A DNA stretch of 64,000 bases from Streptomyces sp. Je 1-79 (GTDB lineage: Bacteria; Actinomycetota; Actinomycetes; Streptomycetales; Streptomycetaceae). Below are positions 1-64,000 of the stretch, piece by piece. Every line of letters starts with the position of its first letter. The first letter of the stretch is position 1. Location of the stretch: the NCBI RefSeq assembly GCF_025195125.1, contig NZ_JAMGSL010000017.1, positions 1 to 64,000 of the forward strand. The letters are read 5' to 3'. Under the pieces are notes generated by a model. The model saw only the letters and a program-made list of their open reading frames with translations. It did not search any database and was not told where the DNA came from. The position numbers and the translations under genes were made by a program.

Positions 1-190
1 TTTGCCGGTAATCCGGCTGAACACCACGAGAGCGGAACGATCGGTCGGAATAGGACCGGTCGTTCACAGCGTCCTCGCTGTGTGCCACCCCGAAGGGTGG
101 ACTTTTTCAAAGGAACCTCGACCATCCGAAGATGGACGGGGTATCAACTAATCTGGCGTTGATTTTTGGCACGCTGTTGAGTTCTCAAGG
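1..190 (-). promoter_or_regulatory. 16S rRNA leader of a leftward rRNA operon
   Basis: Read on the minus strand this has the layout of a Streptomyces pre-16S leader: the element CTTGAGAACTCAACAGCG near 170-190 (boxA-like antitermination region), then a GC hairpin around the AAGGGTGG/CCACCCTT block, and a processing stem formed by the ACCGGTC/GACCGGT arms at 41-62. The sequence at 1-20 matches the segment normally found just before the mature 16S 5' end, so the 16S gene should begin within a few tens of bases beyond the left edge. The rRNA itself is not in the window. Identification rests on recalled Streptomyces rrn leaders. Confidence 0.85.
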
Positions 191-249
191 AACGGACGCT
201 TCCTTTGTACTCACCCTCTCGGGCTTTCCTCCGGGCTTCCCTTCGGTCT

Positions 250-426
250 TGCGTTTCCGACTCTATCAGATCTTTCCGATCCGATTTCCTCGGCGCTTTC
301 CGGCTTCTTCGGTTTCCCGTTTCGGCCTTCCTGCGTTTCCGACTCTATCAGATCCTTTCGGGCCTGATTCCCAGTCAGCGGGATTTGTCTTCGCGGCTGT
401 TGGGCCGTTCCGACGCTCAAACTCTA
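250..426 (-). promoter_or_regulatory. Tandem rRNA promoters (three TAGAGT -10 boxes)
   Basis: On the minus strand three identical TAGAGT hexamers occur at 421-426, 342-347 and 260-265. The last two lie in a direct repeat of 23 bp (332-354 and 250-272, 82 bp apart) that includes GATCTGATAGAGTCGGAAAC. The first has TTATGA 18 bp upstream as a possible -35; the other two lack a clear -35 hexamer, as described for several Streptomyces rrn promoters. The array precedes the 16S leader and fits the usual set of three to four stacked rrn promoters. Confidence 0.75.
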
Positions 427-466
427 GCGGATTTCCCGGGCGGCTCATAATCGAGCCATTCGAAAT

Positions 467-488
467 GAATTTCGGCATGCCGAAATTC
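467..488. repeat. Perfect 22-bp palindrome within the rRNA promoter array
   Basis: The 22 bases are an exact reverse complement of themselves, with half-site GAATTTCGGCA. It is AT-richer than its surroundings and lies about 40 bp upstream of the TAGAGT box at 421-426, a position suited to an operator or upstream activator site. No binding protein can be named from the sequence. Confidence 0.6.
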
Positions 489-581
489 GTCCCGGCTGGG
501 AGATCGTGCTGAGTAGAGGTGCCGCATCAGCGGCGGGAGTGGCTGTCGCAGAACCGTTCCGGCCCCGTGACAACTCGGAGA

Positions 582-610
582 ACACTACGGATACGGCGGG
601 GGCGTGTCAA
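582..610 (-). promoter_or_regulatory. Upstream rRNA promoter, consensus -35 TTGACA
   Basis: Minus-strand TTGACA (605-610), a 17-bp spacer and TAGTGT (582-587) form a near-consensus vegetative promoter pointing toward the rRNA leader. It is the most distal of the stacked promoters and lies just beyond the stop codon of the MarR gene, which is transcribed in the same direction. Confidence 0.7.
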
Positions 611-662
611 CCCCCGGTCGTGTGACCTCCGCGTACGCGCCGACAGGCCGTCGCAGGAGCTC

Positions 663-1229
663 TCAGTCGAGGTCCTTGAGCCGGCCGCCCGCGTCCGGCT
701 GGGTGTGCTCGACCCTGCGGAGCAGGGTGATCAGCATGTCGCCGAGGCCGGTGCGCTCCTCGACCGTCAGGTCCTGGAGGAGCTCCTCCTCGAAGTCGGT
801 CGCCATGCGCATCGCCTCGAGCCACTTCGAGCGGCCCTCGTCGGTCAGTTCCACGATCACCCGGACGCGGTTGGTCTCGTCGCGGTCGCGGGTGACCAGG
901 CCCTCGCCCGCCATGCGGTCGATGCGATGGGTCATCGCCGCCGGGGTGAGGCCGAGACGCTTGGCAAGCTCGCCCGGGCCCAGGCGATAGGGGTCGCCGG
1001 CGAGGACGAGGGTCTTGAGGACCTCCCACTCGGCGTTGCTGATGCCCAGGTCGGCGAGCTGGCGGCCGTAGGCCACGTTCATCCGGCGGTTCAGCCTGCC
1101 AAGCGCGGAGACCACCTTCTCGACCTGGGGGTCCAGGTCGCGGTACTCGCGCTGATAGGCCGCGATCTGTTCGTCGAGGGTCGGCTCCTGCGGGGGCCGC
1201 GGGCCGGACTGCTCGGGGTTGTCGGACAT
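663..1229 (-). CDS. MarR-family transcriptional regulator
   Basis: A 188-aa winged-helix regulator from the ATG at 1229 (MSDNPEQSG). The centre reads ISNAEWEVLKTLVLAG, then LGPGELAKRLGLTPAAMTHR as the recognition helix-turn-helix, and a wing VTRDRDETNRVRVIVELTDEG, all typical of MarR dimers. The C-terminal helix continues to HTQPDAGGRLKDLD. It is divergent from a major-facilitator transporter, the classic arrangement in which MarR represses the pump and itself until a ligand binds. An in-frame ATG 15 codons upstream at 1274 would place the start inside the likely operator, so the downstream start is preferred. Confidence 0.88.
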   Translation of the reverse strand: MSDNPEQSGPRPPQEPTLDEQIAAYQREYRDLDPQVEKVVSALGRLNRRMNVAYGRQLADLGISNAEWEVLKTLVLAGDPYRLGPGELAKRLGLTPAAMTHRIDRMAGEGLVTRDRDETNRVRVIVELTDEGRSKWLEAMRMATDFEEELLQDLTVEERTGLGDMLITLLRRVEHTQPDAGGRLKDLD

Positions 1230-1259
1230 GCGGGGAGTATCCCACGGTCGCCGTTGGCG

Positions 1260-1336
1260 TTGAAGTCCTTCCATGTGTATTGTTAAGGATCTAATTTTAC
1301 TGTTGAAGTCTTCAGGCTTCAGGGCTTCAGGGATGA
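1260..1336. promoter_or_regulatory. MarR/MFS intergenic region with TTCAGG repeats and small inverted repeats
   Basis: The AT-rich gap holds two TTGAAGTC direct copies (1260-1267 and 1303-1310), a perfect TGAAG-T-CTTCA inverted repeat at 1304-1314, three CTTCAGG repeats (about 1310-1331) and a GCTTCA/TGAAGC hairpin. MarR proteins bind short palindromes between divergent genes, so this is the probable operator zone. The exact site is inferred. Confidence 0.5.
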
Positions 1337-1354
1337 AGCCCTCGATCGAAGTGG

Positions 1355-2647
1355 GTGAGTGTGACCAAGGCGATGGGTGCAGCGATGCGCCGGATCCAGG
1401 CAGGCAGCGCGCTGAGCGCGTTCGGACTCGGCTTCACCGTTCCGTACCTTTATGTGTACGTGGCTCAGGTGCGGGACCTGGGCGCGACCACGGCGGGCAT
1501 CGTGCTCGCCGTCTTCGCCATGGCCGCACTCGTCGTCCTGCCGTTCAGCGGACGCGCCATCGACCGCCGCGGCCCCGTCCCCGTACTCCTCGTCGCCGCC
1601 GTCCTCGCGTCCCTCGGCGCCCTGGGCATGGGCCTTTCCGGCAGCGTGGGCGCCGTCGTCGGCTCCGCCGCACTGCTCGGTGCCGGTACGGCCGTGATGC
1701 AGCCGGCGCTCGCGACGATGATCGTCTGGTGCTCCGACCCCGCCACCCGGACCCGGTCCTTCGCCATGCAGTTCTTCCTGCAGAACCTCGGACTCGGTGT
1801 CGGTGGCCTGATCGGCGGCCAGCTCGTCGACGAGAGCCGGCCGGGCAGCTTCCTTCTTCTCTTCTCCATCGAGTCGGCGATGTTCCTCGTGCTCGCCGGG
1901 ATCGTGCTGACCGTCCGGATGCCCGGCTCCCCCGCGCTGCAGGGCGCGCGGCCGGCTTCCAAGGGCGGCGGCGTCCGGGCGCTGCTCGGGCACAAGGCCA
2001 TGGTGCAGCTGTGCGTCCTGGGCTTCGTGCTGTTCTTCGCCTGCTACGGGCAGTTCGAGTCGGGTCTCGCGGCGTACGGCACCGAGGCCGCCGGCATCCA
2101 GCCGTCCACGCTCGGCATCGCTCTGGCCGCCAACACGGCCGTCATCGTCGTCGCCCAGTTCGTGGTGCTGCGGTTCGTCGAGCGCCGCCGCCGGTCCCGG
2201 GTGATCGCGGCCGTCGGTCTGATCTGGGCCGTGGCGTGGGTGATCGCCGGGTACGCGGGGCTCGGCAACGGCAGCCAGGCGATGGCGACCGCCGCCTTCG
2301 TCTCCACGTACGCCCTCTTCGGGCTCGGCGAGGCGATGCTGTCCCCGACCGTGGCACCGCTGGTCGCGGACCTCGCTCCGGAGTCCATGGTCGGTCAGTA
2401 CAACTCGGCGTTCGCGCTGGTCAAGCAGCTCGCGCTGGCCGTCGGTCCGGCCGTGGGCGGGCCCATGGGGGCCGCGCTGCACGGTCCGTACATCGTGACC
2501 TTCGTGCTCTTCTCGCTCGGGATCACGTTCCTGGCGCTGCGGCTGGGCAGGCAGCTCACGCCGGTGCAGGACCACCCGGCGCTCGCCGCCCGCACCTCGC
2601 GCGTCGTGGCCCAGCACGTGCCCGAGAAGGAGAGCGTCCCCGCCTAG
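1355..2647 (+). CDS. Major facilitator superfamily efflux transporter
   Basis: A 430-aa polytopic membrane protein with about 12 predicted helices in two halves. After the first helix pair comes the motif-A loop LPFSGRAIDRRGPVP, corresponding to the cytoplasmic GxxxDRxGRR signature of drug:H+ antiporters. A helix-rich second half starts near residue 215. The GTG at 1355 follows GAAGTGG; a GTG at 1361 is equally possible. Divergent pairing with a MarR regulator suggests drug or metabolite efflux. The TAG stop at 2645-2647 lies inside the CTAG that flanks a MITE-like insertion. Confidence 0.88.
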   Translation: MSVTKAMGAAMRRIQAGSALSAFGLGFTVPYLYVYVAQVRDLGATTAGIVLAVFAMAALVVLPFSGRAIDRRGPVPVLLVAAVLASLGALGMGLSGSVGAVVGSAALLGAGTAVMQPALATMIVWCSDPATRTRSFAMQFFLQNLGLGVGGLIGGQLVDESRPGSFLLLFSIESAMFLVLAGIVLTVRMPGSPALQGARPASKGGGVRALLGHKAMVQLCVLGFVLFFACYGQFESGLAAYGTEAAGIQPSTLGIALAANTAVIVVAQFVVLRFVERRRRSRVIAAVGLIWAVAWVIAGYAGLGNGSQAMATAAFVSTYALFGLGEAMLSPTVAPLVADLAPESMVGQYNSAFALVKQLALAVGPAVGGPMGAALHGPYIVTFVLFSLGITFLALRLGRQLTPVQDHPALAARTSRVVAQHVPEKESVPA

Positions 2648-2854
2648 GGCGTGTTTCGAAAGTAGCGTCGTCCGCCCGAAGGGCGGGGCCGGGGGCGTCT
2701 GGTGCGTGCGATCGCAAGGCGGAGGAAGGAGAGCGCAGCGGGCTGCGCCGACGACCGACAACGCGGCGTGGGGGCACCTCCCGTGCCCGAAGGGCCACGG
2801 GGGAGTGCGTGTCAGGCGCCCCCGGCCAGACGGGACTTTCGAAACACGCCCTAG
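2644..2854. mobile_element. MITE-like element with 16-bp terminal inverted repeats and CTAG target duplication
   Basis: GGCGTGTTTCGAAAGT at 2648-2663 is repeated in perfect inversion at 2835-2850, bounding 203 bp with no coding potential. Both ends are flanked by CTAG (2644-2647 and 2851-2854), consistent with a 4-bp target duplication of the IS5 type. Because CTAG is a palindrome the inverted match extends to 22 bp. Subterminal sequences on both sides share a GGCCGGGGGCG block. No transposase is present, so mobilisation would need one in trans. Confidence 0.75.
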
Positions 2855-4482
2855 GCCCTGTCGGGCAGGGCGAACTCGCACCAGACCGCCTTGCCGCCTC
2901 CCGGCGTACGGCGGCTTCCCCAGGACGAGGCGATCGTCGCGATGATCGAGATCCCGCGGCCCGCCTCGTCCTCCGTCTCCGCCCTGCGGCGGCGCGGCAG
3001 GTGGTCGTCGCCGTCCGTGACCTCGATGATCAGGCGCCGGTCCGTACGGCGCAGCCGCAGGCGCATCGGCGGGGTGCCGTGCTTGAGGGAGTTCGCCACC
3101 AGCTCGCTGGTGGCGAGGACCCCGAGGTCGCGCAGCTCGACCGGGAAGCGCCAGCTGGAGAGGACGCCCGAGGCGAAGGCACGCGCGCGTGGGGCCGCCT
3201 CCACTCCGCCGAGCAGCTCCAGGGCCGCGTTGTGGAAGAGCTCCGCGTCCGCTCCCCTGCGGGACGGGTGCTGGACGACCAGGACGGCGACGTCGTCGTC
3301 GTGCTCGGCGGTGACGCCGAGCGAGCGCAGCAGCCGGTCGCAGACGACCTGAGGGGTGCCGAGGGCACCGGACAGCGCGCGTTCCAGGGCGGCGACTCCC
3401 TCGTCGATGTCCTCGCGCCGGCGTTCGACCAGACCGTCCGTATAGAGGACGGCGGTGGAGCCGGGCGGCAGGGCGATCGCGCCGGAGGTGTGGAGCCAGC
3501 CTCCGGTGCCCAGCGGCGGGCCGGTGGGATCCTCGGCGCGGCGGACGGAACCGTCCTCGTCCCTGACGAGGATCGGGAGGTGGCCCGCGGAGGCGTAGAC
3601 GAGCTTGCCCTCGTTGGGGTCGTGGACCGCGTAGACGCAGGTGGCGATCTGGCTGGCGTCGATCTCGGCGGCGAGACCGTCGAGCAGCTGGAGCACTTCG
3701 TGCGGGGGCAGGTCGAGCCGGGCGTAGGCCCGGACGGCGGTGCGGAGCTGGCCCATGACGGCGGCGGCGCGCACCCCGCGGCCCATGACGTCCCCGATGA
3801 CCAGGGCGGTGCGTCCTGCTCCGAGGGTGATGACGTCGTACCAGTCGCCGCCGACGGCCGCGTCCGTGCCGCCGGGCTGGTACGTGGCGGCGATCCGCAG
3901 GTCGTCGGGCTGCTCCAGCTCCTGCGGGAGCAGGGAGCGCTGGAGGGTGACGGCGGTCTCGCGGTGCCGGCGCTCGCTGGCCCGCAGCCGCTCGGCGGCC
4001 TCGGCGTGGTCGGTGACGTCGGCCGCGTGCACGAGGACGCCGCCGCCCTCGAAGCGCGGGGACTCCACCGGCAGGCAGGTGACCGTGTACGAGCCGCCGT
4101 CCTGGGTCTTGCGGGACTTGACCGTCCGGGGCTTGCCGCTGCGCAGGACCTGGTCCATGAGCGGCAGCAGGCCCAGCTCGTGGGCCTCGGGGCAGGCGTC
4201 GGCGACGGTGGCCCCGGCGGGCCGGGGGCCGAAGGCGGCGGCGTAGGCGTCGTTGACGTAGGCGATGCGGTGCTCGGGGCCGTACGCGAGCGCGACGAGG
4301 CCGGGAAGGCGGCCGATGATCTCCCGCGCGGAGAAGTCCTCCAGGGCGGGGACCTCGTCGGGGAGGGGCTCAGGCTGCTGCTCGTACTCCCCGCGGGCCG
4401 CGGGCACGGAGCCTTCGGTCCCCCGCGCCGCCGTACGGCGCTGCGTGCCGGGGAGTCGGGCGCTCCAACGGGTGAAGTTCAC
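2851..4482 (-). CDS. PAS-PP2C (SpoIIE-type) phosphatase with C-terminal HATPase domain
   Basis: About 543 aa from the GTG at 4482. Order: an N-terminal PAS domain (roughly 50-140; LPGLVALAYGPEHRIAYVND), a short linker helix (ERRHRETAVTLQRSLLP), a SpoIIE/RsbU PP2C domain with metal-binding aspartates in GGDWYDV and GDVMGRG and a C-terminal DDDVAVLV, then a serine-kinase-like ATPase (ATSELVANSLKHG as N box, DEAGRGISII as G box). Such proteins act in partner-switching control of anti-sigma-factor antagonists. A GTG at 4554 could add 24 residues. Its TAG stop lies in the CTAG beside the MITE-like element. Confidence 0.87.
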   Translation of the reverse strand: MNFTRWSARLPGTQRRTAARGTEGSVPAARGEYEQQPEPLPDEVPALEDFSAREIIGRLPGLVALAYGPEHRIAYVNDAYAAAFGPRPAGATVADACPEAHELGLLPLMDQVLRSGKPRTVKSRKTQDGGSYTVTCLPVESPRFEGGGVLVHAADVTDHAEAAERLRASERRHRETAVTLQRSLLPQELEQPDDLRIAATYQPGGTDAAVGGDWYDVITLGAGRTALVIGDVMGRGVRAAAVMGQLRTAVRAYARLDLPPHEVLQLLDGLAAEIDASQIATCVYAVHDPNEGKLVYASAGHLPILVRDEDGSVRRAEDPTGPPLGTGGWLHTSGAIALPPGSTAVLYTDGLVERRREDIDEGVAALERALSGALGTPQVVCDRLLRSLGVTAEHDDDVAVLVVQHPSRRGADAELFHNAALELLGGVEAAPRARAFASGVLSSWRFPVELRDLGVLATSELVANSLKHGTPPMRLRLRRTDRRLIIEVTDGDDHLPRRRRAETEDEAGRGISIIATIASSWGSRRTPGGGKAVWCEFALPDRA

Positions 4483-4588
4483 GGATCTGTATGCCTCGTG
4501 GTCTGTTGGCCGTGCTGAGTCACTCTGTGCAGGTGTGAGCCCACCTATGGTCACACGTCCAGTGTGACCGACCGCACTGACATCGGTG

Positions 4589-5953
4589 TCAGCCGGGCTT
4601 CGGGCCGTTCTTGGGGGGCGGGGGCGCGGCGGCGAGTTCGAATTCGGCGCGCGGGTGTTCCAGCGAGCCGAGCGAGACGATCTCCCGCTTGAACAGGCCG
4701 GAAAGGGTCCACTCTGCCAGGACACGGGCCTTCCGGTTGAAGGTCGGGACGCGGCTGAGGTGGTAGGCGCGGTGCATGAACCAGGCGGGGTAGCCCTTCA
4801 GTTTGCGTCCGTAGACGTGGGCCACACCCTTGTGGAGGCCGAGGGAGGCGACCGAGCCCGCGTACTTGTGGGCGTACTCCTTGAGCGGCTGTCCGCGCAG
4901 GGAGGCGGCGACGTTCTCGGCCAGCACCTTGGTCTGGCGTACGGCGTGCTGTGCGTTCGGCGCGCACTCCTTGCCGGGCTCCTCCGCCGACAGGTCGGGG
5001 ACGGCCGCGGCGTCTCCGGCCGCCCAGGCGTGTTCGACGCCGTCGACGGTCAGCCGGGCCGTGCACGTGAGCCGGCCGCGTGCGTCGAGCGGCAGGTCGG
5101 TGCGAGCGAGGACCGGCGCGGGCTTCACGCCCGCGGTCCAGACGACGGTCCGGGTGGGGAAGCGGCTGCCGTCGCTGAGGACGGCGACGCGGTCCTCGCA
5201 GGAGTCGAGGCGGGTGCCCAGCCGGACGTCGATGTTACGGCCGCGCAGCTCGCGGATCGCGTACTTGCCCATCTTCTCGCCGACCTCAGGCAGGATGCGG
5301 TCCGCGGCCTCGACCAGGACCCACTTCAGGTCCTCCGGCTTGATGTTGTGGTAGTACCGCGCCGTGTAGCGGGCCATGTCCTCCAGCTCGGCGAGCGCCT
5401 CCACGCCCGCGTAGCCGCCTCCGACGAAGACGAAGGTGAGGGCGGCGTCGCGCAGGCCCGGGTCGCGGGTGGAGGAGGCGATGTCCATCTGCTCGATGAC
5501 GTGGTTGCGCAGTCCGATCGCCTCCTCGACGGTCTTGAAGCCGATGGCGTAGTCGGCGAGACCGGGGACGGGGAGGGTGCGGGAGATCGAGCCGGGTGCG
5601 ATGACCAGTTCGTCGTAGGTGATCTGGACGTGGCCGGTGCCCTCCTCCTCGGTGGCGAGGGTGGAGAGCGTCGCCGTCCGCTTGGCGTGGTCGACGGCGT
5701 GGACCTCGCCGATGGTGATCCGGCACTTGTCCAGGACACGGCGGAGCGGGACGACGACGTGGCGCGGGGAGATCGAACCGGCGGCGGCCTCGGGCAGGAA
5801 CGGCTGGTACGTCATGTACGGCTCGGGCGTGACCACCACGATCTCGACGGAACCGGTTCTGAGCTCGGCCTTGAGCTGCCGCTGGAGGCGCAGCGCGGTG
5901 TACATCCCGACGTAGCCACCGCCGACAACGAGAATGCGCACAGGTTCGGTCAC
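4589..5953 (-). CDS. ndh: Type II NADH dehydrogenase (NDH-2)
   Basis: A 454-aa flavoprotein that passes electrons from NADH to quinone without proton pumping, attached to the inner face of the membrane. The N terminus has the FAD Rossmann motif ILVVGGGYVGMYTALRL; a second glycine-rich motif FVFVGGGYAGVEALAEL marks the NADH site; AWAAGDAAAVPD is the second FAD contact. The C terminus (PAWFMHRAYHLSRVPTFNRK) is the amphipathic membrane anchor. The GTG at 5953 is chosen because it directly precedes the FAD motif. It is divergent from the atrA-like gene. Confidence 0.9.
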   Translation of the reverse strand: MTEPVRILVVGGGYVGMYTALRLQRQLKAELRTGSVEIVVVTPEPYMTYQPFLPEAAAGSISPRHVVVPLRRVLDKCRITIGEVHAVDHAKRTATLSTLATEEEGTGHVQITYDELVIAPGSISRTLPVPGLADYAIGFKTVEEAIGLRNHVIEQMDIASSTRDPGLRDAALTFVFVGGGYAGVEALAELEDMARYTARYYHNIKPEDLKWVLVEAADRILPEVGEKMGKYAIRELRGRNIDVRLGTRLDSCEDRVAVLSDGSRFPTRTVVWTAGVKPAPVLARTDLPLDARGRLTCTARLTVDGVEHAWAAGDAAAVPDLSAEEPGKECAPNAQHAVRQTKVLAENVAASLRGQPLKEYAHKYAGSVASLGLHKGVAHVYGRKLKGYPAWFMHRAYHLSRVPTFNRKARVLAEWTLSGLFKREIVSLGSLEHPRAEFELAAAPPPPKNGPKPG

Positions 5954-6291
5954 TGTCCCATGACGCAACGCCGTCCGGGGTTTGTCCACAGCCCCGGCAA
6001 ATTGTGTGACCGGAGGTGCGCGGGGGCGCGGGGTGGCGCACAGGGTGGGTACAGGGGGAAGTGCGCAGGTCAGGCCGGGCGTGGGGGGTAGTGTGGGGGG
6101 CCGGAATCGGGAGAGTTCAGGCCCTTGCTCCGATCGGGGGGCGCACCGTGCGGAACTCCCCCTTCTGAATTGACCTCGACTCAACTATGTTCGTATCTCG
6201 TCGGGGCATCGGATCGCAGCGCACGGACCAGAGCGCTGCGGAGGTCCGAGGGCCCCGTGTCAAAGCGGGGAAGTCTCCGGGGGGAGACATC
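5954..6291. promoter_or_regulatory. ndh-atrA divergent promoter region
   Basis: A 338-bp gap with no gene. On the plus strand TTGACC at 6170-6175, an 18-bp spacer and TATCTC at 6194-6199 form a candidate promoter for the TetR gene, giving a leader of roughly 85 nt. The G-rich stretch at 6050-6100 shows no strong inverted repeat. A site for AtrA itself is likely here by analogy, but none could be assigned. Confidence 0.45.
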
Positions 6292-7101
6292 ATGAGCGGG
6301 GGAACGCTTATGCACATGCAGGATTCGCGGTGGCAGGCTGTCGTCGGGACGACGGACGGCTCGCTCGACGGACGCGGTACGGGTATGAGTACGGGCACGG
6401 CTACGGGATCGTCCACGGCGGTCGGCCGGTCGGCGCCGCTGCGCGTGGACGCGCAGCGCAATCTGGAGCACGTGCTGCGCGCGGCGCGTGAGGTTTTCGG
6501 CGAACTCGGTTACGGGGCGCCGATGGAGGACGTGGCGCGACGCGCCCGGGTCGGCGTGGGCACGGTCTACCGCCGCTTCCCGAGCAAGGACGTGCTGGTG
6601 CGCCGGATAGCCGAGGAGGAGACCTCGCGGCTGACCGAGCAGGCCCGCACGGCCCTCGGGCAGGAGGAGGAGCCGTGGTCGGCGCTCTCCCGGTTCCTGC
6701 GGACGTCGGTGGCCTCGGGTGCGGGGCGGCTGCTGCCGCCGCAGATCCTGCGGGTGGGCGTGGACGCGGACGAGTTGCTGCTACCGGCGCAGGCCCCGGG
6801 CGACGGGGCGCGGGTGCCGCACCAGCGCGGTTTCGCGGACCAAGGCGAGCCGCGGGTGGTCGCGCCGCGCGCCGTGCAGGTGAGCGAGCAGGACGGCGCC
6901 GGGACGACGGAGCTCCTGGAGGTCGTCGGTCGGCTCGTGGACCGCGCCCGTGCGGCGGGTGAGCTGCGAACGGACGTGACGGTGGCGGACGTTCTGCTCG
7001 TCATAGCCACGGCGGCGCCGGCGCTGCCGGACGCGGCTCAGCAGGCCGCGGCCTCGGCACGGCTCCTCGACATCCTCCTGGAGGGTCTGCGTTCGCGGTA
7101 G
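6292..7101 (+). CDS. atrA: TetR-family regulator, probable AtrA orthologue
   Basis: 269 aa. A low-complexity N terminus (about 50 residues) precedes a TetR DNA-binding domain at 54-101: AAREVFGELGYGAPMEDVAR, then VGVGTVYRRFPSKDVLVRRI as the recognition helix region. The C-terminal ligand domain ends LPDAAQQAAASARLLDILLE. AtrA activates the actinorhodin activator gene actII-ORF4 in S. coelicolor and orthologues control other antibiotic clusters and GlcNAc uptake. Position beside NDH-2 and upstream of an ECF sigma gene matches the recalled atrA locus. The ATG at 6292 follows GGGGGGAGAC; an ATG at 6310 is an alternative. Confidence 0.75.
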   Translation: MSGGTLMHMQDSRWQAVVGTTDGSLDGRGTGMSTGTATGSSTAVGRSAPLRVDAQRNLEHVLRAAREVFGELGYGAPMEDVARRARVGVGTVYRRFPSKDVLVRRIAEEETSRLTEQARTALGQEEEPWSALSRFLRTSVASGAGRLLPPQILRVGVDADELLLPAQAPGDGARVPHQRGFADQGEPRVVAPRAVQVSEQDGAGTTELLEVVGRLVDRARAAGELRTDVTVADVLLVIATAAPALPDAAQQAAASARLLDILLEGLRSR

Positions 7102-7319
7102 TTCGCGTCGGCTCCCGGTGGCGGGAGGGGTGGTCGTCTCCGTGTGGTGACTGGTCCGGGCGGACCGTCGAGCGTGACACGAACGGGTGAGCGGTTACGC
7201 CCGGATACAGGAAGTCGCCCCGGACGAGTGGTAAGTGGACGCGCAGGTTCAGCGCGCCGTCGCTCTGTGGCACTCTTGGCCGGTGTTCGGGTCTGGGCGT
7301 GCGGACGGGGGCTTCCGCG

Positions 7320-9542
7320 ATGAGCGGTGACGGTCGGGACGAGCCGCTGGGCAAGAGCGGCACCACGGAGACCGGAGGCGTTCCCTCCCAGCAGTCCGGA
7401 CGGCAGGTGCCGAACCAGGGCGGGCCCGGAGGTTCCTCGGGCGTGGCGGCGGGCTCTTCCGGCGTGGCGGCGGGCTCTTCCGGCGTGCCGAGCGGCTCCT
7501 CGGGCGTGGCGACGGGCTCCTCGGGCGTGCCGAGCGGCTCCTCGGGCGTGGCGACGGGCTCCTCGGGCGTGCCGAGCGGCTCCTCGGGCGTGGCGACGGG
7601 CTCCTCGGGCGTGGCGACGGGCTCCTCGGGCGTGGCGGCGGGCTCCTCGGGCGTGGCGGCGGGCTCCTCTGCGGCGCCGGGTTCGGCAGCCGTAGGCCTC
7701 CCTGGTGCTTCCGTCGGGGCCGCCGAGCCGAGCGTGCCGCAGCAGCGTGAACACGGGGTCCCGGCGCCGGTCCCCGACGGGTCCGACGCGTACGACGGCG
7801 TTCTTCCGCCGCCGGTCGAACTGCCGCCCTCCGACGCCGATCTCATCCAGCTGATGCGGGACGGCGACGACAGCGCGTACGAAGAGCTGTTCCGCCGCCA
7901 CTCCGACGCCGTGCGCCGCTACGCCAGGACGTGCTGCCGCGACGCGCACACCGCCGACGACCTGACGGCCGAGGTGTTCGCCCGCACGCTCCAGGCCGTA
8001 CGGGGCGGGGCGGGGCCCGAACAGGCCGTCCGGGCCTATCTGCTGACCACCGTCCGCCGGGTGGCGGCGAACTGGACCCGGACCCAGAAGCGGGAGCATC
8101 TGGTCGAGGACTTCGCGGTCTTCGCGGCACAGGCCGCCCGCACCTCCGAGGTCTCCGACCAGGACACCCTCGATCTCGGTGCCGACGTCCTGGCGATGCA
8201 CGAGGCCGAACAGTCGCTGGCGCTGCAGGCGTTCCGGTCGCTGCCCGAGCGGTGGCAGGCCGTGCTCTGGCACACCACCGTCGAGGAGGAGTCGCCGAGC
8301 GAGGTCGCGCCGCTGTTCGGTCTGACGGCCAACGCGACCGCCGTGCTCGCCAGCAGGGCCCGCGAGGGCCTCAAGCAGGCCTACCTCCAGGCGCACGTCA
8401 GCCAGTCGCTCACGGCGGGCGGCGACTGCGCCCGCTACGCCGACCGGCTCGGCGCCTACGCGCGCGGGGGCCTGCGGATGCGGGCCGAGCGCGGGCTGCG
8501 CAAGCACCTGGAGGAGTGTGCCAAGTGCCGGATCGCCGCCGGTGAGCTGGAGCATGTGAACGCCGGGATCCCGGCGCTGCTGCCGGTCGCCGTCATCGGC
8601 TGGTTCGCCGCCGGGTTCTCCCTCAAGGCCGCGGGCGTTGTGGCCGGCGGGGCCGCGGGCGCGGCCGGGGCCGGTGCGGCCGCCGCCGCGACGGGCGGCG
8701 CCTCGTCGGGTTCGGCCGGGGCGTCCTCAGCCGCGGCGGCCGAGGGGCTCGGCGCCCCCGCGAAGGCGGGCCTCGCGGCCGCCGTGGCCGTCGCCGCGAC
8801 CGCCGGTCTGGTGTGGGCGCTCGCCGGGGACCCGCAGCCGGTCGCGAAGCCCGAACCCTCGCCGCCGGCCGTCGCCACCGTCGTACCGCCGGAGCCGACT
8901 CCCCCGCCGAAGCCGGCGCCCAAGCCCCCGCCGCCGCCCGCCCCGCCGGTCGTGGAGGCCCCCGAGCCGACGCCGACCCCCACGCCGGAGCCGACGGTCG
9001 AGCCGAGCCCCGAGCCCACTCCGCCGCCGAGGCCGAGCCCCACGCCGAAGCCCACCCCGCCGAAGCCGACACCGGCCCCCGCGCCCCCGCGGCCCTCCCC
9101 GCCGGCCGTCTATCAGGTCAACCGGCTGGACTACGGCGTCTTCGGTGACGGCACCGCGCCCGAGGTACGGATCGGCGACAGCAGCTGGATGTGGCAGCGC
9201 GACGGCCTGTCGATCGGCGGTACGCGGTACGCGCACGGGGTGAGCGTGCACGCGCCGTCCGCGCTCGTGATCGACCTCAACCGGCAGTGCACCAGCTACG
9301 ACGCCCTCGTGGGCATCGACGACCTGAGCGCGCCGCTCGGCGTCGGAGGTGTGCGCTTCTCCGTCTACGGGGACGGTGTACGGCTCTGGCGGTCGGGGGT
9401 CGTCGAGCCGGGAGACCCCGCCGTCCCGGTCCATGTGGGGATCGCGGGACGCTCGACGATCCGGCTGGTGGTGGAGGAGCACACCCCCTTCGGCCGCGCC
9501 GCGGTCGCGGACTGGGCGCAGTCCCGCATCAGCTGCGGGTGA
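7320..9542 (+). CDS. ECF sigma factor fused to zinc-finger, membrane segment and NPCBM sensor domain
   Basis: About 740 aa, several times the size of a normal ECF sigma factor. Residues 38-114 are eleven 7-aa repeats (GSSGVAx). Sigma region 2 is at about 170-240 (DADLIQLMRDGDDSAYEELF) and region 4 at about 305-355 (LPERWQAVLWHTTVEEESPS). Then come an anti-sigma-like zinc finger HLEECAKC (about 400), hydrophobic segments (about 416-460 and 482-505, the latter KAGLAAAVAVAATAGLVWAL), a Pro-Thr-Glu-rich linker (about 510-600) and a C-terminal NPCBM carbohydrate-binding module (LDYGVFGDGTAPEV). The layout suggests a membrane-tethered sigma with an external sugar sensor. ATG 7320 is preferred over GTG 7299. 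Confidence 0.85.
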   Translation: MSGDGRDEPLGKSGTTETGGVPSQQSGRQVPNQGGPGGSSGVAAGSSGVAAGSSGVPSGSSGVATGSSGVPSGSSGVATGSSGVPSGSSGVATGSSGVATGSSGVAAGSSGVAAGSSAAPGSAAVGLPGASVGAAEPSVPQQREHGVPAPVPDGSDAYDGVLPPPVELPPSDADLIQLMRDGDDSAYEELFRRHSDAVRRYARTCCRDAHTADDLTAEVFARTLQAVRGGAGPEQAVRAYLLTTVRRVAANWTRTQKREHLVEDFAVFAAQAARTSEVSDQDTLDLGADVLAMHEAEQSLALQAFRSLPERWQAVLWHTTVEEESPSEVAPLFGLTANATAVLASRAREGLKQAYLQAHVSQSLTAGGDCARYADRLGAYARGGLRMRAERGLRKHLEECAKCRIAAGELEHVNAGIPALLPVAVIGWFAAGFSLKAAGVVAGGAAGAAGAGAAAAATGGASSGSAGASSAAAAEGLGAPAKAGLAAAVAVAATAGLVWALAGDPQPVAKPEPSPPAVATVVPPEPTPPPKPAPKPPPPPAPPVVEAPEPTPTPTPEPTVEPSPEPTPPPRPSPTPKPTPPKPTPAPAPPRPSPPAVYQVNRLDYGVFGDGTAPEVRIGDSSWMWQRDGLSIGGTRYAHGVSVHAPSALVIDLNRQCTSYDALVGIDDLSAPLGVGGVRFSVYGDGVRLWRSGVVEPGDPAVPVHVGIAGRSTIRLVVEEHTPFGRAAVADWAQSRISCG
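7431..7661 (+). repeat. 21-bp tandem repeat (11 copies) in the sigma-factor gene
   Basis: Eleven in-frame copies of a 21-bp unit of the form GGCTCCTCGGGCGTGGCGACG encode GSSGV followed by AA, PS or AT. Third-position variants (TCC/TCT, GCG/CCG) allow sub-types to be followed in the alternating order AA,AA,PS,AT,PS,AT,PS,AT,AT,AA,AA. Near-identical units imply recent slippage or recombination, and copy number may differ between strains. Confidence 0.9.
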
Positions 9543-9579
9543 GGCCGGGACCGGTGGAGGGCGGCGGCGCGCCCGTTCC

Positions 9580-9700
9580 ATAGGCGCCCTGTGCGTACCC
9601 GTTTCGTAGGCGCCTGTGCGTACCCGTCGCGTAAGCCCTGTGCGTACCCGTCGCGTAAGCCCTGTGCGTACCCGTCGCGTAAGCCCTGTGCGTACCCGCC
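9580..9700. repeat. 24-bp intergenic tandem repeat, about five copies
   Basis: Between the convergent stop codons of the sigma gene (9542) and the AfsR-like gene (9750) the unit GTAAGCCCTGTGCGTACCCG plus TCGC recurs: two diverged copies at 9580-9630, then near-perfect copies to about 9700. No unit forms a strong hairpin, so it is not an ordinary terminator. The gap otherwise shows no gene. Confidence 0.8.
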
Positions 9701-9749
9701 CTGTGCCTGCCCGTGCCGTGAGCGCCCCGCGATCCGCTCGGTGGGCGTC

Positions 9750-12700
9750 CTACGCGCCCCCGCCCGTCACGTACGCGTCGGCCAGCGCGATCACGTCGGC
9801 GGGCGACAGACCGGCGCCCTCGGCGTACGCCTTCGCTCGGTGGGTCTCGTCCATGGACGTGCGCGCCCGGTCCATCAGCTCCTCCACCTCGCGGAGTTCG
9901 GGGACCGAGCGGGGGATCGCGGCGCGCCAGGTGTCGACCGCGCCGAGGGCCCGGACGGCGAGCGTGTGTGCGCCGCTCAGGGCGAGGGTGGTCGCCACGC
10001 CCTCCGCGAGATGGACCGTGACGAAGTCGGCGCACTGGGCCCCGAGCGCGAGGCGCAGGGCCTCGACCGCCTCCGCCACCGCGGCGACGCCCCGGCCCTC
10101 GTACGCCGACACGCGCGCGGAGAGCCCGACCAGGGCGGCGTCCATGTGGGGCGGCGGGGTGCCGGTCATGACCAGCCGGCCCACCTCGTCCAGATGGGCG
10201 CGGGCGGACCGTACCTCGCCGCGGTGCAGGGCGATCAGTGCCCGCATGAGCCCGACGAACGTCTCCGTGTCGTTGTTGACGTGATGGCGGGCGACCTCCG
10301 CAGCGGCCTCGTCCAGGCCCTTCTCGGCGGCGTCCATGTCACCGGACCGGTAGGAGAGTTCGGCGAGCCGGGCGATCAGGAACGGGGATTCGGCGTGCGC
10401 GCCGACCTCGCGCGCGAGGCCCAGCGCCTCCTCGTACGCCTCCCCCGCCTCCTCGTACCGGCCGCGCATCGTGTTCGCCTCGGCCGCCGCGCTCGCCACC
10501 TGTGCCCGCATCCAGCGGTCGCCGACCCGTCGGGACAGGGCGCGCAGTTCGGCCAGGTTCTCGTCGACTCCGGGCATCCCGCCGGGCATGTCGATCACCA
10601 GGTGGGTACGGAACATCAGGCTGACGCCGATCTCCCACTCGCCGCCGTACCGTCGGCAGGTCTCGACGCTGAGGTCGAGCATCGCGCGGATGGTGGGGGC
10701 GTCCTCCGTGAGGTACGCGGTGAACGGCCACAGCAGCCCGGGGAAGCGGGCGGACCGGGGGCCGGGCCGCTCGCCGAACGCCTCACGCACCCGGCGCACC
10801 AGCGCGGAGGCCTCGGGGTCGTCGCGCAGATCGGCGACCGCGCGGCTCTCCGCGGAGAGGAAGAAGGACAGCATGCGCAGCTCCATGCGCGGCCAGTAGC
10901 GGGGGTCCTCCCGATCGTCGGGGTCCTCGCCGAGTCCGACCGTCTGCTCGACCCAGGCCATGCCCTCGGGACGGTAGTTGCGCAGCCACCAGAACCAGCC
11001 CATGGCGAAGACGAGGCGGTGCGCGGCGGCCTCGTCGGGTGCGCTGACGATCGTGCGGTGGAGGGCGGCGCGGATGTTGTCGAGGTCGGTCTCGATCCGT
11101 CGGATCCAGGGGAGCTGCTCGCCGGAGCGGAGCAGGGGCTCGGCGCGCTCGGCGAGAGCGGTGAAGTGCGCCGTGTGGGCCGTCTCGGCGGCGGCGAGCA
11201 GGGCCGGGCGCTCGGCGGCGCGTTCGGCGGCGTACTCGTGGATGGTCTCCAGGAGCCGGTAGCGCATCTCGCCCTCGTCGGTGGGGGCGGCGACGACCAG
11301 GGACTTGTCGACGAGCGCGCCGAGCACGTCGGCGGCGTTCGGGGCGAGGGCCTCGGCGGCGGCGAGGTCCCAGCCGCCGGTGAAGACGGAGACCTGGCGG
11401 AGCAGGGCGCGCTCGTCGGTGTCGAGGAGGTCCCAGGACCAGTCGACGACCGCGCGGAGTGTCTGCTGGCGGGGCAGGACGGTACGGCTGCCGGAGGTGA
11501 GGAGGCGGAAGCGGTCGTCGAGGCGGTCGGCGATCTGGCGCGGGGTGAGCAGCCGCAGTCGGGCGGCGGCCAGTTCGATGGCGAGGGGGAGGCCGTCGAG
11601 GCGGCGGCAGATCTCGTCGACGACGTCGGGGGTGGGGGCCTGGGGTCCGGGGTCGGCGTCGCAGGCTCCGTCGGGGAGGGGATCGGCAGGGAGGGGTGCG
11701 GCGGGGTCGGCGTCGCAGCCTCCGTCGGGGAGGGGCGCGGCGAGGTCGAGGTCGGGGCGGACGGCTCGGGCGCGTTCGGCGAAGAGGCGGTGGGCCGGGT
11801 CGGGCGGCAGCGGTTCGACGGGGCGGACCGTCTCGCCCGGGACGCCGAGGGGCTCACGGCTGGTGGCGAGAACGCGCAGCCCGGGGCAGTGGGTGAGGAG
11901 GGTCTCGGCGAGAGCTGCCGCCGCGTCGATGACGTGCTCGCAGTTGTCGAGGACGAGGAGGAGTGAGCGGGGCGCGAGGAGTTCGACGAGACGGGCGGTG
12001 GGGTCGTCCTGGAGGGGGTGCCCCTCACGGGTGATCAGGGTGGTCTCGCGGAGTCGGAGCGCGGAGAGGACGGCACCCGGCACGGCGGCGGGATCGTCGA
12101 GCGGGGCGAGCTCGACGAGCCAGGCCCCGTGCCGGGTGCCGGGGGCTGGCTGCTCCTTCGACTCCGTCGGTCCCGTCGGTCCCGTCGACTCCGCCGGCCC
12201 CGTCCGGTCCTGGATGCCGAGGGCGGCCTCCTCGGCGAGGCGGGTCTTGCCGGAGCCGCCGGGGCCGGTGAGCGTGACGAGGCGGGAGCGGGTGAGGTCG
12301 CCGCGGAGGGCGGCCAGTTCGGGCTCGCGGCCGACGAAGGAGGTGAGGCGGGGCCGGATGTTTCCAGTTTCGCGGGCCTGCCGCGGGGGTGACGGCGGCC
12401 CGAGCAGCTCCCGGTGTAGCGCCACGAGTTCGGCGCCGGGGTCGGTGCCGAGCCCCTCGGCGAGGGCGCGGCGCGCGTCCTCGTACGCGGAGAGGGCGTC
12501 GGCCTGCCGGCCCTCGTCCCGCAGGGCGCGGACGAGTTGGGCGCGGAAGCCTTCGTCGTACGGGTAGGCGGCGGTGAGCTCGGACAGCTCCGGGACGAGT
12601 CCGCCGACGGCGCCGCGCCGCAGATCGGCCTCGATCCGCTGCCGTACGGCGGCGAGCCGCTGCGCCTCGGGCCGCACGCGCGCGTGCTCGGGCAGATCGG

Positions 12701-13118
12701 CGAGCGCGGGGCCGCGGAAGAGGGCGAGGGCGGTACGGAGGAGGGCGGCGGCGGCTTCGGGGTCGCCGGCGTCGAGGCGGGCGTCCGCGTCCCGGGCGTG
12801 GCGCTCGAAGACGTACAGGTCGATGTCGTCGGGGCCCGCGGCGAGGCGGTAGCCGGGGCCGGGCGTGGACTCGACGGCCTCCCGTCCGATCACGCGCCGG
12901 AGGCGGCCGACGAGGGCCTGGAGGGCGGCGGGGGCGTCGTGCGGGGAGTCGTCGCCGTACACGTCCTCGACGAGCTCGGCGACGGTGACGGCACGCCCGG
13001 CGCGCGACGCGAGCGCGGCGAGCAGCGCGCGCAGCCGGGCACCGCCCAGGGGAAGGGTGGTGCCGTGGACGTCGAGGGCGAGGGTCGTGCCGAGGATGAG
13101 GTACCGCACGCGGGCCAT
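9750..13118 (-). CDS. AfsR/SARP-type regulator with BTAD, NB-ARC ATPase and TPR domains
   Basis: 1122 aa. The N terminus is an OmpR-like winged helix (about 1-95: LGGARLRALLAALASRAGRA), then the bacterial transcriptional activation domain (about 100-245: LYVFERHARDADARLDAGDP). A P-loop LVTLTGPGGSGKTRLAEEAA at about 275-295 and LLLVLDNCEHVID (Walker B) define the STAND ATPase, and the remainder is TPR-like helices. Such proteins activate secondary-metabolite or developmental genes, with ATP binding as the switch. A LPDGxCDADP motif is duplicated near residue 450. No biosynthetic cluster is adjacent, so it is likely a global rather than pathway regulator. Confidence 0.88.
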   Translation of the reverse strand: MARVRYLILGTTLALDVHGTTLPLGGARLRALLAALASRAGRAVTVAELVEDVYGDDSPHDAPAALQALVGRLRRVIGREAVESTPGPGYRLAAGPDDIDLYVFERHARDADARLDAGDPEAAAALLRTALALFRGPALADLPEHARVRPEAQRLAAVRQRIEADLRRGAVGGLVPELSELTAAYPYDEGFRAQLVRALRDEGRQADALSAYEDARRALAEGLGTDPGAELVALHRELLGPPSPPRQARETGNIRPRLTSFVGREPELAALRGDLTRSRLVTLTGPGGSGKTRLAEEAALGIQDRTGPAESTGPTGPTESKEQPAPGTRHGAWLVELAPLDDPAAVPGAVLSALRLRETTLITREGHPLQDDPTARLVELLAPRSLLLVLDNCEHVIDAAAALAETLLTHCPGLRVLATSREPLGVPGETVRPVEPLPPDPAHRLFAERARAVRPDLDLAAPLPDGGCDADPAAPLPADPLPDGACDADPGPQAPTPDVVDEICRRLDGLPLAIELAAARLRLLTPRQIADRLDDRFRLLTSGSRTVLPRQQTLRAVVDWSWDLLDTDERALLRQVSVFTGGWDLAAAEALAPNAADVLGALVDKSLVVAAPTDEGEMRYRLLETIHEYAAERAAERPALLAAAETAHTAHFTALAERAEPLLRSGEQLPWIRRIETDLDNIRAALHRTIVSAPDEAAAHRLVFAMGWFWWLRNYRPEGMAWVEQTVGLGEDPDDREDPRYWPRMELRMLSFFLSAESRAVADLRDDPEASALVRRVREAFGERPGPRSARFPGLLWPFTAYLTEDAPTIRAMLDLSVETCRRYGGEWEIGVSLMFRTHLVIDMPGGMPGVDENLAELRALSRRVGDRWMRAQVASAAAEANTMRGRYEEAGEAYEEALGLAREVGAHAESPFLIARLAELSYRSGDMDAAEKGLDEAAAEVARHHVNNDTETFVGLMRALIALHRGEVRSARAHLDEVGRLVMTGTPPPHMDAALVGLSARVSAYEGRGVAAVAEAVEALRLALGAQCADFVTVHLAEGVATTLALSGAHTLAVRALGAVDTWRAAIPRSVPELREVEELMDRARTSMDETHRAKAYAEGAGLSPADVIALADAYVTGGGA

Positions 13119-13174
13119 TGTCCCCGGGGGTGGTGCGCGGCGCCTCGGGGTTTACGCGGAGGGTCGGCGGGCCG

Positions 13175-13270
13175 TCAGAATGCGGAGCTGTCGAGCTCGA
13201 AGCCGAGCGGGGCCGGGAGCAGTACGGCAGCTTGTGGCCGGCTTTGTGCGCGTAGTCGTCCCCCCTCACG
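13175..13270 (-). pseudogene. Possible frameshifted C-terminal remnant (Uma2-like)
   Basis: Minus-strand frame ending at 13175 reads AAVLLPAPLGFELDSSAF and stop, resembling the closing motif of Uma2-family nuclease-fold proteins (LPxPxGxxLDT). Immediately upstream another frame reads GDDYAHKAGHKLPY, which could be the preceding strand if a frameshift intervenes. The rest of the gene is absent. Evidence is only a short match from memory, so this could be chance. Confidence 0.25.
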
Positions 13271-15392
13271 CCGGCAGTGATCTCCGGGTGGCCGGGATCA
13301 GGGGGCCCACCACCGCCGTGCGCTGGCGCGGGGCCGCCGTGCCCGTCCAGCAGGTGCCGCGGCGGGCGAGGAGGCGGCGGAGCCAGAGTTCGGTGGAGAC
13401 GAGGTCGGCGAGGCCGTCCAGCGGGACCGGGTCGCCGTCGGCCGCCGCGTGGAGGGCCTTGCGGACCACGCGGGCCTCGATCAGGCCCGCGTCGGCGAGG
13501 AGCGGGGCGTCGAAGAGGGCCATCAGGTCCGGGAGGGCGGCGCGCAGCCCCGCCCGGGTGGCCGCGGACGGGACCGCCGGGTTCGGTGCGCCCCAGCCCG
13601 GCGGGAGGTCGTGGACGCCCGCACCCGCGAGGACGGTGCGCAGGACGGACGCCCGGGCGCCCGGCTGGACCCGGAGCGACTCGGGGAGGTCGCGGCAGGC
13701 GCGGACGACCTGGTTGTCGAGGAACGGGGCGTGCAGCCGCTGGCCGCGGATCTCGGCCGCCTGCTCCAGAACCCGGTGGTCGCCCGCCGCCCGGGCGAGC
13801 GCCGCACGCGCGCGTGCCTCCCCGGGCCGCTGCACCGAGGTCGGCAGCGTCGCCGCCCGGGTCAGCCGAACCGATACTTCAGCCAGCGCCTCTCCCGTCA
13901 GCCACCGCGCCGCCGGGCCGGGACGCGACCAGGTCAGCGCGGACAGGGACGCCTCCACCGGACCGACGAAGGACCCCGGTCCCGTCCGGTTCGCGTCGAG
14001 GAGCCGCGTCGCCGCCTCCTCGATGCCCGAGCGGTACGGAGTACGGGCGAGCCGGCGGGCCGCCCGGTAGACCGTCAGCGGGACGAGCAGCGAACCGGCG
14101 GACGGGCCCGTGGCCTTGGCGAGCGCCGTCACGGGGCGCACCAGCGATCTGCGCCGCCGGTCCATCAGCAGATCGGCCAGGCGCGCCGGGTGCGCGTCGA
14201 GGACCTGACGGGCGCCCAGCCCCGTGAAGTGGTCCGCGCTGCCGCCCGCGAGCCGCCGCCGGTGCCGGTCGGCGACGACCAGCGAGGGGCCGGGCTCGTC
14301 GGTCAGCGGCCCCTCCAGCTCGGCGTAGGGCAGCGCCTCCTCGCCCGCCGCCACGACCACGTGGTGCAGCCGCGGGTTCGCCGCGATCGTCCTGGCCCGC
14401 TCCAGCTCGTCCTCCCGGGCCGGCGCGCCCCCGGCCGCCAGGTCGTTGAAGGTGACGGCGAGCAGCCGCTCCCCCGCGCCCGTGCCGTGGCCCAGGATCG
14501 TCCCGGGCACCCCGGGCAGGCCGGCCGCCAGCAGGGCGAGCGTGCCGGACGCGCTGCCTCCGGACAGGTCCGCCCCGATCCCCGGAGCCGGACCGCCGCC
14601 CCGGGCCGCCCGCCGCTCGGCCGGCCCCATGCCGGGCACGGGCCCCGGGTCCGGAAGCGGCGACTCCGGGGCGTGCCGGGGCGCGGTGAGCCGGGCCCGT
14701 ACGGCGTCGATCAGCGCGTCCCGTACGCCCTCCACGGCCCGCCGCGGCTCGACCTCCGCCGCGGCGACGGCGAGCGAGGCCACCGGTTCGTACCCGGTGA
14801 TCTCGCGCGAACCCTCCCGCAGGATCAGCGCGTGCCCGGGCGGCACCCGCTTCACCCCTTCGTACGGTGTGGAGTCGCGCAGCGCCTCGGGGGTCTCGGG
14901 GCAGGCGAGCAGCGCCGCCAGATGGCCGATGTCGAGCTGGGCCTCGACGAGGTCCGCGAGGGGCAGGGCGGCCGTCGCGAACGCCGTGCCGCCCGCCCAC
15001 GGGGTGTGGAAAACCGGCCGCGCACCGGCCAGATCACCCGTCACGGTGACCCGGCGGCCGACCTGTACGACCGCCGTGTAGCTGCCGGCCCAGGCCGTGA
15101 GATGGCGCAGCGCGCCCCCGCGCGCGGTGAGCAGTCCGACCCTCAGCTCCTCGTCGCTCGCCGCGCAACACCCCAGTACGGCAAGGCGGGTGTGCGCGTC
15201 GAGACGGATCACCCGGACCTCGTCGGGGCGCCAGTCGCCGACCGCCCACAGCGGGTCGGGGTCACCCCACAGCGGCTGCGCGCCCACCGGGTGCACCGTG
15301 CGCCCCTCGGACGCCGGGTCCGCCACGGCCCCGGCCGTTCCCGTCGGGGCGAAGCTCGCGGCGACACTGCTCCAGCCCACCAGCCATCGCAT
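13266..15392 (-). CDS. Asparagine-synthetase-like protein (macrolactam-cyclase-like)
   Basis: 708 aa from the ATG at 15392, five bases after GGAGG. The N-terminal half resembles the glutaminase domain of class B asparagine synthetases but begins MRWLVGWSS rather than MC, so the catalytic Cys2 is missing. The C-terminal half keeps an ATP-pyrophosphatase P-loop-like motif GADLSGGSASGTLALLAAGL and helices ending LHAPFLDNQVVRACRDLPES. Proteins of this type include lasso-peptide cyclases and the albusnodin/ikarugamycin-labelled family, which use ATP to activate a carboxylate for amide formation. No precursor peptide gene was found nearby, so substrate is unknown. Confidence 0.75.
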   Translation of the reverse strand: MRWLVGWSSVAASFAPTGTAGAVADPASEGRTVHPVGAQPLWGDPDPLWAVGDWRPDEVRVIRLDAHTRLAVLGCCAASDEELRVGLLTARGGALRHLTAWAGSYTAVVQVGRRVTVTGDLAGARPVFHTPWAGGTAFATAALPLADLVEAQLDIGHLAALLACPETPEALRDSTPYEGVKRVPPGHALILREGSREITGYEPVASLAVAAAEVEPRRAVEGVRDALIDAVRARLTAPRHAPESPLPDPGPVPGMGPAERRAARGGGPAPGIGADLSGGSASGTLALLAAGLPGVPGTILGHGTGAGERLLAVTFNDLAAGGAPAREDELERARTIAANPRLHHVVVAAGEEALPYAELEGPLTDEPGPSLVVADRHRRRLAGGSADHFTGLGARQVLDAHPARLADLLMDRRRRSLVRPVTALAKATGPSAGSLLVPLTVYRAARRLARTPYRSGIEEAATRLLDANRTGPGSFVGPVEASLSALTWSRPGPAARWLTGEALAEVSVRLTRAATLPTSVQRPGEARARAALARAAGDHRVLEQAAEIRGQRLHAPFLDNQVVRACRDLPESLRVQPGARASVLRTVLAGAGVHDLPPGWGAPNPAVPSAATRAGLRAALPDLMALFDAPLLADAGLIEARVVRKALHAAADGDPVPLDGLADLVSTELWLRRLLARRGTCWTGTAAPRQRTAVVGPLIPATRRSLPA

Positions 15393-15981
15393 CGGCGCCT
15401 CCACGTCTGTTCAGTGGAGGAACATGCTGCCACGACAACAGCGCGCGGAGGGGGCTACGGGGTCGCGCGCGCAAACGCGAATGCGCCCCTGGCATGGGCC
15501 AGTTGTCAGCGGTTCAACAACCGTCGTCATTCGGCCAATCTCATTGGCGCGGACACGGCCCCACGGACCGTCGGCACTCCGGGAGGCGCTCTTCGCCTCC
15601 CGGAGCCGTCCGCCGCCCGCGGGGAATGGGGCGGCGGTATCCCCCAGCCCACCGGTCCCTAGCCGAGTGGGCCGACCCACGCAGGACTCATGGAAGCGCT
15701 CCCCCGCCGACCGGGCGAGAGCGCACGGCCGGGCGCACGGCCACACGACCGGGGCACGCGCCCCGGAGCGCCCCGCGAGCCCCCCGTGAGCGCCGTCCCG
15801 GCGCCGGACCCGCCGACACCACTACGCCATCTGTCGGCCATCCGTCTGTTCCCACAACAATCCCGCCATACGGAACTCCGCCCCTTAACGGTCGGGATGC
15901 GGCGAACTACGCTGTGTTTACGAATGCCGCACGCCTATGCCCGGCGTCGTGGCGGCCGTCTGGGTGTCGAGGGGTGGCGTC
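15393..15981. promoter_or_regulatory. Intergenic region between divergent genes
   Basis: Almost 590 bp. Near 15500-15525 is an imperfect inverted repeat (GTTGT...ACAAC) and from about 15800 the sequence becomes less GC-rich (CCATACGGAACTCCGCCCC, TGTGTTTACGAATGCC), consistent with promoters for the downstream plus-strand gene. Short open frames here lack ribosome sites and family resemblance. No lasso-type precursor, RNA gene or repeat was recognised. Confidence 0.4.
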
Positions 15982-17427
15982 ATGTCCAGGGAGCAACGCG
16001 GGCCGAACGAAAAGCTCGGCACGGTTCTCGCCCTCGCGGGAATCAGCAACGCCGGCCTCGCCCGGCGCGTCAACGACCTCGGCGCGCAGCGCGGTCTGAC
16101 GCTTCGCTACGACAAGACGTCGGTGGCCCGGTGGGTGTCGAAGGGCATGGTGCCGCAGGGCGCGGCCCCGCATCTGATCGCCGCCGCGATCGGCCAGAAG
16201 CTCGGCCGCCCCGTGCCGCTGCACGAGATCGGGCTCGCGGACGCCGACCCCGCGCCCGAAGTCGGTCTCGCCTTCCCGCGCGACGTCGGCGAGGCGGTCC
16301 GCTCGGCGACCGAGCTGTACCGACTGGATCTCGCGGGCCGCAGGGCCGGAGGCGGCGGGATATGGCAGTCCCTGGCCGGATCCTTCGCCGTGAGCGCGTA
16401 CGCGACCCCCGCCTCCCGCTGGCTGATAACGCCCGCCGACTCCTCCGTGGAGCGTGTGCTGGGCCCCGTCGAGGGACCGGCGGCCGAGGGGCCGGAGACC
16501 GGTCCCCACGCGCGCGTGGGCCACAGCGACGTCGCCAAGCTCCGCGAGGCCGCCGAGGACGCGCGCCGTTGGGACTCCAAGTACGGCGGCGGCGACTGGC
16601 GTTCCTCCATGGTCCCCGAGTGCTTACGCGTCGACGCCGCGCCCCTGCTGCTCGCCTCGTACTCCGACGAGGTCGGCCGGGCCCTGTTCGGCGCGACCGC
16701 CGAGCTGACCCGGCTGGCCGGCTGGATGGCCTTCGACACCGGTCAGCAGGAGGCCGCCCAGCGCTACTACATCCAGGCGCTGCGCCTGGCCCGCGCCGCC
16801 GCCGACGTGCCCCTCGGCGGCTACGTCCTCGCCTCCATGTCGCTCCAGGCCACCTACCGGGGCTTCGCCGACGAGGGCGTGGACCTCGCCCAGGCCGCCC
16901 TGGAGCGCAACCGCGGGCTCGCCACCGCCCGCACGATGTCCTTCTTCCGGCTCGTCGAGGCCAGGGCGCACGCGAAGGCAGGCGACGGCAGCGCCGCCGC
17001 GGCGGCGCTGAAGGCGGCCGAGGGCTGGCTGGAGCGCTCGCGGGAGGGCGACGCCGACCCGACGTGGCTGGGCTTCTACTCGTACGACCGGTTCTGCGCG
17101 GACGCCGCCGAGTGCTACCGCGATCTGAAGGCGCCCCTCCAGGTGCGCCGCTTCACCGAGCAGGCGCTGTCCCGGCCCACGGAGGAGTTCGTCCGCTCGC
17201 ACGGGCTGCGGCTCGTCGTGTCGGCCGTCGCGGAGCTGGAATCGGGCAATCTGGACGCGGCCTGCGCGGCCGGCACGCGCGCGGTGGAGGTGGCGGGCCG
17301 GATCTCGTCCGCCCGCACCACCGAGTACGTACGGGATCTTCTGCACCGCCTCGAACCGTACGGGGACGAGCCGAGGGTCATGGAGCTGCGGGAGCGGGCG
17401 CGGCCCCTCCTGATGGCCCCGGCGTGA
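15982..17427 (+). CDS. Sporulation-associated TPR regulator (NsdA-like), contains a TTA codon
   Basis: 481 aa from ATG 15982 (GAGGGGTGG upstream). The N terminus is helix-turn-helix-like: [20 protein letters not shown] and [20 protein letters not shown]. The remainder is TPR-like helical repeats ([40 protein letters not shown]). It resembles the Streptomyces sporulation-associated proteins related to NsdA, a negative regulator of differentiation and antibiotic production; the locus matches recalled SCO4114. Leu in ECLRVD is a TTA codon at 16624-16626, so translation should depend on the bldA tRNA. Molecular role is inferred from family only. Confidence 0.75.
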
Positions 17428-17496
17428 CGCGTGTCCCACGGGGTTTAACGGCTTTGTCAGTGGGCCAGTGCACTATCGGGGTGGGAGGTGGTGCAG

Positions 17497-18693
17497 GTGT
17501 CCACGCACGACGTCGACTGCGACGTGCTCGTGATCGGCGGCGGAATCGTCGGTCTGTCGACGGCGTACGCCCTGACCCGCGCCGCCCCCGGCACGCGCGT
17601 GACGGTCCTGGAGAAGGAGCCCGGCCCGGCCCGCCACCAGACCGGGCGGAACAGCGGAGTGATCCACAGCGGGATCTACTACCGGCCCGGCTCCCTGAAG
17701 GCCCGGTTCGCGGTCGCCGGAGCGGCCGAGATGGTCAAGTTCTGCGCGGAGTACGGCCTGCCGTACGAGGTCACCGGCAAGCTGATCGTCGCCACCGGCC
17801 GGGACGAGCTGACCCGGCTCCACGCGCTCGTGCAGCGAGGCCGGGAGAACGGCATCCCCGTGCGGGAGCTCGGGCCCGCGCAGATCACCGCGTACGAACC
17901 GAACGTACGGGGCCTCGCCGCGATCCATGTCGGCACGACCGGGATCTGCGACTACGGAGCGGTGGCGGCGCAGCTCGCCGAGGCCTCCGGCGCGCGGATC
18001 CTGTACGGCTCCGCGGTCACCGCGGTCGACCGGCGCCCCTGGGGCGTCGCCGTCCGCACGGCGGCCGGGACGGTGGTGCGCGGACGGGTCCTGGTGAACT
18101 GCGCGGGGCTGCACTGCGACCGGGTGGCCCGGCTCGCCGGTGACGATCCCGGGATGCGGATCGTGCCCTTCCGGGGCGAGTACTACGAGCTGGCGGACCC
18201 CTCGCTGATCCACGGACTGGTGTACCCGGTCCCTGACCCGGCCTTCCCCTTCCTGGGGGTCCATCTCACGCGGGGCGTCGACGGCGGCGTGCACGTGGGA
18301 CCGAACGCGGTGCCGGCCCTGGCCCGGGAGGGATACGACTGGTCGGTCGTCCGGCCCGGCGAGCTGGCGGGGACGCTGGCGTGGCCCGGTTCGTGGCAGA
18401 TCGCCCGGGAGCATTGGCGGTACGGAGCGGGTGAGCTGCGCCGGTCGCTATCGAAGCGGGCCTTCACGGAGGCGGTGCGCAGGCTGCTCCCCGCCGTGGA
18501 GGAAACGGATCTGCGCCGGGCCCCGGCGGGGGTGCGGGCGCAGGCGGTGCTGCGGGACGGGACGCTCGTGGACGACTTCCTGATCCGCGAGGCGCCCCGG
18601 ACGGTCCACGTCCTGAACGCTCCGAGCCCGGCGGCGACGGCGAGCCTCCCGATCGGGCGCGAGGTCGCGTCCAGGGCCCTGGCTCTGCTGTAG
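17497..18693 (+). CDS. lhgO: L-2-hydroxyglutarate oxidase (LhgO family)
   Basis: 398 aa. FAD-dependent oxidase or dehydrogenase of the DAO fold converting L-2-hydroxyglutarate to 2-oxoglutarate, a repair reaction for promiscuous malate dehydrogenase products. The N terminus has the dinucleotide motif VLVIGGGIVGLSTAYAL, followed by HQTGRNSGVIHSGIYY, the conserved flavin-adjacent segment of this subfamily, and a C-terminal VRAQAVLRDGTLVDDFLI. Start taken at GTG 17497, eight bases after GGGAGG; the upstream GTGs at 17488 and 17491 overlap that site. Confidence 0.88.
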   Translation: MSTHDVDCDVLVIGGGIVGLSTAYALTRAAPGTRVTVLEKEPGPARHQTGRNSGVIHSGIYYRPGSLKARFAVAGAAEMVKFCAEYGLPYEVTGKLIVATGRDELTRLHALVQRGRENGIPVRELGPAQITAYEPNVRGLAAIHVGTTGICDYGAVAAQLAEASGARILYGSAVTAVDRRPWGVAVRTAAGTVVRGRVLVNCAGLHCDRVARLAGDDPGMRIVPFRGEYYELADPSLIHGLVYPVPDPAFPFLGVHLTRGVDGGVHVGPNAVPALAREGYDWSVVRPGELAGTLAWPGSWQIAREHWRYGAGELRRSLSKRAFTEAVRRLLPAVEETDLRRAPAGVRAQAVLRDGTLVDDFLIREAPRTVHVLNAPSPAATASLPIGREVASRALALL

Positions 18694-18743
18694 CCCGCGG
18701 ACCCTGGGGGTGCCCGCACGGGGCACGTAGAATTGGGCGCATT

Positions 18744-19586
18744 GTGTCTGAGTCTCGTGAAACCGCCACGCATCCCGTCGCCGAGCGCGCCCGGCCCGCC
18801 GAGGCCGCCGTCGAGGCCGCTCCCGCGCGCACCGTCGAGCCCGTCGTCGCCCGGCGGGGCAGCCGGATGTTCGCCGCCGGGGAAGGGCCGCTGCCCGATC
18901 CCGCCGGGTCGCACCACGAGCGGCGGATCCGCAGCTTCCAGCCCCGCCGCAGCCGCGTCACCGCGGGTCAGGCCGAGGCGATGCTCAAGCGGTGGCCCGA
19001 CTGGGGTCTCGACATCGACGGCAAGCGGATCCTGGACCTGAACGAGATGTTCGGCGGTCTGCCCGTCGTCCTGGAGATCGGCTTCGGCATGGGCGAGGCC
19101 ACGGCGCAGATGGCCGCCGCCGACCCCGGCACCGGCATCCTCGCCGTCGACGTCCACACCCCCGGCCAGGGCAATCTCCTCGGTCTCGCCGACCGGGGCG
19201 GCATGGAGAACGTCCGGGTCGCCAACGGCGACGCGATCATCCTGCTCCGCGAGATGCTCACCGCCGACGCCCTCGACGGCTGCCGCGTCTACTTCCCGGA
19301 TCCCTGGCCCAAGAAGCGCCACCACAAGCGGCGCCTGATCCAGCCCGAGTTCCTGACGCTGCTCGCGACGCGGATGAAGCCCGGCGCCGTCCTGCACTGC
19401 GCCACGGACTGGGAGGAGTACGCCGAGCAGATGCTCGAGGTCCTCTCCGCCCACCCCGACTTCGAGAACACCCGGCCCGACGGCGGCTACGCGCCGCGCC
19501 CGTCCTTCCGCCCCCTCACCCGCTTCGAGGGGCAGGGCCTGGACAAGGGCCACCTCGTCCACGACCTGCTCTTCCACAGGAAGTAG
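18744..19586 (+). CDS. trmB: tRNA (guanine-N7-)-methyltransferase TrmB
   Basis: 280 aa from GTG 18744. It methylates G46 in the variable loop of tRNAs using SAM. After an Ala/Pro-rich N-terminal extension of about 60 residues comes the SAM-binding LEIGFGMGEATAQMAA, then DVHTPGQGNLLGL and the family signature VYFPDPWPKKRHHKRRL. The C terminus TRFEGQGLDKGHLVHDL matches the conserved TrmB end. The N-terminal extension is typical of Streptomyces homologues. Confidence 0.95.
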   Translation: MSESRETATHPVAERARPAEAAVEAAPARTVEPVVARRGSRMFAAGEGPLPDPAGSHHERRIRSFQPRRSRVTAGQAEAMLKRWPDWGLDIDGKRILDLNEMFGGLPVVLEIGFGMGEATAQMAAADPGTGILAVDVHTPGQGNLLGLADRGGMENVRVANGDAIILLREMLTADALDGCRVYFPDPWPKKRHHKRRLIQPEFLTLLATRMKPGAVLHCATDWEEYAEQMLEVLSAHPDFENTRPDGGYAPRPSFRPLTRFEGQGLDKGHLVHDLLFHRK

Positions 19587-19664
19587 CCCCCGTTCTCCAC
19601 AGGAAGCGACAGAAGACCGGGAACTCCGTCGCGGGTGTCAGTCCGGCTGGTTAGGGTCGATCAC

Positions 19665-20981
19665 GTGTCTAACCGCGTCCCCGTCCCCACCCGGGACACC
19701 GAGGAGCCGGCCTTCCCGGCCGTTCCGGACCGCGCCCAGTGGCGCTACAGGCCTCGTCGCGCCTTCTGGCGCAGCAAGGTGGTCCGGGCCGTCGCCGTGA
19801 TCACCGTGCTCGCGATCTGCGCGCTCGTGATCCTGGCGATCGTGCGGGAGCAGACCGGCACGGAGGGCTTCCTCGTCGGGCTCGCGCTGGCCGTCCTGCC
19901 CGTCCCGCTGCTGCTGGCGGCCTTCCGCTGGCTGGACCGGGTCGAGCCGGGGCCATGGCGGAATCTGATCTTCGCCTTCGTCTGGGGCGCGTTCGCGGCC
20001 ACGCTCGTCGCGATCCTGGCCAACTCCTTCGCGGTCCGCTGGATAGCGACCGCCACCGCCGACCCGGCCTCCGCGGACACCCTCGGTGCCACGGTCGTCG
20101 CGCCGGTCGTCGAGGAGAGCGCCAAGGCCGCGGCGATCCTGCTGATCTTCCTCTTCCGCAGACGGCACTTCACCGGCCTCGTCGACGGGGTCGTGGTCGC
20201 CGGTTTCACCGCCACGGGTTTCGCCTTCACCGAGAACATCCTCTACCTCGGCAACGCGTTCGGCGAGGACCAGGAGTTCGGTGCGGACGGCCTCGGCTCG
20301 GTGACCGCGGGCACGTTCTTCGTACGGATCGTGATGTCGCCGTTCGCGCATCCGCTCTTCACGGTCTTCACCGGCCTCGGCTTCGCCTTCGCGGCCCTCG
20401 CCACCTCCCGGCGGCGGTTCCTGCGGCTGCGCCGGACGCTGCTGCCCCTCGCCGGGCTGATCCTCGCCATGGCCATGCACGCCACGTGGAACGGCTCCGC
20501 GACCGTCCTCGGGCCGCTCGGCTTCATCCTGGTCTACGGCATGTTCATGGTGCCCGCCTTCGGCCTGCTGACCTGGCTGGCGATATGGAGCAGACAGCGG
20601 GAGCTGCGGACGATATCCGGGCAGCTCCCGGCGTACGCGGCGGCCGGCTGGCTCTCGCCCGCCGAGCCGCTCGCGCTCTCCTCGATGCGGGCCCGCTCCG
20701 TGGCCCGCGACTTCGCCCGCCGTACGTACGGCAAGCCGGCCGCCGCCGTGGTCGGGGAGTACGAGGCGTTCGCGACGACCCTCGCCTTCCTGCGCCACCG
20801 CGCCCACCGCGGTGCGGCGGGGCCGGACTTCCCGGCGCGCGAGCAGGAGCTGCTCCACCACCTCTGGCAGCGCAAGGAGGTCGCCTCCCCCGCGCTGACC
20901 TACGCGGCGCGGGCGACGGGCCGGGCGTGGGCGCCGCCGCAGTACCTCGACTACGGCGGCTACAACCCGTACAGAAGCTGA
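19665..20981 (+). CDS. PrsW-family intramembrane metalloprotease
   Basis: About 438 aa, polytopic. PrsW proteases cut anti-sigma factors in response to envelope stress. Family motifs are present within membrane helices: VVEESAKAAAI (EExxK), FTATGFAFTENILYLG, a histidine pair region SPFAHPLFTVFTGLGFAF and MAMHATWNGS. The first helix is near residue 40 (AVAVITVLAICALVILAI) after a charged cytoplasmic start. A cytoplasmic C-terminal tail of about 130 residues follows. Start at GTG 19665; a GTG at 19635 is possible. It lies 79 bp after trmB and may share its transcript. Confidence 0.85.
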   Translation: MSNRVPVPTRDTEEPAFPAVPDRAQWRYRPRRAFWRSKVVRAVAVITVLAICALVILAIVREQTGTEGFLVGLALAVLPVPLLLAAFRWLDRVEPGPWRNLIFAFVWGAFAATLVAILANSFAVRWIATATADPASADTLGATVVAPVVEESAKAAAILLIFLFRRRHFTGLVDGVVVAGFTATGFAFTENILYLGNAFGEDQEFGADGLGSVTAGTFFVRIVMSPFAHPLFTVFTGLGFAFAALATSRRRFLRLRRTLLPLAGLILAMAMHATWNGSATVLGPLGFILVYGMFMVPAFGLLTWLAIWSRQRELRTISGQLPAYAAAGWLSPAEPLALSSMRARSVARDFARRTYGKPAAAVVGEYEAFATTLAFLRHRAHRGAAGPDFPAREQELLHHLWQRKEVASPALTYAARATGRAWAPPQYLDYGGYNPYRS

Positions 20982-21083
20982 GACCACCCGACGACCACCC
21001 GCCCCCAGCCGGTCGTCCGGCCGGGCCGGAGACGGGCCCGACCAGCCGGGAGCCGACGCCCGGTCAGCCGGGTCGCCGCGCGG

Positions 21084-22031
21084 TCAGGCTGCGGAAGCCT
21101 CCGTCAGGAGGGTCAGCTCGGGCTCGGTCAGCCGTAGGTCCGCTACGGCGACGAGGGCCGGGAGCTGCTCGACCGTACGGGCCGAGGCGATCGGCGCGGC
21201 CACGGTCGGACGGGACGCGAGCCAGGCCAGGGCGACGGTGGCGACCTCCGCGCCGTGCGCCTCGGCCACCGTGTCGAGCGCTGCCAGGATCCGCCGGCCC
21301 CGCTCGGTCTCCGCGTGTCCGGCGGCGCCCTCGGCGCGGACGCTGTCGACGGTCTTCCCGGCGCGGTACTTGCCCGTGAGGAAGCCGGACGCCAGCGCGA
21401 AGTACGGGACGGCGGCGAGCCCGGCCCGCTCGGTGGTGGCCATGAGGTCGCCCTCGTAGGTGTCGCGCGAGAGCAGGTTGTAGTGCGGCTGCAGGGCGAC
21501 GTAGCGGGCGAGCCCCTCGGCCTCGGCGAAGTCGAGGGAGGCCTGGAGCCGCTCGGGCGAGATGTTGGAGGCGGCGACGGCCCGCACCTTGCCGTCCCGC
21601 ACCAGCCGGTCGAGCGCGGTGACGATCTCCTCGACCGGGACGGACGGGTCGTCGAAGTGCGTGTAGTACAGGTCGATGTAGTCGGTGCCGAGCCGGCGCA
21701 GCGACTCCTCCACCGCGGCCTTGATGGTGGTCTCCGACAGGCCCTTGTACCGGGGGTGGGCGCCGACCTTGGTGGCGACGACGACGTCGGAGCGGTTGCC
21801 CCGGGTGGCCAGCCACTTGCCGATGAGCGTCTCGGACTCTCCACCCTGGTTGCCCTCGGCCCAGTGCGAGTACATGTCGGCGGTGTCGACGAAGTTCCCG
21901 CCCGCGGCGGTGTAGGCGTCGAGGACGGCGAAGGACTGTTCCTGGTCGGCGGACCAGCCGAAGACGTTTCCGCCCAGCGCGAGGGGGAAGACGTGCAGGT
22001 CGGAGCTGCCCAGCGGGCGAAGAGAGGTCAT
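21084..22031 (-). CDS. Aldo/keto reductase
   Basis: 315 aa, NADPH-dependent oxidoreductase of the (beta/alpha)8 AKR fold. The catalytic tetrad is visible: Asp and Tyr in FVDTADMYSHW, Lys in VVVATKVG and His in LYYTHFDDP. The C-terminal coenzyme site has APIASARTVEQL. Start at ATG 22031 (MTSLRPLGSSDL); a GTG five codons upstream at 22046 is an alternative, and neither has a good ribosome site. A 12-bp palindrome CACGCATGCGTG (22044-22055) overlaps the upstream edge. Confidence 0.9.
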   Translation of the reverse strand: MTSLRPLGSSDLHVFPLALGGNVFGWSADQEQSFAVLDAYTAAGGNFVDTADMYSHWAEGNQGGESETLIGKWLATRGNRSDVVVATKVGAHPRYKGLSETTIKAAVEESLRRLGTDYIDLYYTHFDDPSVPVEEIVTALDRLVRDGKVRAVAASNISPERLQASLDFAEAEGLARYVALQPHYNLLSRDTYEGDLMATTERAGLAAVPYFALASGFLTGKYRAGKTVDSVRAEGAAGHAETERGRRILAALDTVAEAHGAEVATVALAWLASRPTVAAPIASARTVEQLPALVAVADLRLTEPELTLLTEASAA

Positions 22032-22113
22032 AGGAGGCTCAACCACGCATGCGTGAACGGGTATTCCGGCAGCCCTGGCGTCGGGGGGGTGCCACCAGGA
22101 CCGCCGGGGTCAG

Positions 22114-22210
22114 GACGTCAGACCGAGAGGCCGACGTCCTGACGAGAGGCCGGCGTCCTGACCGAGAGACCGGCGTCCTGACCGAGAGGCCGAGGTCAGA
22201 CCGAGAGACC
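22114..22210. repeat. 20-bp direct repeat array (five copies)
   Basis: Five imperfect units of the form GGCGTCCTGACCGAGAGGCC occur in succession between the aldo/keto reductase start and the end of the M23 peptidase gene. The last unit overlaps the peptidase stop codon (TGA at 22196-22198) and encodes its terminal SV. Minus-strand transcripts of both genes cross it. Role unknown. Confidence 0.75.
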
Positions 22211-23275
22211 CTTGCTCGCCAGCCAGGCCGCCGGGTCGATGCCGTCGCCGCCCGGGGTGTGGACCTCCAGGTGGAGGTGCGGGCCGGTCACGTTGCCGGT
22301 CGCGCCCACGCGGCCGATCGTGTCGCCGGTGCCCACGGACTGGCCGACACCGGCCGTCATCGAGGACAGGTGGCAGTACCAGACCTCCGTACCGTCCTCC
22401 AGCTCCAGGACGATCCGGTAGCCGTACGAGCCGGACCAGCCCGCCGACTTGATGGTGCCACCGTGCACCGCCTTGACCGGGGTGCCGGTCGGCGCCGCGA
22501 AGTCGAGGCCGGTGTGGTGCCCGGAGGACCACATGGAGCCGGCCTGGCCGTACGTGGAGGTGAGGGTGTACGAGGACGTGGGCAGCGAGTAGCTCGCGGC
22601 GAGCTTCGCCAGGCGCTCCGCCTCGGCCTTCGCCGCGGCGGCCTCCTCGGCCTTCCGCTTCTCCTCGGCCGCCGCCTTCTCCGCGGCGTCCGCCTTTGCC
22701 GCGGCCTCGGAGGCGGCCTTCTCGGCGGCCGCCGTCTCCGCCGCGGCCTTCTTCTCGGCGTCGGCGGAGGCCTGCTGCTGCTCGGCCTGCTGAAGGATGC
22801 GGGCGCGCAGCGCCTCGCCGGCGTCCGCCGCGGAGGCGGCGCCCTCGGTCTTCTCGGCCGTGTCGGCCGGCAGGGCGAGGGTGGCCGTGAGCGGCTGCGG
22901 GTTGGTCGTCGCGGAGTCCGCGCCGTCGTCGTCGGAGATGAACCCGCCGACGCCGGGGAGCTCGGAGGCGTCCGGAAGGTTGAGGTCGGGGAGGGATATC
23001 GAGACCGGGGGCTTGTCCTGGGCGGTCGCCATGCCGCCCGCGCCGACGGCCGCGATGACACCGACGCCGAGGACGGTGGAGGAGCGGGCGAAACCGGAGC
23101 GCTGCTTCACGACACGGTGACGGCCGCCCGAACGGGCCTGCTGCCGCAGGGAGTCCTCGGTGGGGTTCCATTCACCCCATGTCGTGGCGTCGTCGTCCGT
23201 CCCGGCGGCGCGCGGAGCGCCGAACGCGTTGAAACCGTCAGAAAGACCCTCGGGAGCAGGGGTGTTGGACGCCAC
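22196..23275 (-). CDS. M23-family cell-wall metallopeptidase with coiled coil
   Basis: 359 aa from GTG 23275 (AAAGGAG upstream). An N-terminal cytoplasmic stretch is followed by an export signal or anchor (about 60-84: STVLGVGVIAAVGAGGMATA), then an acidic linker, a long Ala/Glu/Lys coiled coil (about 145-225) and a C-terminal LytM domain with zinc ligands in HHTGLDFAAPTG and GPHLHLEVH. It should cut peptidoglycan cross-bridges outside the membrane. A ydaO/c-di-AMP riboswitch lies in its leader, the standard control for Streptomyces cell-wall hydrolases. Confidence 0.92.
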   Translation of the reverse strand: MASNTPAPEGLSDGFNAFGAPRAAGTDDDATTWGEWNPTEDSLRQQARSGGRHRVVKQRSGFARSSTVLGVGVIAAVGAGGMATAQDKPPVSISLPDLNLPDASELPGVGGFISDDDGADSATTNPQPLTATLALPADTAEKTEGAASAADAGEALRARILQQAEQQQASADAEKKAAAETAAAEKAASEAAAKADAAEKAAAEEKRKAEEAAAAKAEAERLAKLAASYSLPTSSYTLTSTYGQAGSMWSSGHHTGLDFAAPTGTPVKAVHGGTIKSAGWSGSYGYRIVLELEDGTEVWYCHLSSMTAGVGQSVGTGDTIGRVGATGNVTGPHLHLEVHTPGGDGIDPAAWLASKGLSV

Positions 23276-23297
23276 GGAGGCGTACTCCTTTCCTTCC

Positions 23298-23432
23298 TTC
23301 TCGCCTACCGGGTTAGCTGACGGGTTCGGAGCAGGAAGGTCTCCTACGGGCGGTGCCGCACGGGTGCGACGGGGCCCGATTCACCCCAAGTGGTGGTTCC
23401 CCGGTTCCCTTTCAGGATTCGGCGCGTGCGCG
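23298..23432 (-). promoter_or_regulatory. ydaO-type cyclic di-AMP riboswitch
   Basis: On the minus strand the leader of the M23 gene contains the hallmark blocks in order: GCCGAATCC, GGGAACCGGGGAACCACC, TTGGGGTGAATCGGG and CCGAACCCGTCAGCTAACC followed by GTAGGCG. The closing stem pairs CGCC (23421-23424) with GGCG (23302-23305). Its 3' edge is about 25 nt from the GTG start. In Streptomyces these elements turn off resuscitation and cell-wall hydrolase genes when c-di-AMP is high. Confidence 0.93.
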
Positions 23433-23646
23433 CGGTGCCGTCTCTGACGACGGCTGGGACGACCGCGCTGCGTTATCGAACGTTAATAGACACGAGGGGC
23501 GGATTCCAAGCCGTTCCGCTTGATCATTCCCGGGATTGAGCTGGTACAGCCCGATTTGATCCCGCTTCAGTACGGACCATTGGCGCCACCCCGGAACTGA
23601 TGGTTCGTCATTTGTTATCTCAGCGGTACCTCTCCACTACGGATGG

Positions 23647-24813
23647 TCACGGCACCACGGGCATCGTCCGGCGCCGCTCCGGCTGCCCGGCGGCCGGGCG
23701 GCTCACGGCGAGCAGCGCCATGTCGTCCGTGGAGCCTCCGCCCGTGTAGCGGCGGACGTCGTCCACGAGCGCGTCGAGCAGCTCCTCGGGGCCCGGGAAG
23801 ATCCGTCCGGCGAGCCGCTCGGCCGGATCGTAGAAGGCCCCCGAGGAGTCGCGGGCCTCGGACAGCCCGTCGGTGTAGAGGAGCAGGGTGGCGCCCGGCG
23901 GGTACGGCGCCTCGTCGGCCCGGTCCGGCCAGGCGGCCAGCTCACCCATGCCGAGCGGCAGGGCGGGCTCGGTCGGTTCGAGGTGGGCCAGGCCACCGTC
24001 CGCGTACAGCAGCAGCGGCTCGGGATGGCCGCGGTTCACCACCCGTACGCGCCCGTCCCCGCGCGGGATCTCGGCCAGGACGGCGGTGGTGAAGCCCTCG
24101 AAGGCGTCGAGGCTCGAGCGACGCGTGCCCTCGCGGGCCAGCGCCCGCTCCAGCCGCTGTGCGACGCCTTCGAGCGTCGCCTCCTGCTCGGCCGCCTCCC
24201 GGAAGGCCCCGATCACGATGGCGACCGCCTCGACCGCGTCGAGCCCCTTGCCACGGACGTCCCCGACCACGAGCCGTACCCCGTACGGCGTGTCCTGCAC
24301 GGCGAACATGTCACCGCCGATGAACGCGTCCGCCTGCGCGGCCTCGTAACGGGCCGCCACCTGGAGCCCGCCGATCCGCTCGGCGGGTGTCGGCAGGACG
24401 GCCTTCTGCGCGGTCGCCGCGATCACCCGCGCCGAGGCGAGCCGCTCCCCGCTCCGCCGCACGACCCGGTTGATGAGCAGGGCGAGGGCGGAGACGGTGA
24501 CGACGGTCAGCGTCTCGGTGAGGGACGGGACGTCGAGGGCGGTGTCGTTGTACACATGCAGCCCGACACTGGCGAGGACCGCGGCGATACCGGTGAGCAG
24601 CGTCGTCAGCATCGAGAAGAACGGGGCGGCGATGAGCGGCGCGGCCGAGAACAACGGGGCGGCCGTGTACGAGGGCGGGGTGGCGAGGTCGAAGACGATT
24701 CCGCCGAGGATCACCAGCGGGGGAAGGGCCCTGATGAACCGTCGGGCCCGCTCGGCACGCGACCGCGGGCGCCCGTTCGTCTCACCCCGCACCCCCCACT
24801 GCCCCTGCCCCAC
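23647..24813 (-). CDS. Membrane PP2C-type serine phosphatase (SpoIIE domain)
   Basis: 388 aa from GTG 24813, eight bases after GGAG. Residues about 25-130 hold four or so membrane helices (LPPLVILGGIVFDLATP, LTVVTVSALALLINRVV). The C-terminal two thirds are a PP2C/RsbU domain: GGDMFAVQDTPYGVRLVVGD, VRGKGLDAVEAVAIVIGAF, LLLYTDGLSEARDSSG and STDDMALLAVSR contain the metal-binding Asp residues. Unlike the phosphatase at 2851 it has no PAS or ATPase domain. Probable partner-switch phosphatase sensing the membrane; target unknown. Confidence 0.87.
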   Translation of the reverse strand: MGQGQWGVRGETNGRPRSRAERARRFIRALPPLVILGGIVFDLATPPSYTAAPLFSAAPLIAAPFFSMLTTLLTGIAAVLASVGLHVYNDTALDVPSLTETLTVVTVSALALLINRVVRRSGERLASARVIAATAQKAVLPTPAERIGGLQVAARYEAAQADAFIGGDMFAVQDTPYGVRLVVGDVRGKGLDAVEAVAIVIGAFREAAEQEATLEGVAQRLERALAREGTRRSSLDAFEGFTTAVLAEIPRGDGRVRVVNRGHPEPLLLYADGGLAHLEPTEPALPLGMGELAAWPDRADEAPYPPGATLLLYTDGLSEARDSSGAFYDPAERLAGRIFPGPEELLDALVDDVRRYTGGGSTDDMALLAVSRPAAGQPERRRTMPVVP

Positions 24814-24986
24814 CTGTGCTCTCCTGCCCGGTCCGTACACGGCGACGGACGGTACCGCGCCCTCCCCAGGGTGCCGGGAGCCGCGCCGCATGGCGACCTT
24901 CGCTCCGCCGAGTGGGTGACACCGGCCCTTACACCGGCCCTGTTCGACGTCGCGTGAAGACCGAGCCCGGCGGAGGGCGACACGAC

Positions 24987-25021
24987 GAAGGCCCGGATCC
25001 AGTGAACGGATCCGGGCCTTC
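24987..25021. terminator. Intrinsic hairpin terminator after tRNA-fMet
   Basis: A perfect 14-bp stem (24987-25000 with 25008-25021, GAAGGCCCGGATCC arms) and 7-nt loop. It lies just beyond the 3' end of the minus-strand tRNA and can serve leftward transcripts. Only a weak T run follows. Confidence 0.8.
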
Positions 25022-25034
25022 GTTTGCTACTGAG

Positions 25035-25108
25035 TAGCGGGGACAGGATTTGAACCTGCGACCTCTGGGTTATGAGCCCAGCGAGCTACCGAGCTGCTCC
25101 ACCCCGCG
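25035..25108 (-). tRNA. tRNA-fMet (CAT), initiator
   Basis: A 74-nt cloverleaf. The minus strand begins CGCGGGGTGGAGCAGCTCGG, has anticodon loop CTCATAA and T arm GTTCAAATC. The first acceptor pair is the C1/T72 mismatch that marks initiator tRNAs, and three G-C pairs precede the anticodon loop (GGGCTCATAACCC). CCA is not encoded. Confidence 0.95.
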
Positions 25109-25169
25109 TCGGTGAATATGACCTTACGGCATGGGGCGCCGATCCCCTAATCGCATTCCCGGCACCGGC

Positions 25170-25649
25170 TCAGCAGCCGCAGTCCTCGGCGTCGACCGGC
25201 GCCGTCAGCGGGTCCGCGTCCTTCTTCTCGGGGCCCTCCCACGTCTCGTACGGGAAGCCCTCGCGGACCCAGTACTCGAAGCCGCCGAGCATCTCCTTCA
25301 CCTGGTAGCCCAGCTGGGCCAGGGCGAGCGCGGCGCGCGTCGCACCGTTGCAACCGGGACCCCAGCAGTACGTGACCACCGGCACGGACCTGTCGAGCAG
25401 CTGCTCGGCCTGCTCGGCGATGAGCGCGGTCGGCAGGTGGACGGCGCCGGGGACGTGACCCTGGTCCCAGGACGCGGTGGAGCGGGAGTCGACGACCACG
25501 AAGCCGAGGTCGCCTCCGGCGGCGACGGCGCTCGCGACGTCGGAGACGTCGGCGTGGAAGGCGAGGCTGGCGGAGAAGTAGGCGGCCGCTGCCTCGGGAG
25601 AGGCGGGCGGGGTGCGAAGTACGGCGTTGACCTGCGCGGTTGTCGTCAT
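25170..25649 (-). CDS. Rhodanese-domain protein
   Basis: 159 aa from ATG 25649. A single rhodanese (sulfurtransferase) domain with the substrate-pocket strand FVVVDSRSTASWDQGHVPGA and the active-site loop TYCWGPGCNGAT, whose first Cys would carry the persulfide. The C terminus EDCGC adds a Cys pair. No clear ribosome site precedes the ATG, so the transcript may be leaderless. It is divergent from an ECF41 sigma gene, and this family often neighbours redox or sulfur enzymes. Physiological acceptor unknown. Confidence 0.87.
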   Translation of the reverse strand: MTTTAQVNAVLRTPPASPEAAAAYFSASLAFHADVSDVASAVAAGGDLGFVVVDSRSTASWDQGHVPGAVHLPTALIAEQAEQLLDRSVPVVTYCWGPGCNGATRAALALAQLGYQVKEMLGGFEYWVREGFPYETWEGPEKKDADPLTAPVDAEDCGC

Positions 25650-25787
25650 GCGTGAAAATCTACGGTCGAAGATCACGGCGCTGAAGTGGCAATCCCCGGC
25701 AGTGCGACCGATCAGCCGGGGAAATCCTGGCGTTCGGCGGGGGACGGCAGGAGATCTCACGCAACGGACGGTTCCGGGCGGCGGACC

Positions 25788-25814
25788 TGTCACGTTCCGC
25801 CCGTGCGGTCCGTC
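25788..25814 (+). promoter_or_regulatory. ECF41-type autoregulatory promoter
   Basis: TGTCACG (25788-25794), a 16-bp spacer and CGTC (25811-25814) match the published ECF41 promoter pattern (TGTCACA then CGTC). It is 33 bp upstream of the SigJ-like gene start, so the sigma factor probably transcribes itself. Confidence 0.65.
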
Positions 25815-25847
25815 ATCTCGATGACGGCATCAACGAGGGAGACACCG

Positions 25848-26738
25848 ATGGACGAGAAGGACCTCCTGGCCGAGCGCTTCCAGGCCGACCGCACCCACCT
25901 CAAGGCGGTCGCCTACCGGATGCTCGGGTCGCTGAGCGAGGCCGAGGACGCCGTCCAGGAGGCGTGGCTCAAGCTCAGCCGCTCCGACATCAGCGAGGTG
26001 CAAAACCTCAGCGGCTGGCTGACGACGGTCGTCGGCCGGCTCTGCCTCGACATGCTGCGCTCGCGGTCCTCCCGCCGGGAGGACCCGCTGGAGTACTACG
26101 TCCCCGATCCGCTGGTCCGGGGCCCGGAGGGCGCCACGCGCGACCCGGAGGAGGAGGCGCTGCTCACCGACTCGGTGGGCCTGGCGCTGCTCGTGGTCCT
26201 GGAGACGCTGGGGCCGGCCGAGCGGCTCGCCTTCGTCCTGCACGACATGTTCGCGGTCTCCTTCGACGAGATCGCCCCGATCGTGGACCGCACCCCGGCG
26301 GCGACGCGCCAGCTCGCCAGCCGGGCCCGCCGCCGCGTCCAGAGCGCGGCGCCCGCCCCGGCGCCCGACCTCACCCGGCAGCGCCAGGTCGTCGACGCCT
26401 TCATGGCGGCGTCCAAGGCGGGCGACTTCGAGGGGCTGCTCGCGGTCCTCGACCCGGACGTGGTCCTGCGGGCCGACGGCGGCAAGGTCCCCGCGCTGTC
26501 GAAGCTGATCCGCGGCGCCGAGGCGGTCGTCAGGCAGGCGCTCACGTTCGCCCCCTACCGCCGCGAGTACCGGAACGTCCTGGTCAACGGCGCCCCGGGC
26601 ATCGTGTCGTTCGTGGACGGCGGCCGGCTGGGCGGGCTCATGGGCTTCACGATCGTGGACGACCGCATCGTGGAGATCCAGATCATCGCGGACCCGGAGC
26701 GCCTGGAGACGCTGGGCGTACCGGGGCTGGAGGGCTGA
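25848..26738 (+). CDS. ECF41/SigJ-type RNA polymerase sigma factor with SnoaL-like C terminus
   Basis: 296 aa from ATG 25848 (GAGGGAG upstream). Region 2 at about 5-70 (HLKAVAYRMLGSLSEAEDAV) and region 4 at about 110-165 (GPAERLAFVLHDMFAVSFDE, ATRQLASRARRRVQ) are followed by a SnoaL/NTF2-like domain of about 110 residues (RQVVDAFMAASKAGDFEGLL to VDDRIVEIQIIAD). In ECF41 proteins this extension replaces a separate anti-sigma factor and modulates activity; many members sit beside an oxidoreductase or decarboxylase gene, here instead a divergent rhodanese. Confidence 0.9.
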   Translation: MDEKDLLAERFQADRTHLKAVAYRMLGSLSEAEDAVQEAWLKLSRSDISEVQNLSGWLTTVVGRLCLDMLRSRSSRREDPLEYYVPDPLVRGPEGATRDPEEEALLTDSVGLALLVVLETLGPAERLAFVLHDMFAVSFDEIAPIVDRTPAATRQLASRARRRVQSAAPAPAPDLTRQRQVVDAFMAASKAGDFEGLLAVLDPDVVLRADGGKVPALSKLIRGAEAVVRQALTFAPYRREYRNVLVNGAPGIVSFVDGGRLGGLMGFTIVDDRIVEIQIIADPERLETLGVPGLEG

Positions 26739-26741
26739 GGG

Positions 26742-26775
26742 GACATTCGGGGTCCCCTCAGGGACCCCGAATGTC
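26742..26775. terminator. Strong hairpin terminator after the ECF41 gene
   Basis: A perfect 15-bp stem (GACATTCGGGGTCCC arms at 26742-26756 and 26761-26775) with a CTCA tetraloop begins a few bases after the TGA stop codon. Confidence 0.85.
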
Positions 26776-26881
26776 ATAGAGCATCCCGAAATGCGCCCAA
26801 GTGGGTGCGGTGCTGAGATGAGGCCATGTCCCGCGCCGGGCGTCCGGACGCAGGCGTCGAACCCGTGGAACGGAGCGAGAG

Positions 26882-28696
26882 ATGGCCGCCCTCCCCTTCG
26901 AGGACACCCGCGACTTCGAGAACGCCGACCGCGGGTTCATCGCCTCGCTCGCGCCCGCCGTCGTCAAGGACGCCGAGGGCCGCACCGTATGGGACAACGA
27001 CGCCTACGAGTTCCTCAAGGCCGAGTGCCCCGACACCGCGAACCCGAGTCTGTGGCGGCAGGCGCAGCTCGCCTCGAAGCAGGGGCTGTACGAGGTCACC
27101 GAGGGCATCTACCAGGTGCGGGGCCTGGACCTGTCGAACATGACGGTCGTCGAGGGCGAGCACGGCGTGATCGTCATCGACCCGCTCATCTCCGCCGAGA
27201 CCGCCGCCGCCGCGCTCGCGCTCTACCGGGAGCACCGCGGCGACCGCCCGGTCACCGGCCTGATCTACACCCACTCGCACGGCGACCACTTCGGCGGCGC
27301 CCGCGGCGTACTGCCGCGCGGCACCGAGGAGGGCGTGCCGGTCCTGGCCCCCGTGGGGTTCCTGAAACACGCCGTCAGCGAGAACGTCTACGCCGGCAAC
27401 GCCATGACCCGCCGGGCGGTCTTCATGTACGGCGACCGGCTGCCCAAGGCACCCGACGGCCAGATCGGCGCCGGCCTGGGCATGACCACCTCCACCGGCA
27501 CCATCACGCTCGTCCCGCCGACCGTCGACATCACGGAGACGGGGCAGGAGGAGACGGTCGACGGGGTACGGATCGTCTTCCAGCTGACGCCCGGCACGGA
27601 GGCGCCGGCCGAGATGAACTTCCTCTTCCCGGACCGGCGGGCGCTGTGCCTGGCCGAGAACGCCACGCACAACATGCACAACGTCCTGACCCTGCGGGGC
27701 GCCGTCGTGCGCGACGCGCACATCTGGTCCCGCTACCTCGACGAGGCCATCGACCTCTTCGACGGGCGCTACGACGTCGCCTTCGCCTCGCACCACTGGC
27801 CCACCTGGGGCCACGACGACGTCGTGACGTACCTCTCCGAGCAGCGCGACCTGTACGCGTACCTGCACGACCAGACCCTGCGCATGCTCAACGACGGCCT
27901 CACCGGCCCGGAGATCGCCGAGGAGATGAGGCTGCCGCCGGCCCTGGAGAACTCCTGGCACGCGCGCGGCTACTACGGCTCGCTCAGCCACAACACCAAG
28001 GCGATCTACCAGCGTTACCTGGGCTGGTTCGACGGCAACGCGGCCCACCTCTGGGAGCACCCTCCGGTGGAGATCGCCAAGCGGTACGTGGACGCGATGG
28101 GCGGCCCCGAGCAGACGCTGGCCAAGGCCCGGGGCTACGCCGACTCCGGCGACCTCCGCTTCGCCGCCACCCTGCTCAACCACCTCGTCTTCGCCGACCC
28201 CGGCGACACGGACGCCAAGCAGACCCTCGCCGACGTCTACGACCGGCTCGGCCACGGCGCCGAGAACGGACCCTGGCGCAACTTCTACCTCACCTCGGCC
28301 ATGGAACTGCGCCACGGCGAGAACACCGCTCTGCTCGACGCCACCAACCCGGAGATGACGGCGGCACTGACCACCGACATGCTCCTGGACTCGGTCGCCA
28401 TCCGGATCGACGGCCCCCGGGCCTGGGACGAGGACCTCACGATCGACCTGGTCCTCACCGACGAACGGCGCCACCACCGCCTCACCCTCCACAACGGGGC
28501 CCTCACCCACCGCGCCGTCTCCACCCCCCGCACCCCGGCCGGGCTGACCCTCACCCTCACCAGGCCACAGCTCCTGGGCGTCCTCGCGGGCGGGAGCCTC
28601 GACGGCATCGCGACGACCGGAGACCCGGCCCTCCTCGCCCGCCTCTTCTCCTACGTGACGAAGCCCGACCCCGGCTTCCCGATCGTGACCCCCTGA
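26882..28696 (+). CDS. Alkyl/aryl sulfatase of the metallo-beta-lactamase fold (SdsA1-like)
   Basis: 604 aa from ATG 26882 (GGAGCGAGAG upstream). The N-terminal half is a metallo-beta-lactamase domain with zinc ligands in YTHSHGDHFGGARG and further acidic and His ligands in CLAENATHNMHN and ASHHWPTWG. A helical dimerisation domain follows (about 330-450), and the C terminus is an SCP2-like lipid-binding domain (TTDMLLDSVAIRIDGPRAWD). Such enzymes release sulfate from alkyl sulfates such as SDS. No signal peptide is visible, so it is probably cytoplasmic. Together with the rhodanese and the sulfatase at 58308 it points to sulfur scavenging. Confidence 0.9.
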   Translation: MAALPFEDTRDFENADRGFIASLAPAVVKDAEGRTVWDNDAYEFLKAECPDTANPSLWRQAQLASKQGLYEVTEGIYQVRGLDLSNMTVVEGEHGVIVIDPLISAETAAAALALYREHRGDRPVTGLIYTHSHGDHFGGARGVLPRGTEEGVPVLAPVGFLKHAVSENVYAGNAMTRRAVFMYGDRLPKAPDGQIGAGLGMTTSTGTITLVPPTVDITETGQEETVDGVRIVFQLTPGTEAPAEMNFLFPDRRALCLAENATHNMHNVLTLRGAVVRDAHIWSRYLDEAIDLFDGRYDVAFASHHWPTWGHDDVVTYLSEQRDLYAYLHDQTLRMLNDGLTGPEIAEEMRLPPALENSWHARGYYGSLSHNTKAIYQRYLGWFDGNAAHLWEHPPVEIAKRYVDAMGGPEQTLAKARGYADSGDLRFAATLLNHLVFADPGDTDAKQTLADVYDRLGHGAENGPWRNFYLTSAMELRHGENTALLDATNPEMTAALTTDMLLDSVAIRIDGPRAWDEDLTIDLVLTDERRHHRLTLHNGALTHRAVSTPRTPAGLTLTLTRPQLLGVLAGGSLDGIATTGDPALLARLFSYVTKPDPGFPIVTP

Positions 28697-28740
28697 CCGA
28701 ACGGCGCGACCCCACGCTCACGCACTCGCCCGAAAACGAC

Positions 28741-28778
28741 GAAGCGCCTCGACCGGCGACAACCGGTCGAGGCGCTTC
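28741..28778. terminator. Hairpin terminator, ancestral tRNA-Lys terminator
   Basis: A 16-bp stem (GAAGCGCCTCGACCGG arms at 28741-28756 and 28763-28778). Read leftward it is followed by GTCGTTTTC, the typical ending of a Streptomyces tRNA transcript. It lies directly beyond the duplicated tRNA-Lys end, so it probably terminated the tRNA before the island inserted; it can also end the rightward alkyl sulfatase transcript. Confidence 0.75.
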
Positions 28779-28786
28779 CGCTACAC

Positions 28787-28822
28787 GTAGGCCGTGTGGG
28801 ACTCGCACCCACAACCAACGGA
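28787..28822. repeat. att-like duplicate of the tRNA-Lys 3' end
   Basis: Thirty-six bases match 33400-33435, the 3' part of tRNA-Lys including the T arm, with one difference (C at 28806, A at 33419). The shared core starts GTAGGCCGTGTGGGACTCG. A truncated tRNA end in direct orientation at this distance is the signature of integration by a tyrosine recombinase into the tRNA gene. Confidence 0.85.
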
Positions 28823-28962
28823 GCCACGGCGCGGACTGGTACGCCGGCACGGTCGGCGTCGCCCGCGGCACGAACCTGGCGCGGATCTCACGCCGGCGAC
28901 GTCGAGACCGGTCGTCGCCGGATGGCGCGAACCGCCTCGGCCCAAGAGAGCGGAGCCTCCGT

Positions 28963-29295
28963 ATGCGTCCTGAGAATTGGGCCTCAATCGGCGTGTCAGC
29001 GGTTACCGGCGTCTGCGGCGTCTGGGCAGCCCGAGCCGCACGCAGGACACCCCGGCAGGAAAAACGCGATGACTTCACCGTCATCCGCGATAGCCTCCAG
29101 CAACAGATCGATGGGCTGAAGGCAGACGCCGCCAGCCAGCAGGATCAGATCAGCGGGCAGGGCGCAGCGATCAGCTGGCTCGTCACCGACCGCCACAGCC
29201 TCGTCGGACACATCCGCCAGGCTGGCATGGAGCCGCCGGCCCCGCGACCGATCCCCGTAAGGGCACGTCCCTTCCTCGATCACATCGACGTGTAA
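28963..29295 (+). CDS. Small membrane/coiled-coil protein, phage-like
   Basis: 110 aa from ATG 28963. The N terminus carries a short hydrophobic helix (ASIGVSAVTGVCGVWAARAA), then a heptad-like coiled coil (IRDSLQQQIDGLKADAASQQ) and a Pro-rich tail. No family is recognised. Size and layout recall small membrane proteins of actinobacterial phages and integrative elements. It opens the island beside the att copy and is followed 14 bp later by a 47-aa gene. Confidence 0.6.
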   Translation: MRPENWASIGVSAVTGVCGVWAARAARRTPRQEKRDDFTVIRDSLQQQIDGLKADAASQQDQISGQGAAISWLVTDRHSLVGHIRQAGMEPPAPRPIPVRARPFLDHIDV

Positions 29296-29309
29296 GAACT
29301 GGAGTACGA

Positions 29310-29453
29310 GTGCCTGAGAAGACACTGCTGGCACGCCCTGCCTACAACGAGGCGGCCACTGGCGCAGACGCCTCCGGCTGGCAGCCCGCCCCGCAGTACC
29401 AGGGGCTGTTCCTCGAACCCGACCTTCCGCCAGCCGGCGACGACGAGGACTAA
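29310..29453 (+). CDS. 47-aa hypothetical protein
   Basis: GTG 29310 lies five bases after GGAG at 29301-29304. The translation runs MPEKTLLARPAYNEAATGAD and ends LEPDLPPAGDDED: acidic, hydrophilic, with no Cys, signal or domain visible. It follows the coiled-coil gene by 14 bp in the same direction, and a GC hairpin with TTTCG follows it, so the two probably form a short operon. Its reality rests on the ribosome site and spacing. Confidence 0.5.
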   Translation: MPEKTLLARPAYNEAATGADASGWQPAPQYQGLFLEPDLPPAGDDED

Positions 29454-29472
29454 CAAGGCACGTGCGGTACCC

Positions 29473-29513
29473 CCTGCCCCCTTCGTCTTCTTCGGGCGGA
29501 GGGGGCGGTTTCG
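29473..29513 (+). terminator. Probable terminator of the two-gene island operon
   Basis: GCCCCC and GGGGGC arms separated by an unpaired CT/GA-rich stretch are followed by GGTTTCG. It lies between convergent genes (47-aa gene and flavoprotein). The stem is shorter than most others in this window. Confidence 0.5.
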
Positions 29514-29525
29514 TCGTGTCCGGGG

Positions 29526-30065
29526 TCAGTCGGCCGATCCGAGCCCGTTCAACGAGTCGAGCGCAGCCCGCCACGGGTACGTCGCCGGGTTTCCCTGGCC
29601 GGGCTGGTTCGGCACGAACCCGCCCTCGCCGTACAGCACCGTCACCCCGGCGGCGCGCAGCGTCTCCACGGACTGTTCGAACTGCGGGTGCTGCACGTAA
29701 GCCGCGTTCACGCACGGCATCGCCACCGTCGGAATCGCCTTCCCGATGCCCTCCGCGACCACCCCGACGATGAACTTGTCCGTCAGCCCGAGCGCCCACG
29801 CGTTCACAGTGTTGAAGGTGGCCGGCGCCACGAGGATCGCGTCCGCCTTCGGCCACACGTCGGGTTCACCTGGCAGCTTGTAGTCCCAGCGCACGGGATG
29901 TCCGGTGAGTGCCGCGAGGCCGTCGAGGGAATCGGCCAGCCATCGGGCGGCGGTCGGGGTGAGGCCGAGGCAGACGTCCCAGCCGTCGGCCTGCGCGTCC
30001 TCAACGACGCGGGCGATGTCGAACACGGGCGGGGCCGCCGAGCTGAACAGGTACAGAGTGCTCAT
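29526..30065 (-). CDS. Flavoprotein of the HFCD/phosphopantothenoylcysteine decarboxylase family
   Basis: 179 aa, a complete single-domain protein of the family size. The N terminus MSTLYLFSSAAPPVFDIARV is the FMN-binding strand-loop; LVAPATFNTVNAWALGLTD corresponds to the PASANT-type motif that contacts FMN and substrate. Family members decarboxylate Cys in phosphopantothenoylcysteine or at the C terminus of peptides (EpiD, MibD), but the substrate here is unknown. It is divergent from an Xre-TPR regulator across 118 bp, a pairing I recall in Streptomyces accessory regions. It is not the housekeeping CoaBC, which is a longer fusion. Confidence 0.8.
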   Translation of the reverse strand: MSTLYLFSSAAPPVFDIARVVEDAQADGWDVCLGLTPTAARWLADSLDGLAALTGHPVRWDYKLPGEPDVWPKADAILVAPATFNTVNAWALGLTDKFIVGVVAEGIGKAIPTVAMPCVNAAYVQHPQFEQSVETLRAAGVTVLYGEGGFVPNQPGQGNPATYPWRAALDSLNGLGSAD

Positions 30066-30183
30066 GGGCCTATCCGATCACATGCAACCGCCCCCGCTCC
30101 GGGTGGAGTCGAGGGCGGAAGAGGCACACCCGTGGTTGTGCGCGGGTACCGTTCCGGATGACGAGTCAGGAACGGAGACCAGT

Positions 30184-31368
30184 ATGCCCTCCTCCGACGA
30201 CGACCACACCGGAACGCGCATCAAGGAGCAGCGGCGCCTTGCCCGGCTGAGCCAGCGCGAGTTAGCCGAACGGCTCCCGTACTCCTACAGCTGGCTGACG
30301 CAGGTGGAGTGCGGCGCCCGCCCGGCGTCCGCCGACTTCACTGCCGCTGTCGCGCGCGTGCTCCGGGTCGACGTCACCGCCCTGACGGGACAGCCCTACA
30401 TGACCCAGCTTCACCAAGACCGCTTGGCCGACCTCGTCCGGCCCATCCGCGAGTCCCTCGACCTGTACGACCTCGGCCCGGACCCCGCGCTCACCGTCCG
30501 CACCACCGACCAGCTCGTCACCGCCGCCGACGAACTGTGTGCGCAGGTCCGCGCTACCCGCCTCCACGCCGCGGCGACGAGCCTCCCCGACGTGGTAACC
30601 GAACTCACCACCCTGGCGTGGCAGACGCCCACCACCGCTCTGTGGCAGGCCCTTGCGTCCACGTACCGCACCGCGCACGACATCTCCGTCAAGCTCGGCT
30701 ACTACGACCTCTCCGCCGTCGCCCTCGACCGCATGGACTGGGCTGCCCAACGCGCCTCCGACCCCTGCCTCGCTGCCGTCCGCCAGTACATGCGCGCCCT
30801 GGTCTACTTCCGCGAGGGCGAGTACTCCATCGGCCGCAGGCTCATCGGCTCCGGGCACGGCATCCTCGGTCAGGCCGAGACGACGCGCGAGACCCTGGCG
30901 GTGGCTGGTCAGCTGCACCTCGGGGCGTCTGTGATCGCAGCACGGGCGGGCGTCGACACGGTGGTTGACACGCACATCGAGGAGGCGACCGCGCTCGCCG
31001 GCCGTGTGGGCGAGGCGACTGATGTGCACTGGCTGTCGTTCGGGCCGACGAACGTGGCCATGCACAAGATGAGCGCTGCGGTGGAGATGCGGCAGTACGA
31101 CGCGGCCCTGAAGCAGGCGAAAAGGATTAAGCCCGCAGCATCGACGGCAACGAGTCGCCGAGCGCACTTCCTCATCGACCGGGCCCGCTCGGAGATGGAG
31201 CTCGGCAAGGCGGATGCCGCGCTGAAGTCGCTCGTCGCGGCCCGCCGCGCGGCGCCCGAGCAGACGCGCTACCACCCCGGCGCGCGCGAGACGATCCGCG
31301 GCCTGGTCCATCTTTCCCGGCGGACCCCGGAGACGCTCGGCAGCATGGCCAACTGGATCGGCATGTAG
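30184..31368 (+). CDS. Xre-family regulator with TPR-like C-terminal domain, contains a TTA codon
   Basis: 394 aa from ATG 30184, preceded by GGAG. Residues about 10-65 form a Cro/C1-type helix-turn-helix (IKEQRRLARLSQRELAERLP, SYSWLTQVECGARPASADFT). The rest is helical, TPR-like, with a C-terminal LDRMDWAAQRASDPCLAAVR and IDRARSEMELGKADAALKSL. Such proteins resemble peptide- or metabolite-sensing regulators. The Leu of REL is TTA (30262-30264), implying bldA-dependent translation. It is divergent from the flavoprotein gene, which it may control. Confidence 0.85.
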   Translation: MPSSDDDHTGTRIKEQRRLARLSQRELAERLPYSYSWLTQVECGARPASADFTAAVARVLRVDVTALTGQPYMTQLHQDRLADLVRPIRESLDLYDLGPDPALTVRTTDQLVTAADELCAQVRATRLHAAATSLPDVVTELTTLAWQTPTTALWQALASTYRTAHDISVKLGYYDLSAVALDRMDWAAQRASDPCLAAVRQYMRALVYFREGEYSIGRRLIGSGHGILGQAETTRETLAVAGQLHLGASVIAARAGVDTVVDTHIEEATALAGRVGEATDVHWLSFGPTNVAMHKMSAAVEMRQYDAALKQAKRIKPAASTATSRRAHFLIDRARSEMELGKADAALKSLVAARRAAPEQTRYHPGARETIRGLVHLSRRTPETLGSMANWIGM

Positions 31369-31373
31369 CGCCC

Positions 31374-31401
31374 GGAACTCTCTCTGAACTGAGAGAGTTC
31401 C
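31374..31401. terminator. Hairpin after the Xre gene
   Basis: GGAACTCTCTC (31374-31384) and GAGAGAGTTCC (31391-31401) form a perfect 11-bp stem with a 6-nt loop just beyond the stop codon. There is no T run; a role as operator for the following small genes is possible. Confidence 0.6.
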
Positions 31402-31466
31402 CGCCCCTTCGGCTCGCCACGATGGACATAGTTCCTGATCAGCCGCCGAGCCGGGGGTGTCCCGTG

Positions 31467-31640
31467 ATGACGATGAGGGTGTATCGGGCGCGGCCCGGTA
31501 CCGCGGAGACGTGGCCTGTGAGCGGGCCCGTCACGGTCCCGACCGGCGACCCGGAGCGGCCGAGGGACAACATCCTCGTGTACCCGCCGTGTGCCTGCGC
31601 CCGCCACAATGCTCCCGCGCCCGAGCGGAGCGAGTCGTGA
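31467..31640 (+). CDS. 57-aa hypothetical protein of the island
   Basis: Starts at ATG 31467 (or GTG 31464) after GGGGGTG. The product MTMRVYRARPGTAETWPVSG is basic at the start and Pro-rich, with a CAC motif near the end; no domain is recognised. Its TGA stop overlaps the GTG of the next gene (GTGA at 31637-31640), so the two are translationally coupled. Confidence 0.55.
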   Translation: MTMRVYRARPGTAETWPVSGPVTVPTGDPERPRDNILVYPPCACARHNAPAPERSES

Positions 31641-31819
31641 AGACCTGCGCGTGGTGCGGCCAGCCGATCGTCGGCGAGGCCCGGCCGATCGGCAACGACG
31701 ACGCGGCCAGCGGCGTGCACGCCGCGGCGTACTGGCACGGGAACCCGGATGAGTGCGGCCGCCGTCAGCAGCTCCTGCCGGGTCCGGACCGGCTCCGCGT
31801 CCCGCGGCTCGCCCGGTGA
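31637..31819 (+). CDS. 60-aa zinc-ribbon-like protein of the island
   Basis: GTG 31637 overlaps the previous stop by 4 bp. The product begins MKTCAWCGQPIVGEARPIGN and later has HAAAYWHGNPDECGRR; the CxxC pair with a later His and Cys looks like a half zinc ribbon. Its stop overlaps the following GTG in the same GTGA fashion. Function unknown. Confidence 0.55.
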   Translation: MKTCAWCGQPIVGEARPIGNDDAASGVHAAAYWHGNPDECGRRQQLLPGPDRLRVPRLAR

Positions 31820-31899
31820 CCGAGTGGCAGCGGCAGACGATCTACTGCCTGATCGTCCTCGGCATCCTCGCCGCCATCGCCGTCGACGTCACCCCCTGA
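31816..31899 (+). CDS. 27-aa single-helix membrane peptide
   Basis: GTG 31816 to TGA 31899, coupled to the preceding gene by a GTGA overlap. Residues 8-24 (TIYCLIVLGILAAIAVDV) form one hydrophobic helix with a polar start (MTEWQRQ) and no room for anything else. Tiny membrane peptides of this form may be toxins, complex subunits or holin-like. Supported mainly by the coupling and the coherent helix. Confidence 0.45.
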   Translation: MTEWQRQTIYCLIVLGILAAIAVDVTP

Positions 31900-31903
31900 A
31901 CTC

Positions 31904-31923
31904 CTGCCCGTGACCACGGGCAG
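31904..31923. terminator. Short hairpin after the small-gene run
   Basis: CTGCCCGTG and CACGGGCAG arms around an AC loop follow the 27-aa peptide gene and precede the next ribosome site (CCAGGAGAG). It may separate the two units. Confidence 0.45.
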
Positions 31924-31981
31924 GGCACGACCGCTCCGGCCGTCCTGCCGCAGCGGAAGGCACATCCCACCAGGAGAGCAG

Positions 31982-32449
31982 ATGACCATCGCGTTAGAGC
32001 GTCCCGTGGGCACCACCGACCCGGCCACGCTCGTCGAGCCCGAGCTGCGTGAGCGGCTCGCCACCCGCATCACCAAGGACCACCCCGAGATCGACACACC
32101 GACCGCGCGTCGGATCGTAGGCCAGACCGCCGCCTTCCTCGCCGCCGGCGCCCGCAAGCCGGGACAGAGCCTGGTCCCCAGCGAGCTCGTGGACATCGGC
32201 TGGCACACATGGATCCTCCACACCGTCGACTACGCCGAGTTCTGCCAGCGCGTCGCCGGCCGGTTCATCCACCACATCCCGACCGACGAGGGCGAGACGG
32301 TTCCCGGCGGCCCCGCCGCCGCGCATGAGCGGACTCTCGCCGCCATCACCGCGGCCGGGTACGTGGTCGACCAGGACCTCTGGCTGCACGCCGGAAACGA
32401 ATGCGGCCAGTGCCATCAGGGGTGCCACGACAGCCCCAAGAAGCAGTAG
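31982..32449 (+). CDS. Glycine-rich-domain-like protein with Cys-rich tail, contains a TTA codon
   Basis: 155 aa from ATG 31982, after CCAGGAGAGCAG. The core ELVDIGWHTWILHTVDYAEF and CQRVAGRFIHHIPTDE match the W-H-x-x-L-x-T-x-x-Y pattern of glycine-rich-domain-containing (GRDP-like) proteins. The C terminus adds CGQCHQGCH, possible metal ligands. The fifth codon is TTA (31994-31996), so bldA should gate its translation. Biochemical function of the family is unclear. A 26-bp palindrome follows the stop. Confidence 0.6.
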   Translation: MTIALERPVGTTDPATLVEPELRERLATRITKDHPEIDTPTARRIVGQTAAFLAAGARKPGQSLVPSELVDIGWHTWILHTVDYAEFCQRVAGRFIHHIPTDEGETVPGGPAAAHERTLAAITAAGYVVDQDLWLHAGNECGQCHQGCHDSPKKQ

Positions 32450-32470
32450 CCGCGCCACATGCAACACTCC

Positions 32471-32496
32471 AGCCGTCCGGCGCGCGCCGGACGGCT
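32471..32496. terminator. 26-bp perfect palindrome, probable terminator
   Basis: AGCCGTCCGGCGC followed by its exact reverse complement. It lies 22 bp after the previous stop codon and 7 bp before the methyltransferase ATG at 32503, so it may also affect that gene's translation. Confidence 0.65.
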
Positions 32497-32502
32497 GGCC
32501 CT

Positions 32503-33186
32503 ATGAGCGAGAGCGAACCCATGGTCGACACGGCAGCCTGGAACACCTACGCACAGCAGAAGCCCGACCGCCGCCCCACCAACGCGGCAGGCGAGACCAC
32601 CTGGTTCAACTGGACCCAGTACCCCGACCACGGTCCGGGCGCCGAGGTCCTCGACCTGGCCCCTGCCTCGGTCGTCCTCGAACTCGGCTGCGGCAAGGGC
32701 GGCAACCTCGCCCACCTCGCCACGCTCGGCCACCGCGCCATCGGCCTGGACGTCTCTCCGGCACAGCTGGCCGGCGCGCAGGAACGCTGGGGCGCACTGC
32801 CCGGTGTCGAGCTCCGCCAGGTCGAGGCCGTCGCCTTCCTCGGCGAGACCGACGAGAAGCTCGACGCAGTCTTCTCCGTGTTCGGCGCAGCCTGGTTCAC
32901 GGACCCGGAGAAGCTGCTGCCGACCGTCCGCGGACGGCTCCGCCCAGGAGGCGTGTTCGCGTTCTCCCACCGGCCGGCCATCGAGGGTTGCTACGGCTGC
33001 CAGGCCTCGTACATCAACCGGTCCGAGGAGGAAGACCCCCTCGTGGTGAAGCGCTGGGACTACGAGGCCGACCGATGGGTCGAGATCCTCGGCAAGTACG
33101 GGTTCACCGACGCTTCAGCGGAGGTTCTGCCCGCACCCCCCGGCCCCCGCAAGATCGACACGCTCCTGGTCCACGCCCGCGCCTAA
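32503..33186 (+). CDS. Class I SAM-dependent methyltransferase
   Basis: 227 aa. The SAM motif I VVLELGCGKGGNLAHLATLG, motif II GLDVSPAQLAGAQERWG and motif III AVFSVFGAAWFTDPEKLLPT are clear; the RLRPGGVFAFSHRPAI strand closes the core. The C-terminal half carries CYGCQASYINRSEEED, a possible substrate loop. A start at ATG 32521 (MVDTAAWNTY) is equally plausible. It is the last gene of the island before tRNA-Lys. Substrate unknown. Confidence 0.8.
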   Translation: MSESEPMVDTAAWNTYAQQKPDRRPTNAAGETTWFNWTQYPDHGPGAEVLDLAPASVVLELGCGKGGNLAHLATLGHRAIGLDVSPAQLAGAQERWGALPGVELRQVEAVAFLGETDEKLDAVFSVFGAAWFTDPEKLLPTVRGRLRPGGVFAFSHRPAIEGCYGCQASYINRSEEEDPLVVKRWDYEADRWVEILGKYGFTDASAEVLPAPPGPRKIDTLLVHARA

Positions 33187-33196
33187 CGCCCTGAAC

Positions 33197-33227
33197 AGCC
33201 CCGGCCGGTCCGTCCCCGGCCGGGGCT
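33197..33227 (+). terminator. Terminator of the methyltransferase gene
   Basis: AGCCCCGGCCGG (33197-33208) pairs perfectly with 33216-33227 around a 7-nt loop, ten bases after the stop codon. Confidence 0.8.
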
Positions 33228-33285
33228 TACTCGTCCAGGGGCTCCGCGTCCTGCCAACGCCGGACGAGCGGTGACCACCGACACC

Positions 33286-33330
33286 GTTGCCAGCATGATC
33301 GTTGCCACTTCGGCTGAGCATCGGCTGAGC
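33286..33330. repeat. Paired short direct repeats beside tRNA-Lys
   Basis: GTTGCCA occurs at 33286-33292 and 33301-33307, and CGGCTGAGC at 33311-33319 and 33322-33330. Short spaced direct repeats next to an att core are what arm-type integrase sites look like. A decayed integrase gene is not evident here. Confidence 0.4.
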
Positions 33331-33361
33331 TAACAATCTTCAACCGGACTGAAACGACTTT

Positions 33362-33394
33362 GGCCCCAGACCAGAGAGGCTCTGACCTGGGGCC
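33362..33394 (-). terminator. Hairpin downstream of tRNA-Lys
   Basis: GGCCCCAG and CTGGGGCC arms with a partly paired interior (CAGAG/CTCTG). Position just past the tRNA 3' end on the minus strand makes it the current tRNA terminator, supplied by the island. Confidence 0.6.
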
Positions 33395-33399
33395 GAGTG

Positions 33400-33435
33400 G
33401 TAGGCCGTGTGGGACTCGAACCCACAACCAACGGA
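33400..33435. repeat. att core inside tRNA-Lys
   Basis: The copy of the 36-bp repeat that belongs to the intact tRNA, matching 28787-28822 with one mismatch. Its orientation places the island on the 3' side of the tRNA. Confidence 0.85.
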
Positions 33436-33473
33436 TTAAAAGTCCGCTGCTCTGCCAATTGAGCTAACGGCCC
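33401..33473 (-). tRNA. tRNA-Lys (TTT)
   Basis: A 73-nt cloverleaf beginning GGGCCGTTAGCTCAATTGGC on the minus strand, with anticodon loop CTTTTAA and T arm GGTTCGAGTCC. CCA is encoded just after (33398-33400). The gene was reconstituted by the incoming island and is followed by the island's own hairpin (33362-33394). Confidence 0.95.
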
Positions 33474-33542
33474 TCGGCACAACACACCCGAGCATAGCCG
33501 TATCGATCCCCCGAGCCGATCGGGTATCCGACACGGCCCTGT

Positions 33543-33584
33543 CTCCGTGGGGCCCGGCCCGGTTGTCGGGTGGGCCCCACGGAG
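33543..33584 (-). terminator. Terminator of the first FG-GAP gene
   Basis: CTCCGTGGGGCCC (33543-33555) pairs perfectly with 33572-33584 immediately after the stop codon of the minus-strand gene. Confidence 0.85.
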
Positions 33585-33588
33585 GGGG

Positions 33589-36500
33589 TCAGTAGAGGGC
33601 CTTGAAGGCGGACCAGCCGCCGGTGCCGATCACGGCGCGGCCCGCGTACTGGCCGTTGCCCAGGTTGGTGTAGCGCCAGAGCTTGCCGGCCGTGTCGCGG
33701 GCGATCAGTTCCGCGCGTCCGTCGCCCGTGAGGTCACCGACACCGACCAGGGAGGTGTACCCGCCCCAGCCTGCCCCGACCTTCACCCGGGCCGTCACGC
33801 CACCCGCCGCGGTGCCGTAGTACCGCCACAGCACGCCCGACGCGTCCACCCCGAGCAGGTCGCCGCGCCCGTCGCCGTTGAGGTCGCCGGCGCCCGCGAT
33901 CTTCGCGTACAGCTTCCAGTTCGTGCCGATCTTCACCCGCGCGCCCAGGCGGCTCTCCTCCGTGCCCGGGTAGAAGTACATGTCTCCGGTCGACTTCTGG
34001 CGGGCGATCAGGTCGACCCGGCCGTCGCCGTTCACGTCACCGGGCGACGTCAGCGCGTCGTACTGTCCCCAGCCCCTGCCCACGAGCGTGTACGGCGAGT
34101 GGTCCGAGACGATCCGGCCGCAGCCGGGCTCGTATCCACGCAGCTCGTCGCCGACCCGCGCGTACACGTCGTTGCAGCCGTCACCGGTCATGTCGCCGGC
34201 CGGCACCAGGAGCGCCGTCGTCGGGAACCTGCCGCCCGTGCCGTTGGTCCGCGCGGCCAGACCACCCGCGCCGTTGCCCTTGTACAGCGACACCAGACCT
34301 GCGGAATCCATCACCAGCAGATCACCGAAACCGTCGTCCCCGGCCATGTCCCGCCACCCCAGGACCCTGCCGCCGGTCACGGAGACCGTGTCCGAGGCCA
34401 GCAGGTCGCTGCCCTCGCCGTCGGCCGTGTTGGCGGTCAGCGTCCAGGTGAACGTGCCGTCGGTGACGAGCCGGCCCGCGGCGTCCTTGCCGTCCCAGCG
34501 GACCGCGATCCGGCCGCGCGTCTCGTCGCCGTCCCACGTGCGGACCACCGCGCCGTTCACCTTCCGGCGCAGCGTCACCTGCCAGTACGACGCCGGCTTC
34601 GACAGCGACCAGGCCGCCGTCCAGCCGTCCGTCGCCCGCGCACTCGCCGGGGCGTCGGTCGAGAGGGCCGTCAGGTCGGAGGTACGGACTCCGGTCCACA
34701 CCGCGTGGACGAGGTTCTGGCTGTCCTTGTACGCCACGGCGCCGCCGAAGCGGTCCACGGTCCACGCCTCCCGGCGCGCGCCCTGGACGGGGGCGGAGTC
34801 CACCAGCGTGCGGGGCGCGGCGGCGGTGCCGGTGTGGAAGTCGATCAGGCGGAGGTACGAGCCGGAGCCCTGGTCCACGACGAAGCCGTCGCCCAGCAGG
34901 CCACCGTTGTACGAGCCCCTGGGCAGCGGGATCTTCGTGCCCTCCTGCAGGTCGACGACGCCCTGGGCGGAGAACTGGGCGCAGGACCAGTACAGCCAAC
35001 GCCCCGCCACCTGAAGCTCCGTGGCCCGGCAGGAGGCACCGGTCGCGACCGTGCCGAGGTCCTTGCCCGTGGACAGGTCCGTCCGGGCCACCTGGCCGAC
35101 GGTGTCCGTACCGGTGAACAGCGTGTCGCCCCGCAGGGCGGCCGCCGTCTGCGGCTGCGTCCGGACGACGGACGGCTTGCCCGGGGCCGCGTCCAGATCC
35201 ACGACGAGGGTCTCCTCGCCCGCGACGAGGTCGCCGGGGATGCTCGGCCGCCCGCCCTGGAAGACCGCCCAGCGGCCGGAGACGTCGGCCAGCCGGCCGG
35301 AGTTCTTGCCCGTGGCGGCCCGCGTCGTCTCCTTCGCGGAGCGCCGCCCCACCACCTCCGTACCGGACGTACCGCGGGCCAGGTGGACCGTGCGGCCGTC
35401 ACCGGAGTCGAAGAGCGGCGTCGTGTTCTCCAGCCGCTCCTCGGACCCGGCCGCGACCGGCTCGGACTGGCCGGTGTGCAGCGGGCCGACCGGCAGCGTC
35501 CGCGTGTAGAAGCCGCGGCCCGTCCGGCCGTCCTGCTCCAGGGTGGAGAGCCGGCCCGCGCCGAGGGCGAGCGACTGCACGGCCGTCGCCAGCGGCTCGA
35601 CACGGTGCAGCTTCTCCAGGGCGGGCGCCCCGTCGCCCTTGCCCGGGATGACCTTCAGGAGCGACCAGTCGGTGGCCGAGGTGCCGCCGACGACGGCCGC
35701 ACCGGCCCCGCCCACGATCTGGTTGATCTCCGGCTCGGCACTCCGCAGGAGCGTCTGCGAGCGCCCGTCGGGGGCCAGCGCGACCAGCGGCCGCTTGAGC
35801 GAGGCGTCGGTGCCGGTGGCGTCGCCGACGGCGAGGACCCAGTCGCCGACCAGGCCGATACGGGCGGTGCCCAGCCCCTCGGGCAGCGCGAAGGTCCGCT
35901 CGGCGCCGTTCAGGGCGGACCGCTCCCGGAGGTGCACCTGGCGGTTCCGGTCGACCCAGGCGATCCGGTCGGCGCTCAGGGCCACCGGCGCGACGAGGAT
36001 GCTCGCCCCGGCGGAGGTCGGCGCCTCGATCACCGTCATCCGCCCGGTCCGCAGGTCGACGACGCCGAGGTCGGTGAGGTCGTACGCGTCGGCGGACCGG
36101 CCGAAGCGGATCACGGCCGCGGTGTCGTCGCCCGCCACGAGCCGCGCCATGTGCAGGTCGGCGCCCTCGGGGAAACCGGTCACGGGGATCTTGGTCCCCG
36201 TCGCGTCCCCGGCGCGCCGCAGGTAGTAGCCGGTGGTCGTCTGCGACGACTCCTCGGACTCGTACTGCTGGAAGAGCAGGGTGTCGCCGAGCAGACCCCG
36301 GTAGCTCGCGTCGCGCGGCAGCGTCAGCGGCTGCTCGGTGCCGGTCGCGAGGTCGCGGAGGGAGGAGTTGCCGGCGCCGCGCTCGACGTACGCGTACCGC
36401 CCGCCGACACCGGCCTCGGCGAAGGACGGGTTGCCGGATCCGTACCCGAGGGAGACGGTCGCGCCGGTCGCGAAGTCGGTCCAGTGGCGCTCGCCGCCGA

Positions 36501-36792
36501 AGTGCTCGTCGGAGTCCTCGGTCTCGTGGGCGTAACCGTCGGCGCTGACGGCGCTCACCGTCGCGTGCCGGGGCACGGTCCGCCAGTTGGGCGTGATGTC
36601 GAGCTGGTCGCCGGGCGCGACGGCGGCGGGCTCGGCCCCCGGAACGGCGGTCGGTGCGGCGGCGGACGCGGCCCCCGGAACGGCGGTCGGTGCGGCGGTG
36701 GCCGGCGTCGCGCCGATCACCGAGGCGACGAGTGCGGCGGCCAGGACGGCCGTACGCGCGCGGCGGTCACGCGCGCGTGAAGAGCGTGCCAA
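33589..36792 (-). CDS. Secreted FG-GAP/VCBS-repeat protein 1
   Basis: About 1067 aa from a TTG start at 36792, preceded by GGAGGGAC. A Sec-type signal (RARTAVLAAALVASVIGATP, then ATAAP) targets it outside. The N-terminal 650 residues look like beta-propeller repeats; then comes a FlgD-like Ig fold (VRWDGKDAAGRLVTDGTFTW) and three to four C-terminal FG-GAP repeats with calcium-binding loops such as GDVNGDGRVDLIARQ and GDLNGDGRGDLLGVD. Probable cell-surface or extracellular adhesin-like protein. It is paralogous to the next gene upstream, with the same domain order, start codon and upstream motif. Confidence 0.82.
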   Translation of the reverse strand: MARSSRARDRRARTAVLAAALVASVIGATPATAAPTAVPGAASAAAPTAVPGAEPAAVAPGDQLDITPNWRTVPRHATVSAVSADGYAHETEDSDEHFGGERHWTDFATGATVSLGYGSGNPSFAEAGVGGRYAYVERGAGNSSLRDLATGTEQPLTLPRDASYRGLLGDTLLFQQYESEESSQTTTGYYLRRAGDATGTKIPVTGFPEGADLHMARLVAGDDTAAVIRFGRSADAYDLTDLGVVDLRTGRMTVIEAPTSAGASILVAPVALSADRIAWVDRNRQVHLRERSALNGAERTFALPEGLGTARIGLVGDWVLAVGDATGTDASLKRPLVALAPDGRSQTLLRSAEPEINQIVGGAGAAVVGGTSATDWSLLKVIPGKGDGAPALEKLHRVEPLATAVQSLALGAGRLSTLEQDGRTGRGFYTRTLPVGPLHTGQSEPVAAGSEERLENTTPLFDSGDGRTVHLARGTSGTEVVGRRSAKETTRAATGKNSGRLADVSGRWAVFQGGRPSIPGDLVAGEETLVVDLDAAPGKPSVVRTQPQTAAALRGDTLFTGTDTVGQVARTDLSTGKDLGTVATGASCRATELQVAGRWLYWSCAQFSAQGVVDLQEGTKIPLPRGSYNGGLLGDGFVVDQGSGSYLRLIDFHTGTAAAPRTLVDSAPVQGARREAWTVDRFGGAVAYKDSQNLVHAVWTGVRTSDLTALSTDAPASARATDGWTAAWSLSKPASYWQVTLRRKVNGAVVRTWDGDETRGRIAVRWDGKDAAGRLVTDGTFTWTLTANTADGEGSDLLASDTVSVTGGRVLGWRDMAGDDGFGDLLVMDSAGLVSLYKGNGAGGLAARTNGTGGRFPTTALLVPAGDMTGDGCNDVYARVGDELRGYEPGCGRIVSDHSPYTLVGRGWGQYDALTSPGDVNGDGRVDLIARQKSTGDMYFYPGTEESRLGARVKIGTNWKLYAKIAGAGDLNGDGRGDLLGVDASGVLWRYYGTAAGGVTARVKVGAGWGGYTSLVGVGDLTGDGRAELIARDTAGKLWRYTNLGNGQYAGRAVIGTGGWSAFKALY

Positions 36793-36927
36793 GAAGGGTC
36801 CCTCCCCGGGAAACCTGAAAGATGAGGAAACAGGGCGGAAGTCCACTGCGCCGGGCCCCCTGGCCGACGCTCCCCACCCGTGTCAACAGGCCGACAGTAA
36901 CAGCAGCGACCGCACCGGGCAGCCCGA

Positions 36928-36942
36928 TTCGAACCCGTTCAA
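36928..36942. promoter_or_regulatory. Conserved upstream motif of FG-GAP gene 1
   Basis: Minus-strand TTGAACGGGTTCGAA, followed about 25 bp later by GCTGCTGTTA, matches the arrangement upstream of the paralogue (40421-40435). The only two copies seen in this window are at these genes. Confidence 0.5.
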
Positions 36943-36948
36943 CAAGCC

Positions 36949-36983
36949 GGGGCCCGTACGGCTGCAACTGCCGTACGGGCCCC
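36949..36983 (-). terminator. Terminator of the second FG-GAP gene
   Basis: GGGGCCCGTACGGC arms at 36949-36962 and 36970-36983, perfect 14-bp stem with a 7-nt loop, 18 bp past the stop codon at 37001. Confidence 0.85.
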
Positions 36984-37000
36984 GGACCACGCGTCACACG

Positions 37001-40000
37001 TCAGGACAGCGTCTTGTACATCTGCCAGCCGCCGCCGATCTTCACCCGTGCGGCGAACGCGCCCGCGCCGGTGCCGTTGTAACGCCACAGGACGCCGGCC
37101 GTGTCCCGGGCCACCAGGTCCGCCCTGCCGTCGCCGGTGATGTCACCGACGGCCGCGAGCGCGTCGTAGCCCTGCCAGCCGCCGCCGACCTTCACCCGGC
37201 CGCCCAGCGTGCCCTTGGCGGTCCCGTAGTACCGCCACAGCACACCGGCCGTGTCGCGGGCCAGCAGATCGCCGGCCTTGTCGCCGTTCAGATCCCCGAC
37301 GCCGACGAGCGAGTTGTAGATCTGCCAGCCGGTGCCGGCCTTCACCCGGCCCTTGAACTTCCCCGCACCGTCGTCGGCGTACACCCACAGCTCACCGGCA
37401 GGGGTCCGTGCGAGGAGGTCCGTCCGGCCGTCGCCCGTCAGATCACCGGGAGCGGCCAGGGCGTTGTAGATCTGCCAGCCCGAACCGATGGTGGTCTTCC
37501 GCCCGTTCGGCGCGAAGGCGGTCCCGCAGCCCCCGTCGTGACGCGTCAGCACACCGGCCGAGCTCCGCACGAGCAGGTCGTTGCACCCGTCGCCCGACAG
37601 GTCCCCGAACGGCACGACCGTCGATGTCGCCGCCCACCCGGTCGCCGACGCCCCGCTCCCGAGCCCACCGGCCCCCGACCCCGTGCGCACGGTCAGCGCA
37701 CCGGCCGGGGTCAGCGCGAGGAGATCGCCCTTGCCGTCACCGCTGAAGTCACGGGCGGGCGGGGTCGCCGCCGCGGGCGCGCCGCCGGAGACGGTGAGGG
37801 AGCCCTTCACCGACAGGTCGGCGCCGACGCCGTCGGCGGGCTTCGCGGTGAGGGCCCAGGTGTACGAGCCGTTCCGGGCGGCCTGGCCGGAGACGTTCCT
37901 CCCGTCCCAGGCGGCCTCGATCCGGCCCCGGGCCTCCGCGCCCGAGACGGTGCGGACGACGGTGCCGGTGGTCTTCTCCGTCACCGTGAGCTGCCAGGCG
38001 CCGGTGGGCTTGGAGGTCCACCAGGTGCCGGCCCAGCGCGGGGAGGAACCAGCCAGGTCGAGCGCGGTGCCCGTGACCGTGGAGTCGATGACGGAGACGG
38101 CGGGCGCGGGGACGCCGGTGCGGACGATTCGGACCCGCTGGTCGTCGCCCGCGTAGGCGACGTGCCCGCCGAAGCGGTCCACCGTCCAGTCCCAGCGGGC
38201 CTTCGGGTCGGAACCGAGGTCGGCGGCGCTCACCAGGGTCCGCTGCGGCACGTCGGCGGCGGCACCGGAGTCGGGGAGCCCGGCGTGCAGGTCGTAGAGG
38301 CGCAGGCCCGCCTCCGGGTCCTGCTGGACGAGGTACCCGTCGCCGAGCAGCACGTTGCGGAGGTTGCGGCCCGGCAGGTCCATGGTCCGCCTGGTCTGAC
38401 GGTCGTAGACGCCCGAGCCCGCTCCGGAGCCGTAGCCGTAGTCGGTCTCGTCGCAGGACCAGTACACCCAGCGGCCGGCGGCCTGGAGCTGGGTGGGCAC
38501 GCACTGGTTGCGGGTGGTGAAGGACTCGCCGGCGGCGCCGGAGGGCAGGGTCTTCGAGGTGACGGTCTTGCTGTCCTTGGCGACGCTCCACAGGGTGGAG
38601 CCCCACAGCGCGGCCACGGCGTCGGTCCGCCGTTCGAGGACGGCGCCGCCGTCGGGCTTGCGGAACTCGACGACGTACGGGTCGGAGCGCTCCACCGTGG
38701 TGGCGCTCGCGACCAGGCCGAACCGGCCGGACAGACCCGTCAGTTCGGGGCTGCTCATGCCCGTGGTGACCCGCGGGCCCCAGGTGCTCGCGCCGTTCTC
38801 GTACAGCATGGTGGCGTCCCGGTACGTGGCGTCCCGCCGCCCGTGGAAGCCGTCGCCGCTCGCCCACAGGACGGCGCAGCGCTCGGTGGCCGTGTGGCAG
38901 TCCCCGTCGTCGCCGCTCATCAGGTCGTCCACGGTGGTGCGGAGCGGCTGCGGCTGCCCTGCGGAGCTCAGCCAGGTGCTGCGGTAGACGCCGTAGTAGT
39001 CGCCCGGCTGGAAGTAGGTGCTGTTCTCGGCCGTGGTGAGGATGCCGCTGCCGAGGGAGAGGCCGTAGATCCGGGCGGGCATGGGCGCCACGGTGGCGAG
39101 GCGGCTCACCTCCACGCCGCCGTCGGCAGCCGGGGCGATCCGGTGCACGGCCCAGTCGATGTCCCCCTGCGGCTCGGCGCTCTTCGCGCCGGCGACCAGG
39201 GCGGTTCCGTCGGGCGCGAGGACGACCTGCTCGTCCGCGTGCTGGAGGACGGGCTGGATCGATCCCTCGTCGTCCTCCACGCGCCACAGGGCGGAGCCCC
39301 GGTACTCGTTGTTCTGGGCTCCCAGCCCCTGGGCAGCGAACAGGTCGGTGCCTACGGCGAAGAAGGTCGCGTCGGACGAGACGGAGCCGACCTCGACGGT
39401 GCGGAGCACGGTGCCCGGCGCCTTCCGGTCGAGGACGTCGACCTTGTGCCGCCCGGTGCGCAGCCGCAGGATCGTTCCGGCGCCCAGTCGGAAGCCGTTC
39501 ACCTCCCAGGAGTCCTCCGGGAGGTCCGGGAGCGGCTCGGCCACCCCGTCCGACAGGTCCACGAGGGCCCAGCGTCCCCACCCCTCGGTGGAGTCCTTGT
39601 ACCGGAGGACGAGCGACGTGGCGTCGGCGTCCTCCACGCCGCCGAGGACGGCGCCCTCAGGGATGCCGGTGACCGGCGTGTCCGTCACCGTGCCGCCCTC
39701 GGAGCGCAGCAGGTGGTAGCCGGTGGGTGCGTCCGCCTCGCCGGTACGGGTCAGCACCGTGTCGCCGTGGGTGCCGACATACGTCTGCCCCTCGGGGAGC
39801 GCGATGTCGGCGAAGACCGCACCGGCGCCCTTCTGGAGCGTCACGTGCGGGGCGGGCGTGGCGGAGTGAATGGCGACCGTGTCGGAGCCGTCGCCCCAGT
39901 GGCCCCCGCCGCCGATGGGCAGGTTCTGGTACCAGTCCCAGTAGCCGCTCTCGTAGTCGTAGCGCGGCGCCTCGGGCAGCGTGACGGCGAGCGGGGTGGC

Positions 40001-40270
40001 CTTGCCGGTGGCGTAGTCGATCCACTGGAGGCGGACGTCGCCCTCCTGGGCCAACAGGTAGCCGGTCTCCCCCGCGTTGAGGATCGAGGTCGCGCGTGGC
40101 GAGAAGCGCGGGGCGGCCGGCAGGACGGTCACGTCCGAGGCCGGGTCGGCGAGCGCCGGAGGGGCGGTGAGTCCTGTCGCGGTCACGGTGGACAGCGTCG
40201 CCAGCGCCAGAACGAGAGCGGCGCGGGGACGGCGGGTGCCGCGCAGCCGGGCATTGCTCGTACGAGCCAA
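37001..40270 (-). CDS. Secreted FG-GAP/VCBS-repeat protein 2
   Basis: About 1089 aa from a TTG start at 40270 after GGAGGGAC. Signal peptide RAALVLALATLSTVTATGLT. Layout repeats that of the neighbouring paralogue: a long N-terminal beta-rich region, a FlgD-like module (AAWDGRNVSGQAARNGSYTW) and FG-GAP repeats with DFSGDGKGDLLAL, DLTGDGRTDLLAR, DLNGDKAGDLLAR and DITGDGRADLVAR calcium loops. Each gene has its own terminator and promoter motif, so they are separate units that probably arose by tandem duplication. Ligand unknown. Confidence 0.82.
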   Translation of the reverse strand: MARTSNARLRGTRRPRAALVLALATLSTVTATGLTAPPALADPASDVTVLPAAPRFSPRATSILNAGETGYLLAQEGDVRLQWIDYATGKATPLAVTLPEAPRYDYESGYWDWYQNLPIGGGGHWGDGSDTVAIHSATPAPHVTLQKGAGAVFADIALPEGQTYVGTHGDTVLTRTGEADAPTGYHLLRSEGGTVTDTPVTGIPEGAVLGGVEDADATSLVLRYKDSTEGWGRWALVDLSDGVAEPLPDLPEDSWEVNGFRLGAGTILRLRTGRHKVDVLDRKAPGTVLRTVEVGSVSSDATFFAVGTDLFAAQGLGAQNNEYRGSALWRVEDDEGSIQPVLQHADEQVVLAPDGTALVAGAKSAEPQGDIDWAVHRIAPAADGGVEVSRLATVAPMPARIYGLSLGSGILTTAENSTYFQPGDYYGVYRSTWLSSAGQPQPLRTTVDDLMSGDDGDCHTATERCAVLWASGDGFHGRRDATYRDATMLYENGASTWGPRVTTGMSSPELTGLSGRFGLVASATTVERSDPYVVEFRKPDGGAVLERRTDAVAALWGSTLWSVAKDSKTVTSKTLPSGAAGESFTTRNQCVPTQLQAAGRWVYWSCDETDYGYGSGAGSGVYDRQTRRTMDLPGRNLRNVLLGDGYLVQQDPEAGLRLYDLHAGLPDSGAAADVPQRTLVSAADLGSDPKARWDWTVDRFGGHVAYAGDDQRVRIVRTGVPAPAVSVIDSTVTGTALDLAGSSPRWAGTWWTSKPTGAWQLTVTEKTTGTVVRTVSGAEARGRIEAAWDGRNVSGQAARNGSYTWALTAKPADGVGADLSVKGSLTVSGGAPAAATPPARDFSGDGKGDLLALTPAGALTVRTGSGAGGLGSGASATGWAATSTVVPFGDLSGDGCNDLLVRSSAGVLTRHDGGCGTAFAPNGRKTTIGSGWQIYNALAAPGDLTGDGRTDLLARTPAGELWVYADDGAGKFKGRVKAGTGWQIYNSLVGVGDLNGDKAGDLLARDTAGVLWRYYGTAKGTLGGRVKVGGGWQGYDALAAVGDITGDGRADLVARDTAGVLWRYNGTGAGAFAARVKIGGGWQMYKTLS

Positions 40271-40420
40271 AGTGAGGTCCCTCCCCAGGGAATGAGGCAG
40301 GGACCCCACGGGGTCGGCTCGACCTGACACGTGAGTACGAGCGAGATATGGCCCCCCGGCCACCGCCGCCCCTGCGAATGCGCCGATGCTAACAGCAGCC
40401 TCCGCACCTCGGAAGCGAGT

Positions 40421-40435
40421 TTCGAACCTGTTCAA
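40421..40435. promoter_or_regulatory. Conserved upstream motif of FG-GAP gene 2
   Basis: Minus-strand TTGAACAGGTTCGAA, with GCTGCTGTTA 26 bp downstream, as at 36928-36942. Conservation in an otherwise diverged leader suggests a shared regulator or sigma factor. Confidence 0.5.
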
Positions 40436-40440
40436 AGAAG

Positions 40441-40478
40441 CAGGGCCCGTACGTCACCGAAGTGTCGTACGGGCCCTG
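40441..40478 (-). terminator. Terminator of the DEAD-box helicase gene
   Basis: CAGGGCCCGTACG (40441-40453) pairs with 40466-40478 around a 12-nt loop, about 30 bp after the stop codon. Confidence 0.8.
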
Positions 40479-40508
40479 CTCAGCGTTGTCTCAGCGTGTT
40501 ACGCGAGG

Positions 40509-42746
40509 TCAGCCGTTGCGCTTCCAGCGCGGCTTGTCGTCGCGGCGGCCGAAGGAGGAGCCGCCGGTCGAGCCGGTGCCGCGGTGGTCGCCGCCGCGGT
40601 GGTCGTCACGACGGCCGTACGGGCGGTCGCTGCCGCCCGAGCGGAAGCCGCCCGAGGGGCGGTCGTCGCGGCGGTCGCGGTTGAACGGACGGTCGCTGCC
40701 ACGGTGGCCGCCGGTGGGGCGGTCGTCACGGCGGAAGCCGCCACGGTCGCCACCACGGTCGTCACGGTTGAAGCCGCCCGAGGGACGGTCGTCGCGACGG
40801 AAGCCGCCACGGTCGCCACCACGGTCGTTGTCACGGCGGAAGCCGCCCGACGGACGGTCGTTGTCACGGCGCTCGAAGGAACGGCCGCCACGGTCGTCAC
40901 GGTTGAAGCCGCCCGAGGGACGGTCGTCGCGACGGAAGCCGCCACGGTCGTCACGACGGTCGTTGTCGCGGCGGAAGCCACCGGACGGACGGTCGTTGTC
41001 ACGGCGGAAGCCGCCCGACGGACGGTCGTTGTCGCGGCGGAAGCCACCGGACGGACGGTCGTTGTCACGGCGCTCGAAGGAACGGCCACCGCGGTCGTCA
41101 CGGCGGTCGTCGCGGCGGAAGCCACCACGGTCGCCACCACGGTCACGGCGCTCGTAGTTGCCCCGCTCGTCGCGGAACGCCGGGCGCTGCTCCTCGCGGC
41201 GCTCCTGGACCGGCTCGGACGCGACCACGGCGGCGGCGACCTCGGCCTCGGCGGCCTCCGTCACCTCGGCGATCGCGGCCTCGGGGTCCTCGCCCCGCTC
41301 GCGCGCGGAACGGGCGACCAGGCGGTCGGCCTCCTCGCGGAGCTCGGCGGCGCGGCGGGTCAGACGCTCCAGCTGCTTGGTGAGGTCGGCGACCTCACGC
41401 TCGGCCTGCTTGGCGGCGTTGTTCGCGGAGTCGGCCTGGACCTCGGTCAGCGAACGCGCACCGGTGATCTCGGCGACCTCCGGGTCGAACGCGCCGGCGC
41501 TCTGGATGATGTGGCGCGAGGCGTCGACGCCCGCGTCCTCCATCAGCCGGAAGATCTGGCGGCGCTGGTGCGGCAGCGACAGGGAGACGACGACACCGGA
41601 CTTGCCAGCACGAGCCGTACGGCCCGAGCGGTGCAGGTAGTCCTTGTGGTCACCGGCCGGGTCCACGTTGAGGACCAGGTCGATGCCGTCGACGTGGATA
41701 CCGCGGGCGGCGACGTCGGTGGCGACCAGCGCGTTGACGTAGCCGTCCTTGAAGTCGGCGAGCACGCGGGTACGGGCGCCCTGCGTCATGCCGCCGTGCA
41801 GCGCGTCGGCCTTCACGCCGGACTCGACGAGCTGCTCGGCGATGCGGTCGGCGCCCAGCTGGGTGCGGACGAAGATGATCGTGCGGCCCTTGCGGGCGGC
41901 GATGGCGGCCGTGACCGGCGCCTTGTCCTTCGGCTTCACGACGAGGACGTGGTGCGACATGGTCGAGACGTTGCCCTGCGCGCTGTCGACCTCGTGCGTG
42001 ACGGGGTTCGTCAGGTAGCGCTTGACCAGGGTGGAGATCTCGTTCTCCATGGTGGCGGAGAAGAGCATGCGCTGGCCGCCGCCGGGGATCTGGTCGAGCA
42101 GCTCGGTGACCTCGGGCAGGAAGCCCAGGTCCGACATCTGGTCGGCCTCGTCGAGGACGGCGATCTGGACGTTCTCGAGCGAGCAGGCGCCGCGGTTGAT
42201 GATGTCGCGGAGACGGCCCGGGGTGGCGACGAGGACGTCGACGCCGCGCTCCAGGGCGTAGATCTGGTTGCCCATGGACGTACCGCCGCAGACGACCTTC
42301 ATCTTCAGGCCGAGCACGTCGCCGTACGGCTGCAGCGCGTCCGCGACCTGCATCGCGAGCTCACGAGTCGGGGTGAGGATGATCGCGCGGGGCTTCTTCT
42401 TCTCGGTGGAGCCGCCGGCCAGCTGGGCCAGGGTCGGCAGACCGAAGGAGAGGGTCTTGCCGGAGCCGGTACGGCCGCGGCCGAGGATGTCCTTGCCGGC
42501 CAGGGCGTCCGGGATGGTCGCGGCCTGGATCGGGAAGGGGGTGGTCACGCCGTTCTGCGCGAGCTTGCGGACGACGCCCTCGGGCAGGCCCAGGTCGGCG
42601 AAGGTGATGGTGGGCTCGGAGGACTCGGCCTCGGCGGCCTCGGTGACGTCCGTGGCCTCGGTCTCGACGGTCTCGGTGGCCTCTACGGCCTCGACGATCT
42701 CGTCGCTCTCGGGCATGACGGCGTGGTCAGAACTGAAAATGGACAT
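40509..42746 (-). CDS. DEAD-box RNA helicase with Arg/Gly/Asp repeat tail
   Basis: 745 aa. The helicase core has all family motifs: Q motif FPIQAATIP, Walker A GRTGSGKT, PTRELAMQ, TPGRLRD, VLDEADQM, SATME, and in the second RecA domain LHGGMTQGAR, ATDVAARGIH and HRSGRTARAG. It continues with an Ala/Glu-rich helix and a C-terminal 230-residue low-complexity tail of RRDNDRPSGGF and RRDDRGGF repeats, an RGG-like RNA-binding region. Such helicases act in ribosome assembly or RNA decay, often induced by cold. The 200-bp leader (42747-42946) holds no other gene and could be regulatory. Confidence 0.92.
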   Translation of the reverse strand: MSIFSSDHAVMPESDEIVEAVEATETVETEATDVTEAAEAESSEPTITFADLGLPEGVVRKLAQNGVTTPFPIQAATIPDALAGKDILGRGRTGSGKTLSFGLPTLAQLAGGSTEKKKPRAIILTPTRELAMQVADALQPYGDVLGLKMKVVCGGTSMGNQIYALERGVDVLVATPGRLRDIINRGACSLENVQIAVLDEADQMSDLGFLPEVTELLDQIPGGGQRMLFSATMENEISTLVKRYLTNPVTHEVDSAQGNVSTMSHHVLVVKPKDKAPVTAAIAARKGRTIIFVRTQLGADRIAEQLVESGVKADALHGGMTQGARTRVLADFKDGYVNALVATDVAARGIHVDGIDLVLNVDPAGDHKDYLHRSGRTARAGKSGVVVSLSLPHQRRQIFRLMEDAGVDASRHIIQSAGAFDPEVAEITGARSLTEVQADSANNAAKQAEREVADLTKQLERLTRRAAELREEADRLVARSARERGEDPEAAIAEVTEAAEAEVAAAVVASEPVQERREEQRPAFRDERGNYERRDRGGDRGGFRRDDRRDDRGGRSFERRDNDRPSGGFRRDNDRPSGGFRRDNDRPSGGFRRDNDRRDDRGGFRRDDRPSGGFNRDDRGGRSFERRDNDRPSGGFRRDNDRGGDRGGFRRDDRPSGGFNRDDRGGDRGGFRRDDRPTGGHRGSDRPFNRDRRDDRPSGGFRSGGSDRPYGRRDDHRGGDHRGTGSTGGSSFGRRDDKPRWKRNG
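40560..41160 (-). repeat. Repeat region encoding RRDNDRPSGGF/RRDDRGGF
   Basis: Degenerate units of about 33 bp alternate through the 3' end of the helicase gene. Near-identical neighbours imply expansion by recombination. Long spurious frames run antisense through it because of the repeated codons. Confidence 0.85.
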
Positions 42747-42946
42747 GCGAAATGCGAAACCTTCCGGAGTCTCGGCACGCGCCCGTCAACTCCGTGAAAA
42801 TCGCAAATCGACCGCCTCAATGCGGTCCAGCCACGGCTAGGGAGAGTACGCGCCACGCGGCGCTCTTCTGTGTCGGCGCCGGGCAATGGGATCAAACGAT
42901 CTACCACCATACGCACCCTCCCCCACCTATGGCAAACCGGACTCCG

Positions 42947-43552
42947 TCACACCGGTCCGACCTGCGGTGATGCCTCGGGCTCCGCCGGCATCCCCGGCCC
43001 GTCCGCCGCCCTCATCGCACCCATGTGGGTGTCCGCGCCAGGGGACGCGGTCGGCGGGTCGGTCGGCTCGGGCGTGGGCTCGGGACTCGGGGTCGGAGAC
43101 GGCTCCGGGGTCGGGGTGGGCGACTCCTCCGGCGGATCGACCGGAGGCGGGGTGGGCTCCCCGGCCGGGGCGCTCGGCCCGCCCGCACCACCGGCCTCCC
43201 CACCGGGCACCTGGCCCGGGTCCGGAACGCTCCCGCCGCCCCCGCCCGCCGGCGGGACCGCCTGCGGCTGACCGGAGGCCGACGCGGACCCGCTCGGCAC
43301 CGGCGCCTCCTCGCCCGCGCCGTCCGCGTCCGGGCCGCTCCTCCCGGCCCCGCCCCGGCCGGTTCCGCCGCGCGCGCCCGAGACCCCGACGCCGTCGCCG
43401 GACTCGGCCGCCACGCCCTGCTTTCCCGCGGACTTGCTGGGCGCCGGCTTCGCGCCCTCGTCACTCACACTCATGCAGCCGCTCAGACCGGCACAGGCGG
43501 CGACCGCCAACGCGGTCGCGGCCCATCTCACGCGGGTGGGCAAATGGCGCAC
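42947..43552 (-). CDS. Pro/Thr/Glu-rich lipoprotein
   Basis: 201 aa from GTG 43552, eight bases after GGAGG. The N terminus RWAATALAVAACAGLSGCMS is a lipoprotein signal with lipobox LSGC. The mature part is low complexity: Gly/Ser/Ala first, then a Pro-Thr-Glu run (TPTPEPSPTPSPEPTPEPTD) that would span the wall. No globular domain is visible, so this may be a spacer-type surface protein. Confidence 0.7.
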   Translation of the reverse strand: MRHLPTRVRWAATALAVAACAGLSGCMSVSDEGAKPAPSKSAGKQGVAAESGDGVGVSGARGGTGRGGAGRSGPDADGAGEEAPVPSGSASASGQPQAVPPAGGGGGSVPDPGQVPGGEAGGAGGPSAPAGEPTPPPVDPPEESPTPTPEPSPTPSPEPTPEPTDPPTASPGADTHMGAMRAADGPGMPAEPEASPQVGPV

Positions 43553-43738
43553 GGAGGGCACCTCCAGGTCACAAAGGGCGGGAAGGACAGGCGGGAGAAC
43601 GTGTCTCGACTGCCCAACTCCCTTCGCACCGCAAGGGACACGCCCCCACGGCAACCACCTGCGGCCGCCGGAGCCCCCCGGGCGGCGGCGCGAGGCCGCC
43701 CGAACGGCCCGGCGGCGGGGCGCCCCGACCGGTCGGTC

Positions 43739-44089
43739 TCACCCGTAGCCGAGCGCGTGCAGCCTCTCGTCGTCGATGCCGAAGTGGTGGGCGATCTCGT
43801 GGACGACGGTGATCTCGGTCTCCGCGACCACGTCCTCGCGCGACTCGCACATCCGCAGCGTCGGCCCCCGGTAGATCGTGATCCGGTCCGGCAGCACCCC
43901 CGCGTACCACTCGCCCCGGTCCGTCAGCGGAGTCCCCTCGTACAGCCCGAGCAGCTCCGGATCGTCCGGCGCGGGCTCGTCCTCGACGAACACCGCGACG
44001 TTGTCCATCAGCCGCGTCAGCTCCGGCGGGATCCGGTCCAGGGCCTCGGCGACAAGCTCCTCGAACTCCTCACGCGTCATCTCCAGCAC
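43739..44089 (-). CDS. Minimal zincin-type metallopeptidase (Zincin_1 family)
   Basis: 116 aa from GTG 44089 (MLEMTREEFEELVAEALDRI). The zinc motif TVVHEIAHHFGIDD holds HExxH and a downstream Asp, at the very C terminus as in the small DUF1025/PF06262 family. No signal peptide. Substrate unknown. Confidence 0.85.
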   Translation of the reverse strand: MLEMTREEFEELVAEALDRIPPELTRLMDNVAVFVEDEPAPDDPELLGLYEGTPLTDRGEWYAGVLPDRITIYRGPTLRMCESREDVVAETEITVVHEIAHHFGIDDERLHALGYG

Positions 44090-44119
44090 CCGGCCATTGT
44101 CCCCCCAGGGGAAACCGTT

Positions 44120-44149
44120 TTGGCGATAGCGGCCGCCATCCCATATGCT
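44120..44149 (+). promoter_or_regulatory. Promoter of the tRNA-Glu/Asp/Phe cluster
   Basis: TTGGCG (44120-44125), an 18-bp spacer and TATGCT (44144-44149) lie about 45 bp upstream of tRNA-Glu. A vegetative-type promoter in the right place; it is the only good candidate. Confidence 0.6.
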
Positions 44150-44193
44150 TCTCACGTCCCCGACGCGCTGCGAAGCGCGCAGGTGAGCCCCTA

Positions 44194-44266
44194 GCCCTCA
44201 TCGTCTAGTGGCCCAGGACGCCGCCCTTTCAAGGCGGTAGCACGGGTTCGAATCCCGTTGGGGGCA
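44194..44266 (+). tRNA. tRNA-Glu (TTC)
   Basis: 73 nt beginning GCCCTCATCGTCTAGTGGCC, anticodon loop CTTTCAA, T arm GGGTTCGAATCCC, discriminator A. CCA is not encoded. Confidence 0.95.
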
Positions 44267-44305
44267 CGCAACATCATGTGCAAGACTGGTTCTCGCACAT
44301 CGCAA

Positions 44306-44379
44306 GGTCCTGTGGAGCAGTTGGTTAGCTCGCCACCCTGTCAAGGTGGAGGTCGCGGGTTCAAGTCCCGTCAGGATCG
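44306..44379 (+). tRNA. tRNA-Asp (GTC), copy 1
   Basis: 74 nt beginning GGTCCTGTGGAGCAGTTGG, anticodon loop CTGTCAA, discriminator G as expected for tRNA-Asp. Identical to the copy at 50770. Confidence 0.95.
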
Positions 44380-44401
44380 CTGAGGCTGGAAACAGTCTCG
44401 T

Positions 44402-44475
44402 GGCTGGGTAGCTCAGTTGGTACGAGCGATCGCCTGAAAAGCGATAGGTCGCCGGTTCGACCCCGGCCCCAGCCA
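44402..44475 (+). tRNA. tRNA-Phe (GAA)
   Basis: 74 nt beginning GGCTGGGTAGCTCAGTTGG, anticodon loop CTGAAAA, discriminator A. Last gene of the tRNA cluster, seven bases before a terminator. Confidence 0.95.
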
Positions 44476-44481
44476 CAGAGA

Positions 44482-44511
44482 GAAGGCCCCGTTCGAAAGA
44501 ACGGGGCCTTC
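44482..44511 (+). terminator. Terminator of the tRNA cluster
   Basis: GAAGGCCCCGTTC (44482-44494) pairs perfectly with 44499-44511 around a GAAA tetraloop. Confidence 0.9.
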
Positions 44512-44615
44512 GTCGTGTTGCGAAGAGGTAGGGGACGGCGGGTGCGGTGCCGGGTGGCCGGTCCGCACGACCGGCCCCCCGAAGCCTTAGGCCGCACGAC
44601 CGGCCACCCCGACCC

Positions 44616-45446
44616 TCAGGCCTCGCGGTGCCGCCCCCGCCAGCCCCGGACCGCGAGCACCACCGCCACCACCGCGACGACCGCCACGAGCAGCGCCCAG
44701 TCGGGCACCGAACGGCCCAGCGACGCCACCCGCTCCTCCACAGCGAACGAGTCGTCCACCGAGAGCAGCCCCGGCAGCGCCGTCGTGCCGTCGAAGACCA
44801 GGAAGAGCGTGCCGAGCACCACGAAGAACAGCCCCGACAGCAACGACGTCGTGTGCAGCTCGAAGCGGCCCACCCGGACCGTGCGGCCGCGCAGCCAGCG
44901 GCGCCGCCCCAGCTCGTACCGCTCCCAGAGCAGCGCCAGCAGGAACAGCGGCACCGCCATCCCCAGCGCGTACACCGCCAGCAGCAGACCGCCGTACGCC
45001 GGGCTGCCGCTCAGCGCCGCCACCGTCAGGACGCTGCCGAGGATCGGGCCCGCGCAGAAGCCGGCGAGGCCGTAGACCAGACCGAGGGCGTAGACGGAAG
45101 CCGCCGTGGTGGGGCGGATCCGGCCGCCGGCCTCGGCGATCCTTCGCGAGGCGAAGCCCATCCCGAGGATCTGGAGCACACCGAGCACGATGATCGTCCA
45201 GCCGCCGAGCGCCACCAGCAGGTCCCGGTGCCCGTAGAAGAGCCGCCCGGCGAACGAGCCGGCCGCGCCGAGCGGGACGAGCGTGGTGGCCAGACCGGCG
45301 TAGAAGATTCCGGTACGGGCGAGCAGCCGGCTCGTCGAGTCGATCGAGTACGCGAAGAAGGCCGGGAGCAGCAGGGCGCTGCACGGGCTCAGCAGGGCGA
45401 GGAGGCCACCGAGGAACGCGGCCAGGTAGCCGATGTCGGCGGTCAC
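44616..45446 (-). CDS. CcdA/DsbD-like transmembrane electron carrier
   Basis: 276 aa from GTG 45446, overlapping the stop of the DsbA-like gene by 4 bp (GTGA), so the two are co-translated. About six to seven membrane helices; the first (AAFLGGLLALLSPCSALLLP) and the fourth (YGLAGFCAGPILGSVLTVAA) each carry the single conserved Cys that shuttles electrons across the membrane in CcdA. It probably supplies reducing or oxidising equivalents to the exported DsbA-like partner. Confidence 0.87.
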   Translation of the reverse strand: MTADIGYLAAFLGGLLALLSPCSALLLPAFFAYSIDSTSRLLARTGIFYAGLATTLVPLGAAGSFAGRLFYGHRDLLVALGGWTIIVLGVLQILGMGFASRRIAEAGGRIRPTTAASVYALGLVYGLAGFCAGPILGSVLTVAALSGSPAYGGLLLAVYALGMAVPLFLLALLWERYELGRRRWLRGRTVRVGRFELHTTSLLSGLFFVVLGTLFLVFDGTTALPGLLSVDDSFAVEERVASLGRSVPDWALLVAVVAVVAVVLAVRGWRGRHREA

Positions 45447-46177
45447 TCCCCCGCCGCCCCGCGCTTGGCCTTCGCCGCCTTCGCGGCCGCGTCGATCGCC
45501 TCCGTGAAGGCCTCCATCGGCTGCGCACCCGCGATCGGCCGCCCGTTGACCAGGAACGACGGCGTGGAGGTCGCACCCAGGGCGTACGCCTGTTCCTGGT
45601 CCTTGCTCACGGCCGCGCGGGCCGCCGCGCCGTCCGTGTCCTTCGCAAAGCGGGCGAGGTCCGGAACGCCGGCCTCCTTCGCGAGCGCGTTCAGGCGTTC
45701 GGTGCCGAAGCCCTTCTCCTTGGCGCCCTCGGCGTACGCCGCCCTGTGGAACTCCCAGAACCGGCCCTGCCGCCCCGCCGCCCACGACGCCCGGGCCGCC
45801 GCCTCGGACTCCTCGCCGAAGATCGGGAAGTTCCGCCACTCGATGCGCAGGGTGCCGTCCTCGACGTACTTCTTCATCAGGGCGGGCTCGGTGTCGCGGG
45901 CGAACTTCCCGCAGTAGCCGCACTTGAAGTCGGCGTACTCGATGAGCACGACGGGCGCGTCGGCCCGCCCCACGGCCAGCTTGTCGGAGGCGTCGCGGCG
46001 GGCGTAGGCCTCCAGCTCGGGGTAGACACCCGCGCTCGGGTCGGCGGACACCTCGGCGGCGGAGGAGCCGGACGCTCCACCGGACGCCGGCGCGGTCGCG
46101 GTGTACGAGACGACTCCGAGCAGCACGGCGGCGAGGGCCACCCCGGAGACGATCATGATCGGCTTGGACTTGGACAT
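45443..46177 (-). CDS. Membrane-anchored DsbA-like thiol-disulfide oxidoreductase
   Basis: 244 aa. A signal anchor IMIVSGVALAAVLLGVVSYT leads to a thioredoxin-fold domain with active site ADFKCGYCGKFARD and the cis-Pro loop GATSTPSFLVNG. It should act outside the membrane on exported protein thiols. Its stop overlaps the start of the CcdA-like gene. Confidence 0.9.
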   Translation of the reverse strand: MSKSKPIMIVSGVALAAVLLGVVSYTATAPASGGASGSSAAEVSADPSAGVYPELEAYARRDASDKLAVGRADAPVVLIEYADFKCGYCGKFARDTEPALMKKYVEDGTLRIEWRNFPIFGEESEAAARASWAAGRQGRFWEFHRAAYAEGAKEKGFGTERLNALAKEAGVPDLARFAKDTDGAAARAAVSKDQEQAYALGATSTPSFLVNGRPIAGAQPMEAFTEAIDAAAKAAKAKRGAAGE

Positions 46178-46237
46178 GCGGAGAACGCTCCTGAACGTGA
46201 TGCGAGAAGGGGACGGACGACGGCGGGGGCCGGCCCT

Positions 46238-46618
46238 CTACACGCGCAGGATCGACAGTTCCACGGGTGACGGCGGTACGAGCACGGGCGGCTCCGGCCC
46301 CGGCAGCAGGGCGCGTACGGCCTGGTCACCGCCGCAGACACCGCCGGCCGTCCGCTCCCCGGTCAAGGTGGGGAGCAGCTCACCGAAGCCGTTCGGGCGC
46401 GGCGGAGTGGCCGGCCGGGCGGCGCCGTCGGCGGTGTGACCCTCGCCGCAGCCGGGCGCCCGCGTGGTCCCGGCCTCCGCGACCACCGCCGTACCGGCCA
46501 CCGCGGTACCCGCCACCGCGGTACCCGCCACCGCCGTGGTCGTACCGCAGGCCAGGATCCCGAACACCACGCCCGCCAGCGCGGCGAGCGCCGCGAGCGC
46601 GCGGACGGTGCGGGACAT
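46238..46618 (-). CDS. Small exported protein with AVAGT repeats
   Basis: 126 aa from ATG 46618. The N terminus LAALAALAGVVFGILAC is a signal, possibly a lipobox around ILAC. It is followed by three AVAGT pentapeptides encoded by 15-bp repeats, then a Pro/Gly-rich region with a Cys pair (GCGEGH, GVCGGD) and hydrophobic end. No domain is recognised. It lies 60 bp upstream of the DsbA-like gene in the same direction, so it may be a redox substrate. Confidence 0.6.
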   Translation of the reverse strand: MSRTVRALAALAALAGVVFGILACGTTTAVAGTAVAGTAVAGTAVVAEAGTTRAPGCGEGHTADGAARPATPPRPNGFGELLPTLTGERTAGGVCGGDQAVRALLPGPEPPVLVPPSPVELSILRV

Positions 46619-46718
46619 GGGGGTACCTCTCAGTTCGACGTGCCCGAAATATTACGGGCCGCACCTCGCGGAAATCGGTTCGCCCGTTCTCGGCCCGGGG
46701 TGCGATCCTGGATTCCGT

Positions 46719-49700
46719 ATGTCTACTTCCTTCGCCGCCCTCCAGTCCGTCCTGGCCGAGGTCTCGCTGCGGGACGCCCACCGGCTCGGCCGCCGCCTCG
46801 AGGGCGCCCGCCGCATCCGCAAGCCCGAGGCCCGTGAGGCCGTCCTGGACGAGATCGCCGCCGAGGCCGGCAAGGCCAAGGAGCGCGTCGACGGGCGGGC
46901 GTCCCGCGTGCCCGCGGTCACGTACCCCGAGCAGCTCCCGGTCTCGCAGAAGAAGGACGCGATCCTGGAGGCGATACGTGACCACCAGGTCGTGATCGTC
47001 GCCGGTGAGACGGGCTCCGGAAAGACGACGCAGATCCCCAAGATCTGTCTGGAGCTCGGCCGGGGCGTCCGGGGCATGATCGGCCACACCCAGCCCCGCC
47101 GGATCGCCGCCCGCACGGTCGCCGAGCGGGTCGCGGAGGAGCTGAGGACCCCGCTGGGCGAGGCCGTCGGCTGGAAGGTCCGCTTCACCGACCAGGTGAA
47201 CCCCGACGCGACCTTCGTGAAGCTGATGACCGACGGCATCCTGCTCGCCGAGATCCAGACCGACCGCGAGCTGCGCGCCTACGACACGATCATCATCGAC
47301 GAGGCCCACGAGCGGTCCCTCAACATCGACTTCCTGCTGGGCTATCTGGCCCAGCTGCTGCCGAAGCGCCCCGACCTCAAGGTCGTCATCACCTCCGCGA
47401 CCATCGACCCCGAGCGCTTCTCCCGCCACTTCGGCGACGCGCCGATCGTCGAGGTCTCCGGCCGTACGTACCCCGTCGAGGTCCGCTACCGGCCCCTCCT
47501 GGAGGAGGACTCCGAGGAGTCGGACCGCGACCAGATCACCGCGATCTGCGACGCCGTCGACGAGCTCCAGTCCGAGGGCCCCGGCGACATCCTCGTCTTC
47601 CTCTCCGGCGAGCGCGAGATCCGCGACACCGCGGACGCGCTGCTGAAGAAGCAGCTCCGCAACACCGAGATCCTTCCCCTCTACGCCCGCCTCTCGCACG
47701 CCGAGCAGCACCGCGTCTTCCAGGCCCACACCGGCCGCCGGATCGTCCTCGCCACCAACGTGGCCGAGACCTCGCTGACCGTCCCCGGCATCAAGTACGT
47801 GATCGATCCGGGCACCGCCCGTATCTCCCGCTACTCCCACCGGACCAAGGTCCAGCGGCTGCCGATCGAGCCGGTCAGCCAGGCCAGCGCCAACCAGCGC
47901 AAGGGCCGCTGCGGCCGTACGTCCGACGGCATCTGCATCCGGCTCTACTCCGAGGACGACTTCCTCACCCGCCCGGAGTTCACGGACGCCGAGATCCTCC
48001 GGACCAACCTGGCCTCCGTCATCCTCCAGATGACCGCGGCCGGCCTCGGCGAGATCGAGAAGTTCCCCTTCATCGACCCGCCGGACCACCGCAACATCCG
48101 TGACGGCGTGCAGCTCCTCCAGGAGCTGGGGGCGATCGACCCCACGGAGAAGGACCCGAAGAAGCGGCTCACGCAGTCGGGCCGCAAGCTCTCCCAGCTC
48201 CCCGTCGACCCCCGCCTGGCCCGGATGGTCCTGGAGGCCGACAAGAACGGCTGCGTACGGGAGGTCATGGTGATCGCGGCCGCGCTCTCCATCCAGGACC
48301 CCCGCGAGCGCCCCGCCGAGAAGCAGGCCCAGGCCGACCAGCAGCACGCCCGCTTCAAGGACGAGACCAGCGACTTCCTCGCCTTCCTCAACCTCTGGCG
48401 GTACATCCGCGAGCAGCAGAAGGAGCGCGGCTCCAGCTCCTTCCGCCGGATGTGCAAGCAGGAGTACCTGAACTTCCTGCGCATCCGCGAGTGGCAGGAC
48501 ATCTACGCGCAGCTGCGCACGGTCGCCAAGCAGATGGGCATGCATCTCGAGGAGCCCTCGGCGGACGCTGCCGCGCCGGAGCAGGCCGTGCACACCTCCC
48601 TGCTCGCCGGCCTCCTGAGCCACATCGGCATGAAGGACGTGAAGGAGGGCGCGAAGAACGAGTACCTGGGCGCCCGCAGCGCCAAGTTCGCCGTCTTCCC
48701 GGGCTCGGCGCTCTTCAAGAAGCCCCCGCGCTTCATCATGTCCGCCGAGCTGGTGGAGACCTCACGCCTGTGGGCCCGGGTCAACGCGAAGATCGAGCCC
48801 GAGTGGATCGAGCCGCTCGCTCAGCACCTGATCAAGAAGACGTACAGCGAGCCGCACTGGGAGAAGGACCAGGCGGCCGTGATGGCGATCGAGAAGGTCA
48901 CGCTCTACGGCGTGCCGATCGTCACCGACCGCAAGGTGAACTACGGCCGGATCGACCCCGAGGCGAGCCGCGACCTCTTCATCCGCAACGCGCTCGTCGA
49001 GGGCGACTGGCGCACGCACCACAAGTTCTTCGCCGACAACCGCAAGCTCCTCACCGAGGTCGAGGAGCTGGAGCACCGCGCCCGTCGCCGGGACATCCTC
49101 GTCGACGACGAGACGCTCTTCGACTTCTACGACAAGCGCGTCCCCGAACACGTCGTGTCGGGCGCCCACTTCGACTCGTGGTGGAAGCACAAGCGGCACG
49201 AGGAGCCGGAGTTCCTCGACTTCGAGCGCGAGATGCTCATCAACGAGAAGGCGGGGGCGGTCACCAAGGCCGACTACCCGGACTCGTGGCGGCAGGGCGC
49301 GCTGAAGTTCCGGGTGACGTACCAGTTCGAGCCGGGCGCGGACGCGGACGGCGTGACCGTCCACATCCCGCTCCAGGTACTCAACCAGGTCACGGACGAG
49401 GGTTTCGACTGGCAGATCCCGGGCCTGCGCGAGGAGATCGTCACCGAGCTCATCCGCTCGCTCCCCAAGCCGATCCGCCGCAACTACGTGCCGGCGCCGA
49501 ACTTCGCGGCCCGCTTCCTGGACAGCGCCGTCCCCCTGCAGGAGCCCCTGACGGTGACGCTCGCCCGCGAGCTGCACCGGATGGTCGGCGTCCCCGTCTC
49601 ACCGGACGACTTCGACCAGTCCAGGATCGCCGACCACCTGAAGATCACCTTCCGGATCGTCGACGAGCGGCGCCGCAAGCTGGCCGAGGACAAGGACCTG

Positions 49701-50669
49701 GAGGCGCTGAAGCTGAAGCTGCGCCCCAAGGCCCGCCAGGCGCTCTCCCAGGCCGCGGCGGCCGCCACGAGCGGCCCTGACGGCTCCGGGCAGTCCCTGG
49801 AGCGCACAGGGCTCACCCAGTGGACGATCGGCACCCTCACGAAGGTCTTCGAGACCCGGCGCGCCGGCCAGCCGGTCAAGGCGTACCCGGCGCTGGTGGA
49901 CGAGGGCGACACCGTCTCCGTACGCCTCTTCGACACGGAGGCCGAGCAGGAGCGGGCGATGTGGCAGGGGACGCGGAAGCTGATCCTGCTGAACATCCCG
50001 GTGAACCCGGCGAAGTTCGCCTCGGACAAGCTGACGAACCAGCAGAAGCTCGCCCTCTCCCGCAACCCGCACGGATCGATCCAGGCGCTCTTCGACGACT
50101 GCGCGACCGCCGCCGCGGACAAGCTCATCGCCGACCACGGCGGGCCGGTCTGGGACGAGGAGTCCTTCCGGAAGCTCTACGACAAGGTCCGCGCCGACCT
50201 CGTCGACACGACCGTCCGCACGGTGGGCCAGGTCCAGCAGATCCTGGCCGCCTGGCAGGCCTGTGAGCGCCGTCTGAAGGCCACGAACAGCCTGGCCCTG
50301 ATCAACAACCTGGCGGACGTGCGCGAGCAGCTGGCGTGGCTGGTGCCGGCGGGCTTCGTGACGAGGACGGGCCTGCGGCGGCTGCCGGACCTGATGCGCT
50401 ACCTGGTGGCCGTGGACCGCCGGCTCCAGCAGATGCCGACGGGCGTCCAGCGGGACACCACCCGCATGGAGAAGGTCCACGAGATGCTGGACGAGTACGC
50501 CTGGCTGCTCGAACAGCTCCCCAAGGGACGGCCCGTGCCCCAGGAGGTCACCGACATCCGCTGGATGATCGAGGAGCTCCGGGTCAGCTACTTCGCGCAC
50601 GCGCTGGGCACGGCGTACGCGGTCTCGGACAAGCGGATCGTGAAGGCGATCGACCAGGCCGCGCCGTAG
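46719..50669 (+). CDS. hrpA: ATP-dependent RNA helicase HrpA
   Basis: 1316 aa, full length for the family. Walker A [20 protein letters not shown] at about residue 90, DEAH box [20 protein letters not shown], SAT motif [10 protein letters not shown], then [20 protein letters not shown] and [11 protein letters not shown] in the second RecA domain. The long C-terminal HrpA-specific region (HA2, OB-fold and DUF3418-like parts) follows. HrpA helicases rescue or remodel ribosomes and mRNA. ATG 46719 begins [20 protein letters not shown]. Confidence 0.95.
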   Translation: [1316 protein letters not shown]

Positions 50670-50769
50670 GAGGACGGGCCGGTCGGGGGTGTCGCCTTGC
50701 GCCGGTTCGACCAGACCCTCTGACCTGCTGTACAGTCTTCTTCGCAGCCCCGGTGAGGGCTGCGAACGA

Positions 50770-50843
50770 GGTCCTGTGGAGCAGTTGGTTAGCTCGCCAC
50801 CCTGTCAAGGTGGAGGTCGCGGGTTCAAGTCCCGTCAGGATCG
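50770..50843 (+). tRNA. tRNA-Asp (GTC), copy 2
   Basis: 74 nt, identical to 44306-44379, including discriminator G. A TACAGT hexamer at 50731-50736 is a likely -10. It stands alone and is followed by its own terminator. Confidence 0.95.
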
Positions 50844-50850
50844 CTTCACA

Positions 50851-50880
50851 GAAGGCCCGCACCGATCGGTGCGGGCCTTC
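50851..50880 (+). terminator. Terminator of the solitary tRNA-Asp
   Basis: A 30-bp perfect palindrome (GAAGGCCCGCACCGA then its reverse complement) followed by TTCGTG. Confidence 0.85.
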
Positions 50881-50981
50881 TTCGTGTCCCCGTCGTTGCG
50901 GTCCGGTGTATTGACGGCGTCCACCGGGCCCGGGTAACCAGGCATCAGGGAATCGGGGGCCCACACCGGAGGTGGTCGCGC

Positions 50982-51179
50982 ATGGCCGCGGCGTCCGAAG
51001 CACGACCGGAACAGCCGGCACGACAGTCGAGACACGAGATACGCGCGCTGCTCCGCGCCCATCTGGCGGCCGCGTCCCGCTACGGGCACCTCACACGGCA
51101 CTGTTCCGCCTGCCATCGCCTCCTGAGGCTTGCCATCGAGCTGGAGCGCGCCGAGGACGAAAGTCCCACCGACCCGTGA
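50982..51179 (+). CDS. 65-aa protein (DUF6274-like)
   Basis: ATG 50982 follows GGAGG by eight bases. The product MAAASEARPEQPARQSRHEI ends with RHCSACHRLLRLAIELERAE, a CxxCH motif that could bind metal or haem but lies in a short helix. It matches, from memory, a small Streptomyces-specific family near bldC. Function unknown. Confidence 0.65.
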   Translation: MAAASEARPEQPARQSRHEIRALLRAHLAAASRYGHLTRHCSACHRLLRLAIELERAEDESPTDP

Positions 51180-51501
51180 CCAACGGCGGGTTGAGACCCT
51201 CCCAGGGGGTGGCAGGCTGTTCTTTGGCAAGCCTTCGCCAGTGTGACGGGAGTCACCGAATGAGTTTCAGAAGTGGGCTCTCTTACACCTTCCCTACACC
51301 GGCCCCATTTAATATGTGCAATTGCACCACCGGTCGAGGTGGTTGAGCGGGCACAAAAAAGATCGCACCGGACCCGGCGGAGTCCAGTGCGATCGATGAC
51401 GAAGAGCCTGTTGGGGCAGGCGCCCGTCGGCAGAGCTTGGGGTGGGCGATCCAGGTTGGGGGACCCGGAGATGCCCGGTGTTACTGGGTGTTGCGCGTAC
51501 C
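51180..51501. other. Intergenic region holding the bldC terminator
   Basis: Besides the terminator at 51355-51394 the gap shows GTGAC-GGGA-GTCAC (51243-51256) and the palindrome GTGCAATTGCAC (51316-51327). No gene is supported. Confidence 0.4.
51355..51394 (-). terminator. Rho-independent terminator of bldC
   Basis: On the minus strand a 12-bp stem (GATCGCACTGGA with one mismatch to its partner) is followed directly by TTTTTT, the only such textbook terminator in the window. Confidence 0.9.
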
Positions 51502-51708
51502 TCAGGCCTCGCTGCGCTGCTGCGGAATGCCCGCGAGCAGGGCGCGGACCTCAGCCTCGCGGTAGCGACGGTGTCCACCCAGCGTGCGGATGGACGTGAG
51601 CTTGCCTGCCTTCGCCCAACGGGTCACCGTCTTCGGGTCCACGCGGAACATCGTGGCAACCTCGGCGGGGGTCAGCAGCGGCTCGGCATCAGGGGTGCGA
51701 GCGGTCAT
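51502..51708 (-). CDS. bldC: Developmental regulator BldC
   Basis: 68 aa, full length. The protein is a single MerR-type winged helix: LLTPAEVATMFRVDPKTVTR, then WAKAGKLTSIRTLGGHRRYR as the wing with the diagnostic HRRY. BldC binds head-to-tail along direct repeats and delays development and antibiotic genes in Streptomyces. ATG 51708 follows GAGGAGG. The neighbourhood (vdh, DUF3073, purM, purF, hrpA) matches the recalled bldC locus. Confidence 0.95.
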   Translation of the reverse strand: MTARTPDAEPLLTPAEVATMFRVDPKTVTRWAKAGKLTSIRTLGGHRRYREAEVRALLAGIPQQRSEA

Positions 51709-52242
51709 GAGCGGCCTCCTCGGGAGAACCGAACCTTCTCGGTTCTTTCCTCTAAATTCTGCACCTTGACCCGCGTTGCCCGAAATGGCAGAAGCGGGCC
51801 GAGTCGGTTATAGGACGAACGGCTTGTCCTCGGCACTACAACTACACCATCCGTCCAGCCACGTCGGCCAAACCGATGGAATTGCCCTCGCAGGTGTTCA
51901 TCAGCGGCGGAAGTCGATGGACCATGCCATAACGGACAGTCACGCCACTGTGACGATCAGTCACAGAGCGATCAGGAGTCGTCAGACCCCCCATAGAGTG
52001 CAATGCTGAGCGTTCCGCCCATACTTGGACGGAAGGAACCCTCCCCGGACTCCTTGTCCTATTTTGGCACGAGGGTGGGCGATGGGCGCAAGGGCGCGGT
52101 AAGTGCGATCCGTCACGCTTGAGCCAAAGGCCCGGATCGGGACCTACGTCCCACGGCGCACCCGCCGACATCCTCGCGACGGCACACCGAACTCCCGACG
52201 CTCAATGATCATTTACATCAGCCGGGCCCGTCCTGTCGATGA
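51709..52242. promoter_or_regulatory. bldC promoter region
   Basis: 534 bp upstream of bldC. AGAACCGA (51725-51732) and TCGGTTCT (51739-51746) form a perfect 8-bp inverted repeat near the start of the gene, and an AT-rich AGAATTTAG block (minus strand, about 51755) could be a -10. The remaining sequence is moderately AT-rich for this genome and shows no coding signal. Confidence 0.5.
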
Positions 52243-53115
52243 TCAATTGGCGAACTGGAGGTTGCGGACGCTCCGCCACCGCTCCGCGAGCCGGCCGTAC
52301 GCCTCGCTCGCCGCCTCCCCGTCGCCGTCCTTCAGCGCCGCGATCCCCTCGGCCACATCGGCCGCCGACCGGTCCGCCGCGAGCAGCTCCGCCGACAGCA
52401 CGTGCACCAGACCGCCGTAGTCCAGCTCCACCAGCGCCCGCGGATGGAACTCCTCCAGCCACCGGCCGACCTCGACCAGACCCTCCGTCATCGGCCCCTC
52501 GTCGATCGACTCCCGCAGCGCCCGCAGCGCCCGCGCCAACCGCCGCCGCGCCTGCACCATCGGGGTCCGGTACCGGAACACCGGCGCGGCGCCCCGCTCC
52601 GGGTCCCCGGGCACGTACTCCCGCTCCTCGTCCGAGAAGAGCGTGAACCAGCGCACCGGGACCTGCCAGACCGCCGTACGGATCCACGGGCGGGCGTCCG
52701 GGTTCCGCTCCCGCCAGCGCTCGTGGTCCGCCGCCGCCTGGGCGCGCACGACCGGCGGCAGCATCGCGTCGAGCACCGGACCCGGCAGCGAACGCCCCGG
52801 CTCGGCCTCCCCGGCCCGCCCCAGCTCGTCCAGGGCCAGCCACGCCCGCATCCTGGTCCGCCATGGGCAGACCACCACCACCCCGTCGACGTACGCGACG
52901 AAGGCGTCCCCGCTCTCCTGGACCGGCACCGGGACCGGCGGGGTCGGCAGCAGGTCCGCCAGCGACCGCCGCAGTTCGTCCTGCGCGGTCGGTGTCTCCG
53001 CCCGGCGCGCGTACTGCGCCCAGTGCCCCCGCTCCGGCTCCGGAAAGGCCCCCAGCGGTTCGTAGACCCGCAGATAGGAGGCGTACGGGACGAGGACCGA
53101 GGAGGCGACCGACAT
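52243..53115 (-). CDS. Conserved Streptomyces protein of unknown function
   Basis: 290 aa from ATG 53115, after GGAAGGA. A soluble, mixed alpha/beta protein: a beta-rich start ([20 protein letters not shown]), [20 protein letters not shown], and a helical C-terminal half ending [17 protein letters not shown]. No catalytic motif, signal or membrane helix. It is divergent from vdh and upstream of bldC, matching the recalled SCO4090 position. Function unknown. Confidence 0.7.
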
Positions 53116-53273
53116 GTCGCGATCCTTCCACGGCAGTACTCCAGGAGGGGGTGATCCTGAGCACTGCGGCTGATCTACGCACGCGTAGGACTTACTCTCT
53201 TGCCGAACCGGTCCCACCACCACCCACAGGAGGGGCCGGCCAACCCGCCGCTTCGTACTTGGGAGTCACCACC

Positions 53274-54368
53274 GTGACCGATGTGACCGGCGTTCCTGCT
53301 GCTGACGTACTGCACACCCTGTTCCACTCGGAGCAGGGTGGCCACGAGCAAGTCGTGCTCTGCCAGGACCGCGCCTCCGGCCTCAAGGCCGTCATCGCCC
53401 TCCACTCCACCGCCCTGGGCCCCGCCCTCGGCGGCACCCGGTTCTACCCGTACGCCTCCGAGGCCGAGGCAGTCGCCGACGCGCTGAACCTCTCCCGGGG
53501 CATGTCGTACAAGAACGCCATGGCCGGCCTCGACCACGGCGGCGGCAAGGCCGTGATCATCGGCGACCCCGACAGGATCAAGACGGAAGAGCTGCTGCTC
53601 GCCTACGGGCGCATGGTCGCCTCCCTCGGCGGCCGCTACGTGACGGCCTGCGACGTCGGCACCTACGTCGCCGACATGGACGTCGTGGCCCGCACCAACC
53701 AGTGGACCACCGGCCGCTCCCCCGAGAACGGCGGCGCCGGCGACTCCTCGGTCCTCACCGCCTTCGGTGTCTTCCAGGGCATGCGCGCCTCCGCCCAGAC
53801 CCTCTGGGGCGACCCCACGCTGCGCGACCGCAAGGTCGGCGTCGCGGGCGTCGGCAAGGTCGGCCACTACCTCGTCGAGCACCTCCTGAAGGACGGCGCC
53901 GAGGTGTACATCACCGATGTGCGCGAGGAGTCGGTGCGCCGGATCACGGACAGGTTCCCGCAGGTCCAGGTCGTCGCGGACACCGACGCCCTGATCCGGG
54001 TGGAGGGCCTGGACGTGTACGCCCCGTGCGCCCTCGGCGGCGCCCTGAACGACGAGACCGTCCCGGTCCTCACCGCGAAGATCGTCTGCGGCGCGGCCAA
54101 CAACCAGCTCGCGCACCCCGGCGTCGAGAAGGACCTCGCGGACCGCGGGATCCTCTACGCGCCCGACTACGTGGTCAACGCCGGTGGCGTGATCCAGGTC
54201 GCCGACGAGCTGCACGGCTTCGACTTCGACCGCTGCAAGGCGAAGGCCACGAGGATCTTCGACACCACCCTCGAAATCTTCGCGCGTGCGAAGGCGGACG
54301 GCATTCCGCCGGCCGCCGCCGCCGACCGGATCGCCGAGCAGCGGATGGCGGACGCCCGCCGCGGCTGA
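53274..54368 (+). CDS. vdh: Valine (Leu/Phe/Val) dehydrogenase
   Basis: 364 aa, the known length of Streptomyces valine dehydrogenase. NAD-dependent oxidative deamination of branched-chain amino acids, feeding acyl-CoA starters for polyketides. The catalytic Lys is in [18 protein letters not shown]; the NAD Rossmann motif is [35 protein letters not shown] closes the site. GTG 53274 lies eight bases after GGGAG. Confidence 0.95.
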
Positions 54369-54692
54369 GCCGCGGGGCGATTCCTGGCAGGGCCGGCCCG
54401 CGGGGCGCTCCCCGGAGTGAACTTTGTAGGTTCACCCCAATCGAGAGATGACTCACCCCGGTCGGCGGGTCGGCCCTCAAGAAGAGGTTAAAATCGCGAT
54501 TGACCAGCGAGGACAGGGCACCTCGATGGTTCTGTACCGGGTCATGTGATGCGTGCGGCGTACCGTATGGCCACGGAAGCAGGTACCGTTGAAGCCCTAC
54601 GGACCGGTCTCTCCATCGAGAGCCCGTTCCGAATCATGAACGCGTGTCAAGACTCTGGGGCCGCCGAGCCCCGTCACCGAGGGGGTCGAGCC
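54369..54692. promoter_or_regulatory. Intergenic region upstream of the DUF3073 gene
   Basis: 324 bp. GTGAAC (54417-54422) and GTTCAC (54430-54435) make a spaced inverted repeat, and an AT-rich patch (AGGTTAAAATCGCGATTGAC, about 54485) probably contains the promoter. An upstream in-frame extension of the next gene from 54546 lacks a ribosome site. Confidence 0.4.
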
Positions 54693-54950
54693 ATGGGGCG
54701 CGGCCGGGCAAAGGCCAAGCAGACCAAGGTCGCCCGCCAGCTGAAGTACAGCAGCGGCGGGACTGACCTGTCGCGTCTGGCCAACGAGCTGGGCGCTTCG
54801 ACTTCGAGCCAGCCGCCGAATGGCGAGCCGTTCGAGGACGACGACGAGGAAGACGACCCGTACGCGCAGTACGCGGATCTCTACAACACGGACGACGAGG
54901 ACGAGGACGACGAGTCCGGTCCCGACGCGTCGTCCCGGCGTCGCGCTTGA
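54693..54950 (+). CDS. DUF3073 family protein
   Basis: 85 aa from ATG 54693, after GAGGGGGTCGAG. A basic N terminus MGRGRAKAKQTKVARQLKYS is followed by a very acidic tail (EDDDEEDDPYAQYADLYNTD). This matches DUF3073, a small actinobacterial family of unknown role found next to purM. The charge split suggests nucleic-acid or protein binding, which is inference. Confidence 0.85.
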   Translation: MGRGRAKAKQTKVARQLKYSSGGTDLSRLANELGASTSSQPPNGEPFEDDDEEDDPYAQYADLYNTDDEDEDDESGPDASSRRRA

Positions 54951-54978
54951 CCTCTTAACAAGAGCGCTGCTCAACACC

Positions 54979-55007
54979 GAACCCGGTCCGGATACCCGGA
55001 CCGGGTT
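54979..55007 (+). terminator. Terminator after the DUF3073 gene
   Basis: ACCCGGTCCGG and CCGGACCGGGT arms with a short loop, followed by TTCTG, lie between the DUF3073 gene and the convergent purM. Confidence 0.75.
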
Positions 55008-55097
55008 TCTGTGCGTCCGCAGGAGGTCACGGAGAGCGGTGGGACGGTGGCCGGCGGTGGAGAGGGCCGAGGCCCGCCCACCGCCGGAGAGCGGCCG

Positions 55098-56165
55098 TCA
55101 GACCGCGTAGTCGCCGACCAGCTCCGCGCCGGTCGTGTGCTCGCCGCGCTCGGTGATCTCGCCCGCGACCCAGGCCTCGACGCCACGGTCCGCCAGGGTG
55201 GCCAGGGCCACCTCCACGGACTCGGCCGGGACGACGGCCATCATGCCGACGCCCATGTTCAGGGTCTTCTCCAGCTCCAGGCGCTCGACCTTCCCGGCCT
55301 TGCCGACCAAGTCGAAGACCGCGCCCGGGGTCCAGGTCGAACGGTCGACCGTGGCGTGCAGCCCGTCCGGGATCACCCGCGCCAGGTTGGCGGCCAGGCC
55401 ACCACCCGTGATGTGGCTGAAGGCGTGCACCTCGGCGGTCCGGGTGAGCGCCAGGCAGTCCAGCGAGTAGATCTTCGTGGGCTCCAGGAGCTCCTCGCCC
55501 AGGGTCCGGCCGAGCTCCTCGACGTGCTGGTCGAGGCTCATGCCGGCGCGGTCGAAGACCACGTGCCGGACGAGCGAGTACCCGTTGGAGTGAAGGCCGG
55601 AGGACTCCATCGCGATGACGGCGTCACCCGTACGGATGCGATCGGGGCCGAGCAGTCGGTCCGCCTCCACCACGCCCGTACCGGCGCCGGCGACGTCGAA
55701 GTCGTCCGGGCCGAGGAGGCCGGGGTGCTCGGCGGTCTCGCCGCCGACCAGGGCGGTGCCGGCCAGGACACAGCCCTCGGCGATGCCCTTGACGATCGCG
55801 GCGACCCGCTCGGGGTGGACCTTGCCGACGCAGATGTAGTCGGTCATGAAGAGCGGCTCGGCGCCGCAGACGACGATGTCGTCCATGACCATCGCGACCA
55901 GGTCGTGGCCGATCGTGTCGTAGACGCCCATCTGCCGGGCGATGTCGACCTTCGTGCCGACACCGTCGGTGGCGGAGGCGAGCAGCGGACGCTCGTAGCG
56001 CTTGAGGGCGGAGGCGTCGAAGAGGCCGGCGAAGCCGCCGAGGCCGCCGAGGACCTCGGGGCGCTGCGTCTTCTTCACCCACTCCTTCATGAGCTCGACG
56101 GCGCGGTCGCCCGCTTCGATGTCGACGCCCGCGGACGCGTAGCTGGCACCGGTGGTCTGAGACAT
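55098..56165 (-). CDS. purM: Phosphoribosylformylglycinamidine cyclo-ligase PurM
   Basis: 355 aa. Fifth step of purine synthesis, closing the imidazole ring to AIR with ATP. Motifs include the start SYASAGVDIEAGDRAVELMK, LASATDGVGTKVDIARQM, VMDDIVVCGAEPLFMTDYIC and LVGGETAEHPGLL. It follows purF with a 43-bp gap in the same direction, so the two form an operon. Confidence 0.96.
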   Translation of the reverse strand: MSQTTGASYASAGVDIEAGDRAVELMKEWVKKTQRPEVLGGLGGFAGLFDASALKRYERPLLASATDGVGTKVDIARQMGVYDTIGHDLVAMVMDDIVVCGAEPLFMTDYICVGKVHPERVAAIVKGIAEGCVLAGTALVGGETAEHPGLLGPDDFDVAGAGTGVVEADRLLGPDRIRTGDAVIAMESSGLHSNGYSLVRHVVFDRAGMSLDQHVEELGRTLGEELLEPTKIYSLDCLALTRTAEVHAFSHITGGGLAANLARVIPDGLHATVDRSTWTPGAVFDLVGKAGKVERLELEKTLNMGVGMMAVVPAESVEVALATLADRGVEAWVAGEITERGEHTTGAELVGDYAV

Positions 56166-56208
56166 GGGTTCAGAGCTTTCGTGTCGTACTGCGGGGTGCA
56201 GCGGGGTC

Positions 56209-57735
56209 TTACGGACGGCGCAGCGCGTCGGCGGCCGCGGTGGCGGCGGGGCCGGCGGCCAGTTCCGTCTCGAGCAGCTGCTTGCCGAGCAGCTCGGGGT
56301 CCGGAAGCTCCATCGGGTACTCGCCGTCGAAGCAGGCGCGGCACAGGTTCGGCTTGTCGATGGTGGTCGCCTCGATCATCCCGTCGATGGAGATGTACGA
56401 GAGCGAGTCCGCGCCGAGCGACTTGCCGATCTCCTCGATCGACATGCCGTTGGCGATCAGCTCCGCGCGGGTGGCGAAGTCGATGCCGAAGAAGCAGGGC
56501 CACTTCACCGGCGGGGAGGAGATCCGGATGTGGATCTCGGCCGCGCCGGCCTCACGGAGCATCTTGACCAGGGCTCGCTGGGTGTTGCCGCGGACGATCG
56601 AGTCGTCGACGACCACCAGGCGCTTGCCCTTGATGACGTCCTTGAGGGGGTTCAGCTTGAGCCGGATGCCCAGCTGGCGGATGGTCTGGGAGGGCTGGAT
56701 GAAGGTGCGGCCCACGTAGGCGTTCTTCACCAGACCCGCGCCGAAGGGGATGCCGCTGGCCTCGGCGTAGCCGATGGCGGCGGGGGTGCCGGATTCCGGC
56801 GTCGCTATGACCAGATCCGCCTCGACCGGGGCCTCCTTGGCGAGGCGACGGCCCATCTCCACACGGGAGAGGTAGACGTTCCGGCCGGCGATGTCCGTGT
56901 CCGGGCGGGCCAGGTACACGTACTCGAAGACGCAGCCCTTGGGCTTCGCTTCCGCGAATCGCGAGGTGCGGATGCCGTTCTCGTCGATCGCGATCAGCTC
57001 GCCCGGCTCGACCTCGCGGACGTAGCTGGCGCCGCAGATGTCGAGGGCGGCGGACTCCGAGGCGACGACCCAGCCGCGCTCCAGACGGCCGAGGACCAGC
57101 GGGCGGATGCCCTGCGGGTCGCGGGCCGCGTAGAGCGTGTGCTCGTCCATGAAGACCAGGGAGAAGGCGCCCCGGACATCGGGAAGGACCTTGGCGGCGC
57201 CTTCCTCGATGGTGAGCGGCTTGCCGTTCTCGTCGGTCTGGGCGGCGAGGAGCGCCGTGAGCAGATCGGTGTCGTTGGTCGCCGCCACACGCGTGGTGCG
57301 GCCTTCCTGCTTCGGAAGGTCGGCGACCATCTCGGCGAGCTGCGCCGTGTTCACCAGGTTGCCGTTGTGGCCGAGCGCGATGGAGCCGTGGGCGGTTGCC
57401 CGGAACGTCGGCTGCGCGTTCTCCCACACGGAGGCACCGGTGGTCGAGTAGCGGGCGTGACCGACCGCGATATGACCCTGGAGGGAACCGAGAGAGGTCT
57501 CGTCGAAGACCTGGGACACGAGGCCCATGTCCTTGAAGACGAGGATCTGGGAGCCGTTGCTGACCGCGATACCCGCGGATTCCTGGCCCCGATGCTGGAG
57601 GGCGTAGAGCCCGAAGTACGTGAGCTTTGCGACCTCTTCACCCGGAGCCCAGACACCGAAGACGCCGCAAGCGTCCTGGGGGCCCTTCTCGCCGGGAAGC
57701 AGATCGTGATTGAGTCGACCGTCACCACGTGGCAC
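56209..57735 (-). CDS. purF: Amidophosphoribosyltransferase PurF
   Basis: 508 aa from GTG 57735. First committed step of purine synthesis: PRPP plus glutamine to phosphoribosylamine. A propeptide of about 20 residues precedes DACGVFGVWAPGEEVAKLTY, whose Cys becomes the N-terminal nucleophile after processing. Then come the glutaminase residues (RYSTTGASVWENAQP), the PRPP loop LVVVDDSIVRGNTQRALVKM and C-terminal cysteines CRACFDGEYP, likely ligands for an Fe-S cluster as in B. subtilis PurF. The start is near GGAG with poor spacing. Confidence 0.95.
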   Translation of the reverse strand: MPRGDGRLNHDLLPGEKGPQDACGVFGVWAPGEEVAKLTYFGLYALQHRGQESAGIAVSNGSQILVFKDMGLVSQVFDETSLGSLQGHIAVGHARYSTTGASVWENAQPTFRATAHGSIALGHNGNLVNTAQLAEMVADLPKQEGRTTRVAATNDTDLLTALLAAQTDENGKPLTIEEGAAKVLPDVRGAFSLVFMDEHTLYAARDPQGIRPLVLGRLERGWVVASESAALDICGASYVREVEPGELIAIDENGIRTSRFAEAKPKGCVFEYVYLARPDTDIAGRNVYLSRVEMGRRLAKEAPVEADLVIATPESGTPAAIGYAEASGIPFGAGLVKNAYVGRTFIQPSQTIRQLGIRLKLNPLKDVIKGKRLVVVDDSIVRGNTQRALVKMLREAGAAEIHIRISSPPVKWPCFFGIDFATRAELIANGMSIEEIGKSLGADSLSYISIDGMIEATTIDKPNLCRACFDGEYPMELPDPELLGKQLLETELAAGPAATAAADALRRP

Positions 57736-58041
57736 GTCTCCGAGTGTAGGGGAGGTCGACCACTGGTCCGAATTGGGGAAATCCAGGACCCCTCCGAGTG
57801 GTGTGATCCCACAAAGTGATCCATTGACGTGCGTAGACACCCTCCCGCCTAGGCGGGAGCGGGCTGGCGCACGGCCGGGAGCGCGCAAGCGGACGCTCGT
57901 ACGGTGCCCGGAGCAGGCCTGGAGTGTGACGGGAGTCGCACCGGCGGACCCGTTCCTGCGGGCGGGGTGCCCGGGAGAGCGCGTTCCGGGGAGTGGGACG
58001 GTCGTTGACAGGGGCACGCGCTCTGGGCCAGGCTCCCCGCC
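57736..58041. promoter_or_regulatory. Divergent promoter region of purF and the sulfatase unit
   Basis: About 300 bp. An 18-bp palindrome CTCCCGCCTAGGCGGGAG (57842-57859) lies in the purF-proximal half and could be an operator. On the right is the promoter listed separately at 58005. No gene is supported. Confidence 0.45.
58005..58034 (+). promoter_or_regulatory. Consensus promoter for the sulfatase leader
   Basis: TTGACA (58005-58010), an 18-bp spacer and CAGGCT (58029-58034). The predicted transcription start is at about 58041-58042, i.e. on the ATG of the leader peptide. Confidence 0.6.
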
Positions 58042-58134
58042 ATGCAGCCTGTGCGTGACCGTGCGGTCACCCTCGTCGCGCGCCGACACGTGGACCTCGT
58101 CCGTGTCGCCAGCGCGATCTGTCGCTGCGTCTGA
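58042..58134 (+). CDS. Putative cysteine-attenuation leader peptide, leaderless
   Basis: Thirty codons: MQPVRDRAVTLVARR, then HVDLVRVASAICRCV and stop. The tail matches the actinobacterial leader-peptide pattern (DLxRVASxxCR) found upstream of sulfur-assimilation genes. Two Cys codons stand four and two codons before the end. No ribosome site precedes the ATG and the promoter places the RNA start on it, as described for leaderless cysteine-responsive attenuators in mycobacteria. Just after the stop, CGCGGG/CCCGCG (58156-58171) inside a CCACG/CGTGG outer pair (58141-58182) can fold, giving a structure that ribosome stalling could affect. Confidence 0.7.
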   Translation: MQPVRDRAVTLVARRHVDLVRVASAICRCV

Positions 58135-58307
58135 TCACCCCCACGCGCCCTTGACCGCGGGAGTACCCGCGTACCCCCGTGGCCCCCGCCTGCCCGGCGT
58201 CCGGGGCGCCCTTTCCTGAGCCACGGCCCGTGTCCGGGCCGCAGTGCGACGCGCCGTCCCGCGCCCGCCCGGACCTTCCCGCACCCCGCACCTTCCAAGG
58301 AGTCCCC

Positions 58308-59720
58308 ATGCCCACGCCCGAGATCCCCCTGTCCCGACGCGCCTTCGGCGGGGCGGCCGTCGGTGCCGCCGCCGTCGGCGCGCTGGGTGCCGGCACCGCG
58401 CAGGCCGCCGTCGGCACCGCGCAGGCCGGGGAGCGGCCGTTCCGTGCCGCTCGCGGCCGGCACTCCCGGCGGCCGAACATCCTGTTCATCCTCGGCGACG
58501 ACCTCGGCTGGGCCGACCTGTCCTCCTACGGGTCCCCGCACATCCGGACCCCGCACCTGGACCGCCTCGCCCGCCAGGGCGTCCGGTTCACGAACGCCTA
58601 CTCCGGCTCCGCGACCTGCTCCCCGACCCGCTTCAGCCTCTACACGGGCCGCTTCCCCGGCCGTACCAAGGGCGGGCTCGCCGAGCCGATCGCCGACAGG
58701 TCCGTCGGTCTGGAGCCGACCCACCCCACGCTCGCCTCCCGGCTGCGCGAGGCCGGGTACGCCACCGCCCTCATCGGCAAGTGGCACTGCGGCTACCTCC
58801 CCGACTACTCCCCCACGCGCTCGGGCTGGGACGAGTTCTTCGGCAACTTCGGCGGCGCCCTGGAGTACTACTCCAAGCTGGGCCTCGGCGGCGAGTACGA
58901 CCTCTACGAGGGAGACGCCGAGTACAAGGACCTGCGCTACTACACCCGGATCCTGACCGAGCGGGCGAGCGAGTACGTGGCCCGGGACCACGAGCAGCCC
59001 TGGCTGCTCAACCTCAACTTCACCACCCCCCACTGGCCGTGGATCGCCGACGGCGACGAGGAGGCGAGCGCCGAGATCGTCCGGCGGATCAAGGCGGGCG
59101 ACCGCTCCGCCCTCTGGCACCAGGACGGCGGCTCGATCGAGAAGTACACGGAGATGGTCGAGGACCTCGACCGGTCGGTGGGCGAGGTCCTGCGGGCGCT
59201 GAGGCGCTCGGGCCAGGAGGAGGACACGCTCGTCTTCTTCGCCAGCGACAACGGCGGCGAGCGGTTCTCGTACAACTGGCCGCTCGCCGGGAACAAGGGC
59301 TCGCTCCAGGAAGGCGGCATCCGCGTGCCGTCCGTCCTTCGCTGGCCCGCCCGGATCGACGGCGGACAGGTCAGCGACCTGCCGGTGTACACCCCCGACT
59401 GGACGGCGACCCTGCTCGAACTGGGCGGCGCCCGCCCCCACCCCGCCTTCCCGCTCGACGGCACCAGCCTCGCCGGCCACCTGCTGCGCGGCGAGCGGGT
59501 CGCCGAGCGCGACCTGTTCTGGCGGGTGCGCGGCGAGCGGGCGCTGCGCCGCGGCGACTGGAAGTACTACCGGGGCAGGAGCGGGCGCGACCAGCTCTTC
59601 GACCTGACCGAGGACGCCCGCGAACAGGCGGACCGCGCCCCGTTCGAGCCGGAGCGGCTCGCCGCACTGCGGGCGGCGTGGGAACGGACGGACGCCGGTC
59701 TGCTGCCGTACGCGTCCTGA
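58308..59720 (+). CDS. Tat-exported type I sulfatase
   Basis: 470 aa from ATG 58308, after AAGGAG. Tat signal LSRRAFGGAAVGAAAVGALG. The sulfatase fold starts ILFILGDDLGWADLSSYGSP with metal-binding Asp pair; SATCSPTRFSLYTGRFPG holds the CxPTR motif whose Cys becomes formylglycine, so a maturase elsewhere in the genome is needed. GKWHCGYLPDYSPT and FFASDNGGERF add further active-site residues. It should release sulfate from external esters. The upstream Cys leader peptide suggests induction by cysteine shortage. Confidence 0.92.
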   Translation: MPTPEIPLSRRAFGGAAVGAAAVGALGAGTAQAAVGTAQAGERPFRAARGRHSRRPNILFILGDDLGWADLSSYGSPHIRTPHLDRLARQGVRFTNAYSGSATCSPTRFSLYTGRFPGRTKGGLAEPIADRSVGLEPTHPTLASRLREAGYATALIGKWHCGYLPDYSPTRSGWDEFFGNFGGALEYYSKLGLGGEYDLYEGDAEYKDLRYYTRILTERASEYVARDHEQPWLLNLNFTTPHWPWIADGDEEASAEIVRRIKAGDRSALWHQDGGSIEKYTEMVEDLDRSVGEVLRALRRSGQEEDTLVFFASDNGGERFSYNWPLAGNKGSLQEGGIRVPSVLRWPARIDGGQVSDLPVYTPDWTATLLELGGARPHPAFPLDGTSLAGHLLRGERVAERDLFWRVRGERALRRGDWKYYRGRSGRDQLFDLTEDAREQADRAPFEPERLAALRAAWERTDAGLLPYAS

Positions 59721-59744
59721 GGTTCCCCGGGGCCCCGGCCTTCC

Positions 59745-60587
59745 CTACGGTGTCGCGCTCGCGGCGGGCTTCGCCGTCGCGGCGAAGCCCTGGCCGTCGG
59801 CGCCGGTGAGGGTCAGGGTGCGGTGGCGCAGCTCGTACGAGAGGGGTCCGTCGAGGAGCTCGTACAGCTTGGTCTCCAGCTCCATCTGCGGGCCCGAGCA
59901 GATCATGCGCGTGGTCGCGACCGGCCCCGTGACGGTGAGGGTCTCGGCGGTGACCTTCGCCGTGGCCGTGAACCGGTTGCAGCCCAGGTTGCCGCGGACC
60001 CGGCCCTCCTTGTCGATGACGAACGTGGCCTTGCCCTCGCTGCCCTGGGGCAGCGAGGCGGCCGTGCCGTCGGAGACCAGGGAGTCGACGGTCCAGGTGG
60101 TGCCGTTGAGCGGGGCGGCCGGTTCGGAGGTCAGGGCGAGGACGTTCTTGCCGTCGGGCGAGGTGAGGGTGAGCCGGTCGCCGTCGACCCGCGCCTTCAG
60201 CGCGCCGGTGAGGGCCTTCTGCAGGACCGCCTCGAAGGCTCCCCGCTCACCGGGACACGCCATCTCGGTGCCCTGGCCCTGCTTCACGGTGACCGTGTCC
60301 CCCCGCACCGACACCTCGGCGCCGAAGCCGTTGCAGCCGCTGTTCCCGGACGCCTTGCCGTCCGCGGCGATCGCGATGTGGGCGCCGTCGGGCGCCCGGG
60401 TCTCCTTGCCCGCCACCGTCACCGTGTCGAAGGCCCAGTGGGCTCCGGCGACGGGCACGTCAGGTGCGACGGAGCCGGCCCCCGGCTCGGAGCCGGGGTC
60501 GGAGCCGGACTTCTGGGTGCCGCACGCCGAGAGCACGACGAGCGAGGCCAGAACGGCGGTGGCTGCGGTGGTGCGTGTCTTCAGCAT
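59745..60587 (-). CDS. Lipoprotein with two META/HslJ domains
   Basis: 280 aa. Lipoprotein signal TAVLASLVVLSACGTQ with lipobox LSAC. Two META domains follow: the first around HWAFDTVTVAGKETRAPDGA with NSGCNGFGAEV, the second around LNGTTWTVDSLVSDGTAASL with GNLGCNRFTA; each has a Cys in a GCN motif paired with a later Cys (EMACPG, RMICSG). The family is linked to envelope stress and heat or antibiotic tolerance, but mechanism is unclear. Confidence 0.88.
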   Translation of the reverse strand: MLKTRTTAATAVLASLVVLSACGTQKSGSDPGSEPGAGSVAPDVPVAGAHWAFDTVTVAGKETRAPDGAHIAIAADGKASGNSGCNGFGAEVSVRGDTVTVKQGQGTEMACPGERGAFEAVLQKALTGALKARVDGDRLTLTSPDGKNVLALTSEPAAPLNGTTWTVDSLVSDGTAASLPQGSEGKATFVIDKEGRVRGNLGCNRFTATAKVTAETLTVTGPVATTRMICSGPQMELETKLYELLDGPLSYELRHRTLTLTGADGQGFAATAKPAASATP

Positions 60588-60645
60588 GGGGATGGGACGG
60601 GCGAACGGTACGGACGGTTCCGCCCGCCTTCTCCCACGGAGCCGC

Positions 60646-61434
60646 TCAGCCCATCAGAGGCAGCAGGGCGGCGAGGTCCGCCCGCTCCCCGCTCGCGCCG
60701 ACCCGCGCCGCGTCCAGCTCCTGCGCCCACCGCGCCCGGCCGGTCGCCAGTCGGATCCAGGTGAGCGGATCGGTCTCGACGACGTTGGGCGGCGTGCCGC
60801 GGGTGTGGCGCGGCCCCTCCACGCACTGCACGACCGCGAAGGGCGGGACCCGCACCTCGACCGCCCCGCCCGGGGCCTTCACCGCGAGCGCGTCGGCGAG
60901 CAGCCGGGTGCAGGCGGCCAGGGCCTGACGGTCGTACGGGATGTCCAGGCCGGTCGCCGCGTTGAGGTCGTCGGTGTGGACGACGAGCTCGACGGTACGG
61001 GTCACCAGGAAGTCCGCGAGCCGCATGGCACCGAACCGCATCAGGACGAGCCGCTCGTCGGGGACCCCGGCGATCCGCTCCTCGTACAGCGCGGCCGTCC
61101 GCGCGAACAGACCGGGCAGGTCGTCCGTGTCGATCGCCCGGGTGTCCTCGTCGATCCGCGCGGCGGCGGTCGCCGTCGCCGCGGGCCAGTCCAGCAGGGC
61201 GAGTTCACGCTCGGCCGGCTCGGGCTCGCCGAGCGCGCGGGCGACGGAGCCGACCGCCGTCGTCAGGTGCGCGGCCAGCTCCCGTACCGTCCACCGCCCC
61301 AGCCGGGTCGGGCCGTCGAGCTGCTTCTCCGTGAGCCCGTCCACGGCCGTGCGTACGTTCTCGAACTGGGCGAGCACGGCGGCCCGGGTCTTCGCGGAGT
61401 CGTAGCTGCGGATGCGCTTCTTGGCCGGTGGCAT
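60646..61434 (-). CDS. Maleylpyruvate isomerase/mycothiol-dependent family protein
   Basis: 262 aa. The N-terminal DinB-like four-helix bundle (about 30-160) has the metal-binding His pattern WTVRELAAHLTTAVGSVARA and ELVVHTDDLNAATGL. A C-terminal SCP2-like domain (about 170-262) follows. Such proteins include mycothiol-dependent isomerases and S-transferases. Which substrate this one handles cannot be told. Confidence 0.8.
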   Translation of the reverse strand: MPPAKKRIRSYDSAKTRAAVLAQFENVRTAVDGLTEKQLDGPTRLGRWTVRELAAHLTTAVGSVARALGEPEPAERELALLDWPAATATAAARIDEDTRAIDTDDLPGLFARTAALYEERIAGVPDERLVLMRFGAMRLADFLVTRTVELVVHTDDLNAATGLDIPYDRQALAACTRLLADALAVKAPGGAVEVRVPPFAVVQCVEGPRHTRGTPPNVVETDPLTWIRLATGRARWAQELDAARVGASGERADLAALLPLMG

Positions 61435-61511
61435 GGGGGCGAGGGTAGTCGGAGACTGGAAGGGGAGGGTTCCGGCACCGCACCTATTCGCCTGAGAGGG
61501 GTCGATCAGCC

Positions 61512-61916
61512 ATGGCTGAGCACCCTGACACCGCCCTGGTCCGCCGGGGCTACGAAGCGTTCTCCCAGGGAGACATGGACACCCTCCGGTCGCTGATGAC
61601 CTCGGACTGCACCCACCATTCGCCGGGTGACAACCGGATAGCCGGGCATCACAAGGGCCTGGACAACTGCGTCGCCTACTACGGGCAGCTCGGCGAGCTC
61701 ACCCACGGCACCATGCGTGTCGACCTCAAGAGCATCACCGTCGACGGCCGCGGGCACGCCATAGCGGCCCACAGGTTCCACGCCGACCGCGGCGACCGCG
61801 GGATCGAGATGGACGGCGCGCTCTTCTTCACCATCGTCGGCGGCAAGATCACTGACATCGACGAGTGTGTCGAGGACATGGACGAGAACGACGCGTTCTG
61901 GGGTCAGGCCGAGTAG
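61512..61916 (+). CDS. SnoaL/NTF2-like protein
   Basis: 134 aa from ATG 61512. A single cone-shaped NTF2-like domain: LVRRGYEAFSQGDMDTLRSL, then CTHHSPGDNRIAGHHKG and FFTIVGGKITDIDECVED. Such domains act as small-molecule isomerases, hydrolases or binding proteins. Its 3' end overlaps the convergent M23 gene by 13 bp. Confidence 0.85.
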   Translation: MAEHPDTALVRRGYEAFSQGDMDTLRSLMTSDCTHHSPGDNRIAGHHKGLDNCVAYYGQLGELTHGTMRVDLKSITVDGRGHAIAAHRFHADRGDRGIEMDGALFFTIVGGKITDIDECVEDMDENDAFWGQAE

Positions 61917-62737
61917 GCGGAAGGTTCCGGCGCCACGAACGTCTCGCGGTTCTTCGGCACGCCGACCCCGCGCCAGGTGAACGGCACGCCCCGCGCCGTG
62001 TCCAGGTCCGGGCCGTCCATCAGCTGGAAGTGCACGTGCGGCTCGGTGGAGTTGCCGGAGTTGCCGCACCGGGCGAGTTCCTGCCCGGCCACCACCCGGT
62101 CGCCCGGCCGCACGGTGAGCGAGCCGCGCTTGAGATGCGCGTACATCGCGTACGTACCGTCGCCGAGTTCGAGGATCACGTGGTTCCCGGTGACGCGGCG
62201 CGCCCCGGACAGAGCACGGACGGTGGCCTCGATCAGCATCAGATAGACCAGGGCGGGCAGCGAGTTGCGGCTGAGGTGGTCGCGCTGTCCGTCCTCGGCG
62301 TGCACGACGGTCGCGTCGGCCACCGCGAGCAGCGGGGCGCCGAAGGCGGGGAAGTCCCGGCTCCGGCGGGCCACCGGCCACAGCAGGGCGAAGGCGGGGC
62401 GGGGCCGTGCCTCGTCCTCCTCGACGATGTCGATGGCGTACGTCTGACCGAACTGGTGGGTGCCGTGGCTGGGCGTGCGGTCCGCCGGGCTGTTCAGCGC
62501 CGACCATCGGCCGCTCACGGGCGGGTCCACCTCCACCGCGGCCCTGGCCGGCGCCAGGGCGGCCTGCCTGCGGGCGGTCACGGAGAGCGTGATCCCGAGC
62601 GCGGCCGCGGCGATCGCCGGCAGCCAGCCCGCCCAGTACGGATACGGCAGGTCGACGAAGGGCGAGGCGACCGCCTGCGCGACGAAGACCAGCCAGAGGA
62701 GGCGGTGGAGGACCACCGCGAACTTGCGTGCGGACAT
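61904..62737 (-). CDS. Membrane-bound M23-family peptidase-like protein
   Basis: 277 aa. Two N-terminal membrane helices (about 8-30 and 38-58) precede a LytM-type domain with GTHQFGQTYAIDIV (His and Asp ligands), DGTYAMYAHLKRGSLTVRPG and EPHVHFQLMDG. Unlike the peptidase at 22196 there is no coiled coil or riboswitch. Probably 51 bp downstream of the ArsR gene and co-transcribed with it. Confidence 0.85.
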   Translation of the reverse strand: MSARKFAVVLHRLLWLVFVAQAVASPFVDLPYPYWAGWLPAIAAAALGITLSVTARRQAALAPARAAVEVDPPVSGRWSALNSPADRTPSHGTHQFGQTYAIDIVEEDEARPRPAFALLWPVARRSRDFPAFGAPLLAVADATVVHAEDGQRDHLSRNSLPALVYLMLIEATVRALSGARRVTGNHVILELGDGTYAMYAHLKRGSLTVRPGDRVVAGQELARCGNSGNSTEPHVHFQLMDGPDLDTARGVPFTWRGVGVPKNRETFVAPEPSAYSA

Positions 62738-62788
62738 GATCGTTCCCCCTGAACGATTGAACGACTGCGGTTACGGACGGGCCTGCGG

Positions 62789-63295
62789 TTACGGACGGGC
62801 CGCGGTGAGGACCACCAGGAGCGGGACGACCCGGGCTCCCGGAACCTCGTAGCGGCCCCGTCCCGTGGTGTGGAGCCAGCCGGCGCCGGTCAGTTGACGC
62901 AGGTGGTGGTAGATCTGGCCGGTCGTGCCCGTCTCCTCCAGCTCCGCCAGTTCGGCGGCCGTGCGCCGGCCGCCGACGATCTCCCGCAGCAGCCGGAGCC
63001 GTACGGGATGACCGAGCGCGGCGAACGACTCGGCCGTCTCGGCCCAGTCCCCGTCGAGCAGCCGCTCGGTGAACGCGCCGAACTGCCACTCGTACCGCTC
63101 CTCGGTCGGCAGTCGGACCGACCCCGTGAACAGCACCGCGCCGTCCTCGCCCGGCGCGCCCGCCTCGGCGATCTGCGCCTTGAGCCCCTCCAGGGCCCAG
63201 AACGTGGCGTCGACGACCTCGGGCGCGGGGCGCTCAGCGCCTTCCAGGGCCGCCATCCGCCGTTCCAGCGCGGCGACCCGCTCTTCCAGCTCCAT
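62789..63295 (-). CDS. ArsR-family regulator
   Basis: 168 aa from ATG 63295. A short coiled coil (MELEERVAALERRMAALEG) and an 80-residue linker precede a winged helix: FAALGHPVRLRLLREIVGGR, then ELEETGTTGQIYHHLRQLTG. There are no metal-type Cys ligands, so a non-metal signal is likely. It starts 5 bp from a perfect palindromic operator, implying autoregulation, and leads into the M23 gene, its probable target. Confidence 0.87.
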   Translation of the reverse strand: MELEERVAALERRMAALEGAERPAPEVVDATFWALEGLKAQIAEAGAPGEDGAVLFTGSVRLPTEERYEWQFGAFTERLLDGDWAETAESFAALGHPVRLRLLREIVGGRRTAAELAELEETGTTGQIYHHLRQLTGAGWLHTTGRGRYEVPGARVVPLLVVLTAARP

Positions 63296-63299
63296 ACGT

Positions 63300-63325
63300 C
63301 GAGATTACGTAATTACGTAATCTCG
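63300..63325. promoter_or_regulatory. Perfect 26-bp palindromic ArsR operator
   Basis: The AT-rich sequence has half-site CGAGATTACGTAA and is an exact palindrome about 5 bp upstream of the ArsR start codon. Its composition contrasts sharply with the surrounding DNA. A repressor dimer site overlapping the promoter is the simplest reading. Confidence 0.75.
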
Positions 63326-63344
63326 CGCAAGCAGGGAACGAGAA

Positions 63345-63380
63345 AGCCCCCGCCCGGACCCGAAGGTCCGGACAGGGGCT
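63345..63380 (-). terminator. Terminator of purL
   Basis: AGCCCC...GGGGCT outer arms and GTCCGGACC/GGTCCGGGC inner arms form an imperfect stem with a TTCG loop just downstream of the purL stop codon. Confidence 0.75.
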
Positions 63381-63395
63381 CCCGCGATGCTCGTA

Positions 63396-64000
63396 TCAGG
63401 CCAGCAGAGCCGGGATCGTCGCCTCGTGCGCCGCGCGCAGCTCGCTCAGCGCGATGCTGAACTCGCCCTGCACGTCGATCTCCTCGCCGTCCACGACACC
63501 GATCCGCGCCGCCGGGAGACCCCGCGCGCCGCACATGTCGGTGAAGCGGAGCTCCTCGCTGCGCGGGACGGACACGACCGCACGGCCGGCCGACTCGCTG
63601 AAGAGGAACGTGAAGGCGTCCAGGCCGTCCGGGACGACCAGGCGCGCGCCCGTGCCGCCCCGCAGGCAGGACTCGACGACCGCCTGGACCAGACCGCCGT
63701 CCGACAGGTCGTGCGCCGCGTCGATCATGCCGTCGCGGGAGGCCGAGATCAGGATCTCGCCGAGCAGCTTCTCCCGGTCGAGGTCCACGGCCGGCGGCAG
63801 ACCGCCGAGGTGCTGGTGGATCACCTCGGACCAGGCAGAGCCGCCGAACTCCTCACGCGTGTCGCCGAGCAGGTAGAGGAGCTGGCCCTCTTCCGCGAAG
63901 GCGATCGGCGTACGGCGGTTGACGTCGTCGATCACACCGAGCACGGCCACGACCGGCGTCGGGTGGATGGCGACCTCGCCCGTCTGGTTGTACAGCGAGA
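63396..64000 (-). CDS. purL: Phosphoribosylformylglycinamidine synthase PurL, C-terminal part
   Basis: The last 201 codons; the 5' part lies beyond the right edge. PurL makes FGAM from FGAR, glutamine and ATP. The visible part carries [40 protein letters not shown] and [19 protein letters not shown], the second ATPase-like half of the small PurL type that works with PurQ and PurS. Same direction as purF and purM but separated by six unrelated genes. Confidence 0.95.

Follow-up and report, generated by a model that had tools for sequence, protein, structure and literature searches.

A leaderless, cysteine-containing leader peptide predicted to control a secreted sulfatase gene in Streptomyces

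Cysteine leader peptides, leaderless ones included, are already known, as is the NCBIfam family NF042934, to which the reading frame described here belongs. Those of M. smegmatis reportedly act by translational attenuation, at the Shine-Dalgarno (SD) step, in work ascribed to Canestrari in 2020. In the E. coli tnaC leader, stalling is brought about by the nascent peptide together with free tryptophan. The logic proposed for tnaC, in which a site of Rho entry is shielded by a ribosome held where the leader frame ends, is shared by the scheme put forward below, except that a hungry Cys codon is proposed to stall the ribosome on the sulfatase leader.

Shell 2015 (PMC4633059) describes mycobacterial Cys leader ORFs on leaderless transcripts upstream of sulfur genes. 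The mycobacterial Cys-rich leaders modelled as NF042936 (Ms4527A) and NF042933 (Ms5788A) share with the present locus a short ORF, sulfur genes downstream and Cys near the end of the frame; the sulfatase leaders differ in having one to four Cys instead of a Cys cluster, in their host group (Streptomyces) and in their target, a secreted sulfatase. PMC13236596 cites the M. smegmatis Cys leaders as a case of translation attenuation. Terminator-less Cys leaders of Mycobacterium, P. acnes and B. longum appear in Seliverstov 2005 (PMC1262725), where Rho was proposed to act at polypyrimidine motifs in the spacers and tnaC was named as an analogue, although the authors graded the Rho prediction as weak because the motifs were not conserved. 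The sulfatase leader resembles these in carrying Cys, in lacking a terminator and in the proposed role of Rho; it differs in that C exceeds G in 103/103 sulfatase-leader spacers, and that study, in the sections consulted, reports no leader of this kind ahead of either Streptomyces cys genes or a sulfatase. A table of eight S. lividans attenuators in PMC8079986 contains none for cysteine or a sulfatase. Our literature search, which left most subscription papers outside its reach, found no description of a Cys leader upstream of a sulfatase, and a sulfatase as the target of such a leader is apparently unreported. As a separate observation, the S. lividans metNIQ leader 'metL' ends, in the sequence given in PMC8079986, in RCMCRRMCAF, and its three Cys codons suggest that it could sense cysteine and not methionine.

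The leader frame, its promoter and the sulfatase gene

The window, by which we mean the whole 64,000-nt stretch of Streptomyces sp. DNA analysed, contains the following features around the leader:

58005..58010, + strand: -35 element TTGACA of the leader promoter (from the sequence; TTGAC is conserved in orthologues)
58029..58034, + strand: -10 element CAGGCT (from the sequence; weak match to consensus; 18-nt spacer from the -35 element)
58042..58134, + strand: leader ORF MQPVRDRAVTLVARRHVDLVRVASAICRCV, 30 codons plus TGA (NF042934 match; predicted leaderless, with the RNA start at or beside the ATG)
58297..58302, + strand: Shine-Dalgarno AAGGAG of the sulfatase (from the sequence)
58308..59720, + strand: sulfatase, 470 aa (PF00884, 193 bits, E 9.4e-57)
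58617-58631, + strand: sulfatase active-site CSPTR (from the sequence)
56209..57735, - strand: divergent PurF-like neighbour with an approximate start, glutamine amidotransferase plus phosphoribosyltransferase (PF13522 clears its cut-off, PF00156 falls just short)

The sequence-only reading had placed a 30-codon frame ending in VASAICRCV ahead of a sulfatase and had put its ATG at the RNA start of a consensus promoter. Both the frame (ATG at 58042, C-terminal VASAICRCV, TGA at 58132-58134) and the sulfatase downstream of it (PF00884 at 193 bits) are as claimed, and the promoter is so in part: its -35 element is perfect, but the -10 element is poor when compared with TATAAT and a generic promoter scan called no promoter at the window leader, so that the case for it rests on conservation. 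The leaders of a genus-wide survey and of a set of named loci were pooled for this comparison (130 found, 127 usable, 111 distinct), the start in the 76 named loci being chosen with a preference for an ATG having TTGAC upstream and that in the genus-survey loci being the nearest suitable ATG with no such preference (one start, that of L030, was shifted 21 nt by hand). With the starts so chosen, TTGAC lies 36-39 nt upstream of the leader ATG in 111/111 distinct leaders. The CAGGCT hexamer recurs in many orthologous leader promoters; in the window it is separated from the ATG by 7 nt, one base closer than in most leaders, which places the window in the minority. Counted from the ATG, A occupies position -13 and T position -9, each in 93/111 distinct leaders; the base preceding the ATG is C in all 111, and an SD-like word is found upstream of it in 18/111. 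We infer from this arrangement that the RNA begins at the leader ATG, or immediately beside it, and that ribosomes load directly there. Antisense and overlapping ORFs across the leader were considered and rejected, as none of the analyses supported them.

The sulfatase carries the CxPxR-type motif (formylglycine, type I sulfatase) as CSPTR, its N-terminus is Tat-like by eye (SRRAFGG), and among solved structures it is best matched by S1 carrageenan sulfatases, 6prm being one; the same genome has two matches to the FGE-sulfatase family PF03781. The META-domain gene that follows lies in the opposite orientation, and the sulfatase is therefore probably the sole gene of its transcript. The divergent PurF-like gene is outside the leader-sulfatase system. 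Elsewhere in the window, 52863-54365 (+ strand) encodes a Glu/Leu/Phe/Val dehydrogenase-family protein whose top NCBIfam match, tryptophan dehydrogenase ScyB, is below cut-off.

Scored against NF042934 ('putative leader peptide'), the window leader reaches 41.1 bits, with a cut-off of 27, over profile positions 1-19 of 19. The entry (cis_reg_atten) is of the general domain type, and its description names no target or mechanism. Six matches exceed the cut-off in the 7.28 Mb genome, for which 150/248 candidates were scored, and the window leader is the highest; by simple arithmetic, six randomly placed sites would have a chance of about 1e-4 of falling on the same strand at most 300 nt upstream of a given gene. 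None of 14 control genomes gave a match above cut-off, with weak matches at E up to 10 in 10 of them. At E 0.001 the family is found in 21/21 near-relative genomes, and at E 1e-5 in 5/119 genomes sampled across the phylum, in two genera. Against the mycobacterial Cys-rich models the window leader scores 28.2 bits (NF042936) and 18.7 bits (NF042933), both below their cut-off of 45.

Occurrence of the leader among relatives and before other genes

A sulfatase match at E 1e-60 or better was found in 73/199 genomes of the genus, and the upstream stretches were inspected for 70/73, two with partial matches (G006, G119) and one with only a 44% paralogue (G184) being omitted at first. A leader lies within 600-700 nt upstream of the sulfatase in 54/70 of these loci, and a 900-nt search added those of G031 and G154 to give 56/70. 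In a survey at the level of the family, the sulfatase was matched at E 1e-100 or better in 11/150 genomes, of which two lie outside the genus, one with the leader (L229) and one without (L228). The named loci, a set biased to near relatives because only the closest 80 of 478 relatives were taken, have the leader upstream of the sulfatase in 76/80; of the four that lack a leader call, two are at a contig edge (L096, L171), one has a run of N (L104) and one, from S. typhae (L129), is truly without it. Strains of S. albidoflavus and of S. griseus are among the named bearers. In G006 a full leader (L176, L236) stands before a sulfatase that matches in its last part alone, and the gene looks broken. 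Flags marking '1 TGA' on five close sulfatase matches had suggested in-frame stops, a suggestion rejected for three of them: L026, L027 and L028 encode a slightly shorter protein that terminates normally at this stop.

When 132 distinct sulfatases were placed on a tree, 112 had the leader, 17 did not and 3 were unscorable. On this FastTree phylogeny, which is unrooted and has many open forks, leader presence requires at least nine changes, six of them forced by well-supported branches, as against 16.3 when shuffled (0/500 shuffles as low), and leader bearers occur in both main sulfatase clades (10/23 rows and 102/109 rows). The sequence-only reading had named a leader not conserved in related species as the outcome that would count against it; with 112/129 scorable sulfatases bearing the leader and 17/129 having it missing or reduced, that outcome was not found. 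With this conservation, the family match and the peptide-level selection described below, there is good support at the level of sequence for a Cys-containing regulatory leader of the sulfatase, predicted to be leaderless, and we regard the leader as real.

The loci without a full leader show some of the routes by which it disappears. Natural deletions in L048 and L129 have run the promoter and the leader ATG directly into the sulfatase frame, so that the sulfatase would be read from a leaderless start without the attenuator, and we predict it to be leaderless and unattenuated there. In L203 and L204 a promoter-like sequence persists (TTGCC and TTGAC), as does a short frame that closes with TGT CGC TGA but from which the RRHVDL core is gone; such shortened frames may be either decaying or minimal sensors. 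A TTGAC promoter-like sequence is also retained in the leader-less L207, L213 and L228.

Of the 13 leaders considered in this genome, seven score below the NF042934 cut-off; at least seven of the 13, the sulfatase leader included, precede sulfur genes by name. The genes so preceded include a ThiS-type carrier (with a CysM-like gene, named by eye, behind it), a nitrite/sulfite reductase-family gene, a rhodanese-type sulfurtransferase, an SsuC-like permease for sulfonates and an SsuA-family sulfonate-binding protein, whose leader scores below the family cut-off. The last two place sulfonate scavenging in the same set. The scavenging target had been read as a departure from the core sulfur-assimilation genes; the target is indeed a sulfatase, but with SsuC-like and SsuA-family genes carrying leaders too it stands out less than had been supposed. 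Other leader-preceded genes encode a flavin reductase, an SDF symporter, a GST-like protein and a 2OG-Fe(II) oxygenase, and no gene was found downstream of the leader at L014. At L003 (G000:C2:560701-563757) an above-cut-off leader match at 1501-1557 precedes, at 1661-2215, a gene for cysteine dioxygenase (PF05995); since it would be odd to make a cysteine-degrading enzyme under shortage, the sign of control may be reversed at L003 or the enzyme may have another role.

Selection on the peptide and on the Cys codon

Three elements of the leader frame are considered here:

58081..58098, + strand: RRHVDL core of the leader peptide (pN 0.013, pS 0.475, pairwise means uncorrected for the tree)
58120..58122, + strand: core Cys (TGT, codon 27), putative sensor (TGT in 109/111 sulfatase leaders)
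58126..58128, + strand: second Cys codon TGC (codon 29), absent from some orthologues (from the sequence)

Across 90 distinct 21-codon segments, these pairwise means give the RRHVDL core a pN/pS of 0.03, and its second Arg is kept in 90/90 segments by way of five codons. Constraint of this kind acts on the peptide, and selection thereby shows that the leader frame is translated and that its peptide matters. At the core Cys and at the Ser of SA, unlike in RRHVDL, synonymous codons are rarely or never exchanged: TGT encodes the Cys in 88/90 segments and AGC the Ser in 88/90, the other 2 having Gly. In all 111 distinct sulfatase leaders one to six codons separate the core Cys from the stop, and Cys thus lies near the end of the frame, as in cysteine-responsive leaderless attenuators. 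What speaks against a cysteine reading is that Cys is sparse in these leaders, with a single one in 27/111, unlike in poly-Cys leaders.

The fixed codon extends beyond the sulfatase. A wider set of 82 leaders was assembled from 13/23 matches of this genome and 69 from 21 genomes, the remaining 10/23 matches being weak or within long frames; six rows were then excluded, five with A-V-D-L instead of H-V-D-L and one (L194) in which a contig edge broke the offset, and 72 distinct leaders were retained (loci L001-L014, L174-L202 and L239-L278). At the core Cys position these have TGT in 67 and TGC in 2, while other Cys codons up to 13 codons past the H are TGC in 35 cases and TGT in 4, and in the gene-like ORFs of the window TGT is rare (TGT 9, TGC 108). 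Because the leaders of the family precede different genes, with differing RNA context, the fixed TGT would reflect a choice of codon for decoding and not one RNA fold. This family-wide UGU rule is additional to the finding of a sulfatase target.

Strong selection on the peptide outside the Cys positions is also what one would expect of a small trans-acting protein, or of a frame that is merely a translated decoy, with no sensing of cysteine in either case. We judge such an explanation very improbable, as the frame has a fixed location and promoter spacing before the sulfatase, the core Cys is fixed both in identity and in codon, and several further sulfur genes have this core upstream of them.

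The spacer and the mode of attenuation

Between the leader and the sulfatase lies one further feature:

58135..58296, + strand: spacer rich in C and poor in G (C 0.51, G 0.28), a candidate region for Rho entry (from composition)

The spacers of the sulfatase leaders average C 0.483 and G 0.267; C exceeds G in 103/103 distinct spacers, and C/G is above 1.5 in 86. In control intergenic regions of the named loci the corresponding counts are 44/103 and 7/103, although these regions include untranscribed DNA and the C-richness may therefore in part be a trait of long 5' UTRs. The stretches just upstream of the leader promoter give 28/102 and 6/102, and the intergenic regions of the window 8/17 and 1/17. 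The first 45 nt past the leader stop (C 0.49, G 0.21) are weakly folded, and a C-rich, G-poor, weakly folded RNA is what a Rho-dependent attenuator calls for after the leader stop.

The sequence-only reading had looked instead to RNA hairpins after the stop. In the window these do not go beyond what composition yields, whether leader and spacer are folded together (z -1.40, 16/200 shuffles as good) or the spacer is taken by itself (z -1.00, 35/200), and they carry no weight. What stands of the proposed cysteine-attenuation leader is the Cys-containing, predictably leaderless leader, on family match, conservation and selection; its response to cysteine is a prediction. No terminator-like site was found in 57800-58400, and Rfam at E up to 1 returned only a sub-threshold snoRNA match by chance, outside the leader. 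Taken over the orthologues, spacers show somewhat more folding than shuffled versions of themselves (mean z -1.45, 32/90 below -2; controls -0.91, 21/100), and strong hairpins lie just upstream of the SD in some (L078, L081, L088), so that a structure-based step may be involved.

Those pre-SD hairpins could belong to transcription attenuation by a factor-independent hairpin lacking a U-tail and placed just before the SD. This we consider quite improbable: the hairpins differ between orthologues in both sequence and position, with only weak ones in others such as L085, the window has no terminator-like site in the region given above, and nothing points to an anti-terminator involving the leader. 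Leader and spacer paired no more than shuffles did (18.15 versus 19.77, 45 sequences); this result and the lack of a terminator-like site in that region led us to reject a classical terminator/anti-terminator attenuator. Hairpins near the SD in some orthologues would suit translational attenuation as well, in which a ribosome stalled at the Cys codons frees the sulfatase SD from RNA structure that otherwise hides it, the mechanism ascribed to M. smegmatis Cys leaders (cited in PMC13236596). In 49 of 54 leaders (L060, L091 and three without an SD-linked start being omitted), masking the leader as a stalled ribosome would do barely altered the predicted exposure of the SD (mean 0.274 versus 0.290); sequestration relieved by stalling was set aside for want of a consistent change, and the absence of leader-spacer pairing above shuffles tells against it too. 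We regard translational attenuation as an unlikely but still substantial alternative. With spacers in which C exceeds G and whose first 45 nt are weakly folded, the evidence favours a Rho-type step over an SD step of the M. smegmatis type.

On balance, then, we lean somewhat towards control of the sulfatase by a leaderless cysteine leader peptide with Rho-dependent attenuation. The RNA would start at or beside the leader ATG and be loaded directly by a ribosome, which would translate the leader frame and its selected peptide. With ample cysteine, the ribosome would pass UGU-CGC-UGC, reach the stop and leave, and the bare C-rich, G-poor spacer would be bound by Rho, ending transcription before the sulfatase. 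When charged Cys-tRNA is scarce, the ribosome would stall at the UGU just before the stop, cover the start of the spacer and stay near RNA polymerase, so excluding Rho; the secreted sulfatase would be made and would release sulfate for cysteine synthesis. The parts of this scheme are not equally secure. A leaderless start, a translated and selected peptide and some response to Cys-tRNA are together very likely, while for the Rho step the considerations are about evenly poised. The leader thus probably restricts sulfatase production to cysteine shortage.

How so few Cys codons might suffice is a matter for a more tentative proposal, for which we hold out limited expectation: that the leader is a compound sensor and not a plain counter of poly-Cys, in which the nascent RRHVDL primes the ribosome and the fixed, slow UGU triggers the stall. 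Lying 8-13 residues before the core Cys, RRHVDL would probably be in the upper exit tunnel at that moment, and a slowly read UGU at a fixed position could convert a small drop in Cys-tRNA into a stall. Such a sensor would account for the sufficiency of one or two Cys codons, for the low pN/pS of RRHVDL despite its varying codons and for the restriction of UGU to the core Cys.

If the proposed control is real, Streptomyces couples the production of a secreted sulfate-ester hydrolase to the level of charged Cys-tRNA through a translated sensor in place of a transcription factor. The sulfatase would then form a single set, under the control of ribosome stalling, with genes of the sulfite-reductase, sulfonate-uptake and sulfur-carrier types. 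How leaders of this kind sense cysteine can be approached concretely through the fixed UGU and the selected core of the peptide.

A minor feature of the spacer may be recorded here. A GCGCCGTCCCGCGC-like block, used to select 25/121 spacers (22 distinct, the window included), has almost no covariation; at 58251-58264 of the window it takes the form of a short, nearly invariant hairpin.
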